From assembly GCF_003473485.1 (NCBI RefSeq), contig NC_053042.1, positions 48,757,762 through 48,821,761 on the forward strand: a DNA stretch of 64,000 nt. The letters run 5' to 3'. The notes below the pieces were generated by a model that was given only the letters and a program-made list of their open reading frames with translations, did not search any database and was not told where the DNA came from. Each line of letters begins with the position of its first letter. Position 1 is the stretch's first letter. Source of the stretch: Medicago truncatula (lineage: Eukaryota; Streptophyta; Magnoliopsida; Fabales; Fabaceae). This document shows, one piece after another, positions 1-64,000 of the stretch. Position numbers and translations under genes: made by a program.

Positions 1-1465
1 TGAACAGCAAAAACAGGGCACTGCTGCTAGGCCAAAACACAATCGCCTATACACCAAAACAGCCAAAACCCATAAGAACAACATGGCGTTGGTGTATGAA
101 TTAAATAAAATAGAGAAATTGAGTAAAAGAGCGATAACAACTACTTGAGAGGAAAAGAGCCATCAACGACGATCGGAAACATTGGACTTGTCTGAGTGTT
201 CCTCGTACTGGCGCATGGTGTTGGTGTTGAATGAACGGGAAGCGAAAGAGGCAACGGGATGAAGAGACCTAGAGAGGAGGCTGCAGGAGAAAATTCACCG
301 CTGACGGTGGAGGTCGAGTCGACGAAGGCGAGGGATGAGAGGAGAAATACGATTGTGAAAGTAGAGAAGACATGGAAGAGAGTGAAAGCTTCTCCTCCGC
401 CTCCACATCTGTCTCCACCTCCGCAATGTTCAGAAGATTAGAAAGCTTCTCCGAATTCACATTCGGTTTCACATTCGCATTTGGGTATCAGATAAAGTAG
501 ATGGGAAGGAAACGTGGATTGGGAAATTGAGAAGGGGAAAAAAGTGACAATAGAGAAGGATTGAGTTTTTTTTTTTTTTGAGGAAGAAAAAGGAAGGATG
601 AATGATGGAAAGGGTTTGAAGGAAAGGAGCATTTTACGATCTGTGTTACAATGCTTTATTTTTTCAATGTTAGAAGATAGTGGAATGCATCATTGGGAAT
701 ACGCAAGCTCATAATGAAAATGTGGGATTTAAATTTCAAATATTTGGAGCCAAAATTTTTAGGTTTAGGGTTTGGAATTAGGGTAAGCATGTTTGCAACC
801 ATTAGATATAAAGGATGTAACATTTGAATTGTGCACACGGTTTTTTTTTTAAATATTAGTATTGTTTACTTATTTCTTTTATTAACAATAGAGTGAAATT
901 CAATAAATAAGAGTATGAATAAGAGTATGAGTGAGAATTGATTATGTAGAATTGATTTTGGTCATGTGGTGGGGAGGCAGAATTGATTTTGGTTAAGTGA
1001 TTCTGACTAAAAATAATTTGTGTTTGGATACATTACATTCATGGTGGCATTTTACATGGAAAAAGTTAATATTTTTGGCCATCAATGTTTTTACCATGAT
1101 CTCTCACCTTGTGCCTTTTTGAGCTTTTGTGGTGGAATAAGTTGTTAGTTAATTTATGTTGACTGGTCAGTTTGTATAGCTTTCTATCTTGACCAAGGAC
1201 TGCTGGTTGGTTTAACTTGCATCAGATGTTTTCGGTTGTGGAACTACTCTGCTGAGTTTTTAGTGTTTTAAGTGTAGAGCTACTTTTTTTTACAAGTTTT
1301 AGTTTTAATTTTTTTTAATGATCAAATAACTGTTCTATGGGTTGACTTTTGAAATGAAATCAATCTCACTTTTGATTGATTTTGTGGTCTGGTAGTTGAG
1401 TGGTTTGTTCATGGATTCTTGAACTTGATTCCTGAACTTATTTGATTGTACATGGATTCTTGAAC
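1..1465. other. Left edge, no recognisable gene
   Basis: I see no convincing gene here. A short open frame at 259-441 (+) and an overlapping one at 269-472 (-) are low-complexity and match nothing I recognise. There is a T14 run at 566-579. The stretch at about 920-1040 has repeated 'agaattgatttt' words next to 'gtttggata', the style of a common dispersed legume repeat. A 17-bp word (CATGGATTCTTGAACTT) occurs twice, at about 1411 and 1452, just before the LINE poly(A) end. Confidence 0.5.
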
Positions 1466-3376
1466 TTTTTTTTTTTGATAAGGCACAAAAACACTAAAAG
1501 GCAGGATTAGGGACCTGAACCCATGTACATAAAATCATTACAACAGATCCAAACTAAGGCAAGGCAAAGTAAAAGCTCACAGAAACTATAGCAAAAGAAA
1601 CATATCAAAATAGAATTCTAGCCAACAACAGCAATTTCATTTTTTATAGGCTTTGGAAATTCCACTCTTAGCACGGGTGTGAATGCAATCATCTTTCAGC
1701 CCTTTTGACTGTTGTGATTTGTTCTTCTTCTTCTGTTTATTTGAAACAAAAGGAGTAAACTCCGTATCTGCATGACCATCATCCACATCAGTTTGATCCT
1801 CCTTGTCTATCTGAGCATGATCAATAGAGGAGGTGTCCCCCCCAAAACGTTTTTAAAATTGCAACACTTCTTAAAGCAGCATCACTATAGATAGGTGCAA
1901 TTTTGGTGTCTTTTGGTATTGTTACCAACATCTCAGCATTCCTATCCTTCAGATTACTATGGTGAACATTTTTAACAGGACAATGGATGAGTTCTCCATT
2001 GGGTGGAAAGTGAAATCATTCTCTAAGGAATTATCAGATTCTTCATCAGCAAGGTCTCCCCAAGACTTTGGCAGAATGCCCACACTGTTCAGAACTGCAG
2101 CATAAGAAGTAATTGCAGTTTCCAATCCAATTTTCACAGGTTCTAAGACAGGAAAAACAGGAAATTTATCACTTGTTAGAGAGATATGATTGGTAGTGAT
2201 AGGTTGTGGCAAAGGCCTAATTTCCCAATCACCATTAACAGTTTCTGCTGCATGGGAGCTATCACAAACATCCTTCAGTAGAGAAAATGAATTATGAAGA
2301 GCCAATGAAGGATCCTCATTCTGATCTTGAATAATGTCATGTGAAGCACAAGCATTCCCATTGACTCCTTCCTTCTCTATGCTATCATTATGAGACAAGC
2401 TGCCTTCAAATTCCTTGTCTATATTCTCAGTAGTAGTGGTGGTGATGTTAGCAACATCAACATCCTCAATGTGGTGAATCTCATGAGATGTCTCAGATTG
2501 CTTGCCTCCCAATCTACCTGCTGCAGTGGGTCCTATTTATGTTATAACAGTTTGAGCTTTCTTGTGCACCTTAGCCTTATCAATGCCTTCTTTGATATTC
2601 ATAGGACTTAGTTTCTTGCAATTTTGAAGAGTATGGCCTAACATCTTACAATGACCACAATAGGGTGGTTGTTTTTCATATTCAATAGCAATTGGAAAAG
2701 CATGACCCTCCCTCTCCACTAACACTGATTCAAACAACCTCCCTGACATATCCACGTCCACTAAGACTCTAGCATACAATCCAAATAACCTAGCTTGTGT
2801 AGCTTCATCAATGGTCAAAGGAGTACCTATTCCAGAAGCAATCTCATAGAGGGTTTTCTTCCTCCAATACTCCTGAGGGAGATGCATCAATCTAACCCAT
2901 ACCTGAGCATGTGTCTGAACTTGGTGTTGTGGGGTGAAATCCTTGGTCCAGTAGTAAAATCTCAGTATGCCAGGCTGCAGATTTACAACTCTAAGGGCCA
3001 AAATTTTGCGCATGTCTTCAACAGAGTGGAACTTGAATTCGAAAAATCCTTTTCCCAAGGGAATAACCGACCAGTTTTTGAGACTTGGCCACAAATCACA
3101 CAGCTTGAGCTTCAAAGCTTTAGTCGTCAATGGCGGATCCCCTTTGTGTAAAGTCAATCTCCCATGAAGATTACTCCTACAAGCTTCAAGTCCAGATTCA
3201 TATTCATCCTGAGATATCTTCACACTGACAGTGTCACCAATGTAGACTTTGGGTGGTAAATTGTTCAAATGAATGTCACAAGACGCAGATAGAGCTTGCG
3301 CGAACTTTTTGGTGGAACTTATTTTCTCCACCACCGCCGTCTCCGGCGGAGCCAAGAAAGGCCATGGGCAAACCAT
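1466..3376 (-). pseudogene. Broken LINE ORF1 (DUF4283 + CCHC zinc knuckle)
   Basis: Non-LTR retrotransposon ORF1 remnant. Reading from 3376 downward, the frame encodes a DUF4283-type RNA-binding-like region with the core words LPQEYWRKKTLYEIA and ARVLVDVDMS. A zinc knuckle CGHCKMLGHTLQNC (C-x2-C-x4-H-x4-C type) follows. The frame hits an in-frame TAA at about 2537, then stays open in the same frame from 2512 to 1949. A further frame break precedes a basic lysine-rich tail whose stop is at about 1636. A T11 run at 1466-1476 is the poly(A) tail of a minus-strand insertion. No reverse transcriptase is attached, so this is an ORF1-only or internally deleted copy and is dead. Similar proteins are widely annotated in legumes as 'DUF4283 domain protein'. 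Confidence 0.85.
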
Positions 3377-3706
3377 TAAAACAACTTAATACCAGAAAAC
3401 TACTCACCAAGGCCTCGCTAGAAGATGGTGGAATCGCCGGAAAAACGGTAACTGAGAAGCAGCGAATGACGGAGAAGAACTTGATTTCATAGGAATTATA
3501 ATTTATAATAACATGATGTGATTGTCTAAGGTCTGTGAATTAATAAGTTGTTTGAATATGAAATTAATATTGTTTGAAATGCTTGTTAGGTGTCTTCGCT
3601 CTCATAAAAATAAGAGTTGTGTTATTTGAACATCCATATATGTGACAACTTTTGTGACAACCAAAATTTTACAAAGGAAATGAGTAGTGGCACAAAAACC
3701 AAAGCA

Positions 3707-3708
<2 letters not shown>

Positions 3709-3756
<48 letters not shown>
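3709..3756. repeat. (AG)24 microsatellite
   Basis: Uninterrupted AG dinucleotide run of about 24 units. It probably varies in length between accessions. No gene is adjacent. Confidence 0.98.
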
Positions 3757-3760
<4 letters not shown>

Positions 3761-3931
3761 TAGCTCTAAAAAGTTACTATAAAAAATGGTTGTTCAAATA
3801 TCATTTCTCTAAAAATAAACCATGGTCATCTACTGTTGTTGAGATATTTTCAGTATTCATTGGTCAAGAAAAGTCAAAAGTTGTGCAGATTTTTGGTTCA
3901 ATTGAAGTGTTTAATGATGATATAAAACTTT

Positions 3932-4210
3932 GTGATATCTGAAAATTTGAAATTCATACCTATATCGGATGGCTCTCGGGTTTTTGAAGATTGTAGATCA
4001 CTGAAAATGAAGTTTGACATTAAGGATGTTGAGGGTTTCTTAGCCATCAAAGGCTATGTGAACTGGGCGGCTTCGGTTCTTGATTCTTCTTTATGGTATG
4101 AGAAGCAGTTATGTAATTTAATTCAATTGTTCTTGAAATATGTCGGGTTTATTATCTTTTATATTTTAATACGTTTAATTACAATGTCATATAACATGCA
4201 ATGTATATAA
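3932..4210 (+). other. Short open frame, unrecognised
   Basis: Open frame of 92 codons whose first 60 or so look protein-like in composition (for example FDIKDVEGFLAIKGYVNWAA). The tail falls in AT-rich repeat sequence shared with 4865-4995. I do not recognise the family and see no flanking exons. It could be a gene fragment carried by a mobile element or chance. Confidence 0.2.
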
Positions 4211-4995
4211 GAATGATCAAGGGTAAAAAATGTTGGGCTTATAATCTTTTATATTTCAATACATTTAAACAATTATAAAAAATATAGTATAAATAGTTTT
4301 TGCATCAGACACTGAATACATATTTTTTACATATTATAAAAAAAATATACATTTAAACAATTATAAAAATAAAATAAAATTTACATACTTTTTACATTCA
4401 AAGGTAATGTATACATATTTTTTACTCAGTAATAAAATCTCTACACTAACATTCTTTTTGAGCAATATTCAAGTGGCCGAGTGTTGATATTATAAATCAA
4501 TGCTAAGTTCTTCTCACTAGCGTATTATCACTGATGTTTCCTTTAAGATAAATGGCAACACTACTAAATTCTTTTCCCCAATATCTGCACAAACAAGGAA
4601 ACATTAAATAATCAACAAAATTAAAAGGCAACGATTAGGAATTATGAATTGTTGGATAGTTTGGGGTGCGCTAAACTTGATTACAACCCATTCACTAGTG
4701 ATTTGAAGTCTGTATTTCTTTAAAGTGACGCAAAGCACATTTTCTCTTCATTCTCGGTGAGCTCGAGCTTCTGTGCAAAATTTCTTTTTGAGTGTGAAGG
4801 CAAAGATGTTGAAGTTATGGTTTGTTGTCCAAGATAATTGAGACATGAAATTAGCTTTAAAATATATTGGACTTATTATCTTTTATATTTCAATACATTT
4901 AATTGCATTGTCATATAACATGCGATGTATATAAGAATTTCAATACATTTAATTGCAATGTCATAAAACATGCAAAGTATATAAGAATGATCAAG
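4143..4995. repeat. Locally duplicated AT-rich segment
   Basis: The phrase 'ttatcttttatattt(c/t)aat' followed by 'tcatataacatgc' and 'atgtatataagaat' occurs near 4150-4212 and 4870-4938. A third partial copy lies at 4937-4992 and a weaker one at about 4235. The two better copies lie on either side of the dead ferric-reductase exon at 4778-4862. Confidence 0.75.
4778..4862 (+). pseudogene. Dead copy of the last exon of a ferric reductase gene
   Basis: This stretch aligns base by base with the start of the last coding exon of the intact gene downstream (13235-13320). The shared words are FECKDKDV and VMVCGP in the live gene against FECEGKDV and VMVCCP here. The copy carries an in-frame TAA where the live gene has a lysine codon (AAA). 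The conserved CGP motif reads CCP. The AG acceptor before the exon is missing, and the last part of the exon has no counterpart. It is the only trace of a second FRO gene, so it marks a lost tandem duplicate or a rearranged fragment. Confidence 0.8.
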
Positions 4996-5203
4996 TTTTT
5001 AAATACATTTGAGTAAACTTTTAAAATGATCCCTGAATTTGTTGTAAGGCACTCTCAATAAACCTTTTTCAAGTTCTTGTTAGTGTTTGGTACTAGTATA
5101 ATGTTTTGGCAACGAAAATGATCTCCGATTTGGTAGTAAGCTCAAAATTTTATCTCTAGGAATATGAAAATTTCAATTTGTTGTTGTTGACTGAAAAAAT
5201 ACA

Positions 5204-5701
5204 TGTTGGAGAAGTCCTACATTAACTACTTAAATTATAAAAGAAGAGGTAGAACAAGATAAACAAGGTTGTTTCGTGATCTTTGTAAGAAGAACAAGAT
5301 GATTCCTCCACTTGTTTACTTTATTGCTTGACAAGTCTTGTAGGTGACAATATTGTTTCTTGAAGTGCAAGACAAACAAAGTGATACCTATATATAAGCT
5401 CGATTTCTGTATTTCAAGATACATCAATCAGAAATATTTTAAGTATATATCTGAATTTTATCTTTTCTATTATACTCTTGCGGTAGAGTGTTGTAGATAT
5501 AGTTTGGTATTGCTTTGGAGATTGTGGGTGTATCGGGGTCAATGGAGTGTTTGACTAGTCTATGTGTTGTAAAAGTTTGCATATAGTATTATTTTCTAGT
5601 TGTCATTGGACAATGATCATAGTTTCGTCTCCGCTTTTTGAAGTTTCTACCTATGTTGTGATTGTGTTTCTTTATTTTCTCTATGTTGATCTTTTCCAAC
5701 A
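5204..5701. mobile_element. Probable solo LTR (Copia-like)
   Basis: About 498 bp starting TGTTGGAGAAG and ending TTTTCCAACA. These are the short inverted TG...CA ends typical of plant Copia LTRs. A TATATAA-like box lies inside at about 5391. There is no primer-binding site after the right end, no coding region, and no second copy in the window. I could not find a clean 5-bp target duplication, so the borders or the solo-LTR reading could be wrong. Confidence 0.5.
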
Positions 5702-7849
5702 CAATTTTGTCTTCAACTATGAAAAATGTTTCTCAAATATATCCTTCTATGAATGTCTATTACAAAATATTATGAATATTAGTGATGATGTATTGATTAA
5801 ATGTATTTTTAACGGTCTTCATCTCAGAGAGAATAGTACAATATTTGACAGTGTAAAAAGATGACAATTATCTAACTCCACGTGTGATAATGTGCACCGT
5901 GAGAAACTAATAGTTCTCGTCTCATAACCACTTCACGTATGTCAATAAATACTTTGACCATTAATATTTTTATTTATCTAAAATACAAAATTATAAAAAA
6001 ATTATTGAGTCATCGAACAACATATTTTATATTAACATTGTATTTATGTATTAATTAAAAAATATAATCAAAGTAAGTAATATCAATATCAGACGTAATC
6101 AAATTGCAACTTATTTTTTCTCACAAAATATTCATATGATTTATGATCAGCTGACCTTATTATTATATTATTTTTTGACAAAAAGAGTTGACATTCTTGA
6201 AGTTTTTTGTTCGCGTTAAAATATTTCCATCTTTTTTTTTTATGACAGTATTTTCATTCCTTTATGGATTATCATGGCATACATTCACATTATAAAATAT
6301 AATCCGTCTGGGCAAATGAACAATAATGGTGTTATCGTAAGTACTTACATATAAAAAAAAAAAACTTATCGTAAGTAAGTACTCTATGTAATATGTACTA
6401 CAACAAAGTAGTACAGTACGTAATCTTATCTCAATTGTACTACTATCTACCCAGCTAATTAGAGAAGGTCAACTATATATTTATCAACTGTTTTTTTTTC
6501 GAAACAACTAACTATGCTTTTGAAGTGTAAACAATTTGGTATTAGTAGTTTTGTAAACGGAAGAAAAAAAAATAAAGAGATTTTATAAACTAGTTTAAAT
6601 ATTAATATTCAATAGATTGTCTAATGTGAACTTCCTAAAAAGGTTTAAAGGTGGACATTTACCGTTTTAAGTAGTAAATTTTAATAAAAGATTGAATTTC
6701 TTCCTTTATTTTTTAGAAAATTCAATACCTATTTACAGAAAAAGTTCGTGTTTGAATATTCAATATGTTCACATTTGAATATATTTTTTAATAGAAATTA
6801 AGAGTTTATCTAATAGTAAAAAGTTTCAAGTTTGAGTATTAATTGTATAAAAAAAAATGTATTTGAAACGAAAAATCCATTAAAGATGGTTAATCAATCA
6901 ATGATGAAGTTTGAGCATCTTCTTTACCATGGTAGAAAAATAAACATTACCTATTCTATATTTTTATAAACATAATTTTATCAAAGTGAAGGAGTTCTCT
7001 AAGAAGTCTCAAACCAATTATGACATATTCAACCTCAAATTCTTTGTAAAGCAAGAAAGAGAATTACACCAAACAGAAAAAAACCAAACCAGAGTTTCCT
7101 CCAATTCCTTACTTATTATAAATCAAGACAAGACAAATATTTGATTAATTTAACCTACCACCTTAAGCCAATTTGGCACAATAAAGGCTCTAACTCATTA
7201 TGAAATTTGTCGTTCGTTGTCTCAAATGCAGCTACACACATGTTACGTTGTCCTGAGAAGATTTCGTGTATAATTATTACCATACATGTTACAAACTTAT
7301 TGGTATTATTTTGGCAGAACAAAACTCTTATTGGTATACTTATGGATGTATATAATTTTTTTTAAAGGGGATGTAGATAATATTTTGTACACCAATATTC
7401 ATTCAATATCTCATTTTTTTCCCCTCTATATCTTCTCATTACATCATAAATCTATCGCATATATAACATCGATCTTATTATATATGTGCACACACCAAAT
7501 ACGTTCTTATTTCTTTCTTTCTCTTTTACGAGAGGCAAGTGTACGTTCTTCTAGGTTAAAATGGAAAAGTGTACGTTCTTTTTGCTTTGGTAAAAATTGA
7601 AAAGAAAAATGTACCTGGATCGGATGGTTTTTTTCTCCAACAAGAAAAACACATGGACTCAGCAGTGCTAAGCATTTTCCTATATAACAAAAGACGTGAA
7701 ATGAGCTATAACTAATAATATGAAAATTTGCTGGGAGCCACTTGTAAGAAAAATGCTTAAATTATTTATTATTATATTATATATACTATATAGTAATATG
7801 GTAACTGCTGTTAGCATCACCATAGCCAGCCCTAAATGTCTGACTTTTC
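5702..7849. other. AT-rich upstream region of the FRO gene
   Basis: No gene is seen. The ORFs at 5562-5864 and 7286-7600 are AT-rich and protein-unlike. The region includes whatever distal promoter the downstream ferric reductase uses. I found no iron-deficiency element I could vouch for. Confidence 0.5.
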
Positions 7850-7857
7850 TATATATA
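7850..7857 (+). promoter_or_regulatory. TATA box of the FRO gene
   Basis: TATATATA lies 62 bp before the ATG at 7919. A short CT-rich leader (CTCTCTCTCT) lies between them, as is common for plant 5' UTRs. Confidence 0.65.
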
Positions 7858-7918
7858 CATACAGGATGCAGATCATAGTGCAGTTTGAAACTCTCTCTCT
7901 CTCTTCACACAAAAGTGT

Positions 7919-10900
7919 ATGATGATGAAGAGCCACACATTCCTAAGGATCATTTTTCTTTTTATGTTTCTTGGATGGCTAACAGTTTGGATCTTGTTGC
8001 CCACAAAGGTCTACAAAAACACATGGACTCCCAAGCTAGAAATCAAGCTCAATTCTACATACTTTAGAGAGCAAGGTTAGGGCTTATTTTATAATTTTCT
8101 AATTATTATGAAGAAAAAAAATATATAATTATTCAACCTATATACTTCCATATATAAGATTATTGATTTATTATTTTGTTTAAGGGGTAAATATTCTGCT
8201 TTTCACATTCCCTATCATGTTCATTGGAGCTCTGGGTTGTATATATCTCCATCTTCATCGTGAGAAAACAACACAAAAGTTACCCTCCACAAGGTTATAT
8301 ATATGTTACCCTAGCTAGCCTTTAATTAACTACTTTGAATCTTTAATTAATTACCTAAACTATATATGTTTTTGTTTCAGTACTGGCGCTCTAAAAAAAT
8401 GTTTATGTTTCCTGAGACGTCCATTCCTGGTGATGCCTACAATTGGAATTGTTTCAGCTATGGAGCTTATTTTTGCAATCATGTTTGTTGCACTTTTGAT
8501 ATGGTCCCTTTACAATTACTTAAGTATCAGTTTTGCTCACCTCCATATGCACAAAGAAGGCGAAAAAGTGTAAATAAACTTTTCTTTTAACTTCATGTTA
8601 ATTTTTTTCTTAACCATCCGATTCTTAGAGTCTGGAGTTCGTCAAAGACAAGGAAGTAAATAAAGTAAATTATTCTATTAAATTGGAATTTGGATTTTTC
8701 CAAACGTTCTTAATTAATGAACTTTTACATATAGCTAAATTAAAATGATTATTGATCAAACTTAATTTACTTTCCGATGGAATCCTAGATTACGAAAACC
8801 ATTTCACTTAGAGGAGAATTGGGGGTTAAAATAAATTGCTTTGTTAACAATTAATTAACCTGAATGGAAAAAAATACTAACTATATATTGATGATTATTG
8901 GTGTTTGTAGATGGGAAGCGAAGTTCAGGAGTGTATTTTTGAGACTAGGTTACATAGGAAACATATGTTGGGCATTTTTGTTCTTTCCGGTTACAAGAGG
9001 GTCTTCCATTCTGCGTCTTGTTGGACTCACATCTGAGTCAAGCATCAAATATCATATCTGGCTTGGACAATTATCTATGGTTCTTTTTGCTGCGCACACC
9101 ATAGGTTTTTTCATATATTGGGGCATCACCAATCAAATGGTTGAGGTATATATATATATATATGTTTCTTTATAAAATATATATGTGTGTGTTTTTAATG
9201 TGCAATCTTAATTTAATTACCCGCAAATAGATCGAGGAAAAAGAAATTAAGGTTCTTATAAATAGGCCCTTTGTTTATGCTATGCATTTGAGGTCCCATA
9301 ATGGCAAGGAATCAACCGTCTCTTTCTGATTGGAATTGAGCATGATATATACTGTCCCTTCATTTGGACAACATTGATGAAGTTCGTTATTATCTAAGCT
9401 AGTTTTTTTTTTTTTTTTTAGAGGTAGTATATCTAGTCTAGATCTTTAACATAAATTATATTTGTCGCTAATTATAATTATAGGACTCATTTCCATATCT
9501 GTTGTCTCTCAAAATTTCACATGCATTAATAACTTAATAACAAAAAAAAATAAAAAAAAATCAATCTCTTACCACGGCCCTAAAAGTGATCAATTATTGT
9601 CTTGTATTTCCAAAAATAATAAAATTGTCAAAAGGCCAATGTAAAAATCTCTCAACACTATTAGAAATTTATCTTCTCTCCGTCAAAATGACTCATTTTT
9701 ACAAGTCTATTTTCTCATTATTAACAATTAAAAATAACACAAATTTTCAGAAATAAAAATAGAAAATGCGCATTCACAAAGAAAACGGGCTTAATTAATG
9801 GCTCATTAGTTCATAGTTAACAATAAAGGGATGGCTTGAGTGGAAACACCAAAATAATCTTCAAAGAATTCTCCCTCAAAAATTCTTCAAAGTATTCATT
9901 CATTTTAGGGACCCAATAATTAAGATTAGGGTTAAATAGATTCGGTCCCTATGTTGTTTTTGGTTCTCGTAAAAAGAAAGTGATATGTTTCCGTTCTTAT
10001 AAAAAAAAATTAAATACATGATTTTAGTTGTTGTGAAATTAATATTTGTATAATTATGCTTAAACTTTTAAATTTTTAATGATTTTTTGCATACTTATTT
10101 AGAACATTATATAAAGTTTATCTACAAAAAATTAGCTCAAAATTTGATTTTTATGTCTAATTTTCATTACTTTAATCTTGAAATTTTTGTGTTTAGAAAA
10201 ATTCATATTTAATTCATTACATGTTAAAAAAAATATTATTTTTTATAATAAAGTTTCTTATAATGTTTTTAATATGCCTGTAAAAAATCATTCAAAAATT
10301 TAAAAGTTTAGGCATAAACCAAATTTTAGTTTAACATAGACTAAAATTGTGTGCTAAAAAAATTTATAGGGACCAAAATATGTCACTTTTTTTTAGGAGA
10401 ATTAAAAACAAAATTCGTTATATTTTTAGAGACCAAAAACTTATTTAAGTAGCGAGAAGATTTCTTTTTTCTTTTTCCAAAGAGCCGTCACGTTACAAAC
10501 TAAGACACACTAAGTGGGGAGAAGAGGTATATTGTGGCTTTGAAGATGCACCTTAGCAACCAAAAATGTCGCCACATAACTTTACATTTGAGTTGCACTT
10601 ATGAGACACTAGTGTGTGGCCCAACTTTTAAGTTTGTCTTCTCCCAAAAAGTAGAAGTTGGTTCTAACACATTTTTATAGAAGCTCTTAAAATGAAAAGG
10701 AACTTAAGAATTACACTGAAAAATTTATAGAAAGGAGCTCTCAAAATAATATGAACTTTTTCATAACTTCTCGGCTCATACACAAACAGCCTACGCTTCG
10801 ATTCTTGTCAATGACATCATGTAATGTATATCTTATTATATTTTCGTTTTTCTGATGGCACATTCTTTTTTCAGTGGTACGTCATTGTTAAAATATTTAC

Positions 10901-13374
10901 ATCGTTGTTTAACCATAACCGCCAAATGTTAAATCATCATAAACATTCTAGTTTTTTTATCTTAACCATCTCTAAAGTCACACATATGATTGATTGTAAT
11001 GCGTTGATAGTGTAAAACTTTTTACATTACACGAAAATTAAACATATGAATTAATGTGTTAGTTCCAATCATGCATATATATATCTAAAAATATAATTTG
11101 ATTTCCCAGGCGTTAGAGTGGAGCAAGACATATGTATCCAATGTAGCTGGAGAGATTGCAAGTTTAATAGCATTAGCTATGTGGATAACAAGCATTCCAC
11201 AAATAAGGCGCAAGATGTATGAAGTATTCTTCTACACTCACCATCTCTACATTCTCTATATCTTATTCTATGCCATCCATGTTGGAGTTGAATACATGTG
11301 TATGATTGCTCCTGGGATTTTCCTATTCCTCATTGATAGACACCTTAGATTCTTACAATCTCGCCAACATGCTCGGTTACTATCAGCTCGCCTTTTACCT
11401 TGTGATGCCCTTGAGCTCAACTTCTCCAAGGATCCTAGTAAGACAATACAAAATTTATTTCTAATATATAATTGTTATATGCAACACCGACACTTTGGAT
11501 TGAGGCATGTCTAGTATCCGGACATTGACACGACTCTAACACATGTCGTCACATTCAACCACTTCCATTTTTTAAATTATTATCAGCGTGTCAATGTCAA
11601 TATTGTGTATGTGTCAGTGTTTCACATATAAAACACAACTTCTATTTCATTAACTTAACCAAGTTTGCTAACAAAGTTATCATTTTTTGTTTACTTTTCC
11701 TAACTTCAGGTTTATACTATAACCCCACAAGTTTGGTGTTCATAAATGTTCCAAAGGTTTCCAAGCTGCAATGGCACCCTTTTACGGTGTCTTCTAGTTG
11801 TAATTTGGAGACGAACTGCCTTAGTGTTACAATTAAAAATGTGGGCAGCTGGTCAAACAAGCTTTATCAAGAACTTTCTTCTTCATCTTTGGATCATCTT
11901 AATGTCTCAGTTGAAGGACCCTATGGACCACATTCTGCTCAGTTTCTAAGGTAAATTTGGCAGTACTCGTATATATACTGTGTATATGAAGGGTTTGAGT
12001 CTATTGTTTTATAGTTCTATCTTATGAATCATGTTGTGTTGAGTGCATGGCTCATAGTCATATCTGTGAAATCCGGATAGACGTTCATAGTTAAAACGCT
12101 GGTTGTGTTTATGCTGCAAACATTTATACATGGTAAAATAAGGGAAAATTATGGTTGCGGATTGCAATTTAAAACTACTGGAGCAGGCGGAGTAGTGAAA
12201 AGTAAAACCTAGCCGCTCTGCTCCTAGGAATGTAGTCACATTGTTCATAAATCTAGGCTGTTTTTGTTTTACATTTTACTGTCTTTCTTTAGATTTCGGT
12301 TTCTATTTTTGCAACAAATCAGTTTTCAATTGAAAGATAATTTATCATCATTATATCTCTAAAACAGGCATGAGCAGATTGCAATGGTGAGTGGTGGAAG
12401 TGGCATAACTCCATTTATATCTATAATCCGTGATCTCATATTTCAAAGCCAACAACAAGAATTTCAACCTCCAAAACTCCTACTTGTTTGTATTTTCAAA
12501 AACTATGTTGATCTAGCCATGTTAGATCTTATGCTTCCTGTTTCTGGTTCAACAACTCAAATTTCACAGCTTCCGTTACAAATTGAAGCTTACATCACAA
12601 GAGAAAAAGAAGAGCCTTCAAGAGATACTCAAAAACAAATCCAAACTATATGGTTTAAAACAAACCTCTCAGATTCTCCTATCTCAGCTGTATTAGGCCC
12701 AAATAACTGGTTATGGCTTGGTGCTATAATCACATCATCGTTCATCATGTTTCTCCTCCTTTTAGGAATTGTTACTCGTTACTATATTTATCCAATTGAA
12801 AATAACACAGGTGAAGTGTATAACTGGACTTCCAAGGTTATGTGGTACATGTTTCTACTATGTGCGTGTGTATGTATATGTTCTAGTGTTGTATTTCTTT
12901 GGTGTAAGAGACAGAACACTATAGAAAATAAGCAAATAATGAATGTAGAAGTTCCAACACCAACAAGATCACCAGGGTCATGGATTTATGGTTCAGAAAG
13001 AGAGCTTGAAAGCCTTCCTCATCAATCTTTGCTGCAAGCTACCAATGTACATTTTGGTGCAAGACCTGATCTCAAGAGTAAGTGAGGCGGGGTAATTTTA
13101 TATATATTATTGAGTTTTTTTTATTGTTGTGTGTAAATTGGGTATCCTCCATACGCAGCTGCAGAGACTAATATCTTTTACCATGTCGATTGTATCAACG
13201 GGACAATGATATATAAAATTTGTTAATTTTGCAGAAATTCTGTTTGAGTGTAAAGACAAAGATGTTGGAGTTATGGTTTGTGGTCCAAGAAAATTGAGAC
13301 ATGAAGTTGCTAAAATTTGTGCTTCTGGTTTGGCTGATAATCTTCACTTTGAGTCCATCAGTTTTAATTGGTGA
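7919..13374 (+). CDS. FRO: Ferric reduction oxidase (FRO family)
   Basis: Membrane flavocytochrome that moves electrons from cytosolic NADPH through FAD and two hemes to Fe(III) or Cu(II) chelates outside the cell. Eight exons: 7919-8075, 8185-8293, 8381-8569, 8911-9145, 11110-11437, 11710-11950, 12368-13077, 13235-13374. All have GT-AG borders and give 702 residues, the usual family length. The N terminus has one membrane segment followed by W-x-P and TYF words typical of FROs. The ferric-reductase domain has the four heme histidines at about H200, H214, H274 and H287. HPFT (362-365) is the FAD site, GGSGITPF (429-436) and CGP (672-674) the NADPH side, and the protein ends in SFNW. The start is the first of three consecutive ATGs. 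Exon 3 must use the second of two overlapping GT donors to keep frame (GEKV-W). It is probably of the FRO2/4/5 plasma-membrane group, but the subclade is inference. Intron 4 (1,964 bp) holds a mobile element. Confidence 0.96.
9929..10449. mobile_element. TIR element inside FRO intron 4
   Basis: It begins GGGTTAAATAGATTCGGTCC and ends with a diverged inverted counterpart (GAGACCAAAAACTTATTTAA). It resembles the family at 25810, 30731 and 40140, whose ends read GGGTTAAATATG. It has no coding capacity. The ends are diverged and no target duplication is clear, so the copy is old. Confidence 0.55.
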
Positions 13375-13459
13375 CCTACAATGTTGCATCAATGTACATG
13401 TCGTATATATATGCCTTCTACCATCTCTAAAATGTACGTGTTGATTCTTCTATATTATA

Positions 13460-13583
13460 ATTAGGCAATGTGAAGAAGTGCAATTGCACATGTGTGCTTG
13501 TACATGAATTAATGTCTTTTTCATTATTAGGCCATTGTGAAGAAGTGCAATTGCACATGTGTGCATGAATTAATGTCTTTCTT
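13460..13583. repeat. Tandem duplication in the FRO 3' region
   Basis: Two consecutive copies of about 60 bp share TGTGAAGAAGTGCAATTGCA and CATGAATTAATGTCTTT. They lie about 90 bp after the FRO stop codon, probably in the 3' UTR. The rest of 13375-14450 shows no gene. Confidence 0.85.
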
Positions 13584-14451
13584 TCCTCTATGTTTTGCAT
13601 GAATTAACTGTGATGACCAAAGAAAGAGTACATTACTACATTTAATAATAAAAGGAGAGTGGACAAAACTCTTATACATTCTGCCTCATTTTTTTTGGAA
13701 GGACAAGCTAGCTTTCTATTCTATGGGAACAAGTTTTCTTTTTATATTATATTTAGTCCGTAAAACGACACAAATTGGTACAGGAACTATGGATTTTAAC
13801 TTTGACAGAAAATGGTGTTGAGATTAAAGAAAGGTTAAACATTTATAATATTATCATCCTACAGTATGATTCATTTGAAATATAATATTTATAACAAGTT
13901 TCAAGAAAGGTTAAACAATTATCTGTTTAAAAATACTTAAATAAGGGTTGTGCCTCACTTCAGTATATGCATCCCATTAGTAGTACCCAACCCATAAGGG
14001 TTGCCAGTTTTTTCAAACAACACGGATTGTTTCCAAACAAAACTTGAAGTCAACTAGCATGGACTCCGTATATACACCATTTATTAGTTCTACTTACAAC
14101 ATATACTAGTGATTCATTTACATGTTCATATTATGTGTGAGGTTACGATGAATGCAAAATTAAGTTTAGATCAAAACTGTAGAAAATTATGTTTGATTTT
14201 TTAATTGAATAACATTTGGTGGACAGAATAACAAATGCCTTTCCGAGCATTCCAGTCTAAAGTACGTTCAACTTTACCTCAAGGGAAAACAACCAAACTA
14301 AACCAAATATAACATTAATGGAGTCAATTGATCTCCCCACCACTATTCAGATCAATATTTCTTGGGAGCAAAAAGAGAGGGAAAAAAACCATCACGAGAG
14401 ATAAAATTTGTCACATCCTTAATGTGCTTCTCCTAACTCTAAAACCAGCAT

Positions 14452-14905
14452 GGAAAAGGATAAGCACTATTCATTGAAACAATTTGGTAAAATAAACCAA
14501 AGATTCTAAGCAATATTGTCAATCTAAGATAATATCTAAAACAAACAGTAAGGTCATCTTCACAAGAATCCAGCAATAATTGCAATCACAAGAGTGGCAC
14601 GAAATACTATCAAGAAAAGGCTAAGCACTCATTCACATAATTTGGGCAAAACAAACAAACCTTCTCAACAATATTATCAGTTTAAGGTAATGGCTAAACA
14701 AGGTCATCTCCAAAAAAACTACAGCAATAGATGCCAACACAAGAGTGGCACAAAATATCTATCTACTACACCAATATTCTAAGCAATATTATCAATCTAA
14801 GATTGATAATAGATCATCAATCTAAGATAATAGCTAAACAACCATTAACGACATCTCCAAAAGAATACAGTAATAATTGCCATCACAAGAGTGGCACAAT
14901 ATCTA
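14452..14905. repeat. Three imperfect ~150-bp tandem repeats
   Basis: Units at about 14452-14607, 14608-14755 and 14756-14905. Each carries a variant of 'aagcaatattatcaatctaa' and ends near 'cacaagagtggcac' followed by 'aatatct' or 'aatact'. The third copy has an extra internal duplication of 'atcaatctaagat'. They end about 35 bp from the stop codon of the minus-strand gene at 14941 and so cover its likely 3' UTR or terminator. Confidence 0.85.
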
Positions 14906-14940
14906 CTGTATTGTGTACTTCATACTGTTGCAGGAGAGAA

Positions 14941-16022
14941 TCAGTTTTTAGACGATTTTGGTGATTCTATCAGAGTGAAATTGAAATCGAAAGCTGGGTC
15001 ATCCCACATTGAAATCCTTGAAAATTCTGGACTCTTGCAGTATACTGGGGAACCGTGCTTAGCAGATGGAGACGGCATATCAGGCAACTCTTCAGGCATC
15101 TCCTTCAATTCCAGGAATGCATCATCAGACTGAAAAGCAGGGCCAAATTGTTAAAAAATCAAAACATGAGAAACACACATGAGAAACGAAAGTAGTTTTA
15201 GACAAACCTTCAGTTTGCTAAAAGCAGGCTGTTCAAGTGAAATTTTCATGTCATCATCCAAATCTGATCAAGTTATGTATAAATCAATTAATAAGTAAAA
15301 GTGATCAGCCAAAATTACCACAACAGAAAATCTAGAATCAGTAAATAACTAATTACCATCCCCAAGTATAGCAGTCTTGAAAAAATGATGCATATCCAAT
15401 GCATGACTTTGTGATTTTATACATTCTTCATGATTATGAAACATCCGCTCTTCGGCAATTGCATCAGGATGAAGATATTTCCCTTTAAAAGAACTAGTCT
15501 CCAGGCTGTCCTTATTTTTCATATCAGGAACATGCAGCGAGTTTGAGATGTCAGTAAGTGCTCTCCTGCTGCCAGTATTTGACTTCTTAGAAGCTTTGCT
15601 GCCAGTTCTTTTGTTGATCTCAAGATTTTTTCCCTTGGCAGAAACAACTTCCTTATCTTTATGTAGTACAATAGTGGGGTTGTTCTTGGACTTGAGTAGG
15701 TTTGGTGTTTGATTAACAGAGGGTTTAACTGTGCTGCCATTGAAGGTCTTCTTTCCATCTGCTATGTCAATAGGCTTCACTGCATTGGATAGATCACCAA
15801 GTGGTTTTCTTCCTCCAGCCCTAGATTTCAACTTTCCTGCAAAATCTGTCTTTATAGACATAGTTCCTGCATCTGCACCAGCATTAAGAATCAGCCTAGC
15901 CATTCTACACACATAAACAATTAATGGCAAAAACATGTTTAAACATAATGAACTAGATTAATACCATTAACATGGTCAATGACATTTTGGTCTTGAAACA
16001 AACGAACAGTTCGTGCAGCCAT
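14941..16022 (-). CDS. PATRONUS/RSS1-like putative plant securin
   Basis: Likely inhibitor of separase and anaphase-promoting-complex substrate in the nucleus. Exons in transcript order: 16022-15965, 15866-15357, 15263-15208, 15129-14941, giving 270 residues. Tandem NAG acceptors at 15866 and 15872 are both in frame and would differ by two residues. Two destruction-box sequences are visible: RKPLGDLSN (about 39-47) and RRALTDISN (about 120-128). The middle is basic, serine-rich and apparently disordered. The acidic C terminus carries SPSAKHGSPVYCKSPEF and an FDFNFTLIESP tail. A 5' UTR intron runs from 16758 to 16059 (acceptor TTTGCAG), so a non-coding first exon lies near 16759-16850. The family call rests on the D-box pair and overall layout. 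It is longer than my recollection of the Arabidopsis protein, so the name is likely rather than certain. Cell-cycle motifs upstream agree with it. Confidence 0.7.
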
Positions 16023-16316
16023 TTTGTGGTTAAAGTAGCTAATCTCAAATGAACACCCTGCAAATATTGTAAAAGGGTTAAGCCATCTTAGAAATCTATC
16101 ACATACAATCCAGTGTCATAATGTCATCTTCATTCATTTAAAAAGAAAAATATCAATGACGGCTAAATCATCATTTGTCATCTTTCACCAATTACTTCAT
16201 CTTAATAAATTGAATAACAATGTTTATGGACTTACAATGCAGGAAGGAGAAATTTCTCCTGATTCTTGGGAAAGAATAATAAACATGCTTAATTTTTCAT
16301 TTAAACTTCCTGACCT

Positions 16317-16543
16317 TCAAAAGAAACCCAAAATCTCAATTTTGAAACCCCAAAAGAAAACTTACGGTTTCAATTTTTCCTCATCTAACTTGAATGTAAA
16401 CACAAAAGTCATACATTGTAAAAGGGTTAATTTTCCGCTCTCAAAAGAAACCCCAAAATCCCAATTGTGAAGCCCCAAATGAAAACTTAGGGTTTCGATT
16501 TTCCTTCATCAAATTCCAATGTAAACACAAAAATCATACATTT
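16317..16543. repeat. Tandem duplication inside the 5' UTR intron
   Basis: Two copies of about 100 bp (16317-16416 and 16441-16543). Both begin TCAAAAGAAACCC and contain 'gaaaactta(c/g)ggtttc' and 'tgtaaacacaaaa'. They are separated by about 24 bp and lie within the 5' UTR intron of the minus-strand gene. Confidence 0.85.
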
Positions 16544-16841
16544 CTTTCAAATTCGAAACATAACAACCATAATCGAACCCAACAATCAATACATTTCTTT
16601 GATTCATGCAATCATAATCGAATTTTTTTCTGAAAACTTTCCGGCAATTAACAAACAGTGGAAGAAGAAAAAATTCATGCAATCAAGATTATCCTACCAA
16701 TCAACATTAAAGAAAGAATTGAATTGAAAAAGAATTCAGAATGTAATCGAAAACTTACAAATAATCGCTTCTCTCTTGTTAATTTCTGAAAATCGCGTTT
16801 ATCACTTTCTTTTCCTCTTAATTTGTTTTTTTGAAGTGTGT

Positions 16842-16981
16842 TTTGGCGGAGAGAAAACCTTTTATGCAACGTAACGAGAGTTCAACGGTAACTTGCTTTC
16901 ACTTCCATTTACATTTGTGTCCCTTTTCAATAATTCAAATTACATTTATGACCTATTGAATAGTATTGTTTCTTACCGTTG
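16842..16981 (-). promoter_or_regulatory. E2F site and two MSA-like cores upstream of the securin-like gene
   Basis: TTTGGCGG at 16842-16849 fits the E2F consensus TTTSSCGS. CAACGGT at 16883-16889 and its inverse ACCGTTG at 16975-16981 are the core of the MSA element bound by plant three-repeat MYBs in G2/M genes. All lie at or just upstream of the inferred start of transcription of the minus-strand gene. Site matches are direct; function is inferred. Confidence 0.55.
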
Positions 16982-17269
16982 CAAATAAAAAGTGTTTTGG
17001 GGATTTAGAAAACTAAAGATTTTCTTTTTTTTGAGAAAAAAGGAAACCAAAATATGACCGTAAAAAAAAAAAAAAAAATTTATTTATTTATTTATTCATT
17101 TGTCTAAATTATCGAATAAAAAAAATTATCATCTTATTTTACCAGAAATTTCATATTTGTATATAAAAGAAATGAAATTTATGATAAAATAATGCACTTC
17201 TATTCTTAAAAATAATAATTGTATGATGTAAAATAATATTTTGGTCAACAGATTTAGGTTTACTCCATT

Positions 17270-18481
17270 TCCTTTTTTTTTTTTAAGCAAAAGAAGGGAT
17301 GCAGAGGGATCTCCTGCTGCAGAACCCTAATTATATATAATAAGAAAGAAGTACAAAAAGTGAGGGGGACAAAACCAAAACCCTCGAGAAAATTAATAGG
17401 TAACAGAAAAAATAAAAACCCAAAACAAAAACAAGAGAGAAAAGACCCGCAAAAGAGATAGTGAGGCGAACGGCTAGAGGTACCCACCTTGAAACCTTTG
17501 CATGCTTCGGACTGTTGCTTCTTGCTTTTCTTCTTTCTTGGGACCACAAGTTGAAATGGTTGGCCAGTATCTCTTGCTAAATCAGTAGTTTCATTTTTTT
17601 GACCCATGTTAGCCCAAGAATCACTCAAAAAATCCATAGTTTGCTGGGCCACAGAAGGGACGAGTCCTAAAACTTGCATATCGTGAATAACATTGGCACT
17701 AAAATTAGACAAGTTAGGGTCGGTCCCAACTATGGAATCATTCATTCCTAATTCCTGCTCAAAGTCATTCAGAGTATGATCATTACCGTAATCCATATCA
17801 GTCACCGCATCACACCAAGGGCCAGTGATAAGCATATCAGCAAAAGAATTGCTCTGTTGATTCCCATTATGAATCTCAACCTGAGCTAAGGTGTCTTCCA
17901 CTTGCACAGGAAGAGTTTCAATAGTAGAAGATGCCTCTTCCACTAACTTAATAGCATCTCCTACGTTCATTGTGGTTGTCATCTCTCTAGACCTTATAAT
18001 ATCAATAATAAGTGGGTCCTCATCTACAACGATTTTGTTACATCCTGAGTGTTGCGCAATAACATCAGTTTTTTCAACCTCATGTTGTCTAGCCATGGGG
18101 TGCTTCACAGTTTCAGATACCTCACCCTTGTGAGCATTCTCTTTTTGTTTCTTAGCAACCTCCTTCGAGGCGATATAATTGTTATGCAACCACTTACATT
18201 GACCAATAGAATGACCGATTGTAGCACAATTGTTACAGTATTCAGGAAGTTGTTCGTATTGAACTTCAACATAAAAGGAAAACCCTTCACGTTCAACCAT
18301 AATCTCATTAAAAATTCTTTTGGAAAGGTCAAGATCAATCAAGATCCTCGCATAATGGCCAAAAGTGCGATTCTTAGTCGCATTATCTAAAGCTATAGGG
18401 GTTCCAACCCCATTGGCAATTTCAAACAAAGTTGTATGTCTCCAATATTCTTGAGGGAGATCTATCAATCTAATCCAGACT
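17270..18481 (-). pseudogene. 5'-truncated LINE ORF1 (DUF4283 + CCHC)
   Basis: Second ORF1 remnant, about half identical to the one at 1.5-3.4 kb. It begins abruptly inside the DUF4283 region at VWIRLIDLPQEYWR, next to an AT-rich junction at 18481. The frame passes through zinc knuckle CNNCATIGHSIGQC and a long acidic middle, then runs into the 3' UTR. A T-run near 17270-17284 with AAGC beside it is the poly(A) end. The open frame (18468-17260, 402 codons) is intact but lacks the element's N terminus and any ORF2, so it is a truncated insertion. If expressed it would only be an ORF1 tail. Confidence 0.8.
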
Positions 18482-21400
18482 ATATATATTATTTTTAAAA
18501 TTATTCCTTGTTTAAAGGTGCTTTTGGTGCCTCTATTTTTAAATTCGTCATGATTTGCTCATAACTTGTCTTTCATTTTCGTTTGGTGCATGATGGATCT
18601 TTGCATGATCGAAATTTTTTGGAGTTTGTCCAAGTCAGAGAGGATCTTTTTGGTTGTTTTGTTTTCTTGATGTTTTGGTGGGTTGCCCTTCTTCCTTTTT
18701 GCTTACTTTCGTTATTACCTTCCTCAAACTTCAAATAAAACACTGCAAAGTAAATTTATTAGTAAATGAGATGTGTGGGTTGTCTCTAGTAAAGTGCTTG
18801 TTTAAGGTCTCTTGCTTGACCTTTGTTGTTTAGAACTTAGTTTGATCCCTCACGAACAAAAGCTCCCCCTTCATCATACTCTTTCTCTTCTTCCTTTTCT
18901 CAACATTTATATTTTTGTTGGTTGGAGTTTCATCTAATGTTTTGTCAGACGGTGCGACATCTTCATGTTTCTTGTTTTCAATTGGTGATATCCTTAATAC
19001 TTCTTGCGATGAAAATAATAACTGATTGTAAGAATAAAGATGAAGAAAATGAGATTTTTCTTTGATAGGGGTAAATTTTCCTCAATTCATCGAGGGATAG
19101 TGTAAAAAAAACCGTGTTTATAATACCTTCCCCTTACTAACCATGCTATATATAGGGAACTAACTAAGTAAGATAGGGTTTGTAAAATTGATATACATTT
19201 AAGTCATACATCGAGTAGTGAAAAGAAAAAAGAAGTAAAAAATTAGTATAAATATATATAGTTTGTTTGATTTTTTTTTTCACCACAACATCTCTAGTCT
19301 TTTTGGCGTTTTGAGGACTTGGTAGTTTAGAAAGTTTTTAATTTTCTGATGTAAAAATACCAACAATGATAGATGTTGGTAGATGTCACTATGTAATAAA
19401 GTTATATTTTTGTCAATCAATATTATTTGAGAGTTTATTAAAAAAATTAGTATTGTTTGAGAGTAAATTAGCAATTCACCCCTTGAAATTGTAGGGATCG
19501 GGTATCTATACCCTTTAAATATGTGAGTACGGAAGGAAAATCCTTGATTTTGAATTATATTGAGTGATTTGGTCTTTCTGATAATTTTTATCTAATGTAA
19601 TATCAAATTAATCATTCAACTATACTACTTACTAGTAAACAAGGTGCAAAATTAAAGTGTCAGGGTATGCAAAATACATATAAACTATGATTACATAGAG
19701 ATAATTTCAAAATCCAAGGTATGCAGGTGCACACCCTCACACATGGCTGGCTCCGCCCCCGATGCCAGAAACAACAATTATATTTAAGTCGTTAGATATA
19801 TAATTAAGTCACATCTTTATATATTCAATATTTTATCTATTCATAGTTAATGTGAAACTAATCACTTCCACTTAAACTCAAACAATTATAGATGAGATTT
19901 GGATTGGGGCAATTCGACTACACATAATCAGCACGTCGGAATCATATGATCAAAACAAAACCAATTACACGGTTTGTAGTTGATTTTTCTTATTGGCGTA
20001 TCTCTGTTATAGATAATTTTCGATTGTTGGTGTACAACTCTACGTGTTAAATTGTCCTAGTACTAGTTAGTACCTGCATCCAAATTAAAGTCTACGTACC
20101 TATGTTTGGTTTGGTTATTCATTTTCATTCTTGGAGATCTTTGAACGAACCATGGGAATGGTGGTTGGTGTACTTTCCGTGTGGAGAAGTGACATGCAAA
20201 ATTGCCAATTGACAAGTGCAATAAATGTGATCTCTTTGTAGTTGTTGCTACTAGTCAATAAAGCAGTGTGTGATCTCACTCACTTCTCAACACTTTTGTT
20301 TAGCTTCTCAAACGACAGTTGAATTTAAGAAGGGAAGAGGGTAAAATTACCAACTTCAAAATCAAAACAAAATCGTGGCATCGTCATATCAAACCTTCCA
20401 TTTGACCTACTCGATCTCCCAAAGAAAAAGAAGAAGAAATCATTGATGTGGGGACTAGACACTAGAGGTGTACACGAGTCTCTAAAATACGTAAACAGTA
20501 AACCCATGCATCTAACCTCTTATAGCGGGTGAAATTTAGGGTTTATATTTGGACCAAGTTTTATCATGACAAACCGATAATTCCCTAAAATAACTATAGA
20601 TACATATTTGTAAGAACCATTGGTATTCCCTAAAATAACAACAATAGATACATATTTGTAATCAAGTTTTATCATATTTTTATATTATTTTTTGGTAAAG
20701 TTTTAATTACCTTGGAGTTTGGTTGGACGTATAGCAAGATTTGTTTATATTTAAATTTATTTATGTTAAAGCAAATTAATATCTAATTATGATATGACAA
20801 TTTGATTGGATGATGGAACATGTCAATGGGTGTACTGGTCATGGCGGGAGGGACGGCCGTCCAATGAACCATTTTTTAATGCATCAAAATTATTATTTTA
20901 ATTCAATAATCAGTACTATGTAGATATATTTGCGATTGTCTATTGGAGGAGACTTGTGAAAATTGAAATTTTGGTGTCCATGATTGGTCGCATTGAAACA
21001 AGATTCTCAGGTTGGAATAATGAGAGTATTACCTTCTGAAGTGTGTATTTTCTCTACCGATCTACTTTCTTTCATTCTTCAAGACTCATACATGTATCAT
21101 TTATTATTCTATTGAATATGTTAGGTTACTACTATTATCACTAAGCTATCTAAGAAAAGAAAACAAATATTGAAAATTTTCTTGTTGTTTATTGATGATT
21201 CAAGACCCTTTTATAGGGGAATACAAGGAGCTCATATAGGCCATCAACGGCACTCCTGAATTCAAGGATAAAAAAGACAGCAATAACAATATTTGGATTT
21301 ATCTGCTAGCTGGTAGAGGTACTGCCAGTGCATTATTACTGCAGATTAATTCCACTAAGTCCTAAGGACAGTGTCCTCTAGTGATGCTGATGGGTCCTAT

Positions 21401-21498
21401 TACTTGGGCTGGTAGTCACTCATCCATATGGGCTGTTGTGTAGTTCTCTTAGGGCGGCCCATGTTAACAGAATCTATTTCTTTGAAGAATGATAAGAA
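18482..21498. other. 3-kb stretch without a recognisable gene
   Basis: I see only short AT-rich open frames and no domain. A 12-bp perfect palindrome GGACGGCCGTCC lies at about 20851. The words 'gataattccctaaaataac' and 'tagatacatatttgta' occur twice between 20575 and 20660, a small direct duplication. Confidence 0.5.
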
Positions 21499-21745
21499 GG
21501 GTTTGGGGTTAGAAGGATAAGGGAGTTTAATGTGGCATTACTTGGTAAATGGTATTGGAAGGAGAATGAGGAATGCAGAAGGTTATGGTATAAGGTGTTG
21601 AGGGTGCATATGGGGAGGAAGGGGGCCATGTTTTACATAGAAGAATGGTGGGATCGATTTGGTGGAACAATCTCATTAGCCTACGTGAGGGAGACGATTT
21701 GGGGGTCGGGAGTTGGTTTAACCTTGCTAGCATCCTACGTCAGGG
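21499..21745 (+). pseudogene. LINE ORF2 fragment, end of the reverse transcriptase region
   Basis: The translation reads GVRRIREFNVALLGKWYW, then LWYKVLRVHMG. This is a typical stretch following the palm of plant LINE reverse transcriptases. The frame then shifts (GDDLGVGSWFNL in the next frame). It is a dead remnant, separated by about 1.2 kb from the zinc-binding end at 22985, with a SINE in between. Confidence 0.8.
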
Positions 21746-22232
21746 TGGCACCAAAGAAATAAAGCATTGTTATCGATTTTTTCTTTTTGAGACAACACAC
21801 ACAACAGCACAATGCAACCCCCCAAAAATTAGAAAGTCTACACCCACCTTTCCATTTGATCATTTCAGACTTTGCAGTAAATATAAGAGATATGTGGTTG
21901 ATCTTGCACCATATATTTTACCAAACTCGCACGAAAGTATATTCTGTAAAAATATTTATATCTTTTTTTTTTTTTTACAAATAAAAAATATTTATATATA
22001 TTTTCAATAAATATCTATAAATCTAAAATTACTTTGTTTGTTTGATACTTATACACGATTTATCTAAGTGTGTGTATATATTATCATTAAATGAGATGTG
22101 CAAATTGTTTCAAAAAAAAACAAAGAAGAGATGAGCAAAATCTCCTAAAAAATGAGATGTGCAAAATAATCAAATGACGAGTTTAGGAATTAAAAATAGG
22201 AAATGCTAATAAGTGGAATCAATATACTGGTT

Positions 22233-22316
22233 TTTTTTGTGGTGGCCGGGGTTTAAACTCTGGACCTTGCATATATTATGCATTGTCCATACCAACTGAG
22301 CTAAGCTCACGGGGAC
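22233..22316 (-). mobile_element. tRNA-derived SINE with target duplication
   Basis: On the minus strand the head reads GAGCTTAGCTCAGTTGGTA (Pol III A box). GAGTTTAAACCCCGG (decayed B box) follows, and the element ends in an A8 tail (T8 on the plus strand). It is bracketed by 16-bp direct repeats AATCAATATACTGGTT at 22217-22232 and AATCAATACACTAGTT at 22317-22332, which match at 14 of 16 positions. This is the signature of target-primed insertion. Confidence 0.85.
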
Positions 22317-22879
22317 AATCAATACACTAGTTAAAATAAGCTTATATGAATCAAATAATAAAATTCAAATCAATAACCAGCACTATTAAAGGCTGAATCG
22401 TTCGGGAAAGCGTGTAACCGAAAAGAATTGTTTCACCCATAAATTAAACTCAAAGTCTTTAAACAATTCATCATTAGTTAAGTTTATTAGTCACTTGAAT
22501 CCAAATGTTTAATTAGAGAAAGTTAACACAAAGTAAGTCTATATGAAAAAGTAATTTATTTTTTACCATGACAAAGTAACAACTTGTATGTTCAATAAAT
22601 ATTTCTTTTATGAAATTCTTAATCAATGTCTTTAGAATACGTTAGCAAGATTTTTAAAAGAAAGTGACATATTAACTTGTGTCTCAAAGAATCACAAATA
22701 TTAACTATGCCTTAAAAACGATTTTTTTTAAGGGATCTTCAAACAAAAATTGTTAAGTTAAAAAAATACTAGAGGATTTACTTTCATATGTGCATTTGCA
22801 GGTTGATTATGAGGACCAATGGAGGTGACAGTTAGATCAGGACGATGGTTATTCTAGTCCGAGGCGTGTATCATTTTTT

Positions 22880-22990
22880 CATTGGTCCGCGTGCACATCA
22901 GCATAACGCGATTTCATACTTGATTTGGCATAATCTCATTGGTCTGCAAGCACATCATCATAACGCGATTTCAGACTTGGTTTGACATAC
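22880..22990. repeat. Two ~55-bp tandem copies in the LINE remnant
   Basis: Two copies share 'cattggtc(c/t)gc', 'gcacatca' and 'cataacgcgatttca' and lie back to back. They fall just before the zinc-binding part of ORF2 and represent a small duplication after or during decay. Confidence 0.75.
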
Positions 22991-23340
22991 ATATGTTCCT
23001 CTGAGAGTTTCAGTTTTTACTTGACGTCTTATGCGCAATAAGTTACCTACTAGAGATAACTTGTTTCAGCATGGTGTGATCTCTCATGATGCTCAACATT
23101 GTGTGAGTGGGCGTGGGAAAGTAGAAACGACAAACGATTTGTTTTTTCATTGTTCCATTTTTTTTCTTTGTGGTGTATGCTTTGTGATTGACTGGGGTTT
23201 TCTTTTGCTGACCCCCTCGGGATCACAAATTGTTTTGTTCAGTTTGCTTACTTTACAGGTGGTTCGAAAGTACAACACTCTTTTATGCACTTATTTTGGT
23301 TCACGTATGTTTGAGTTATTTGGAAGGAAATGAATGATAT
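22985..23340 (+). pseudogene. LINE ORF2 fragment, zf-RVT zinc-binding end
   Basis: Reads VPLRVSVFT, then RNKLPTRDNLFQHGVISHDA, a CV...G...ETTNDLFFHC run, and a hydrophobic tail. This is the zinc-binding domain (zf-RVT) that ends plant LINE ORF2 or related endonuclease/RT proteins. Stops and shifts interrupt it. It fits with the fragment at 21499-21745 as one decayed element on the plus strand. Confidence 0.8.
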
Positions 23341-23699
23341 AATTTTTAATAATAAGGAAAAATCAATCCTTCAACTTCTCGACAAAGTAAAGATGCCTTT
23401 TTATCGGTGGCTAAAGGCAAAAGTTGTCAACATGTTTTGTGTATTTTCAGCATCTTTTTGGCACGTCTTGTCCTAAGGAGAATGTTTGGTTGGTTTACTA
23501 TATTTCATTTTACCTTGTTAAAATTAAAATACCACTTTATGATCTTGAACTCAGAATTTACGTTTCATTTTACCTCAAATTTAGAATCTCACACAAATTT
23601 CGTAACCTACCTCATTAATCATCAATCAATAACTTTACATAATTACATTTTAATATTTTAATATTAAAAAGACGCGGGTCTCACCGAAAGAGAGAGTGT

Positions 23700-24835
23700 T
23701 ACATAAAACGAGTAAATAGGCAATTACCCCCGTGAAATTGTAAGTTTCGTCAATTATCCCCATAAAATTAACAAAACTTCAATTACCCCCCCTGAAATTG
23801 CACAACATTAATCAATTTACCCCCTCCGTCAAATTTTTCTGTTAGTCAACATGACGTTTTGCAAATACCCCCTGGAGTTTTGCACTTATGTGCAAAATGC
23901 CCCCTGAACTTGGAAAATTTATATTTTTTTTCTTATCCTTAAAAGTGACTGCATTGTCACTGATTGTAAAGCATATTAGCTAAGTTTTGTCGGTATACAA
24001 CCATATATGTTCCCTGAAACGATCAAACTAATGCATGACATACATGGTGAAACACATAAATGGCATAACCAAGATGTCAAAATATATGGCTGCGTTACTC
24101 CATATAAATTTTAGGATATATATGGAGTAAATATAAATTTTAGGATATATATGGATTAAATAGGCAATTACTCCATATATGGTTATAAGTGGTGACATAT
24201 TGTATTATTGTCTTGTCTTAGTTTAGAAAAGGAGTGACTATTGCTCATCTTTTTTATTCTGTTATATGATCGACTACATGTGTTTATGAATCCCTAAATG
24301 TGAATCATAATGAACCATTTTATTTGAGCAGCTTCGATTGCATTAGCTTTAAACTTTCAACGATTGAATTTTAGTTTTTTTGGCATGATTTTGAATGGTG
24401 TACCATTCTTTTGTTAAGTTCACTTTCAACTATTAAATTAACACATTTGATTACATTTTTAACGCTTTGCACAAGACCCTTTTGATCCTTTTTTGTTCAG
24501 CTTTCACCATTCTATAGTCACTCAGGTTGTTGGATAATATATCAATTTTCATTGGCCAATTACTAAGTTCAAATTTGCATGTTTTGGATAAGAAAAAAAA
24601 ATATGAATTTTAGGATAAGAAAAAAAAATGAATTTTCAAGTTAGGGGGCATTTTGCACATAACTGTAAAACTTCGGGGGTATTTGCAAAACGTCATGTTG
24701 ACTAATAGAAAAATTTGACGGAGAGGGTAAATTGATTAACGTTGTACAATTTCAGGGGGTAATTAAAGTTTTGTTAGTTTCAGAAGGATAATTGACGAAA
24801 CTTATAATTTCAGGGGGATAATTAACGGAAAAACA
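23700..24835. mobile_element. Long-TIR element, ~235-bp arms, no ORF
   Basis: The left arm (about 23716-23950) and right arm (about 24600-24826) are inverted copies. They share words such as 'caatta(c/t)ccccc', 'gtcaaatttttct', 'gtcaacatgacgttttgcaa' and 'atgtgcaaaatgccccct'. The spacer of about 650 bp is AT-rich and has no open frame of note. The exact ends and any target duplication are unclear because the outer few bases have diverged. Confidence 0.8.
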
Positions 24836-25379
24836 CCTCTCTCCAATAGATACCTTTTTTTTCTTCAAGAATAGAATAGAAGTACTTGTTAGATACTAAA
24901 TATTTAAAATAAAAACCACCCCATTATAGATATGATGTAATGTTCCCTAAAAAAAAAAAGATACGATGTAATGGTAAATTTATATCCATTCATTGATAAA
25001 ATATGGGCAATATAGTTGTCACCCATCTTTATAAAAAAATAATAGTTGTCACCTTATTTTAGAACGACACAAAAAAATAGCACACCCTGGCATAGCAATT
25101 GAATAAAATCACAATTAAAGCAAAAATCATGTGCACTTTTAAAATCACTATCAGAATGAAAAGGCAAGCTTTTGAACATTTTCTCATTGCGCATACTCTC
25201 TCGTACTCTAATTTTTCTATTTATATTTTTTTTTGAAGGGAACTCTAATTTTTCTATTTTCTTAAAAGTCAAATAAAACCTCCAATAAATACTTTTCATG
25301 GCCACAGTCCACAACAATGAATAAGCTTTCACCACCAAAAAAAAAAAAAAAAGCTTTTATGATTGTAAAAAAATATTCA

Positions 25380-25590
25380 ATCATTTAAATCAATAGAATA
25401 TCATGAATAAATTTACAACACGTAAATCGAGATTAGTATAAAATGATAAAATTTCTATAAATGTGATAAAATAACAATGACCGAATCATTTAAATCGATA
25501 GAATATCGTGAATAAATTTACAACACATAAATCAAGATTAATTAAAATGACAAAATGTTTATAAATGTGATAAAATTACAATGACCGAAA
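25380..25590. repeat. ~105-bp tandem duplication
   Basis: Two adjacent copies share 'tcatttaaatc', 'gaataaatttacaacac' and 'taaatgtgataaaat', and both end 'caatgaccgaa'. They differ at scattered sites. Confidence 0.85.
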
Positions 25591-25809
25591 TACTAATATC
25601 TTATGTTTTGTAACATGGATGTTCAAATAGTGAGTGATCTATAATGGATTGAAATTAATCTATCAATTTGAATAAATAAACATCACAACAATATAAGAAA
25701 TTAATTTACTGAAGAAAAAAAAAGCATTATAAGGAATTAAATAATATTACATCAAGACAATGAACAAAACAATATTGTATTAAAACGAAAAAATCACTAT
25801 TTTTTTTTT

Positions 25810-26233
25810 GGGTTAAATATGTTTTTGGTCCCTATAAATATACCAACTTTTTGTTTTAGTCCCTCTAAAATTTTCCTTGTCCCTCAAAAATTTTCCATCT
25901 TCACTTTTAGTCCCTCTCTTAAAGTAAACTCATATGTAGAATACATATTTTTGAATAAAATTGTGCATAAAAATGCATATTATTATAAGAAACTCTAAAA
26001 AAAAAAATTAGAATTTTTTAACAAAACATGAATTTAATATGAATTTTTATATGTTTGACGGTTAAAAATTCATAATTAATTTATGTTTTGTTAAAAAATT
26101 CTAATTTTTTGGGTTAATATTTTTTACAATATTCTACACATTTACGCACAATTTCGTTAAAAAATACAAAAATTAACTTAAAAATAGAGATCAAAAGTAG
26201 TGATTGAAAATTTTATAGAGACTAAAACTTTTT
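25810..26233. mobile_element. Truncated long-TIR element (GGGTTAAATATG family)
   Basis: It starts GGGTTAAATATGTTTTTGGT and carries the family words 'tttttgttttagtccctcta' and 'gtagaatacatattttt'. The right arm stops at 'agagactaaaactttt' without the terminal 25 bp or so, so this copy is broken. It belongs to the same family as 30731-32557 and 40140-40447. Confidence 0.75.
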
Positions 26234-26667
26234 AATTGATCAACTTCTTAAATCACTTGACTAAACCAATTAAGCTTTCCTTCTCCTCCAAGAAAGTATT
26301 TATCACAAACATATGTTGTTGCATTTATTGAGTATTTTAACCGAAAAAAATAGATTAGAAAAATCAACTTGAATATATTTTTTTTAGAGAAACTTGAATT
26401 ATTTTAGAAAAGTATATAAGAGGATGTAATGAATAATTTAACCAGAAAATAATCATAAATAGCATCACCTTCCTAGAATGAAGTGCACTATAAATGCATC
26501 TTTACCCTTACTAGTACTCCTCCAACAAGTTCGGCACGAATTTAAGAAGTGTTAAGTCTTTGTTCCTACAAAAATGCTGCAACTCAACTGAACTAAACAA
26601 TCTCACTCCTCAAATTCAACAACACGTCGATCACCGCCATACACGTGTACGGTGATTGACAGACAAC

Positions 26668-29600
26668 ATGGACTCTCACACTCCTCTTCTCAACACCACG
26701 GCGGCGACGTCATCTTCGTCTGAGTTATTGGAGTTAGACGGTGGCGACTACTTGGAAGTGAAAGGGTTCAAACAAGCAAGGAAAGTATTCGCCATTGAAA
26801 CATTGAGAATATGGAAAATTGCATTGCCAATAGTTTTCAACATATTGTGTCAATATGGTGTTAACTCTATCACCAATATCTTCGTTGGTCATCTTGGCGA
26901 CATTCAACTTTCTGCTATTTCTCTTATTAACTCTGTCATTGGCACTTTCGCTTTTGGCTTCATGGTTAGTCTCTTTCAATCAAAAGTTTTTTTTTTTTTT
27001 TTTTTCTTTCTACCCACCCCATTTGAGTTTTTCTTTAAACCTCGTATTTGATGATTATATTTTTATTTTATTTTGGGTTGCTTAGTTTCATGAATGGGAA
27101 AGAAAATCAGGGATTTTTGCTGAATTGCTGAATTTTTTAATTTTTTTTTTTTTTTATGCTGATTTCTATTTTCTTACTGTTTTATTAGTCTTTGAAACTA
27201 AGAAAACGTTTTCCTTTAATTCATTGCAACTAAAATTTAGTTTTTTTTTTTTTTTGTTGGGTTTGATTTTCTTTATTCTCTCATTGTCCTTGTTGAGTTT
27301 TACCTTCCTGAAAAAGAAACTAGGAAGAAGAGTTTTTTAGTACAAAATTAAGCATTTAATGGTTTTAATATGGGCCTGATTGGATAAACTACTTATTTGC
27401 AGCTTATTATGTATAAGCTATTTTTATAGCAAAAGATAAAATAATATTAAATTGTTTTTGTATATGCTTATGAAAATAAGTTGAAAAAAGCTTTTGTCAT
27501 AAGCTTTTCACAATTCTCCCAAATAGTTTCACAAAACTTAGGTAGATAAGCTCAATCCAAACAGCCCCTATTATTATTATGAAGATGCAGAGCATTTGTA
27601 ATGTTTTCATGTTATCTTGTGGGTAAAATACATTTTTTCAGTGTCAAATGCAAGTTCTGATTGATTTTTTATTTATTTGACTTCTGTTATGTGTTGTGTA
27701 TTTATTGATTGTTATTTTGGCATGAAAATTTGGCTTCAAAACAGAAACCAAGTTGTATAGATACTGTATGTCTTGTTAACTGAATGTTGTTTTTTAAGGA
27801 CAAATTTTGATGGTACTCTATTAACCTGTAGTTAGGTATGGGGAGTGCGACCGAGACGCTCTGCGGTCAAGCTTTTGGAGCTGGACAGGTTCATATGCTT
27901 GGTGTTTACATGCAACGGTCGTGGATAATTTTATTTGTGACAAGTATTATCCTATTGCCAATATACATATTCGCTGCTCCAATTTTGAAACTTCTTGGCC
28001 AACAGGAAGATATGGCTGATCTTGCTGGAAGTTTTGCTCTTCTAGTAATTCCTCAATTTCTCTCACTTTCCTTTAACTTTCCGACCCAAAAGTTCCTTCA
28101 GTCTCAAAGTAAGGTCAATGTCATTGCTTGGATTGGGTTAGTGGCTCTAATTGTGCATATTGGGTTGCTCTGGCTCTTGATTTATGTATTAGATTTAGGC
28201 TTAACCGGTGCAGCGATTGCATTCGATGTCACAAGTTGGGGAATTACATTGGCTCAACTTGTTTATGTGGTGATTTGGTGTAAGGACTGCTGGAATGGAT
28301 TGTCCTGGTTGGCTCTTAAGGATATATGGGCTTTTGTTAGGCTATCGGTTGCGTCAGCTGTTATGCTTTGCCTTGAAATTTGGTATATGATGAGCCTCAT
28401 AGTTCTGGCTGGCCACCTTGATAATGCAGTGATTGCTGTTGATTCCATCTCTATATGGTAAGCTCATGGTTGCAGTTCCACTCGTGTTGCTCTAAATGAA
28501 ATACGATATGATTACATAAACCAAGACAAAAGTTTCTATCAAGCAGATTGTAGTTTGATATTAGTAATCAATTGTTGAGATTATGGATGTTTTGTAACCT
28601 TTTGCTAATACATTCAATGATGTTTTGTAGTATGAATTTCAATGGATGGGAAGGCATGATCTTCATTGGAGTAAATGCAGCTATAAGGTATGCAGCCGAA
28701 AGTTATGTCTTACTGTTGTTAGTTGTTCCAATTTATGATTGATGAAATTCCAAGGTACCTAGATGCTAAGTTCCTTGTTATGAGTCTGATCATGTTATGT
28801 TTCACTTGTTAAATATGTATAACAACTTTGCATTATTAGCATTTGAAGCATATTGATATAGGTTTTTCTATTGTCATTTTGTTTCATTTTCACCTTTGTA
28901 TTTTCCTTGTTTTCAGTGTCAGAGTTTCCAACGAACTCGGACTTCGACATCCAAGAGCTGCCAAATACTCTGTCTATGTGACAGTCTTTCAATCTCTTTT
29001 CATGGGAATATTCTTCATGGGTGTAATTTTGGTAACTAAAGACTATTTTGCCATTGTTTTTACCAATAGTAAGACTTTGCAAGTGGCGGTTGCAGATCTG
29101 GGAAACCTCCTTGCCGTGACAATGGTTCTAAACAGCGTTCAACCAGTGATTTCGGGTATGAGTTTGTTAGCATTTTCCTTGTCTACTTCATGAAGGGTAA
29201 CTAACAGATCATCGCCTTAGTTTATCTTCTATTCACCCACTTGAAATTATTCTTACAGGTGTTGCTGTTGGAGGTGGGTGGCAGGCCTTGGTGGCTTACA
29301 TCAATGTAGGTTGTTATTACTTGTTTGGGCTTCCACTAGGGTACATTCTTGGTAATGTTGCAGAATTGGGGGTTAAGGTAATGTATTTGCTATTCACTAT
29401 TCTATTTCTGTTCGTTTCTTAACCTTGAAGAACTTCATAAATTTAGTCAAACATAAACTTTTACATTTTGATCTGCAAAATTGAGAAGAAAGGAAAATAT
29501 TAGAGCCCTTTTTGTTCTAGTGATAAAATAAACGCTACAGAAAGTATTACGGAATTTTTTGAAAATGCATTTTAATGAAAATTCTGAAAATGTATTTTCT

Positions 29601-30222
29601 CGAGTTTGCTTGAATCTTTTCTCTATCACAATTAAGAAAGAAAATTCATAATCATATGTCATATTATCTACCCACGTACACTGAAAATGTTGTTAGAAAG
29701 TAAATGTGTCCTTACTTGTTTGCTGTTGAGTGAAAAATGTTAATGTCATGAATGGTTCCTGCTTTAATGCCTCTTTTTGATAAACATTTCTATCCAAAGA
29801 CTCATTGACCGTTTTATAGGTAGAAGATAAAAAGTAAAAACGGAAAAAAGAAAAGAAGCGAACAACTCTTTCTAATGATTCTGAATTTTTTTAGGGACTT
29901 TGGGGAGGTATGATATGTGGAATTCTCCTCCAGACCTTGCTGCTCTCGGGGATACTTTACAAAACCAATTGGAACAAAGAGGTAGGCAATACTTCTCATT
30001 CTAAGACTCATGTTGGATTTTCTCGCTTGACTACAACAGAAAAATGTATTGATCACCCTTTTTCTATCCTATGATATAACTAGCTTGAATGAATTTAGAG
30101 ATTCTCACTGCTTTCAATCATTTGACTCTTCTCAATTGTAGGTGGATAATACATCTGCACGGGTGCAGCAATGGGGTGGACAAACCGTAGAAGTTGACAG
30201 CAATGGGGTGGACAAGCCATAG
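26668..30222 (+). CDS. MATE efflux transporter (DETOXIFICATION family)
   Basis: Membrane antiporter of the MATE/DTX family. Such proteins export or sequester organic compounds in exchange for H+. Seven exons: 26668-26964, 27832-28457, 28631-28687, 28917-29155, 29259-29377, 29895-29981, 30142-30222, giving 501 residues with about 12 membrane segments. Family signatures visible are QYGVNSITNIFVGHLGD, GMGSATETLCGQAFGAGQ, a QRSWIIL segment, GVNAAISVRVSNELG and GVAVGGGWQALVAYINVGCY. It is closest in feel to the DTX27-35 group that includes TT12-like flavonoid carriers, but the substrate cannot be read from sequence. Exon 2 must begin TTAGGT at 27832 to keep LGMGSATET. Intron 1 holds a small hAT-like MITE. 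The last exon ends in a 32-bp duplication that sets the stop codon. Confidence 0.95.
27372..27568. mobile_element. hAT-like MITE in MATE intron 1
   Basis: About 197 bp with terminal inverted ends GGGCCTGATTGGAT and (inverse) GGGGCTGTTTGGATTGAG. The interior is made of AAGCTTAT / ATAAGCTT words. It has no coding capacity. The 'TTTGGAT...ATCCAAA' ends with TAAGC repeats match a very common legume MITE type. No clear 8-bp duplication is seen. Confidence 0.65.
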
Positions 30223-30230
30223 AAGTTGAC
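30167..30230 (+). repeat. 32-bp tandem duplication at the MATE stop codon
   Basis: Copies at 30167-30198 and 30199-30230 differ at three positions. Because 32 is not a multiple of 3, the second copy is read in another frame. The transporter's stop (TAG, 30220-30222) falls inside it. Confidence 0.9.
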
Positions 30231-30730
30231 GAGACATTGTATTCCGCATAAAGTTGCACGTATCTCCCACTTCCTACCTGTTCTCTTGTAAAATTAGGGA
30301 TAATGGTCTCAAAAATCCTTTCTGACCATTTTGCATTGTAATGTAGTAGTTTGTTTCTTTCAATTAGGTTCATGACATAATCTGTCTATGTGTTGTGTTG
30401 CTGCTGAGAAATGTTGAGGACAGAAAAGCTTTAAAAAATTTGCCAATTTTTCTGTTCCATCTTTTAATTATATAGCATCTTAGCGAACCATCAGTGTTTT
30501 TCGTTTACTCTTGCACGTCCTAGCGAACCCATTGAGAGGGGGATGCCAAGAGACCGACCTCTGGTGAGAGGAATATGCATCATGACAGATTAGTTGTGAA
30601 ATGATAGAGAGCTGTATAATAATATAATGATTTATCACATTAAGTATGAAAAGTAAGAGTAAATTTTAATGAATTTTTCAACTAGCACTTGTGAAAGTAA
30701 GTAGATAAGAAAAGAATGTAGTAATAACAA
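30231..30730. other. 3' flank of the MATE gene
   Basis: Probable 3' UTR followed by unremarkable AT-rich sequence. I see no gene, RNA or repeat in it. Confidence 0.5.
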
Positions 30731-32557
30731 TGATTAAATATGTTTTTGTTCTATGTAAATATATCAACTTTTCGTTTTAGTCCCTCTAAAATTTTCCTTC
30801 AACTTTTAGTCTCTAAAATTTTGGCTAAAGTGCACTTTTTCCCGCTTAACTTTCAAAAACTTGCAATTTTGGCCCCCTAAGTAAAAAACTACAATTTTGC
30901 CCCCCTAAGATTTAACCCCTTTGCATCTTTGGTCCTTTTGGCCAATTTTGACCGGTCAAAGCCTACGTGGCATGCCACATGTGTAATTATTAAATTAAAA
31001 AAACCATATAATTGTTTTTTAAATTAAATAAATGAAAAATAAAATTAAAAAATCAAAAAAATCAGAAGAAAAAAAATTAAAAAGAAATTAAAATCTCATT
31101 CTTCATCTTATCATCATTCCAAATCCAATTCAGAAGAAAAAAAAATAAACAACTCTAATCCTCCACTCTCAATTTCATCATGATCAACCTTATCACCATC
31201 ATCACTCTCTAATCTCTCCTTATTCCTTTTCTCTCTCATGAATTTCTTCAAATCCGTTTTCTCCGACAATTCAGATCCATTATCGAAACCTACCGTCGCG
31301 ATTCCGATAATAGCACTGCCACTTCGAATCGCCATTCAAATCGATTGGATTCAAAGTGGAATAATAGGTTTGATGCTCAGTTTTGTGCAATTCATGGAGA
31401 AGTCTCATCTTCAATTCTTCTTCCTTCCTTCTGTTTGTGTTTTCTTACGACCTGGAGTATTTTGCTTTTGGTATGGTTTTGGGTTGCAGGTTATTGTGTG
31501 CTGAGAAAGAAGAACACATAAACAGCTTATCAATTTCTAGTCACTGCTTATTTTCTTCTTTTTCTGGATTGTATAATTGAATGAATTTGCAGGTTCACTT
31601 AAATAAGATCCCTAAAAAAAATCTAAAAGGGTTTGTGAGATACATCTAAAACAGAGAGAGAAATTCAGGTCTAATTTGAAGAAATTTTGGAACCAAATTC
31701 GAATCTAAGAAAGTTCCTTCAAGGTTAATGGTGACTGTGAATGTGAATCGAACCATAACAATTGAAACTAAAATTTCTGAACTCTGTGAGTGTGAATCTA
31801 TATTTTTCTAAAGGCAGTATGTAACTATTCTTGCTTTGCGTTTTTATTCAATTTTCATGAGTTTAGGATTTGGAACTATTGTATGTTAGTTTAGTAACTG
31901 AGATGTTGGGCATGAAATATGGTCAATCCACATAATCACAGATCTCTTGGTTGGATTGGGATTGAGAGGGGCATGGAATATGGTCAATCCACATAATCAC
32001 AGATTTCTTGGTTGGATTGGGATTGAGAGGCAAAAATGAAGAAGAAGAAACAAAAGATTGAGATTTGAATTTTATTTTTAATTTTTTTTGATTTTTTAAT
32101 TTAATTTTTAATTTAAAAAATGATTATATGATTTTTTTAATTTAATAATTACACACGTGGCATTCCACGTAGGCTTTGACCGGTCAAAATTGGCCAAAAG
32201 GATCAAAGATGCAAAGGGGCTAAATCTTAGGGGGGGCAAAATTGTTGTTTTTGTACTTAAGGGGCCAAAATTGCAAGTTTTTGAAAGTTAGGGGGGAAAA
32301 GTGCACTTTAACCTAAAATTTTCAATCACTACTTTTGGTCCCCATTTTTAAGTTAATTTTTGTATTTTTTTTAATGAAATTGTGCAAAAAAGTGTAGAAT
32401 ATTATTCAAAAATATGAAATCTACATGAGTTTACTTTAAAAGAGGGACCAAAAGTGAATATGGAAAAAAATTTAGGGACTAAAAGTTGAAAGAAAATTTT
32501 AGAAGAACTAAAACGAAAAATTAATATAATTTATAGGGACCAAAACATATTTAACCC
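30731..32557. mobile_element. Outer Mutator-like TIR element with nested insertion
   Basis: Left end TGATTAAATATGTTTTTG and right end (inverse) GGGTTAAATATGTTTTGGTC, flanked by near-identical 9-bp repeats TAATAACAA (30722-30730) and TAATAATAA (32558-32566). Inside, both arms carry the family words 'gttttagtccctctaaaatt' and its inverse. Without the inner insertion (30823-32313 plus one copy of its target duplication) it would be about 330 bp, close to the intact relative at 40140-40447. It does not encode a transposase. Confidence 0.85.
30823..32313. mobile_element. Nested Mutator-like element carrying gene-like sequence
   Basis: 1,491 bp inserted in the outer element. It has a perfect 9-bp target duplication TAAAATTTT (30814-30822 and 32314-32322). 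The ends are GGCTAAAGTGCAC and the inverse of GGTTAAAGTGCAC. Arms of about 200 bp share 'ccaattttgaccggtcaaag', 'cctacgtggcat' and 'aatttaataattacacacgtg'. The middle (about 31080-32050) is not AT-rich repeat. It contains MNFFKSVFSDNSDP at 31238 and, one frame over, IIETYRRD and NRFDAQFCAIHGEVSS, which resemble plant BSD-domain proteins. A transposase is absent, so it is a Pack-MULE-like non-autonomous element. The family's second member is at 38291-39551. Confidence 0.85.
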
Positions 32558-32739
32558 TAATAATAATTAGGAGTTTTGTAAGGGCATTGACATACAACAA
32601 CTAAACACATCAACTAATTGAACACATCAACTAATTGACCAACAACTATTGAAACTTATATTAGCCGCTTAATGTAGGCCAAACAACCTATATAAATGAA
32701 ATGAATAAACCCATATTAAAAGTTTGGTAAAAAATTAAA

Positions 32740-33631
32740 GGGTTAACACATGTTTATCCCCTGTAATTTGGACGAGTTTCGATTTACCCTTGTAAAAAAA
32801 AAAAATTAGATTCCAACACTATAATTTGAAGATTCTTTTGAAATAGACCCTGTAATTTGAAGATTCTTTCGTTTTAGACCCTGAGGTCATCTGACTGTGC
32901 AAACATGATGACGTGACATGCTGAGTCAGCATTTTTGGATGATGTGGCGCACTGACTGTATAATTAATTTTGTTTTAAATTTTTTTCTTTTCATTTATAT
33001 TAATTTTAAAATAATTAAAAAACTGAAAATTAATTTTAAAAATAGAAAAAAAAATTGAAAGATCAGAAGAAAAAAAATAAGATTTTTTTTAAATTAAAAA
33101 AATCAGAAACAAATTCAGGTTTATTTTTTAAAAAAAATATAATATGAAATTAAGATTTTGAAAATTAAAATAAAATCGATTTTTTTTAAGATTATTTAAT
33201 TTTCAAAATTTTATTTCATATTTTAATCTGAACTTTTTTTAAATTTCATATTTGTTTTTTTTTAAATTAAAATCCAGAATTTTTAATTTTTTTTCGAAAA
33301 TATATTGTTTTTTACGATTTTTTTATTTTTGAAAATCAATTTTCAGATTTTTTAAATTAATATAATTTCATTTATATTATTTTTCATTTTAAAAAATATG
33401 CAAAATGCCACGTGTGCCCTTAAAAAAATAATAAACAAAATTAATTATATAGTCAGCGTGCCACGTAATTAGATTTGCACAGTCAGTGCATCATATCAGC
33501 ATTTTGTCCAGTCAGATGGCCTCAGGGTCTAAAACGAAAGAATCTTAAATTAAAGAGTTGGAATCTAATTTTTTTTTTTACAAGGGTAAATTGAAACTCG
33601 CCTAAATTACAGAGGTAAAGACATATTAACC
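32740..33631. mobile_element. Long-TIR element, ~240-bp arms
   Basis: It starts GGGTTAACACATGTTTATCC and ends with the inverse of GGTTAATATGTCTTTACCTC. It is flanked by 10-bp identical repeats AAAAATTAAA at 32730-32739 and 33632-33641 (9 bp if one A belongs to the element). The arms share 'gtaatttg(g/a)', 'tcgttttagaccctgaggtc' and 'gactgtgcaaa'. The spacer is long A/T tracts that are themselves partly inverted. There is no ORF. Confidence 0.85.
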
Positions 33632-34159
33632 AAAAATTAAATGAAAATGGAAGAAAGGATGACAAACTGACTGGTGGTACGTAGTATACTTAATTCTTCT
33701 AGTTTTTCAGGCATAGAAATAGTCATTTGTATTCTTGTACTACTGTTGCAGACAAAAAAAATGATTAGAGAATATTCCAGAGAAATGAAAGACATCATGC
33801 TAAGGAAGTAGGAGGCTTCTGAAGCTTGAGAAGAAAGAAGTATTTTAATGTGACTTCACATAGGGGAAGCAACCCGTTAGCAATATTTGAAGCATAGGCA
33901 TCATGCGGTTATATAGTACTCCTCCTATCTTGGTCTCTTTCTGTAGAAGGAAAGCTTCAATTACATGTTTAATCTTCAAGAATTGAGATAATGAGGAAAG
34001 CTAAAGTGATTTTAAACATATGAAAGTGAAGAGAAAATATTAAACATTCCAATCAGGTGTGTGGATGAGTGAATAGGGAGAAAATTTTGACGACAGTTTG
34101 TCTATTGTCGAGGGTGCTAAAAACTAGCTAAGTGAGTGGGTGTCTATATTGTCACTCAA
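33632..34159. other. Flank upstream of the U5 gene
   Basis: No gene is recognised. It lies between the last TIR element and the USE of the U5 snRNA gene. Confidence 0.5.
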
Positions 34160-34210
34160 GTCCCACATCGTCTAATCCAAAAGCAAGGCTGAGTTTCTCG
34201 CATATAAAAA
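34160..34210 (+). promoter_or_regulatory. snRNA promoter: USE and TATA box
   Basis: GTCCCACATCG (34160-34170) is an exact plant Upstream Sequence Element (RTCCCACATCG). TATAAAAA lies at 34203-34210, leaving 32 bp between them. In plants this longer spacing specifies RNA polymerase II snRNA genes, and the shorter spacing of about 23-25 bp specifies polymerase III. The class fits U5. Confidence 0.93.
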
Positions 34211-34239
34211 GAAAGGACCTCACCACTTCTTAATTACGG

Positions 34240-34358
34240 AGCCGTGTGATAATGACATAGCGAACTATTCTTTCGCCTTTTACTAAAGAATACCGTGTCA
34301 GTGTCACATTTAGCGGCATACGCTAGTTTTTGGAAGAGTCCTCTTTACGGAGGGCTCT
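34240..34358 (+). ncRNA. U5: U5 spliceosomal snRNA gene
   Basis: U5 holds the ends of exons in the spliceosome through loop I. Loop I CGCCTTTTACT is at 34274-34284, closed by ATTCTTT/AAAGAAT. The long 5' arm pairs in successive stems: GCCG with CGGC, TGTGA with TCACA, and TGACA with TGTCA. An Sm-protein site AGTTTTTGG (34325-34333) precedes a 3' hairpin, AGAGTCCTC pairing with GAGGGCTCT (34335-34358). About 119 nt is the usual size for plant U5. The 5' end at A34240 is inferred from the TATA distance (about 30 bp). With USE, TATA and 3' box all intact, this looks like a functional gene, not a pseudogene. Confidence 0.94.
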
Positions 34359-34359
34359 G

Positions 34360-34373
34360 CAATATTAGTTAAA
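34360..34373 (+). terminator. snRNA 3' box
   Basis: CAATATTAGTTAAA fits the plant snRNA 3'-end signal CA(N)3-10AGTNNAA exactly, starting two bases after the terminal hairpin of U5. Confidence 0.88.
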
Positions 34374-34729
34374 ATTTTGCTATTTTTTAATTGTTAATAC
34401 TAATTAGCAAATTAATTAATTATATTGATTTATTCTTGGCATATATTATATTAATTTATTCTTGACATATCTTAGAAACCCATTATATCTATATTCTTAC
34501 TACTTTTAATGTATTTATAATTAACTTGTTTAATGTATTTATAATTAACTTGTTCTCCTATGTCTTAAACGAATTTACTTAAATTTAATTAGCTAGTTTA
34601 AACTTTAGAGTAGCTATCTCTTACCTCCGACTCACCTGTGGCCGTGGTGGTTGCCTTGCTTGTGGTAAATGTATAGTTGTTTGTATAATACTTGTGCTGA
34701 TATAAATTTGTTTCTTTGTGTGTTGCAGG

Positions 34730-35506
34730 GATGTGTTTTTGCGCACTTCAGGATCCTCCTTTCGAGGATTCATAATGATGAGTACGACCCTGCTCTTACC
34801 CCGCTTGTGAGTCAATGGAAACCTACCAGAGGTTTTACTGATCCCGGACACTACAGACATGTCATTGATTCGTTGGACCATTTTCATGTCATCTGGATGT
34901 CGTATGAGAGACGATGACACATCACGCCCTTTCAGGACATATGTTGGTACTCCAGATGGATCATGGCCGGCAAAGACATGCGGGTTCATTACTTGCTAGA
35001 GCGGGTTCTTAGGCAGTTCGGGTATGTCCAGACTGTTCCTAGGCATCCTACAGACATTGGGCCTCTTGCGACAGCGGATGTGGCTATGGCCTTCATGGAG
35101 TTTGCTCTACATGTTCTCAGCCAACTGGAGATGGGTGATCTGGTTCCGGATAACGAGCTGTTGGCTCATTATAGGGGGTACATGAGATGGTTTGTTAGAG
35201 TATCACATCCTATTGTGAACCCCCTGCGGCCATTCCTGACTACACAGCTAATGCCCATCCTCGTCCCGTCCCTCCCTACGAGGAGGTTATTGTTGAGCAG
35301 CAATGAGTCAGACATCCTCCTGACCCATATCAAATCATCAACAACATCAGAGCCAGAGTGGACTGTGCAATGAGGCATCCTGGTGTGTTTCGTAATTCAG
35401 AGGAGGTTCTTCACTTGATGCAGGGCTTACAGTCTGAGTGGAGCATGTTAGAGCAGATGCCGGCTCCGTGGAGGAGGAGTAGGAGTCCACGGGATGGAGC
35501 ATTATG
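34730..35506 (+). pseudogene. Plant mobile domain (PMD/MAIN-like) pseudogene
   Basis: C-terminal part of a plant-mobile-domain protein, the transposon-related family often mis-named 'serine/threonine phosphatase 7 long form homolog'. Recognisable words are PLVSQWKPTRGFTDPGHYRH, the tract HITPFQDICWYSRWIMAGKD, RVLRQFGYVQTVPRHPTDIG, and a late RNSEEVLHLMQGLQ segment. A TGA replaces an arginine-type codon at about 34914. The frame shifts near 35240, and another stop (TGA) interrupts the shifted frame near 35303. No upstream exon is seen. It may be a remnant of a MULE-carried PMD gene. It begins about 360 bp after the U5 3' box on the same strand. Confidence 0.8.
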
Positions 35507-36275
35507 ACTTTGTAGTTTTTTTTATGACATTTTGTTGTAATCCTATTACATTTGCGCTTTTTGACGTTTTTATGAAATTTTTTGTTATTTTATTCCGTTA
35601 TTTTTTGTAATTTAATTATGAGTGAATGCTTGAATGAATGATGAAAATGTATACAATTGACTGAATGAATGTATGAATGAAAAATTTAGGAAAAATAGAT
35701 GTTCTGCCAGTTCTGGCTTGCTGCACAAACTGGACGTGAGTTAACTCACGCATGTGCTAATGGCTGCGTGATAGAGTTTATTATATGATAGAGTTTGATA
35801 ACTCAAATACTGTACTATTGACAATCTTTAAGTCATAAGAACTTAAAAGGTAGAGGTGTACGAATCTAACCATTGATATTATAAACTCGAATATTCAATT
35901 CAAACCAATTAAATTTATTTGATTCTTTTTCGTATTTTGGTCTAAACCTAACCAATGAAATTCGACCACTATTGTTTCATTTTATTTTATGGATCATGCT
36001 ATCTTGTGCCCTTAAAATAGAATTAAAAAATAAATTTTAATTGAAAGGATAACTTTTAAAACAACTTCTAAGAAAAAGTTTTTACAATAATTTCTTTAAC
36101 TTATGTTTTAAAGACACAACTCAATATTTCCGTTATTTTATTTGTTTCAAACTATATTTGTATGGCAGGGCAGCCAAAAAAATATATCATATCCTAGTTT
36201 AGTCTCCTTATTTTCCTTCCATCGTAATTTTGCAATTTTTTCTTTCTTTCTTTACTTTTGTCTTGAAAAAACATA
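35507..36275. other. AT-rich intergenic stretch
   Basis: I see nothing recognisable apart from short 'tgaatgaatg' repeats at about 35625-35690. Confidence 0.5.
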
Positions 36276-36422
36276 CACCCTCCGGCACTAATATAAGTAA
36301 AAAAACTACATTTTAGGTTCATTCATTTAATGATGCACATGGTCTTTAATAAAGACCATGTGCATCATTAAATGAATAAACCTAAAATATAGTTTTTTGC
36401 TTATATCAGTGACCGGAGGGTG
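36276..36422. mobile_element. Stowaway-type MITE, near-perfect hairpin
   Basis: 147 bp with ends CACCCTCCGGCACT and its inverse (from AGTGACCGGAGGGTG), flanked by TA on both sides (36274-36275 and 36423-36424). This is the Tc1/mariner target duplication. The two halves pair almost completely around the centre GGTCTTTAATAAAGACC. It lies about 385 bp upstream of the UPF0496 start codon. Confidence 0.9.
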
Positions 36423-36807
36423 TAGTATTGAATATAGTTTCTAGAACTTTCTTCGAACACGCCTAACCAAGATCATTACCCTTCACGCACACTACATATC
36501 AATCGATCACATTAATTTCACAAAGTCTTACTTATAAGCAAGAGCCAAAAAAAAATGGCTATGCCATTATTAAAGATCGAAAAAATCTCTTGCACAAAGA
36601 ACCACACCTGCTAACAACTTTATTTGCAAAAATTTTGAAGAGCAAAAGCTTCATTCATTAAAAAAGTTGGCATCTATATTGAATTTCAATTGGAAAACTC
36701 ATATCGTTGCGTCTTTCTCATCCATGTTAATCCTTTTGACAACTAGTCACTACATATCTTCTGTATTTTCTCTCTCATTTGCTGATTTACAGTATCAAGT
36801 TTAGGTT

Positions 36808-38235
36808 ATGAAAACGGAGATGAAGAACAAATTGGTTAGACGTATAAAGAAAATGCTTCCATGTTCTGGTAATCACGTTTTCTCCCTCTCCATGTATTCT
36901 TTTGCTTTTTCCATGTTGAGCTTTTAAGCATAGATTTTATGATTGTCAAAAAGATAAAACTATCAGAGAAATCAGCGACGGAGTTGGAGTAATTTTCACG
37001 AAAGAAAAATAATTTTAAAATAAAACTTGTATATTAGATTAAATCTTTAAATATGCATAATTCATATAAACTTACGTTTCAAGGATTCAAATATATTCAT
37101 AATCGTTACTTATGTTTAATGTATGTACTCATAATTGTGACTAAGATTAATTTGATTTAGTGACATTGTATAATTTAATGGCAATGAGTGACATGCAACA
37201 GTGTGCAGGTCTAGTTCTCCAAATCATCAAACACATGTAGACGTACGTGAAGAATATGCCAATGCATTTCGTACTGAATCATACGTAGAGTTTTGGACAC
37301 GCGTGGTTTCATATTCCAATGGTCCACAACGTCGTTCTTGTTTATCAAGAGAAGAGTCCACCACATCAACCCGACTTCCCTCTTACCGTTTATTTGCAGA
37401 GCATCTCTTGGATCCAGATCAACCCACGGTTACTCAGATCCTAACCCAAACCAAACTTCAACCCGAAATTCAATCTCTTCTATTAGACTACTTTGCCTAC
37501 ACTTCTAATGCATCTGTACTTTGTAGTCATTTGTTAAAAGACATTGATGGTGTGCGTGTAAAATATAGATCACTTAATACCATTCTTCAATGTGTTACAA
37601 CTAATCAAATACCTTCTCCTAAGGTAGTGGCTCATTTGATTGAATTTTCCAACTCTTTAAACCCATTTTCTACTTCCGGTCCATCTCCGTGTCGGGTCCG
37701 GTCCACCTTATGTCAATGCTCCGAATTACAAAAGCAGCTTGAGTCGAGCCGTGACAACGCTCGAGCCAAGCTTAAAATGGTTACTATGTTTGAACATTGC
37801 TCAACTTGTGTTGTGGTGGTTATAACAGCTTCACTTGTTGTGCTTGTTATGGCTCATGGATTTGCATTGCTTGTGGCTATGCCAGGACTAGCTTTGATGA
37901 ATTTGGGTTCAAAAAGGAAGCTGACTAAGGTAACGGCTCAGCTTGATGCAGCCGCAAAGGGAACTTATATATTGAACAAAGATTTGGAGACAACTAGTCG
38001 ACTTGTGGCTCGGTTAAATGATGAGTTTGAGCATATAAGGACAATGGTAAAGTTTTGGCTTGAAAGGAAAGAGGATAAAATTCAAGTTGATGGGGAAGTG
38101 GGGCGCCTATTAAAGAAGAACCAGTGTAATTTTAGTGATCTATTAGATGAGTTGGAGGAACATGTGTATTTGTGTTTTATGACTATTAATAGGGCTAGAG
38201 ATCTTGTGTTGAACCAAATCGATGCTTCTGCTTGA
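36808..38235 (+). CDS. UPF0496 protein (DUF677 family)
   Basis: Plant-specific protein of unknown biochemical role. Two exons: 36808-36868 and 37202-38235, 364 residues. A small first exon encodes MKTEMKNKLVRRIKKMLPCS, a basic N terminus. The acceptor CAACAG at 37201 restores frame (V-C-R-S-S-S). Family features are an N-terminal YANAFRTESYVEFWTRV segment, central helical stretches with a QLESSRDNARAKLKM coil, and a hydrophobic membrane hairpin at about 223-253 (CVVVVITASLVVLVM to MPGLALM). A C-terminal helical part follows (LDAAAKGTYILNKDLETTSR, HVYLCFMTINRARDLVL). Closest by feel to the At3g49070 type. The start is chosen because the second exon alone lacks an upstream ATG that fits the family's N terminus. 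Confidence 0.9.
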
Positions 38236-38290
38236 TTAACCATTAACTAATAAATTATTCACATTTGATTGCTCATGTTGATTTAAATTA

Positions 38291-39551
38291 GATTAAAGTT
38301 CACTTTTCCTCCCTTAAGTTTCAAAAACTTACAATTTTGACCTTCTATGTACAAAAACTACAATTTTAACCCTCTAAGATTTAACCTCTTTGTATCTTTG
38401 GTCTTTTTGGTCAATTTTGACCAGTCAATGTCTACCACATGTGTAATTATTAAATTAAAAAATATTTAAAAAAATCATATAATAATTTTTTTAATTAAAT
38501 AAATGAAAAATTAAATAAAAAATTAAGGAAAATATTGAAAATATTTTTTTTTAACAAAAACCTTTTATAATTCCATTGAAAATCCACCAAAACTGAATTT
38601 AAAAAAGTGCATAGCAATTGATCTTGTTTTTTCCGAAGGATGCATAACAATTGATCTTGATGAGGCCACGACCTCTCTTGCACCTGTTCCATTTTGCTGA
38701 ACTTTTTTCTCTCTCCGCCGCAACCAACACAGCAGCTGAAGCACATAGCTTCTTTCTCTCAATCTTTTATTTCTTCTTCATCTTCACTTTTCCTCTCAAT
38801 CCCAATCCAACCAAAAAAAAATATTAACAAGAAATGATGCAGAGAAGAGAAGGGTAGGAGCACAAATTCATCAAAACCATAATCACCTTAAATTGCTCAA
38901 ATTGAAAGATTTAAAAATAAATAAATTGGAACAATCATAATATTTCACAATTCCAATTTCTCCGATCTAGTCCTATACAGATTTGAGAATTTCCAAAACT
39001 TGCTCAAACGCTTCTTCAACGACCTGGAGTTAGAATTCAGGTTACAAGTCTTTCACAACGGTCTCCGACGGCGGCATAATCAGATTTGCGGCGAGAGACG
39101 TAAGGTGAAACGGAGAGCGGAAATATCAACGGTGGTGGAAGATGGTTGGTTGTTTCGAAATTTCTAGAACAGACTCCGACGATGCTGGTGAAATTAGAAA
39201 TACGGTGCTAATGATTATGTTACATACGACGACGTTTTGTATGTTTTTTTCTTGAGTAGCAGCGTGAGAAATGAAGGAAGAAAATGATGAGGAAGGAAAA
39301 AATTATTTTCTTGGTTTTTTTTTTCTTTCTGATTTTTTTTTTCATTTATTTAATTTGAAAAATGGTTATATGCTTTTTTAATATTTTTTAATTTAATAAT
39401 TACACACGTAGGCATTGACTGGTCAAAATTGACCAAAAGGACCAAAGATGCAAAGGGGTTAAATCTTAAAGGGTCAAAATTGTAGTTTTTGTACATAGGG
39501 GGCCAAAATTGCAAGTTTTTGAAACTTAGGGGGGGAAAGTGCACTTTAGCC
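38291..39551. mobile_element. Mutator-like element, second member of the 30823 family
   Basis: 1,261 bp with a perfect 9-bp target duplication TTTAAATTA (38282-38290 and 39552-39560). Ends are GATTAAAGTTCAC and the inverse of GGCTAAAGTGCAC. Arms share 'tcaattttgacc(a/g)gtca', 'aaaaacttacaattttgacc' and 'tgtaattattaaatt' with the element at 30823-32313. The middle (about 38560-39300) differs from that of the first member and has a gene-like GC content and codons around 39040-39150, but I recognise no protein. It starts only 55 bp after the UPF0496 stop codon and probably lies in its 3' UTR or terminator. Confidence 0.88.
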
Positions 39552-40139
39552 TTTAAATTAATGTAATAGTATTTTTTAAATTTAGCTCAATTGATAATGA
39601 TAATGCAATTTAATATGTAGTGGCTAGAATTTAAATTTCAAACACCCGCTTATTCACTTTTAAGAGATCAATAAAGATTGAAGATTTATAATCACTACAT
39701 AGAGAGAAAGACAAAGTACATATAAGCAAGATATGTTAGACACCCTAAGGTTGATGCTACACGGATGTAGTCTCTTTAATGAGAAGCGGTCTACATTCTT
39801 GGATTATAAATATACTTCGGATTATAATATTTGAATATTGTAAAATGGTCAATCGTAGGGTGCATGAGAAAGACATAGCGGAGAAAAATTCTTAAAAAAA
39901 TAAATTAAGGAGTAATTAAGTTAAGTGTGATTTTTGTTTGTGTGGACTTCCCTGAATTATCTTGGTGTGTATTAGTTGATTTTCTTTTGATTTCATTCAC
40001 TATACTCTTGTCCAGTTGTATTTTCATACCACTTTTATCATCATAGATTCTCAGTTGTAATACTCTTTTAGTGCAGATATGGTGATTGCTGTGTCAGGAT
40101 TATGTCTTCAATTTTTGCGTTTCCTCTTAATTTATTTTA

Positions 40140-40447
40140 AGGTTAAATTTGTTTTTGGTTGCTATAAATATATTAACTTTTTGTTTTATTCTCTCTAAAA
40201 TTTTCTTTCGACTCTTAGTCCCTATAAAATTTTCAATCACCACTTTTGGTCACTATTTATAAATAAACTCATATGTAGCCTTTGTATTTTTTTTAATGAA
40301 ATTGTGCAAAAATTTGTAGAATATTATAAAAAATCTCTAAAAAACATGAATTAAATATGAATTCGTATTTAAAAATTGAATAAATTTTTTAGAAAGACTA
40401 AAACAAAAAATTATTATATTTATAAGGCGAACAAAAATATTTAAACC
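40140..40447. mobile_element. Short TIR element (GGTTAAAT family)
   Basis: 308 bp starting AGGTTAAATTTGTTTTTGGT and ending ATATTTAAACC, with identical 9-bp flanks TTTATTTTA at 40131-40139 and 40448-40456. The interior is close to 25810-26233 and to the arms of 30731-32557. It is the only copy of this family in the window with both ends and no insertion. Confidence 0.85.
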
Positions 40448-40867
40448 TTTATTTTATATATTTTCCTTTTGCATAAATAAAATTAATTAAATTATTAAGC
40501 GGTTTACCTTTAAAAAAAATAAAAATCAAGTCGTTATAAACAAACTAAATTTAAGGATCGGCCCAACATATAAGATACGCTCCAGGCCCAATATATAATA
40601 TACTCTCCAGTCTCTCTAATTTGTTCCAATTTGGATTGCAAAAAGCAATCGAAATTTTTGTCTTCTTACTTCCATTCCCTCTCCGCCTTCGACACACCAC
40701 ACTCCAAAGTCGATACTCCTTTTTCCGTCACCACCCCGCACCGGTACCGGTAAGCCTCGTCTCAATTTCCTCGAAAATTAATTTCATTATAGTTTTAATT
40801 CCTAATTGTTTTGCATATAAATTTCATTAGTAGTTTGCGGCATTCAACATCAGGTTTATTTTTCGAT

Positions 40868-43800
40868 ATGGATTCGGTCGAAAAAAAGAGGGACGAGGAA
40901 GATTGGGAGTTTACTGATAAGAGGAAACAACAAAGGCCACGGAAGTATGTGAATGGTGGCGGCGATGAGGGTGAAGGCGAGGCTGAAGGTGAACGTGAAG
41001 GTTCTGACGGAAGTGGAAGAAGGAAGCGTGGTGATTATGATTCACGATCGAAGGTGGCTGCAAAGAATACATTAGAGAAATTGAGTAGTTTTTATGAGGA
41101 TGGTGAGTTTGATGGTGGGGATAAAATGCGTGAAAGTGGAAGAGAATCGAGGGATAAGAGCCGTGGTAATTCGGAACAGGGGAAGAGTTCTAGAAGAAAG
41201 TGGGATGAAGTTGATGTTGTTAGTGTCAAGAAAGTGCAGGAGAGTGGTTCTGAGAAAGGTGATGGCAAGATTGGGAAGAGAAGTGATTCTAGGGAGAGGA
41301 GTGGATCTGGTAGGAATGAACATGGTAAAGAGGATAGAAGAAGTGATTCCGAGAGAGTTAAGAGTAAAGGGGATGATAGGGTTGAGAAGCCTAAGAGGCA
41401 TAGAACACCACCGACTGGTTTTGATGTGGTTGAAACTGTGGAGAAGCCGGGAAATGTAGATGAGGATGGCAGTGTGAGGGTTAGGGATAAGAGTCTTAGA
41501 GAAACTGGGAACTCAGACAGATCTAAGACGCCTGAGAAGAGTGGGAAGCGTCATCAAGATTCGGAGAATTTCGAGATGGATCATGAAAAAAGTGGCAGTC
41601 TTAAAAGGAAGGAAATTGAGAATGATGGTGGTAAAGATGATAGGTCCAAAGGAGGAAAAGATGAAACTTGGAGTAATAGGAGGAAAGATAGGGAAAGTTC
41701 TAAAGATAATTGGAAAAGGAGGCCGCAGAGTAATAGTGATAGAGATTCAAAGAATGAGGATGGTGCTTTTGATCACAACAGAGAATGGGAGTTGCCGAGA
41801 CACGGTTATGATAGGATGGATAACGAAAGGCCTCACGGTCGGGCCGGTGGTAGAAAAGATGGATTCAGGGGGGAAGCTGTGAAAACAACAACGAAGTTTG
41901 GAATTTCAAATGATAATTATGATGTGATAGAGATTCAGCCAAAGTTCGTTGATTATGGAAAAACAGATTCTGGATCCAACCTTGGCAAGAGAACTGAACC
42001 TAATCAACAGAACAATGCTAAATCAGGCGGTAATAATGAAGAGCGGACACATCATCAGGAAGAACGAGGAAGAAAGAGTGACTCATCTGGTTCTGTAGCA
42101 CCTGGTGAAGATCAGAAGGAGAGATATGGGGATGATGACTATGATTTTTATGGGGGAAGAGGAAGGGGTCAAAGAGGTGTCGCAACTCCTCGCAGTACTG
42201 GTGGCTCGCAGTCTCAATATGGAAATCAGGATTCTGGATCCTTTAACAGAGGTGGTCCACAAGGAATAAAAGTGAATAGGGTTGGTGTTAGAGGAGGAAG
42301 GATTAGGCCTCCTGGGAGAGACAACCAGCAAGTTGGAATGCAATTGCCAATGATGGGATCACCATATGGACCACTTGGCATGCCTCCGCCTGGGCCAATG
42401 CAGCCTCTCTCCCATGGTATGTCACCTGGTCCTCCAATTTCCCCTGGAGTCTTCATGTCACCATTCAATCCATCTGTTTGGCCTGGACCTCGAGGTGTTG
42501 ACATGAATATGATGGCTGTTCCACCGGTGTCTCCTGTGCCTCCAGGTCCAAGATTTAATGCTGCTAATATGGGAAACCCGCCAAATCCTGCGATGTATTT
42601 TAACCAATCAGGCCATGGCAGGGGGATTCCCCCAAGCATTTCTAGTCCTGGTTTCAATCATACAGGGCCAATGGGAAGAGGAACACAACCTGATAAAACT
42701 CAAGGGGGATGGGCTCCACCTAAAAGTAGTGGAAGTATGGGTAAAGCTCCTTCTAGAGGTGAGCAGAACGATTATTCTCAGAATTTTGTTGACACTGGTA
42801 TGCGGCCTCAGAATTTCATCAGGGAGCTTGAGCTGACGAATGTTGTAGAGGACTATCCTAAGCTTAGGGAGCTTATACAGAAGAAGGATGAGATTGTGGA
42901 AAAAGCTGCAACATCTCCCATGTATTACAAGTGTAATCTGAAAGAGTTTGAACTGACTCCGGAGTTCTTTGGGACCAAGTTTGATGTCATTCTTGTGGAT
43001 CCCCCATGGGAGGAGTATGTGCACCGAGCCCCTGGTGTTGCTGAACACACGGAGTGCTGGACGTTTGAAGAAATAATGAACCTCAAGATCGAGGTAAGCT
43101 ATTATTATGTTTTCACAATACTTTCTTTTGTTAGGCTTATTAATTTATTGATATCTTATTTGTATTGTCGGCTTCTCTAGGCTATAGCAGATACTCCCTC
43201 TTTCATCTTCCTTTGGGTGGGTGATGGTGTAGGCCTTGAACAAGGCCGTCAATGTTTAAAGAAGGTAAACTATCTAAATGTTGCGATTGTTAATGGCATT
43301 CGACTTTAATCATTGGTTATGGTTTTGATATCCTACTATTTATTGCTTCCACTGCTAAATCTCTATCTTTATATTTTGTTTTTCTTGATTGGGACTGGGT
43401 TTCTACAGTGGGGATTTCGTAGGTGTGAAGATATATGTTGGGTGAAGACAAATAAAAGTACTGCAACTCCAGGATTGCGGCATGATTCACATACTTTATT
43501 CCAACATTCAAAGGTTGGTTAAAATTTATATTTTGTTGTTGTGCACCTGTAGACTGCAGCTTCATTTCATCATTTGAGATGGTTGTTTTGATGTCAAACA
43601 TAGTAGTCTTACCTAAATTGTTCGGTTTTGCTGTGGTGAAGGAACATTGCTTGATGGGCATAAAAGGAACAGTTCGTCGAAGTACTGATGGCCATATTAT
43701 CCACGCCAACATTGACACGGATGTAATTATAGCTGAAGAACCTCCTTATGGTTAGTTTATCAATCGTGTCTGTAAAATTGACATCTCATATTCCATAATT

Positions 43801-46800
43801 ATGTTAGACGATATTCTACCATATTTTCCTCAATAGATGCTGTTAAAAAATAAGTAGAAGCTGCAAAGCAACAAAATAAATCTTGTGGATCTAAATGTGT
43901 TGGGTCAATAATTAAATGCAGAGAATACTGGTTGTATAGACCAATCTGGTTTATAGATCAGTCTGATTACAACATCAACAGCACAGGTTTCCTCCTGGAA
44001 AGGAGTCTCTTCGTTCCACTAAACTAACTGAATAATTTGTAACCTCTGATAGCTCCTATGCAACACACACCCTATTAATATCAAACAATAACTTCCACAT
44101 GTAAAAACATAATTGTCTCATAGTTCTGTCTGCCTAGGTGGCACTATTAAATTAAGCCCGCCTTTTATAATTATTATTGTTATTATTATTATTCTGATAT
44201 TTTTTCAGTTATTATTATTATAAACCTTGACCACCTCCAAACCCATCATAACTGGCCTATCTGGGCCTCTCACCGTCAATGCAGAAACAACCATCTTTGT
44301 TAAGGTTGAAATGTGGAGGCAAGCCCTTGTTGATCATCATTTGAACCTTGTTCTATCAATTTTTCTCCGTGTCCTCCATCATTTCCCAAATTTAACACCC
44401 ACAATTTTCTTTTAGGACACCTATTGAGTGGCCCTAAATTGTTGGCCACATTGAAGACATTTTTCCTCATCTCTCCTCACATGTCCTAACATACTCTTTG
44501 TGAGGTATATTTATGTCCCGCTATTCCTGAACTGTGAATTTGGTGCGTTGGTAGCAGCAGAACTTGTGTTAGATAGTGGAGTTTTGAACGAATTGAGACG
44601 GGCCGGGCTGTCGATCCTCTGGGTTTGTGGCACACCTAAGTTAATTGGGTTATGCCCAGAAACAATAATTGGATAGATCTCATGCTCTCGTGCCCAAAAC
44701 TAGGTTTTTTGAGCTGTTCTGAAACTTCCTCACCAGCCAGAAGCAGGGCTCTTTGATCTTTTTCCCTGAAAGCAACCAACAGACATGTTTTCCCCTAACG
44801 AGTCTTCTTCTTCCACTGAATTGACAAAACAAGTCTACATTTTCTGATAGCTTCTATGTAACAGCCTGTTAATATCAAACAGTAACTGCCACATAAAAAC
44901 ATAATTACCTCTTTCACAAACTACAACCGCTATTTTATCAACCTTTTTTAAAAAACATAAACCATCATTGACCTTGGGCTATCCATCTCTCAGCAGACCC
45001 ATCATAATTCAACCTATAAGAAGAACAGAGCAAGAACTGATAACAAATCCGACAACTTGAGATTAGAGTAAGGTAGATGTTTACCATTCATATAGAATCA
45101 ATAGGGAGGCCCGACATGTTACCATAGGATTGAACTTTGTACTTGTAGATCCTACCGCTTTATTCATGCTGGACTAAACATATTCTTATTTCACAATCTG
45201 ATCTATTACCTCGAGAAAGCTAGTCATTAGGGGATGTTGTAGCTGGTAGCCCCATTATAATTGTTGGCTGATAGGCTGGTTCAGTGGAGAAGCTCTTTCT
45301 TTGGCTTATCGACGTCTTAGGAAATTAGATAGCTAGCTCACCTCAAGCAACTGTGATTTCACGTTCTTCCCTAGGCACTTTTTCATTGATCATGTTTTTC
45401 ATGGTACTTTGGAGTTTGCACAGAGAGCCACATAGTCTTGACAAGTAGGCAAGCACTTAGGAAATTAGATATAGAGCTCACTTCAAGCAACTATGATCAT
45501 GCTCTTTCTCAGGCAATTTTTTCATAAACTATATAAAAAATTGCCTACTGGGAATTCACTGCAGAATCCAACTGCACCCAAAAACTCAAATTTTTAAATA
45601 TGGGGGGGGGGGGGGGGGGGGTTAGAATCCTCTTTTAGATAAAGTAGGGGGACCAAAAGTGCATTTAATACATGCTTTAGGGATTGCAATGTTTTTGCTT
45701 GAAAGAATAAAATGGGCATCTCTTTAATTTCTTGCTCAATGCTTATATACTGCAGGTTCAACACAAAAGCCTGAAGATATGTATAGGATCGTTGAACACT
45801 TTGCCCTTGGAAGGAGGAGACTTGAACTATTTGGTGAAGACCACAATATCCGGGCTGGCTGGCTGACACTTGGTAAAGAACTGTCGTCTTCAAATTTTAA
45901 TAAGGAGGTAAGAAATGTGAATGCTAATATACCAGCATGACATCTGAAGTGAGGTTTTCCTTTGTAACTTTTTTAGTTAACTTTTATTTCTTTGGAAGTT
46001 GGATAAAATATGCAGCATCCTATCTGTTCCAGTAGGGTGTTATGACCCACTATATTCTGAAACCAGTTTTCCTTGCGCAAATAAAAGAAAAGAAAAACAG
46101 TTTTCCAATCAGTAGATAAGTCATAGAAAATTATCTGAGCAGTTATTTCTTCATTTTTAATCCGATCATTTTGGGCTATGGCTGTAACTTCTTGAAATAT
46201 TGGTAGATGTTGTACAATAGGCTAATTCATACCTAAAACATACTGCTAGCCTCTGGCGGAAGTTTCTTGGTCTGATATAAAAGTTTTTGAAGCCTGTCTT
46301 TTACTCATTTGTTCCTACACAGATATATGAATTAATCCATTTTTATCTTAATTTCCTCCAACTTCAAAATTTTCTTTTATCTTGTTTAGATAGGCACCTG
46401 CAGAGTTGGAGCTCGTTATTATCTTTGTCACTTGATCTGTGTTTTCTGGCTTGATTACTCACATTGATTTGATCTGCATAAATTCAGGCATATGTAAAGA
46501 ACTTCGGCGACAAAGATGGGAAAGTTTGGCAGGGTGGTGGAGGAAGAAATCCACCTCCAGAGGCACCTCATTTAGTGGTGACTACTCCTGATATAGAGGC
46601 TCTTAGGCCAAAGTCCCCAATGAAGAACCAGCAACAAATGCAGCAGCAGCAATCAGTAACCATTTCTTTGACGTCAGGTAGCGGATCAAACAGAAGGCCT
46701 TCTACACCGCAGAATCCAATTGCACTCGGTGTCAACCAAGACGCTTCTAGCTCAAACCCTTCTACACCAGCTCCTTGGGCTAATTCACCTATGGAGGGCT

Positions 46801-46925
46801 TTAAGGGACGTGAAGGCTCTGTAATGCCTTCAGATGATAAAGTGTTTGATATGTATGGGTTTAATGGACCACCACCACCAGGCTATCTAGATTTCGATAC
46901 ACTCAGACAAATGAATATGTTGTAG
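40868..46925 (+). CDS. MTB: m6A methyltransferase subunit MTB (METTL14 homologue)
   Basis: RNA-binding partner of MTA in the nuclear complex that writes N6-methyladenosine on mRNA. Six exons: 40868-43093, 43181-43264, 43409-43513, 43642-43750, 45756-45907, 46488-46925, giving 1,037 residues. The first 690 or so are a long charged, Lys/Arg/Glu/Ser-rich region that becomes Gly-rich (GRGRGQRG) and then Pro/Met-rich, as in plant MTB. The MT-A70 fold follows: DPPWEEY at about 711, [43 protein letters not shown] and [10 protein letters not shown]. The C-terminal tail is Gln/Pro-rich. ATG 40868 starts [15 protein letters not shown]. An upstream in-frame ATG at 40811 exists, but its residues look like leader sequence. 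Intron 4 is 2 kb and holds a G20 run and internal duplications. Confidence 0.96.
44050..45540. repeat. Duplicated segments in MTB intron 4
   Basis: 'gatagct(c/t)ctatg(c/t)aac' followed by 'ttaatatcaaaca(a/g)taact' and 'aaaaacataatt' occurs at about 44050-44115 and 44847-44905. 'gaaattagata' with 'agctcac(c/t)tcaagcaact' and 'aggca(c/a)ttttttca' occurs at about 45319-45390 and 45459-45530. The intron therefore grew partly by local duplication. Confidence 0.75.
45602..45621 (+). repeat. G20 homopolymer in MTB intron 4
   Basis: Twenty consecutive G in an AT-rich intron, 135 bp before the exon-5 acceptor region. Such runs are rare in plant introns and can also be a sequencing weak point. Confidence 0.9.
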
Positions 46926-48185
46926 CATAACTTTCAGGATAAAGTTGCGTTATGTTTTGTATAATTTTTTTCCCTGCTAATATAAATGGGAAGAATATTA
47001 TTCGCAAAATGTCTGTTCATTCTTTTGGTAGCGCCTGCGATTAAGTTTTGTTGGAAATAAAATTAAGCGTTGGATTACTGTAAAATTGGTTACATTGTGT
47101 ATTATGTTATCAAATTGAAGCGATATAAGTTTTTAATTCACATGCTTTACGTGAATAAGAAAGAGAGAAATGGTAGGCTAGTAACCAATCTTGTTCCTTT
47201 ACGGAGTACAAACAAACTAACCAAACGGATCAATTAGTTAAACAAATATAAACATTGTTCAAGTCAAATACTGTATGAATAATTTCAATTTGTGGAATAT
47301 GATTTGATTTGTTTATTGAATAGTTTTAATTCAAGGTTTTGGGGTACAAGACGGTAAATTGAACACTATTTTACTATAAAGAATGGCTTAGTTTAAAAAA
47401 CAATATGCTATTAACGAAATCAAATATTTTTTGTATCAAAATTAAACTTAAAACGAGGGTTAAAATAAAGTTCTTGAAAATTTATAATTTTTGTATGTAA
47501 TAATTATTTCTTTTTCATTTAAGAAATGTTATTTCAACATCATTTTGCAACAACTTTTGAATTCACATTTGTGTTGATGTAGTTCACATTTGTGTTAACG
47601 CAGTTCAATGGATATATCATTGTGTAAACTTTATATCAAGATTGAATAACACATTAACCACATATTTGAACATTATTGACCACAATTTCGGATGTTCCAA
47701 CTACATGTAGATTTTAATACTTTTTTTTTTTTTTTTGTGAAGGAAATGTAGATTTGAATACTTAAAAATCAAAGTTAATCACATTTAATTGTGGTTAATA
47801 AAATTCAATTATTTTGTTAATAAATTGTAAGACTTGATATACTTCTATTAACAAATCTAACACTTTATTAACCACATTTGTGAACAGTACATTTTAAAAT
47901 TTGTCGAATTTTGTAGTCCTATATCTTCAAATGACAATTCTATTTTTTTATTTTTTTTTATGGTTTTATCGTCGTTATAGTGAAGGAAGAGAGAGGGAGG
48001 ATGCTCAGCTTTGAACAAGTGATTAAACTACAATAGATTCATAAGCACACTACATGTTAATAGTTTTCTTCTTTACTTTTTACACAACTCAAGTGACTCG
48101 GAGGCAACAAAATTGATTACACTATCCGGTAGTTGCCCACATTCCGGGTGATGAACTGATAATTGGGCAAGTTTCTTCGTAGTTC
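46926..48185. other. Convergent intergenic region MTB / HCF106
   Basis: It holds the two 3' ends. 'ttcacatttgtgtt' is repeated at about 47561 and 47583. Nothing else is recognised. Confidence 0.5.
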
Positions 48186-51100
48186 TTATGAATCCAAAGG
48201 TAAGGATTCACTTTCTGGCTTCTGAGGTGGTGGCACAGTTGCAGCTATTTCATTAGCTGCATACCAAATTATGCTTAAAGTAAGGTGAAGTTAAAGTCGA
48301 ATGGAATGAGTGAGAAAAAAAGAGAGAGAAAGTGCTATAAAAAAGACAAACCAGGAGGCTGGATTGGCCGTTCACTTTTGTCTTCTTCAGGAGGGGGTGT
48401 TTGCTCCTGCTGTTGTGCGGCAGCTGCCTTTAGTTGCTCTTCTGTAATCTTAAGATAATCCTCAGAGCTGTATGCTCTACTTGGATCTGCCTTCCCATCT
48501 ACATTGTTATAGATATAATCATCATATTCATGTTTTTGACATCAAACATGATTGGCAATTTGATGGGAAAAATGCTCTCATGTTGCAATATCCTCCTCCT
48601 TAAATGCATATTTCACCCATTACTTTGTTTTAAACCCCACCCCCCACCACCCCACCCATTACTTTGTTTTTAAACTAAACCCTTACACTAAGGCAGAAAT
48701 AATTGTCATGTTTCAACCATGCAGGTGATATGGCCAATCGAGATGAAGTGCTTAATTGATAAGATGTACATGTTGTAACACTTATCTTCAAACTCTTCAT
48801 GTTTGTGGGATTGTTGCCTATGCTGCTACATCTGGTTTTAGGAACTTTTTTTGGGGAAAATAAGTATTGGATTTGAAAGAAGGAACGCAAACTATTTATG
48901 AACAAGGAAATGGTGATAGTTCACTTTCTAGGACAAATGAGAATTTTGCATCCAACAAGTGTCTATGGGTCATCAACTTGGTTCTTTATATTATACAAGT
49001 TATTCCTAAAGCTAGAAGTACATAAATCGCATGATTTAACGATACCACAACGATAAACAAACCTCTTTCCACTAGGTAGGATGGACTATATGGATTATTA
49101 GATGACATCTGTGTGTGTATACTAATTTTCCTTTGTCTCTGGCTCTAATTATTCTACTATCCTCCATCTGGTCAACCCTCCATCTTTTCTACGATAGAAG
49201 CTATCCCAATTTTTGTCTAATAATTAAATTCTTAATTCAATCTTGTCTTGCATAACCATTTGTTTATTGTAACGTTCTATCTCTATGATACCAATTTATT
49301 TAGCTATTAAAAATATCATTCTAGAAGTAAGCGGAAGTTTCATTTGTTATTCAGTGATTTATTTTTTAGTTCTTGCAAACTATAGATTGTGCTTACATAT
49401 GGCAAAATAAAAGTAAGGCGGAGCACACATCATATATGAAACAAATGATCAGAAATTTCAGCACAAGAAAATCTTTAAGTTCACAAATATAGGAATACAT
49501 TAGAGCACATGTGGCAATTCAGTTCATTGGACTCTTGTAGCATGTCCTCATTTTTATCATGTTCTATTTGATGAATTTTTATGAGAAAGTAAAATATATA
49601 TTTAAAAAAAATGAAACACCTCAATAAACCATATCATATGGCAATTGATAGAAGTTGAGCTTGATGAATTTACTGGTTTAAAAGACAAACAACGAACTTC
49701 AATGATAACTTGGAAATCTAATAATGGAAGGTAAATACAAGATAAATCACTAATGAATGCAATTTAGGTAGACCAAATTATAGTAAATCTCTTGAAGGGG
49801 ATCTTTGGCGTAAAAATTAGAGTTGCTTATATGACTGACGAACCAGGATTTGCTGCTGTAGTGAAACAACACAGTTTTCAATTATAACCATTGGATCTTT
49901 ATTGGATGGTACTGTTATAACTTTGTCCAACCATCCAATGGTGAGATAAAAACTGTGTTGCTTTTTACAGCACCAAATCCATTTTCATGACGGGGAGGTC
50001 ATATATTCCCACAACAATCAGGTTCTCTAGTTTTTTTTCTTTGTTTTTTTTTTTTCCTTTCAATATGTATATTCCATTTTCTTGCTCCTAGCAAATACTA
50101 AAATCGTCTTCAACAGCTGATATGTTAGCTTACAACTACAGATGATTGTTTTGTAGCTATATTAATTTGATAGCAATTGTAGTATGCATAAGATGGGAAA
50201 ATAACATGCATATGATTGTGTTGCAATATTTATTGATAGAATGCATATGAGGAAAAATAACCCATTCATATTTCATATTCTAAACTACCCAGCAAATAAA
50301 TATAAAATAGATGCTGGATAACTCACTAGGGTCAACAGCAGTCTGAGAACCATTGGTACTATCGGTGGATGGTGGAGCTGATGTGGTGTTGCGAACATTG
50401 GAAGAGTACGTGTTCTGAGTTGGGTTTGAAATGTCATCAAGACCAATCTCCCGTTCAAGGGTACTCTTAAATTCCCTTGAAACGTCCTAAAAGAGCAAAC
50501 ATGGCAAGTAGCTAAATCAAAGAATCAATCGAGTGGCATTGGCACAACAAATTTAATCTACACTCTGGAGAGTTTTTTAAACTAACCTGGATCTCTCTAA
50601 TGGTGGGTTGAAATTCACGCAATGTTTTTCCCAGATTCCGAGCAACCTGCATTCAATTAATCGGCAAAAAACCAAGGGGTTATCAAAAAGGTAAGCTAGA
50701 AAAATGATTACCACCATCACCAATAACAACAAACAAGCCTTATCCCACTAAGTGAGATCGGCACCATCACCAAAAGCAACAACGATTATTTTGTAAATAA
50801 TGTATCTAATAAGCCTCAAAGGGACTCTAGTGAACTCTATTCCAACAATCTAAAGTTAATCTCATTCAAAAATAATCATTGAAGAATGCAAGACAATTAT
50901 TTATACCCAAAAAGACGGGATAGCTTTCACAGCAACCGGCAATGCATTATCTTCCACTGTTTCATGTAAATTAGACTATTCTGTAAAATGTATAGAGGGA
51001 GCCTTATCCTTTCCCTTAAATAAAGTCAAAAAAAACAAAGATATACAAATATGTTCGGCAAGCTAAGTATCATGAATGATGGAATCACAAAACATGGGAA

Positions 51101-53394
51101 AAATCATCGTCCCAACAGTATTATTATACATTTGGTATCATGAATGAAGGAATCTCAGAACTTGGGAAAAATCATCATCTACAATAGTATTATAATACAT
51201 TGCTCAACTATTCTACTCATGTGAACCCCTTTCAAACTTATTTGTAGCATTGACATTTTATTCAATTGGTAAGGAACCGCACATGGTTCACAGATAGCCG
51301 AGTTATTAACTTCATGTCCACTGTATGAATATACGTATTCACTTTGATGAACAACATTTAAAAAAAAAAAACATGGTATTACTTGAAAGTAAAAACATGA
51401 AAGTAAAAACTTTTGGGCTATCTGCATCCAAGAACACATGGTATTACTGTTTTCAACAAAGATTTAAATTAAGTATATCTATCTCTGATCAATTCATCTT
51501 AGTAACGGTTAAGATGGGGGGAAAGAAAATGTAAAAAACCAAGATAGAGCAGGTTTAATCATGAATTTATCTGTTGATTAGTGGTAACAAGAGAAAATAT
51601 GAACTATGAAGCAGTTCAATTCGAATAAAAAATGAAAAATGTTAATTTTCAAGCAGATTGGTACATATTACAGGTATCCATTAGCATCTGGGTATTATTT
51701 GGCTTCTTGGAGGTTTTGCTTTTTATTAAAGAATCGCAAACCACAAACATAGTCAATATTCACAATGAAAATCTGAATAAAATTACTAATTTATTATTTC
51801 TTTAGCATAAGAATGCAACATTGATACACAAACAAGCTGTAAGAAAAATAAAAGCTCTTTATATCAATGTTCATTGAAGGTAGGTAATGACAATTGATAA
51901 GCCAAAGGAAACTTCTTTCGAACGTTTCACCAATTGTTAATGTTTTGTCAGTTGGAAGTTTACACAATCTAGGACTGTTAGCCTTTCTAATGTCAATAAC
52001 ATGTAAAATCACGAGCCTTATAGACATCCTTTCCTTCTCTTGCAAAGTAGACAGAGCAAGTTGTCAAGAGTGTTTGAGATAAAATCATAAAACCATCCTT
52101 GCTGTTAGATATTATTGGATATTAATTAGAATTGGTTGAATATTGTTCAAGGTAGTTAGAAGTTAGTTGTCATTAGTTATTAGTTGGTATATTAATTGCC
52201 TTAGGATCGCTATATAAAGTGATCATAATTCATTTGATAGTATCAAGTAGATTACAAATGAATGTATGATCCCTTTCTATAGTGATCCTAAGGCAGCTCA
52301 TATCACCAACTAGCAACTAATCACAAGTAACTTCTAACTACTTCAAACAGTGTTCAACTAATTCTAATTAATATCCAATTATACCTAACACCTGGACCTT
52401 TCCTAGCTGCTTAAAATGCTACAAGACTGGCTCCTTGACTAAGAGTCTGTTTGTATTGACTTAAATGAGCTTATCACCTAACATAAGTGCTTGCGAGACT
52501 GTTTGAGAGAGCTTAGGGAAACAACTTTTGATATGTCTTTCGTTCAAAAAAAAAAAAAAAAAACTTTTGACATGTCTAAGTTTATTTCAACTTATTTTGA
52601 TAAGTTCCTCAGGATAGCTTACGAAAACAACTTACTGCTTGCATGAAGACAATTGAACTTTATTCTATCTTTTGTTATAAAAATAGCTTCTAAATAAGCA
52701 CTTATATGCTCAATTAAGTTGTTTATCCAAACACAACCTATGTACCGAACCACATGAATCAGAAAGTGATAAAAAAAAAAAATTAAGCTTTAAAATCACT
52801 GATTCCTTAACAAAGTGAAATAGTATGCATTAACAGAATATGAAGTCATCAAATATTCTTAAACTTATCATGATAAGTATAGTTTATGCAATCTAATCTG
52901 AATTACTACATAGGGAAGTACATTTCAAATTGTTAAAAACAAAGAGAAGAATGAAACTGACCTCAGCAAGACCTTTAGGACCAAAAACCAACAAAGCAAC
53001 AACCCCAATTACAAGAGCTTCAGGGGCACCAACCCCAAAGAGAGACGCATAAACCACGTTACCCTTACACCGACCCTTTCTATCTACAAAATGAGTAAAT
53101 TGTATTGTATAGTAAAATATAATTCTTGAAAAACAAAACCCAAAAGAGATGATAAAAGTTGAATGCTAAAATTATACCTATAATATGAAAAAATGGTTTT
53201 TTGGGCTTGATAGAGAAACCCAGATTCTTCAAACCATTCCAAGGAGAGAAAAGACGGTGACCCAATGAATGGAGATAAAAATGTTGGGTTTTTGAATATG
53301 AACTAGTAGTGGTGGAGAGTGACATTGAACATGTTCCTCCTAGTTTAGGACATAATAACATGGTTGAACTAGAAGAAGCAATTGCTGTTAGCAT
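48186..53394 (-). CDS. HCF106: Thylakoid Tat translocase subunit HCF106 (TatB-type)
   Basis: Part of the receptor complex, with cpTatC, that brings folded twin-arginine proteins across the thylakoid membrane using the proton gradient. Six exons in transcript order: 53394-53178, 53083-52962, 50646-50587, 50486-50327, 48498-48352, 48256-48186, 258 residues. The first 80 or so residues are Ser/Thr-rich and act as a plastid transit peptide. Then comes the Tat membrane helix GAPEALVIGVVALLVFGPKG (91-110) with the conserved Glu at 94 and the FGP hinge (106-108). The amphipathic helix ARNLGKTLREFQPTIREIQD follows, then REFKSTLEREIGLDD, and a Gln/Pro-rich stromal tail ending at S258. The length of the helix and tail favours HCF106 over Tha4. 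Introns 2 (2.3 kb) and 4 (1.8 kb) are large, and intron 2 holds two MITE-like repeats. Confidence 0.96.
52103..52390. mobile_element. Palindromic MITE in HCF106 intron 2
   Basis: 288 bp starting TGTTAGATATTATTGGATAT and ending with the inverse of TGTTAGGTATAATTGGATAT. The inverted arms extend more than 100 bp ('taattagaatt(g/a)gttgaa', 'agtagttagaagtta', 'ccttaggatc'). The centre is short. No coding capacity and no clear target duplication. Confidence 0.8.
52441..52738. mobile_element. hAT-like MITE in HCF106 intron 2
   Basis: Diverged inverted ends (AGAGTCTGTTTG and the inverse of AGGTTGTGTTTGGATAAAC) with an interior of TAAGC / GCTTA words, the same style as 27372-27568. An A16-18 run near 52545-52562 interrupts it. 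Old copy. Confidence 0.55.
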
Positions 53395-53698
53395 TTTGAT
53401 GTATTGAATGATGTTTGGATTGATATTTGATGTTGCTGTTGCTTTGGCCCTCGAATCCTATCTCTAAGAATCTAATGGCTAAAGCAAATCTCTTCCCAGA
53501 AATTCACTTTGGTCTTAAATAAAATGATGTGACATGGCAGGATTAAATTGATTACGTAGATTGATTGTGGTTATAAAATTATTTATGTATGTGTTGAAGA
53601 GTAAATTTAAGATTAAAAATCAATTGTAAAGTCAATGAGAGATGTTATAGTCAGAAACAAAATCAAATGTAAAAAGTTTGTACACTATTTTTTTAAAC
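53395..53698. other. Upstream region of HCF106 (start of divergent HCF106 / PUF spacer)
   Basis: Contains the 5' UTR and promoter of HCF106 (minus). No discrete motif is claimed. The spacer between the two divergent genes is about 1.2 kb, including a SINE and a T-run of about 30 at 54427-54456. Confidence 0.5.
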
Positions 53699-53709
53699 AT
53701 AAATTGGTT

Positions 53710-53792
53710 TTTCTTTTTGATGGTCAGGATTTGAATCTGAACCTCGCATATAATATGCATTATTGTTCATAGTTAAGCTCATTTTGACAAAG
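53710..53792 (-). mobile_element. Degenerate tRNA-derived SINE
   Basis: Same family as 22233-22316: GAGCTTAAC head, ATGCATATTATATGCGAGGTT middle decayed by a few changes, and a T-rich end on the plus strand. Direct repeats ATAAATTGGTT (53699-53709) and ATAAATTAGTT (53793-53803) bracket it, matching at 10 of 11 positions. Confidence 0.75.
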
Positions 53793-54423
53793 ATAAATTA
53801 GTTCAATGATGTTGAATGATGCGACTATGCTCAAATAATTTTATTTATGTTTATATCTATGTAAGACTTTCTCTATCTATAATATTTTTATATTATATTT
53901 CTCTAAATAATTGCTTTTTTAAATAGATATAAACATAAATAAAAATATATTTTAGATTCCTATTTTTTTTAAATCAAATTCAATTTTATAAACTATATGC
54001 TTTTTTATTCTTCTTTTCTTGACTAGATTTTTTTTTACAAGTTCTTTTCTTGACTCAATTGTTACGGTATCTTTTTATTTTTTGAGGCAATTTTTTTTAC
54101 TGTGTCGAAATGTCTATGAAATCAACTTGAAAATATTTGAAATTTTTATTTTTGAAAAACCTTCTTTTCTTGACTCAAATTGTTTCCATATCTTTTTTAT
54201 TTTTTGAAGCAATTTCATGCCTAAAAAAAACTTATCAAAGAGTTAAATGAAATAATAACCTTATAAAAACAAATTGTGGAGTCAATCTTTTCTGGAAAAA
54301 ACACTTTGCAGTCAACCTTTTTTTTTTGGTCAAAAGTGGAGTCAATCTTCTATTCAAATAAATATGGAAACATTACAGTTTTTATGAATTTAAGTATATG
54401 AGTCAATCTATAAAAGAATATTG

Positions 54424-54456
<33 letters not shown>

Positions 54457-54608
54457 TTTTATGTTTAAGAATATGTCTTTCAATTGTTCTCTATTTATGT
54501 TATAACTATTTTGTTGTATTTCTCCCAATCCTTAAGTGTCTTGTTAATTACCAGGGTGGGAAAGTCACCAACAAAGTTTCTTATTCTTTTGATCCCTTTT
54601 CCCTCATT

Positions 54609-56914
54609 ATGGAGGAACCTTGGCTTCCTCTTCAACCATCTTTCCATGAAGTTTTTCAACCTTATACCAATAATGTTCAAGATGTGAGAACCTTCTTTGG
54701 TTCTAATATTCAGCATCACCGTGACAATTATGAATATGGTTTTATAAATAACGCTTCTATGATAGAAGACATTAACACCGTAATGGGAGGTCTTTCTTTG
54801 TCGTATAATAATAACAATCGTAGAGAAACCGGCAGTACTAATCATACTTATATTGACAATCACCCTTCAATGATGATGAGAGAGTTGGTACTTTCAATGG
54901 CAATGGATTGGCGTGGATGTCAATATCTGCAGGCGAAGATCGAGAAGGGCAACCCGGCAGATGTTGAGTTTATCCTCTCAATCGTGAAGGATCATGTACA
55001 CCAGCTAATGACACACAACAACAACTACTTGATTAAAAAGATTTTTCAAGCAAGGAGTGGTGTCACCCCGGAGCAGATGGAATCTATTGTTTTATCGATT
55101 ATCTCGGATGATCAAAAGCTGAAACATGTGTGCATGGACAATCGCGGGTATGTTGTCACCATAAGGTTTTAAATTGTGTGGTCATGATATTTGATGCTCT
55201 AGTTTTTATTATCAAGAACATAAGGTGCAGAATATATATGTCGAAATTCGGTGTTAAATCTAAAACTTTATGATAAGTGTTTAATCTGATAATATTGTTA
55301 CCTCTTCATGAATTAAGTCTACAAAATGTCATAGTAACATACGAACTCAACGTATCATGTCCACTATCATATATTAGTAACATGCCTAAGACTTTAAAAT
55401 TATATATATGTACATGGTAACATTAAAAATACCATAGATTAAATTTGTGTAAATCTATTTTTCTTGCTGCAGAACAAGGGTTATGCAGAACATGCTAAAG
55501 AATATCAAACTCTCATTCACGACATATAATGTAGTTGTGTGTACAATGCATCGTATCACTCTTGCATTGGTGAAAAGTTTTAATGGTGGTTATGTCATTC
55601 TGCAGTGCCTGAAGTTTTTTCAGTCCGAACACAAAAGAGTAATTAATGCTACGTCTCAAACTTGTTTTGTTTTCCTTTCAATTATATAGTTCTTGTAAGC
55701 TTAGCTCAGTTCGTGGGAACAATACATAAGCAAGGTCCGGGGTTAAAAAATAAATAATTTTTTCATTCAATTAATCGAAGAACTATCTTTCAGGTTATTT
55801 TGGATCAAGTAGCAAGAAATTGTGTAGATATTACAACCGACAAAATTGGATGTTCGATTATTCAAAAATGCCTTAGCCTTGTTGAGGGAAGTGTCAAAAG
55901 CTTGCTAGTCACAGAAATTATCTCAAATGCTATGATTCTAGCAGAAGATCCATATGGGTTTAATTCTACACTCTTGAACTGATAGTTACATTTTATTTTT
56001 TATTTTTGCATTCCACATTTGAAAGTGTATTGATATGATATCTCACATACTTTACACTTGCTTAAACAGTTAAACTTACTAGTAATTATTTATGTTACAA
56101 ATTTCACATAGACTAAGAAACGTGCTACCTTAAACTTAATCTTAATATAAGAGGTTCAACTTAATATTAATCATAATCTTAATAGAAGATCATTGCCTTA
56201 AGTTTAAGCAAGTTTAAAAAAATTGTATTAAGACATGATAAGTCATTACTTACCACTGAAAGATTGAGTTTTATTCTCTCTTTCACTAAATAATTATGAA
56301 CACCTTAGGGTTGTTAATTAATGGTGTATAATACGATATCATTCATCATGTGTTTTATAAACTTATGACTTTTAAATTTTAAACGTAGTATATTTATGAG
56401 TTTGAATGTCCCTTCAATTTGAAATTATAATTTGATAATAAATATAATTTTTTCATGTATGAAGAAACTATGTCTTGCAATTTGTAATTACAATGGAGAG
56501 TTCTGCAACAAGGGAAAAGATGATCAAACAGCTTCGCGGCAAATTTGCTAGATTTTCTATGAGCAAGCATAGCAGCAATGTGGTGGAAGATCTATTGAGA
56601 TTTTCCAACGAGAATGATGTTGCTGTTATAGTTGAGGAGATAATGAAAAGTTGTGATTTCTTGAATGTCGTTCAAGATCCCTTTGGAAATTATGTGGCAC
56701 AAAGAGCACTCAAATGCACTAAGGTTTGTGTATTTTGATGTTTTGAAATGTTTGTTTAATCTCTCTTTTGATGGTGATTTAATTATTTCAGGGTCGTCTA
56801 CATAGAGAACTTGCTAAGCTCATTACATCTAATAAGAGAATACTTCAAAGCCATCTTTACGGAAAAAGGGTGTTGACAATGGCCATGACAGAAAGAAGTA
56901 GGTTTGGTGTTTAA
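54609..56914 (+). CDS. PUF-repeat (Pumilio homologue) RNA-binding protein
   Basis: Sequence-specific mRNA 3' UTR binder that usually represses translation or speeds decay. Five exons: 54609-55147, 55473-55638, 55794-55957, 56465-56723, 56792-56914, 416 residues. The N-terminal 90 residues are Asn/His-rich and short for the family. Eight PUF repeats follow, with base-contact cores in order CQYLQ, NYLIK, TRVMQ, GYVIL, CSIIQ, NYVLQ, SNVVE and NYVAQ, then the C-terminal HLYGKRVL helix. The last three repeats match the canonical UGU-binding set; repeats 2 and 4 are non-canonical. The short N terminus resembles the small APUM group (such as APUM9-12), not the large APUM1-6. Intron 2 contains a SINE piece. 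Confidence 0.9.
55689..55747 (+). mobile_element. Truncated tRNA-derived SINE in PUF intron 2
   Basis: GTTCTTGTAAGCTTAGCTCA head (A box) on the plus strand, then AAGGTCCGGGGTT (half of the B box), then A-rich sequence. It is the same family as 22233 and 62703. 'tttcaattat' before and 'ttcaattaat' after may be a worn target duplication. Confidence 0.7.
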
Positions 56915-57976
56915 TGAATCACAACAATTTATTTTATTATCTTTTCATGTGATATGCTGAGAACAATATTCATCAGTTTTGTTACAAGTTTGTTTGGTTT
57001 ATTGTCTAAGACAGGGACAACAACGTGAAAATAATTCTCATCTTGCTTATGAAAATGAATGTTTTGAAAATTGTGTTTCTTTCATAAATAACCTCTTTAA
57101 CTTTTGCATTTATGCAACTTGGAAAATTATGCTACTACGTGTTATGGTAAGGTGGAATATTGTATGGATTCATGTAAATATTATAAAGTTAGATCAACGT
57201 TGAATTCCTTGAACTTTAACATTGTTTCTTTCTGTCCAAAAAAATAAACATGATTTCCAACACATATTGTAGCAATTTACGGCAAAGTGTCAAAGGTCAA
57301 AGTAAAAAAGAAAAGAATACGTTGAGGAATAAATTTTGTCATCTATTGTAGTCCTACTCGACTCGAGAGATTAGTCTCTTCAGTTACACTCGATACCCGA
57401 TTCAACCCAAAATAAATAAATTGTGTTTTTTAATACTTTCTTTATTTGAAAATCGTAATACTAAATTTCTAAATAGAATAATAAATTTAATTTTAGATTA
57501 ACTTCCAAATTAAATTCTCGGTAAGAGTTTTCAAATTTAATTTTTGACTAGGATAATTCTTAATAGGCTTTAGGCAAAAACTCAGTTATATATATCTTAT
57601 TATTTATTCGTCAGAAAACCAGTATTACTCTTTTTCAAATTGCGTATGTGGAGATGAGCACTATAGTATCTCATTCAGACTCTACACATTGTTGTCCCTA
57701 AACAAACAGATACTAGGTCACACAAGTCATCGTAATAATCATTAGTCCTCAATTTGCACAAAAATCAAGCATGGTTACCTTTGCAATTACTCCTACTAGT
57801 ATAAAAAACATCAAGGAAAAGAACCTAGAGAGAATAATGCTGATAGAATGTATGAAATAACAGGGCAATAAATCGGCAGTCAGTCGTACTACGAAGGTAG
57901 TATGCATGTACCAAATGAAGTCAAGGTCCTATACAAGCGCTAGTTCCGATGCAATCCAAACGTTCATAAAATCACA
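56915..57976. other. Convergent spacer PUF / GPN1
   Basis: The two 3' flanks. I see no further gene or repeat. Confidence 0.5.
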
Positions 57977-60654
57977 TCAGAAGGAAAACTTATCAACCTC
58001 TTCATCTTCGTCCTCATCTATAGCATCCTCATCTTCAGTGTATGTCCCGAAATCAACATTATCATCATCATCCATTTCCTCATCCTCTTCATCCTCGTCC
58101 TCCTCTTTGTTTTTCAAACCAGTGCTCAACACTACAGTTTCTCCTCCAGATTTCTCCATCTCCCTCCTAAGTTTATCCATGTTCTCCTTCCGGCGATTTT
58201 CTTCCAATAGCTGTTTCTCTTCACGTCTTTTATCAAGATCAGCCCTAAACATCGCATAATAGAAAAAGTTAATTGCTTAGCCATCAAAGACATACAGCCT
58301 AACTAAATGCAAAATCAAAAGTGAAATAATGGTGAAGCTAACAAATGAAAATATGTCAAGAGCAGTTAATACTTGTAGGTTTCCATGTATTCCTCTGCAC
58401 TGGCTTCAACAGCTTTGAAGAAGCCTTCAATTCCTGCACCAGTAACTGCAGAAACTCCAGCTGATCTTAAATTACTGTAAAATTCATCCAGTGCCAGAGA
58501 AAGGCTCTGAGTTAAATTTGACGTGTACGACTGATCTGAACTTGCAGCTGCTTGGAATACCTCAAAATCTTTCATCCACTAGATACCCAAAACAAGTTCG
58601 ACAAAAGGAAGGAAAAAAAAAATCAGCTGCAGATGTAAAAACAAGAGAAAACACAAGTTCTGTTCAACAGAATTGACCGGTTATTGGAGTGCAAATAGTG
58701 TAACTGTTTTATTTATCAGAGCAGAAACAAATAGATTCAGCTCAAATATACAAAGGAAGAGGCCCATAAACCCTGAAACTACAGGAAAATGGTTTTATGC
58801 CTATAAAATAATAACTTAAACATGAAAGGGAAAACTAATAACTAACTCCAATATTGCTTCCCATTTCACCCCAATCTGTTAAACTTAAAACTTGAATTAC
58901 TTTTTAGTTTCAACTCAATTTTTCTCCAATTGAATAAAATGTTAAAATCCACGAAGCATAAGACCTTTTAATAAGTATTTATACGTGCAATAAGAGAGAG
59001 GCAAGAAAATATGCTTAAGTGATAAAGAAAATATACAAAATAGAACAATTAAGTCTAACTCTTAATTCACAGGACAATTGAATGCCATGAACTTGATAGC
59101 TGTTTTCAAGGTGTTTGATTAATCTTTTAGTGTGAGGCCAAACCTCATCACAGACACAGCCCAAATGTCATGATTTATTTATCACTCTTAATAGTTCAAA
59201 TTAAGTACTTAAAAGGCAACAATAATTTGTAGTTTAAACAACTTCCGAGATAAAACTATCAATTAGATCTCACAGGTTAAACTTGCCTGTTGTAGTGAGT
59301 TAAAAGACAAACACTGAAACATATCCTATCATTTCTATAGCTTTCAAGGAACTAATCTCAACAATACATCACATACAATTGAAGCTAAAGAAAATTCATC
59401 AAAATCAACAATACCTCCAAGGCAAACTCATGTTGTGCTACATCGACCTTGTTGAATGCTAAGATGAGAGGTAACCTTGTCTTATAGAGGATACTACAAG
59501 CATAGAGCATGTTGCTCATAAAAGTGGTAGGATTTTCTGCACGAGGTGTATCAACTACATAGGCAACTACAGTGGGAAATGTGGAGGCAAAAGCTTCTGT
59601 GATGATAGCACCGGAAGCAGACCATGTGAATATCTCAATCTGACCAGGAGTATCCACAAGAACATAGTCCAGTTGATCTGCTCGTTTCTCAATAACAGAA
59701 ATTACCTGAAATTGAGGGGCATAAATATTAGTGAAATTGCATTTAAAGTTCTGTAAATGGGAACAAAAGTAAAACATATCGGCATGAAAACAAATGCACT
59801 GTTGGACTAGAACAACAAATGAGGACCTAAAACGAGCCACCGACAATGACAATGTAAACATTATTATCTGAAGCATTATACCAATAGCTTAATTAGAGGA
59901 CAAAAAAAAAAAACATAAGATCAAACAAGCTCAAGGAAAGCTACCCGGCATAAAAAAAAAATGAAGCAGGAATCATGTTACTAGTATCAGTGATATTAAG
60001 AGGTATAAATTTCCACCAAATGCATATATAAGTAAAACTTAATTCAAAATGCAATCAGTCCATAGCCAGCAATATACATGTTATACTGTATATGAGTTTA
60101 GGGTATTGATAAGCAAACTTAACCTCATCGAACTTGGTTGCAAACAAGTTAAGAGAAGTCAAAATTCCACCATTGGGGCCAAGGTTGAATTGCTTCATGA
60201 CTTCTTTATACTTAACAGTGTCTCTTATATCAATGTTAGAAGCATATGGAAGTGTCATGACAGCCGGGTCGAGATTCATCACATAACCCCTAATGTTTGA
60301 CAGATGAGTATGTGTAACCAACCTATGCATGAGTGTTGTTTTCCCACTCCCTAAACACAAATGAGTTATATTCCAAATCAGCAAAGTTACGTATGCAATA
60401 ATATATAGAAAAAAAGAAACAATAATGTGCATGTTTGGTATCGCAGTAACAGTGATTTTGTCAAAAACTCATTGAGAAACTGAACATGCAATAGAAGTAA
60501 ATGCAATCCTTTCGTGACTGACCTGCCATTCCAACAACAATGATGATAACAGGTTTTCTTTTGAAGTTAGGTGAACCTGAAGAGGAACCTTCAATGTCCA
60601 ATTTTTTCATAGACTCACTCAGCTCCTCTTTTTGTTTGTTTTTTTCCTTCAAAA

Positions 60655-60687
<33 letters not shown>

Positions 60688-60961
60688 ATTCCATGATTCA
60701 GAATTTCAAATTAAACTCACAAAATTACAACAATACAACAAAAAAACGTTTTTAGGGTTTATCATTTTTAGAGTAACACAGTCTATCGTGCCTGTGAGTC
60801 AACAACAGAATCTAAGTTTGACCTAATTAAATTTTGTTTGAATTTGTAAAGTAAAAGTGAATAAGCGGCGAGTATGGAGAAAGTACTTGAGAGTCACCGG
60901 CTTCCATTTCCATGGGGGTGTCGTCGGGGTTAGCGTTCTTTGAAGCGTTATCTGCGTCCAT
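57977..60961 (-). CDS. GPN1: GPN-loop GTPase 1 (QQT2-type)
   Basis: Small GTPase needed for assembly and nuclear import of RNA polymerase II; the Arabidopsis relative QQT2 acts in early embryo division. Six exons in transcript order: 60961-60887, 60646-60523, 60350-60124, 59705-59415, 58578-58373, 58244-57977, 396 residues. Motifs: P-loop GMAGSGKTT (64-72), the family's GPN loop GPNGG (124-128), DTPGQIE (160-166) and FNKVD (226-230). The C terminus is a coiled, basic then strongly acidic tail (KRREEK to [13 protein letters not shown]), typical of GPN1 rather than GPN2 or GPN3. The P-loop is split by intron 2 between A66 and S68. Intron 1 ends in a T31 tract (minus strand) directly before the acceptor. 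Confidence 0.96.
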
Positions 60962-63900
60962 GGTGGTGATAAGGCGGCACGAACAACTCTGGTGGTGTGA
61001 AAGAGAACAGCGCCGGCGGGTTGTCTCCGAGAGAGCTGGCGTGTGCGTGAGAGAGAAACAGAGAAAAATGTATATATGTATTGAGGTGTGACCGTGTGTG
61101 AAAGAAAATAAATGGAACAGTAAACTCGTCTTTTTCTTTCTTAATAAAAAAAAAAACGTTTGCTCAAAAAAAAAAAAAAAAATGTAAACTCATTTTTTAT
61201 CCATGTGTTTGATTCTGTTTAGATCGAGCTTATAAAAAAAAGTTTATGCAAATAAATAAATTATTTTATTAACGAAAATTGTATATTTATAAGTTATTTT
61301 TTCATAAACTATTTAATAAATTTATAAATAATGCATAAGCTCTAAAATAAGTTAATCCAAACGGACGCGTAGTCCATAGCACTTATATAACTTTATAATT
61401 GAAAAAAGCAATTTCTCACATGTTTGGTTCACCCTTAGAAAAGCAATTGTGTTTGATCTTTGAAGTTATAATTCCTAACTTTTGAGTTAACTATAAAAGC
61501 AATGTTAACAGCACTCTCTCTAATACTCATTTTCTTATTAATTTAAGTTATTGTGGGTTTACACTTTGAAAATTGAACCCTCACAAAGTGATGGAACATA
61601 CATTGATTTTATTCAATAAATGAATGAGTGTTTGATATTGCTAGCATTCTTTTAACCATAATCAATTCTCAATCAAATTTTATATTTTAATTATTAGAAC
61701 CCGTTATTTTCCTTTGTTGTCCTTCATCAATTATCTTCTTTTTGATTTGTATTTAATTTGATGAATCAAATTTAATCAAAAAAATCTACGAACCAAATTA
61801 GCCCTACAAAATATTTATGGTCATGGGTTACCAAGTTTTGGATTTTTATTTACGGTTTTTCCGTTCATATTTACTATATTTTTTCTTTTACGCTATATTT
61901 TATCATTTTTGACAACCAACTCTATTATTATTTTACTTAAATATATTTTATCAAACAACATAAAATACATAGAACAAGTATTTTGTAAAAATAAAATTTG
62001 GTTTAATGATAGTATTTATTATTTTTTAAAATAATATATAGAAAATTTTATTTATTTAAATTAAATAATATATTTACGATTAGTATCGATCTACGTATAC
62101 ATTCAACTATGTCTATTTATTTGTATTTAGCTATGTCCATTTTAGTAATTATACATTTAAAAACAATTTTGATCAAAACTGTCAAAACAACATTCATTCC
62201 GTTTAATCAATTCTACATTATTTTATCCAAACATAAATGAATTATCTCAAAATCAATTATGTCAAAATCAATTTTATCGGGATCAATTTTATTCAAAGCT
62301 GAACCAAACACATACTAAGTCTATATTAGTCCTCACAAAAAACACAAACCCCAGATTAATATAGGCTCGACTGTTATATATTTTTTTTAAATATATTTTT
62401 ATAGTGCAATGTTTTTTTATAATCTTTTTTATGAAGAAATTTTTAAAGATATTAAATAAATTTTTTGAAGATTTAATCGGAAAAAAAAAACAAATGACTA
62501 AGAACTGTTGTGTGAAATTAAGTTAAAAGAACGTTAATCCAATTTTAAACAAAGGTAACAAATTTATTATGAGCAGCCAAAAAATCTATATTTAGATTGT
62601 CTGATATTTTTTAAAGGATATTATTTTGAAGAAAGACAAAAACTAGGCTAATCAATCTCTATGGACTTCATAAATTATCTTATTAACATTGTCCATCACA
62701 TGTTTTTTTTGTCAAATAGATTAGTGGCTGGAGCTCACACATTATAAATGTAGAGAAGTGGGTTGTCAGGGTTCGAACCCCTACCCCTGCATAAATTATG
62801 TAATATACTACCAATTGAGCTAAGTTCGGAGGACATCACATGCTTATCAATCATCGTTTATACTTTATAACTTACAATCTCTTGTTACCGTCATTATTCT
62901 TTCCTTTGAACAACAAAAGGTATATTATACCTTAAAAAAAAAAATCTTATGCAACCTCAATTGAACAAGTCTTTCATGATACAACTCGAAATAAAAAATA
63001 ATTAGACGCATTCACATAAAATAAAATAAAAAGAATAAACTTTTTTTCTTTTGAGAGAGAAAAAAAAAAAAAGAATAAACTTAAATGGTGCAACAATATG
63101 ATTAAATTATTTTGTTTTAATTTTTTCTCTTGTATGAACGTGTCAAAATGCTTTTGATTTAAGGTTATGATCGAAGAAGATTTACACTATTTAATATCTT
63201 TTCTATCTTGCGATGTTGATCCCCCACGTGTAAACATTCTCCTCCAACCCCCTTCCAATTTAAAAAAGAAAAAAGAAAACTTAAATCCATTGGCCTCTGG
63301 TTGAGAAACTGTTGCTGACCTCCTCGTCTTCGGTTGTCTATACCAGATGAAGACCTTCTTCTTCTTTTTTTCAACTGAGTCTACAATTTTCTTCTAGAGT
63401 TCAGGTTCAATATATCTGGGACAAAAGACTTTGGAAGAAAAAATAAATTTGTAAACTACTAATACTAATAAATTAAATCTGTATCAATAACTTAAGTAAT
63501 AATAAATTTGTAAACTTCTAATACTAATAATTTGTTTACATGACCCTCTTAGCACGCACACCACCTATAGACAAATCCTTCTTTTTAGGTCGAAACTTTT
63601 ATAATTACATATAAATATCTATTGATGGGATTAGTAATATACATTACATATATTGATTGATAGCAACTGAGTTTCAAATCTTAAAGCATATATTGTTCTT
63701 TTTTGTTTTAAATATATTACCAACTACTCCAAGTCCAACTATCATCACTATCACGAATTTGCCATGGTCACCATAGTTTTGAAGTTTGAAGGAATCATAT
63801 CCAAAAACCAAATCCATGGAATATGTAGGCTAGCGCCCCATTTTAAGGAACCTTTCTTCTTTCTTTGTGTTAACTACCATACTAATTACTAATATTAATA

Positions 63901-64000
63901 CAATTCCATTTGATTTGATTCCTCTAGAAAATACAATCCAACAATTTAACATCTTATTATTTGATGAACAATTTAACCACACCTAAAATAGGAAGACAAT
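60962..64000. other. Right edge, repeats and no recognised gene
   Basis: It starts with the GPN1 promoter/5' UTR (GAGA-rich). An old hAT-like MITE with AAGCTTAT words lies at about 61215-61370, and sequence rich in 'aaaatcaatt(t/a)tat' at 62165-62320, a common legume repeat style. The ORF at 63165-63374 (-) begins with Arg/Ser-rich residues that I cannot place. Confidence 0.5.
62703..62833 (-). mobile_element. tRNA-derived SINE with intact B box and target duplication
   Basis: On the minus strand: AACTTAGCTCAATTGGTAG (A box) and GGGGTTCGAACCCTG (perfect B box), with an A8 tail. Direct repeats CATCACATG at 62694-62702 and 62834-62842 are identical. It is longer than the other copies (131 bp) because of extra sequence between the B box and the tail. 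Confidence 0.88.

Follow-up and report, generated by a model that had tools for sequence, protein, structure and literature searches.

A probable U5 snRNA gene of Medicago truncatula with an AG-type Sm site shared by most intact copies

The window, the whole 64 kb stretch of DNA that was analysed (C1:48757762-48821761), carries at 34160-34373 a complete plant U5 snRNA gene. We consider it probably functional. The genome has at least 26 intact U5 copies, and this one falls in their majority subclass, in which the Sm site begins with AG. The gene as such is unremarkable, being a further copy in an abundant family. The second letter of its Sm site is G where the family consensus has A, and this letter is common to 18 of the 26 intact copies.

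Anatomy of the locus

RF00020, the Rfam U5 covariance model, matches 34240-34356 of the plus strand over model positions 1-117 of 117, scoring 92.5 bits where the cut-off is 40, with an E-value of 7e-15. An earlier note, written from the letters alone, had read a complete plant U5 gene here and proposed a full-length Infernal match as its check; the match bears this reading out, and the USE, TATA, loop I, 3′ hairpin and 3′ box lie at the places it gave (Table 1). Compared with the RF00020 family, loop I, the place of the Sm site and the 3′ hairpin are all as expected. On the other hand, the family Sm consensus is AAUUUUU and the window copy has AGUUUUU, and the window copy adds a predicted hairpin by the Sm site that competes with the closing stem. 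The locus would indeed be overlooked by protein-based annotation, as had been remarked, though an Rfam scan detects it. The proposed RNA body of 34240-34358 stands, but its exact 5′ end is not fixed by the sequence; an A at 34236 is also compatible with the TATA distance, so that the RNA may start as much as about 4 nt before 34240.

Table 1 Features of the U5 locus in window coordinates
Feature	Position	Strand	Basis or remark
Upstream sequence element (USE) GTCCCACATCG	34160..34170	+	sole exact RTCCCACATCG in the window, both strands
TATA box TATAAAA	34203..34209	+	32 bp after the USE
U5 snRNA	34240..34358	+	RF00020, 92.5 bits at 34240-34356
Closing stem GCCG/CGGC	34241-34244 with 34314-34317	+	covariance match, fold
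Long stem, one A-G mismatch	34246-34258 with 34295-34307	+	pair changes in copies
Loop I hairpin, loop CGCCTTTTACT (34274-34284)	34266..34292	+	covariance match, fold; closed by ATTCTTT 34267-34273 / AAAGAAT 34285-34291
Alternative hairpin	34310-34315 with 34321-34326	+	minimum-energy fold; runs into the Sm site
Sm site AGUUUUUGG	34325..34333	+	consensus AAUUUUUG; second A is G
3′ hairpin	34336-34343 with 34350-34357	+	fold, pair analysis of copies; one G-U over eight pairs
3′ box CAATATTAGTTAAA	34360..34373	+	fits CA(N)3-10AGTNNAA

The USE had been called exact, and it fits its pattern without mismatch; with one mismatch allowed, the 64 kb window holds two sites against 0.54 expected. The claimed TATA box and 3′ box were likewise recovered, as were the stem-closed loop I and, with its one G-T pair, the 3′ hairpin, and loop I has the form that marks RF00020 members, CGCCUUUUACU on ATTCTTT/AAAGAAT. 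No other distance between USE and TATA is as frequent in the U5 copies of the genome as this 32 bp. Waibel and Filipowicz are said to have reported in 1990 that this spacing determines the polymerase. Here the USE and TATA have the spacing of plant RNA polymerase II snRNA genes, and the 3′ box stands just downstream of the RNA as it does in such genes. The 3′ box consensus was taken from PMC5079582 and PMC545797, the latter giving the USE one C shorter than the pattern used here.

When 400 windows of 64 kb were simulated with a first-order Markov model, an exact USE arose 6 times, and a USE with TATA at 31-35 bp never did. The repeats and the palindromic element in the neighbourhood might bring to mind a look-alike produced by chance or by a mobile element, with no true U5 gene. 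Such a look-alike is extremely improbable, given the E-value reached over the full model and the lack of the promoter pair in the simulated windows; moreover, no second copy of the U5 unit is present elsewhere in the 64 kb window.

Plant snRNA genes need both USE and TATA and require the 3′ box for processing, and a DSP1-containing complex, in which the nuclease is probably CPSF73-I, cuts their 3′ ends (PMC5079582). By analogy, RNA polymerase II would initiate near 34236-34240, driven by USE and TATA, and the nascent RNA would be cut near 34358, directed by the 3′ box. An Sm ring would be loaded on AGUUUUU, the RNA would enter the U5 snRNP, and U5 loop I would grip exon ends in splicing.

The Sm site within the U5 family

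A U-rich site of the Sm type follows the closing stem and precedes the 3′ hairpin, as in RF00020 members. The earlier note had listed this site (34325-34333) but overlooked its A-to-G departure: the heptad at 34325-34331 aligns to the Rfam consensus with a blank in the match line at the G. The site thereby departs from the strict consensus Pu-A-U-tract-G-Pu, quoted in PMC9881141 as PuAU3-4NUGPu. The strict form is the usual one, but Rfam admits members by score and fold.

In the human Sm ring the second A is said not to be replaceable by G, and this irreplaceability is attributed to its hydrogen bonding to the SmF Gly38 backbone (PMC4756616, citing Raker 1999). A permissive human definition, AUNU(U/G)UN, given in PMC12359035, likewise excludes AGUUUUU. 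Because the human rule forbids G for the second A, the window copy would be expected to be defective, and the G lowers confidence in normal Sm core formation. One Sm letter off the Rfam consensus would also fit a recent pseudogene that arose through a disabling mutation of the Sm site.

This was weighed against the other U5 copies of the genome (430 Mb, 42 contigs). The search listed at least 42 U5 matches, all above the cut-off, with the window copy sixth by score. All 42 listed matches were taken with 1 kb flanks and scored for signals (USE with no more than one mismatch, TATA at a distance of 29-34 bp, 3′ box, core of 105-120 bases), and 28 of them passed. An intact set of 26 was defined by this test plus at least 80 bits, a line picked after the table had been inspected; it dropped L040, which scores 78.7 bits and has lost its 3′ hairpin, and L043, which scores 69.4 bits and is altered in the loop I region. 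The U5 alignment excluded L050, whose match spans 50 bases.

By their Sm letters, the 26 intact copies divide into 18 AG, 5 AA and 3 UA, the UA copies retaining the second A. Before L040 and L043 were dropped, the counts were AG 19 of 28, AA 6 and UA 3. In an unrooted tree of the intact copies, built with the Sm columns left out and containing one long branch (L029), the AG rows make up one side of a branch with support 99/98, and 200 bootstrap trees recover it in 100% of cases. The AG copies would form a clade under a root placed outside them, which is where the consensus AA points. By these comparisons the window copy is unremarkable within a large U5 family and belongs to its majority AG subclass.

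After the genome-wide comparison, the AG Sm site was dropped as a mark of decay of the window copy. The U5 gene claim was kept because score and fold are the criterion for membership and the G recurs in 18 of the 26 intact copies. Disablement of the window copy by a recent Sm-site mutation is highly unlikely, since the G is common to so many intact copies, lies on one branch side and is unchanging among them. The copies that are likely pseudogenes, the seven lowest-scoring matches (L045-L051, 46.1-60.4 bits), look different. Five of them are without an Sm-like U-tract and three without TATA at the right distance, and the automated search placed a 3′ box at the right place in 0 of 7, with the box of L049 visible further along the alignment.

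In Arabidopsis, 14 U5 genes are described, all with USE and TATA, compared with at least 42 matches and 26 intact copies here; they have the 3′ box CAN3-10AGTNNAA as here, and some are clustered, again as here (PMC545797). The U5 clusters of the present genome lie at 10.12 and 10.23 Mb of C5 and at 3.88-3.90 Mb of C7. Comparison sequences were also sought in viral contigs and plasmids, where none were found; the contig match L001, from the search of genome contigs for comparison sequences, has no U5 in it.

Conservation and folding among the copies

Parsimony changes per site were counted on the 18 AG rows. They amount to 3.30 upstream of the USE, 2.25 in the spacer to TATA and 3.33 in the spacer to the gene, spacer counts being inflated by indels; the USE has 0.73 and TATA 0.29, compared with 2.77 for both spacers together. 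In the RNA, the values are 0.46 for the 5′ stems, 0.03 for the loop I hairpin, 1.13 for the 3′ strand of the long stem, 1.00 for the pre-Sm region, 0.14 for Sm GUUUUUG (whose class letter itself defined the AG class) and 1.48 for the 3′ hairpin, followed by 1.12 for the 3′ box region. The 3′ strand of the long stem, the 3′ hairpin and the 3′ box region are moderately conserved only.

The Sm block shows 1 change against 19.4 predicted from the spacer rate, and per site the G plus U-tract changes at about one-twentieth the rate of the promoter spacers. Ascertainment accounts for part of the low rates of the loop and Sm blocks, because the search model gives weight to conserved loops and Sm sites and the copies it found were then filtered by score. 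Whole-unit gene conversion is not a ready explanation, because the 16 bases preceding the Sm block change seven times faster than the block. Judged from these rates, the AG Sm variant looks conserved rather than decayed. The earlier statement that nothing in the unit suggests decay thus stands in its conclusion, the G being a majority and conserved letter, but it had been made without noticing the Sm change.

Folding of the window copy gives a z-score of -4.33, and 0 of 200 shuffles are as stable. The loop I stem is broken in the free minimum-energy fold (-41.2) and retained in the centroid; when the closing stem and the loop I stem are imposed, the canonical fold reaches -39.0 compared with -41.2 unconstrained.

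The canonical pairs were followed through 25 distinct copies, in which 97.1% of the cells pair and 10 of 32 pairs are changed on both sides, a number reached in 4 of 500 shuffles. Both-sided changes occur in 2 of 4 pairs of the closing stem and in 4 of 12 pairs of the long stem, where 98.0% of the cells are paired; the A of the A-G mismatch in the long stem is identical in 26 of 26 intact copies. All eight stem pairs of the loop I hairpin are invariant.

Within the AG class, 98.7% of the cells pair. Two pairs are changed on both sides, as many as 227 of 500 shuffles reach, while in covarying cells and in covariation score the class exceeds all 500 shuffles. Among 17 distinct AG copies, pair 15-60 is C-G in 9, G-C in 7 and G-U in 1. 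The G-C form, together with the one G-U, is confined to one tree branch of eight copies, so the flip counts as a single compensated event. At pair 12-63, two copies (the window copy and L030) have A-U, 14 have G-C and one has G-U.

These data bear on the main rival to a functional gene, a silent or weakly used copy that is intact by descent while the U5 pool comes from others, perhaps the AAUUUUU copies. In its favour, the genome has at least 42 U5 matches and 25 intact copies besides this one; the second A is present in the five AA and three UA intact copies, and a G in its place is disfavoured by human in-vitro work (PMC4756616). However, the AG class includes 18 of the 26 intact copies, its USE, TATA and Sm tract are far steadier than the spacers, and the change that the window copy itself carries at stem pair 12-63 is compensated. 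We therefore regard silence as unlikely, if clearly less so than a recent pseudogene, and favour a functional copy.

The alternative hairpin takes the first two Sm letters and is mutually exclusive with the closing stem GCCG/CGGC. Both-sided changes occur in 2 of its 6 pairs, and 246 of 500 shuffles reach two. On the other hand, 86.7% of its cells are paired compared with 14-44% when it is slid, and its number of covarying cells exceeds all 500 shuffles. Its pair 72-86 differs by class: U-A in 17 of 18 AG copies, A-U in 3 of 3 UA copies and A-A in 4 of 5 AA copies. Both the closing stem and the alternative hairpin have some support among the copies, and the predicted hairpin is suggestive only. 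It resembles the near Sm-site structures of human pre-snRNAs, likewise short hairpins by the Sm site that can absorb a few Sm letters and exclude the mature fold, as described in PMC10584915; compared with these, the present case consists of a fold prediction and modest covariation in one plant genome.

Other snRNAs and the neighbourhood

The letter before the U-tract was also read in other snRNAs of the genome. Among 27 U4 matches, it is A in 16 of the 16 with the motif located, and three more have AA with a changed tract. The U1 heptad, in 30 copies fetched of 40 matches, is AAUUUGU in 25, AGUUUGU in 1, and other or unread in 4. The AGUUUGU copy (L095, 1501-1661) has an exact USE. In the best 16 of 46 U2 matches (L109-L124), taken as bare cores without promoters and read by eye, the letter is C in 13, A in 2 and G in 1, with tracts of five to seven U that make the register less certain. 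Thus, among the copies read, U1 and U4 mostly retain the second A, and most U2 and U5 copies lack it. At 9.23-9.39 Mb and 12.60-12.61 Mb of C5, U1 and U4 matches are separated by no more than about 1-2 kb, a proximity resembling the U1-U4 clusters of Arabidopsis (PMC545797).

Tentatively, and at a little under an even chance in our estimate, the plant Sm ring may accept G, as in the largest U5 class, and C, as in most U2 copies read, at the position of the A that human in-vitro work describes as irreplaceable. If so, Sm-site recognition at the second pocket would differ between plants and animals. The AG, AA and UA classes differ also in pairing right beside the Sm site, and U5 particles of the three types would then differ in assembly or use. 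Should AG-type U5 be stable and Sm-bound in the plant, the rule that the second A cannot be G would fail for plants, and a search strict about the Sm consensus would cast doubt on 18 of the genome's 26 intact U5 copies.

A change in SmF was considered as the cause of such tolerance and not upheld: Ser at the place of human Gly38 occurs in L128, a degenerate intronless SmF-like copy, but also in 8xi2_f and 8ro0_f, chains of other organisms. A literature search on plant U5 Sm letters, in a limited set of journals, found no statement about them, and one for a human U4atac variant at the equivalent Sm letter found no paper. Pea U5 RNA was reportedly sequenced in a 1983 study, which may well already report the AG class.

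Around the U5 unit, the plant mobile domain pseudogene that the earlier note saw downstream stands as a relic, its support being weak (fragments with E 0.0023 and 0.001, under the Pfam cut-off). At 34669-35370, two collinear fragments in the same frame, split by a stop codon, cover domain positions 171-246 and 262-295. The Rfam scan of the window also matched MIR2593 and MIR5269, which we take to be Medicago families. MIR2593 falls, on the minus strand, on a near-perfect palindrome at 36291-36406 (arms of 49 nt, 96% complementary), to which several unrelated miRNA models match on both strands below their cut-offs; for the palindrome, an inverted-repeat mobile element is a likelier reading than a miRNA gene. 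Minus-strand open reading frames at 2537-3385 and 17260-18558 encode DUF4283, the second with a zinc-knuckle just under the cut-off, and are probably retroelement remains.
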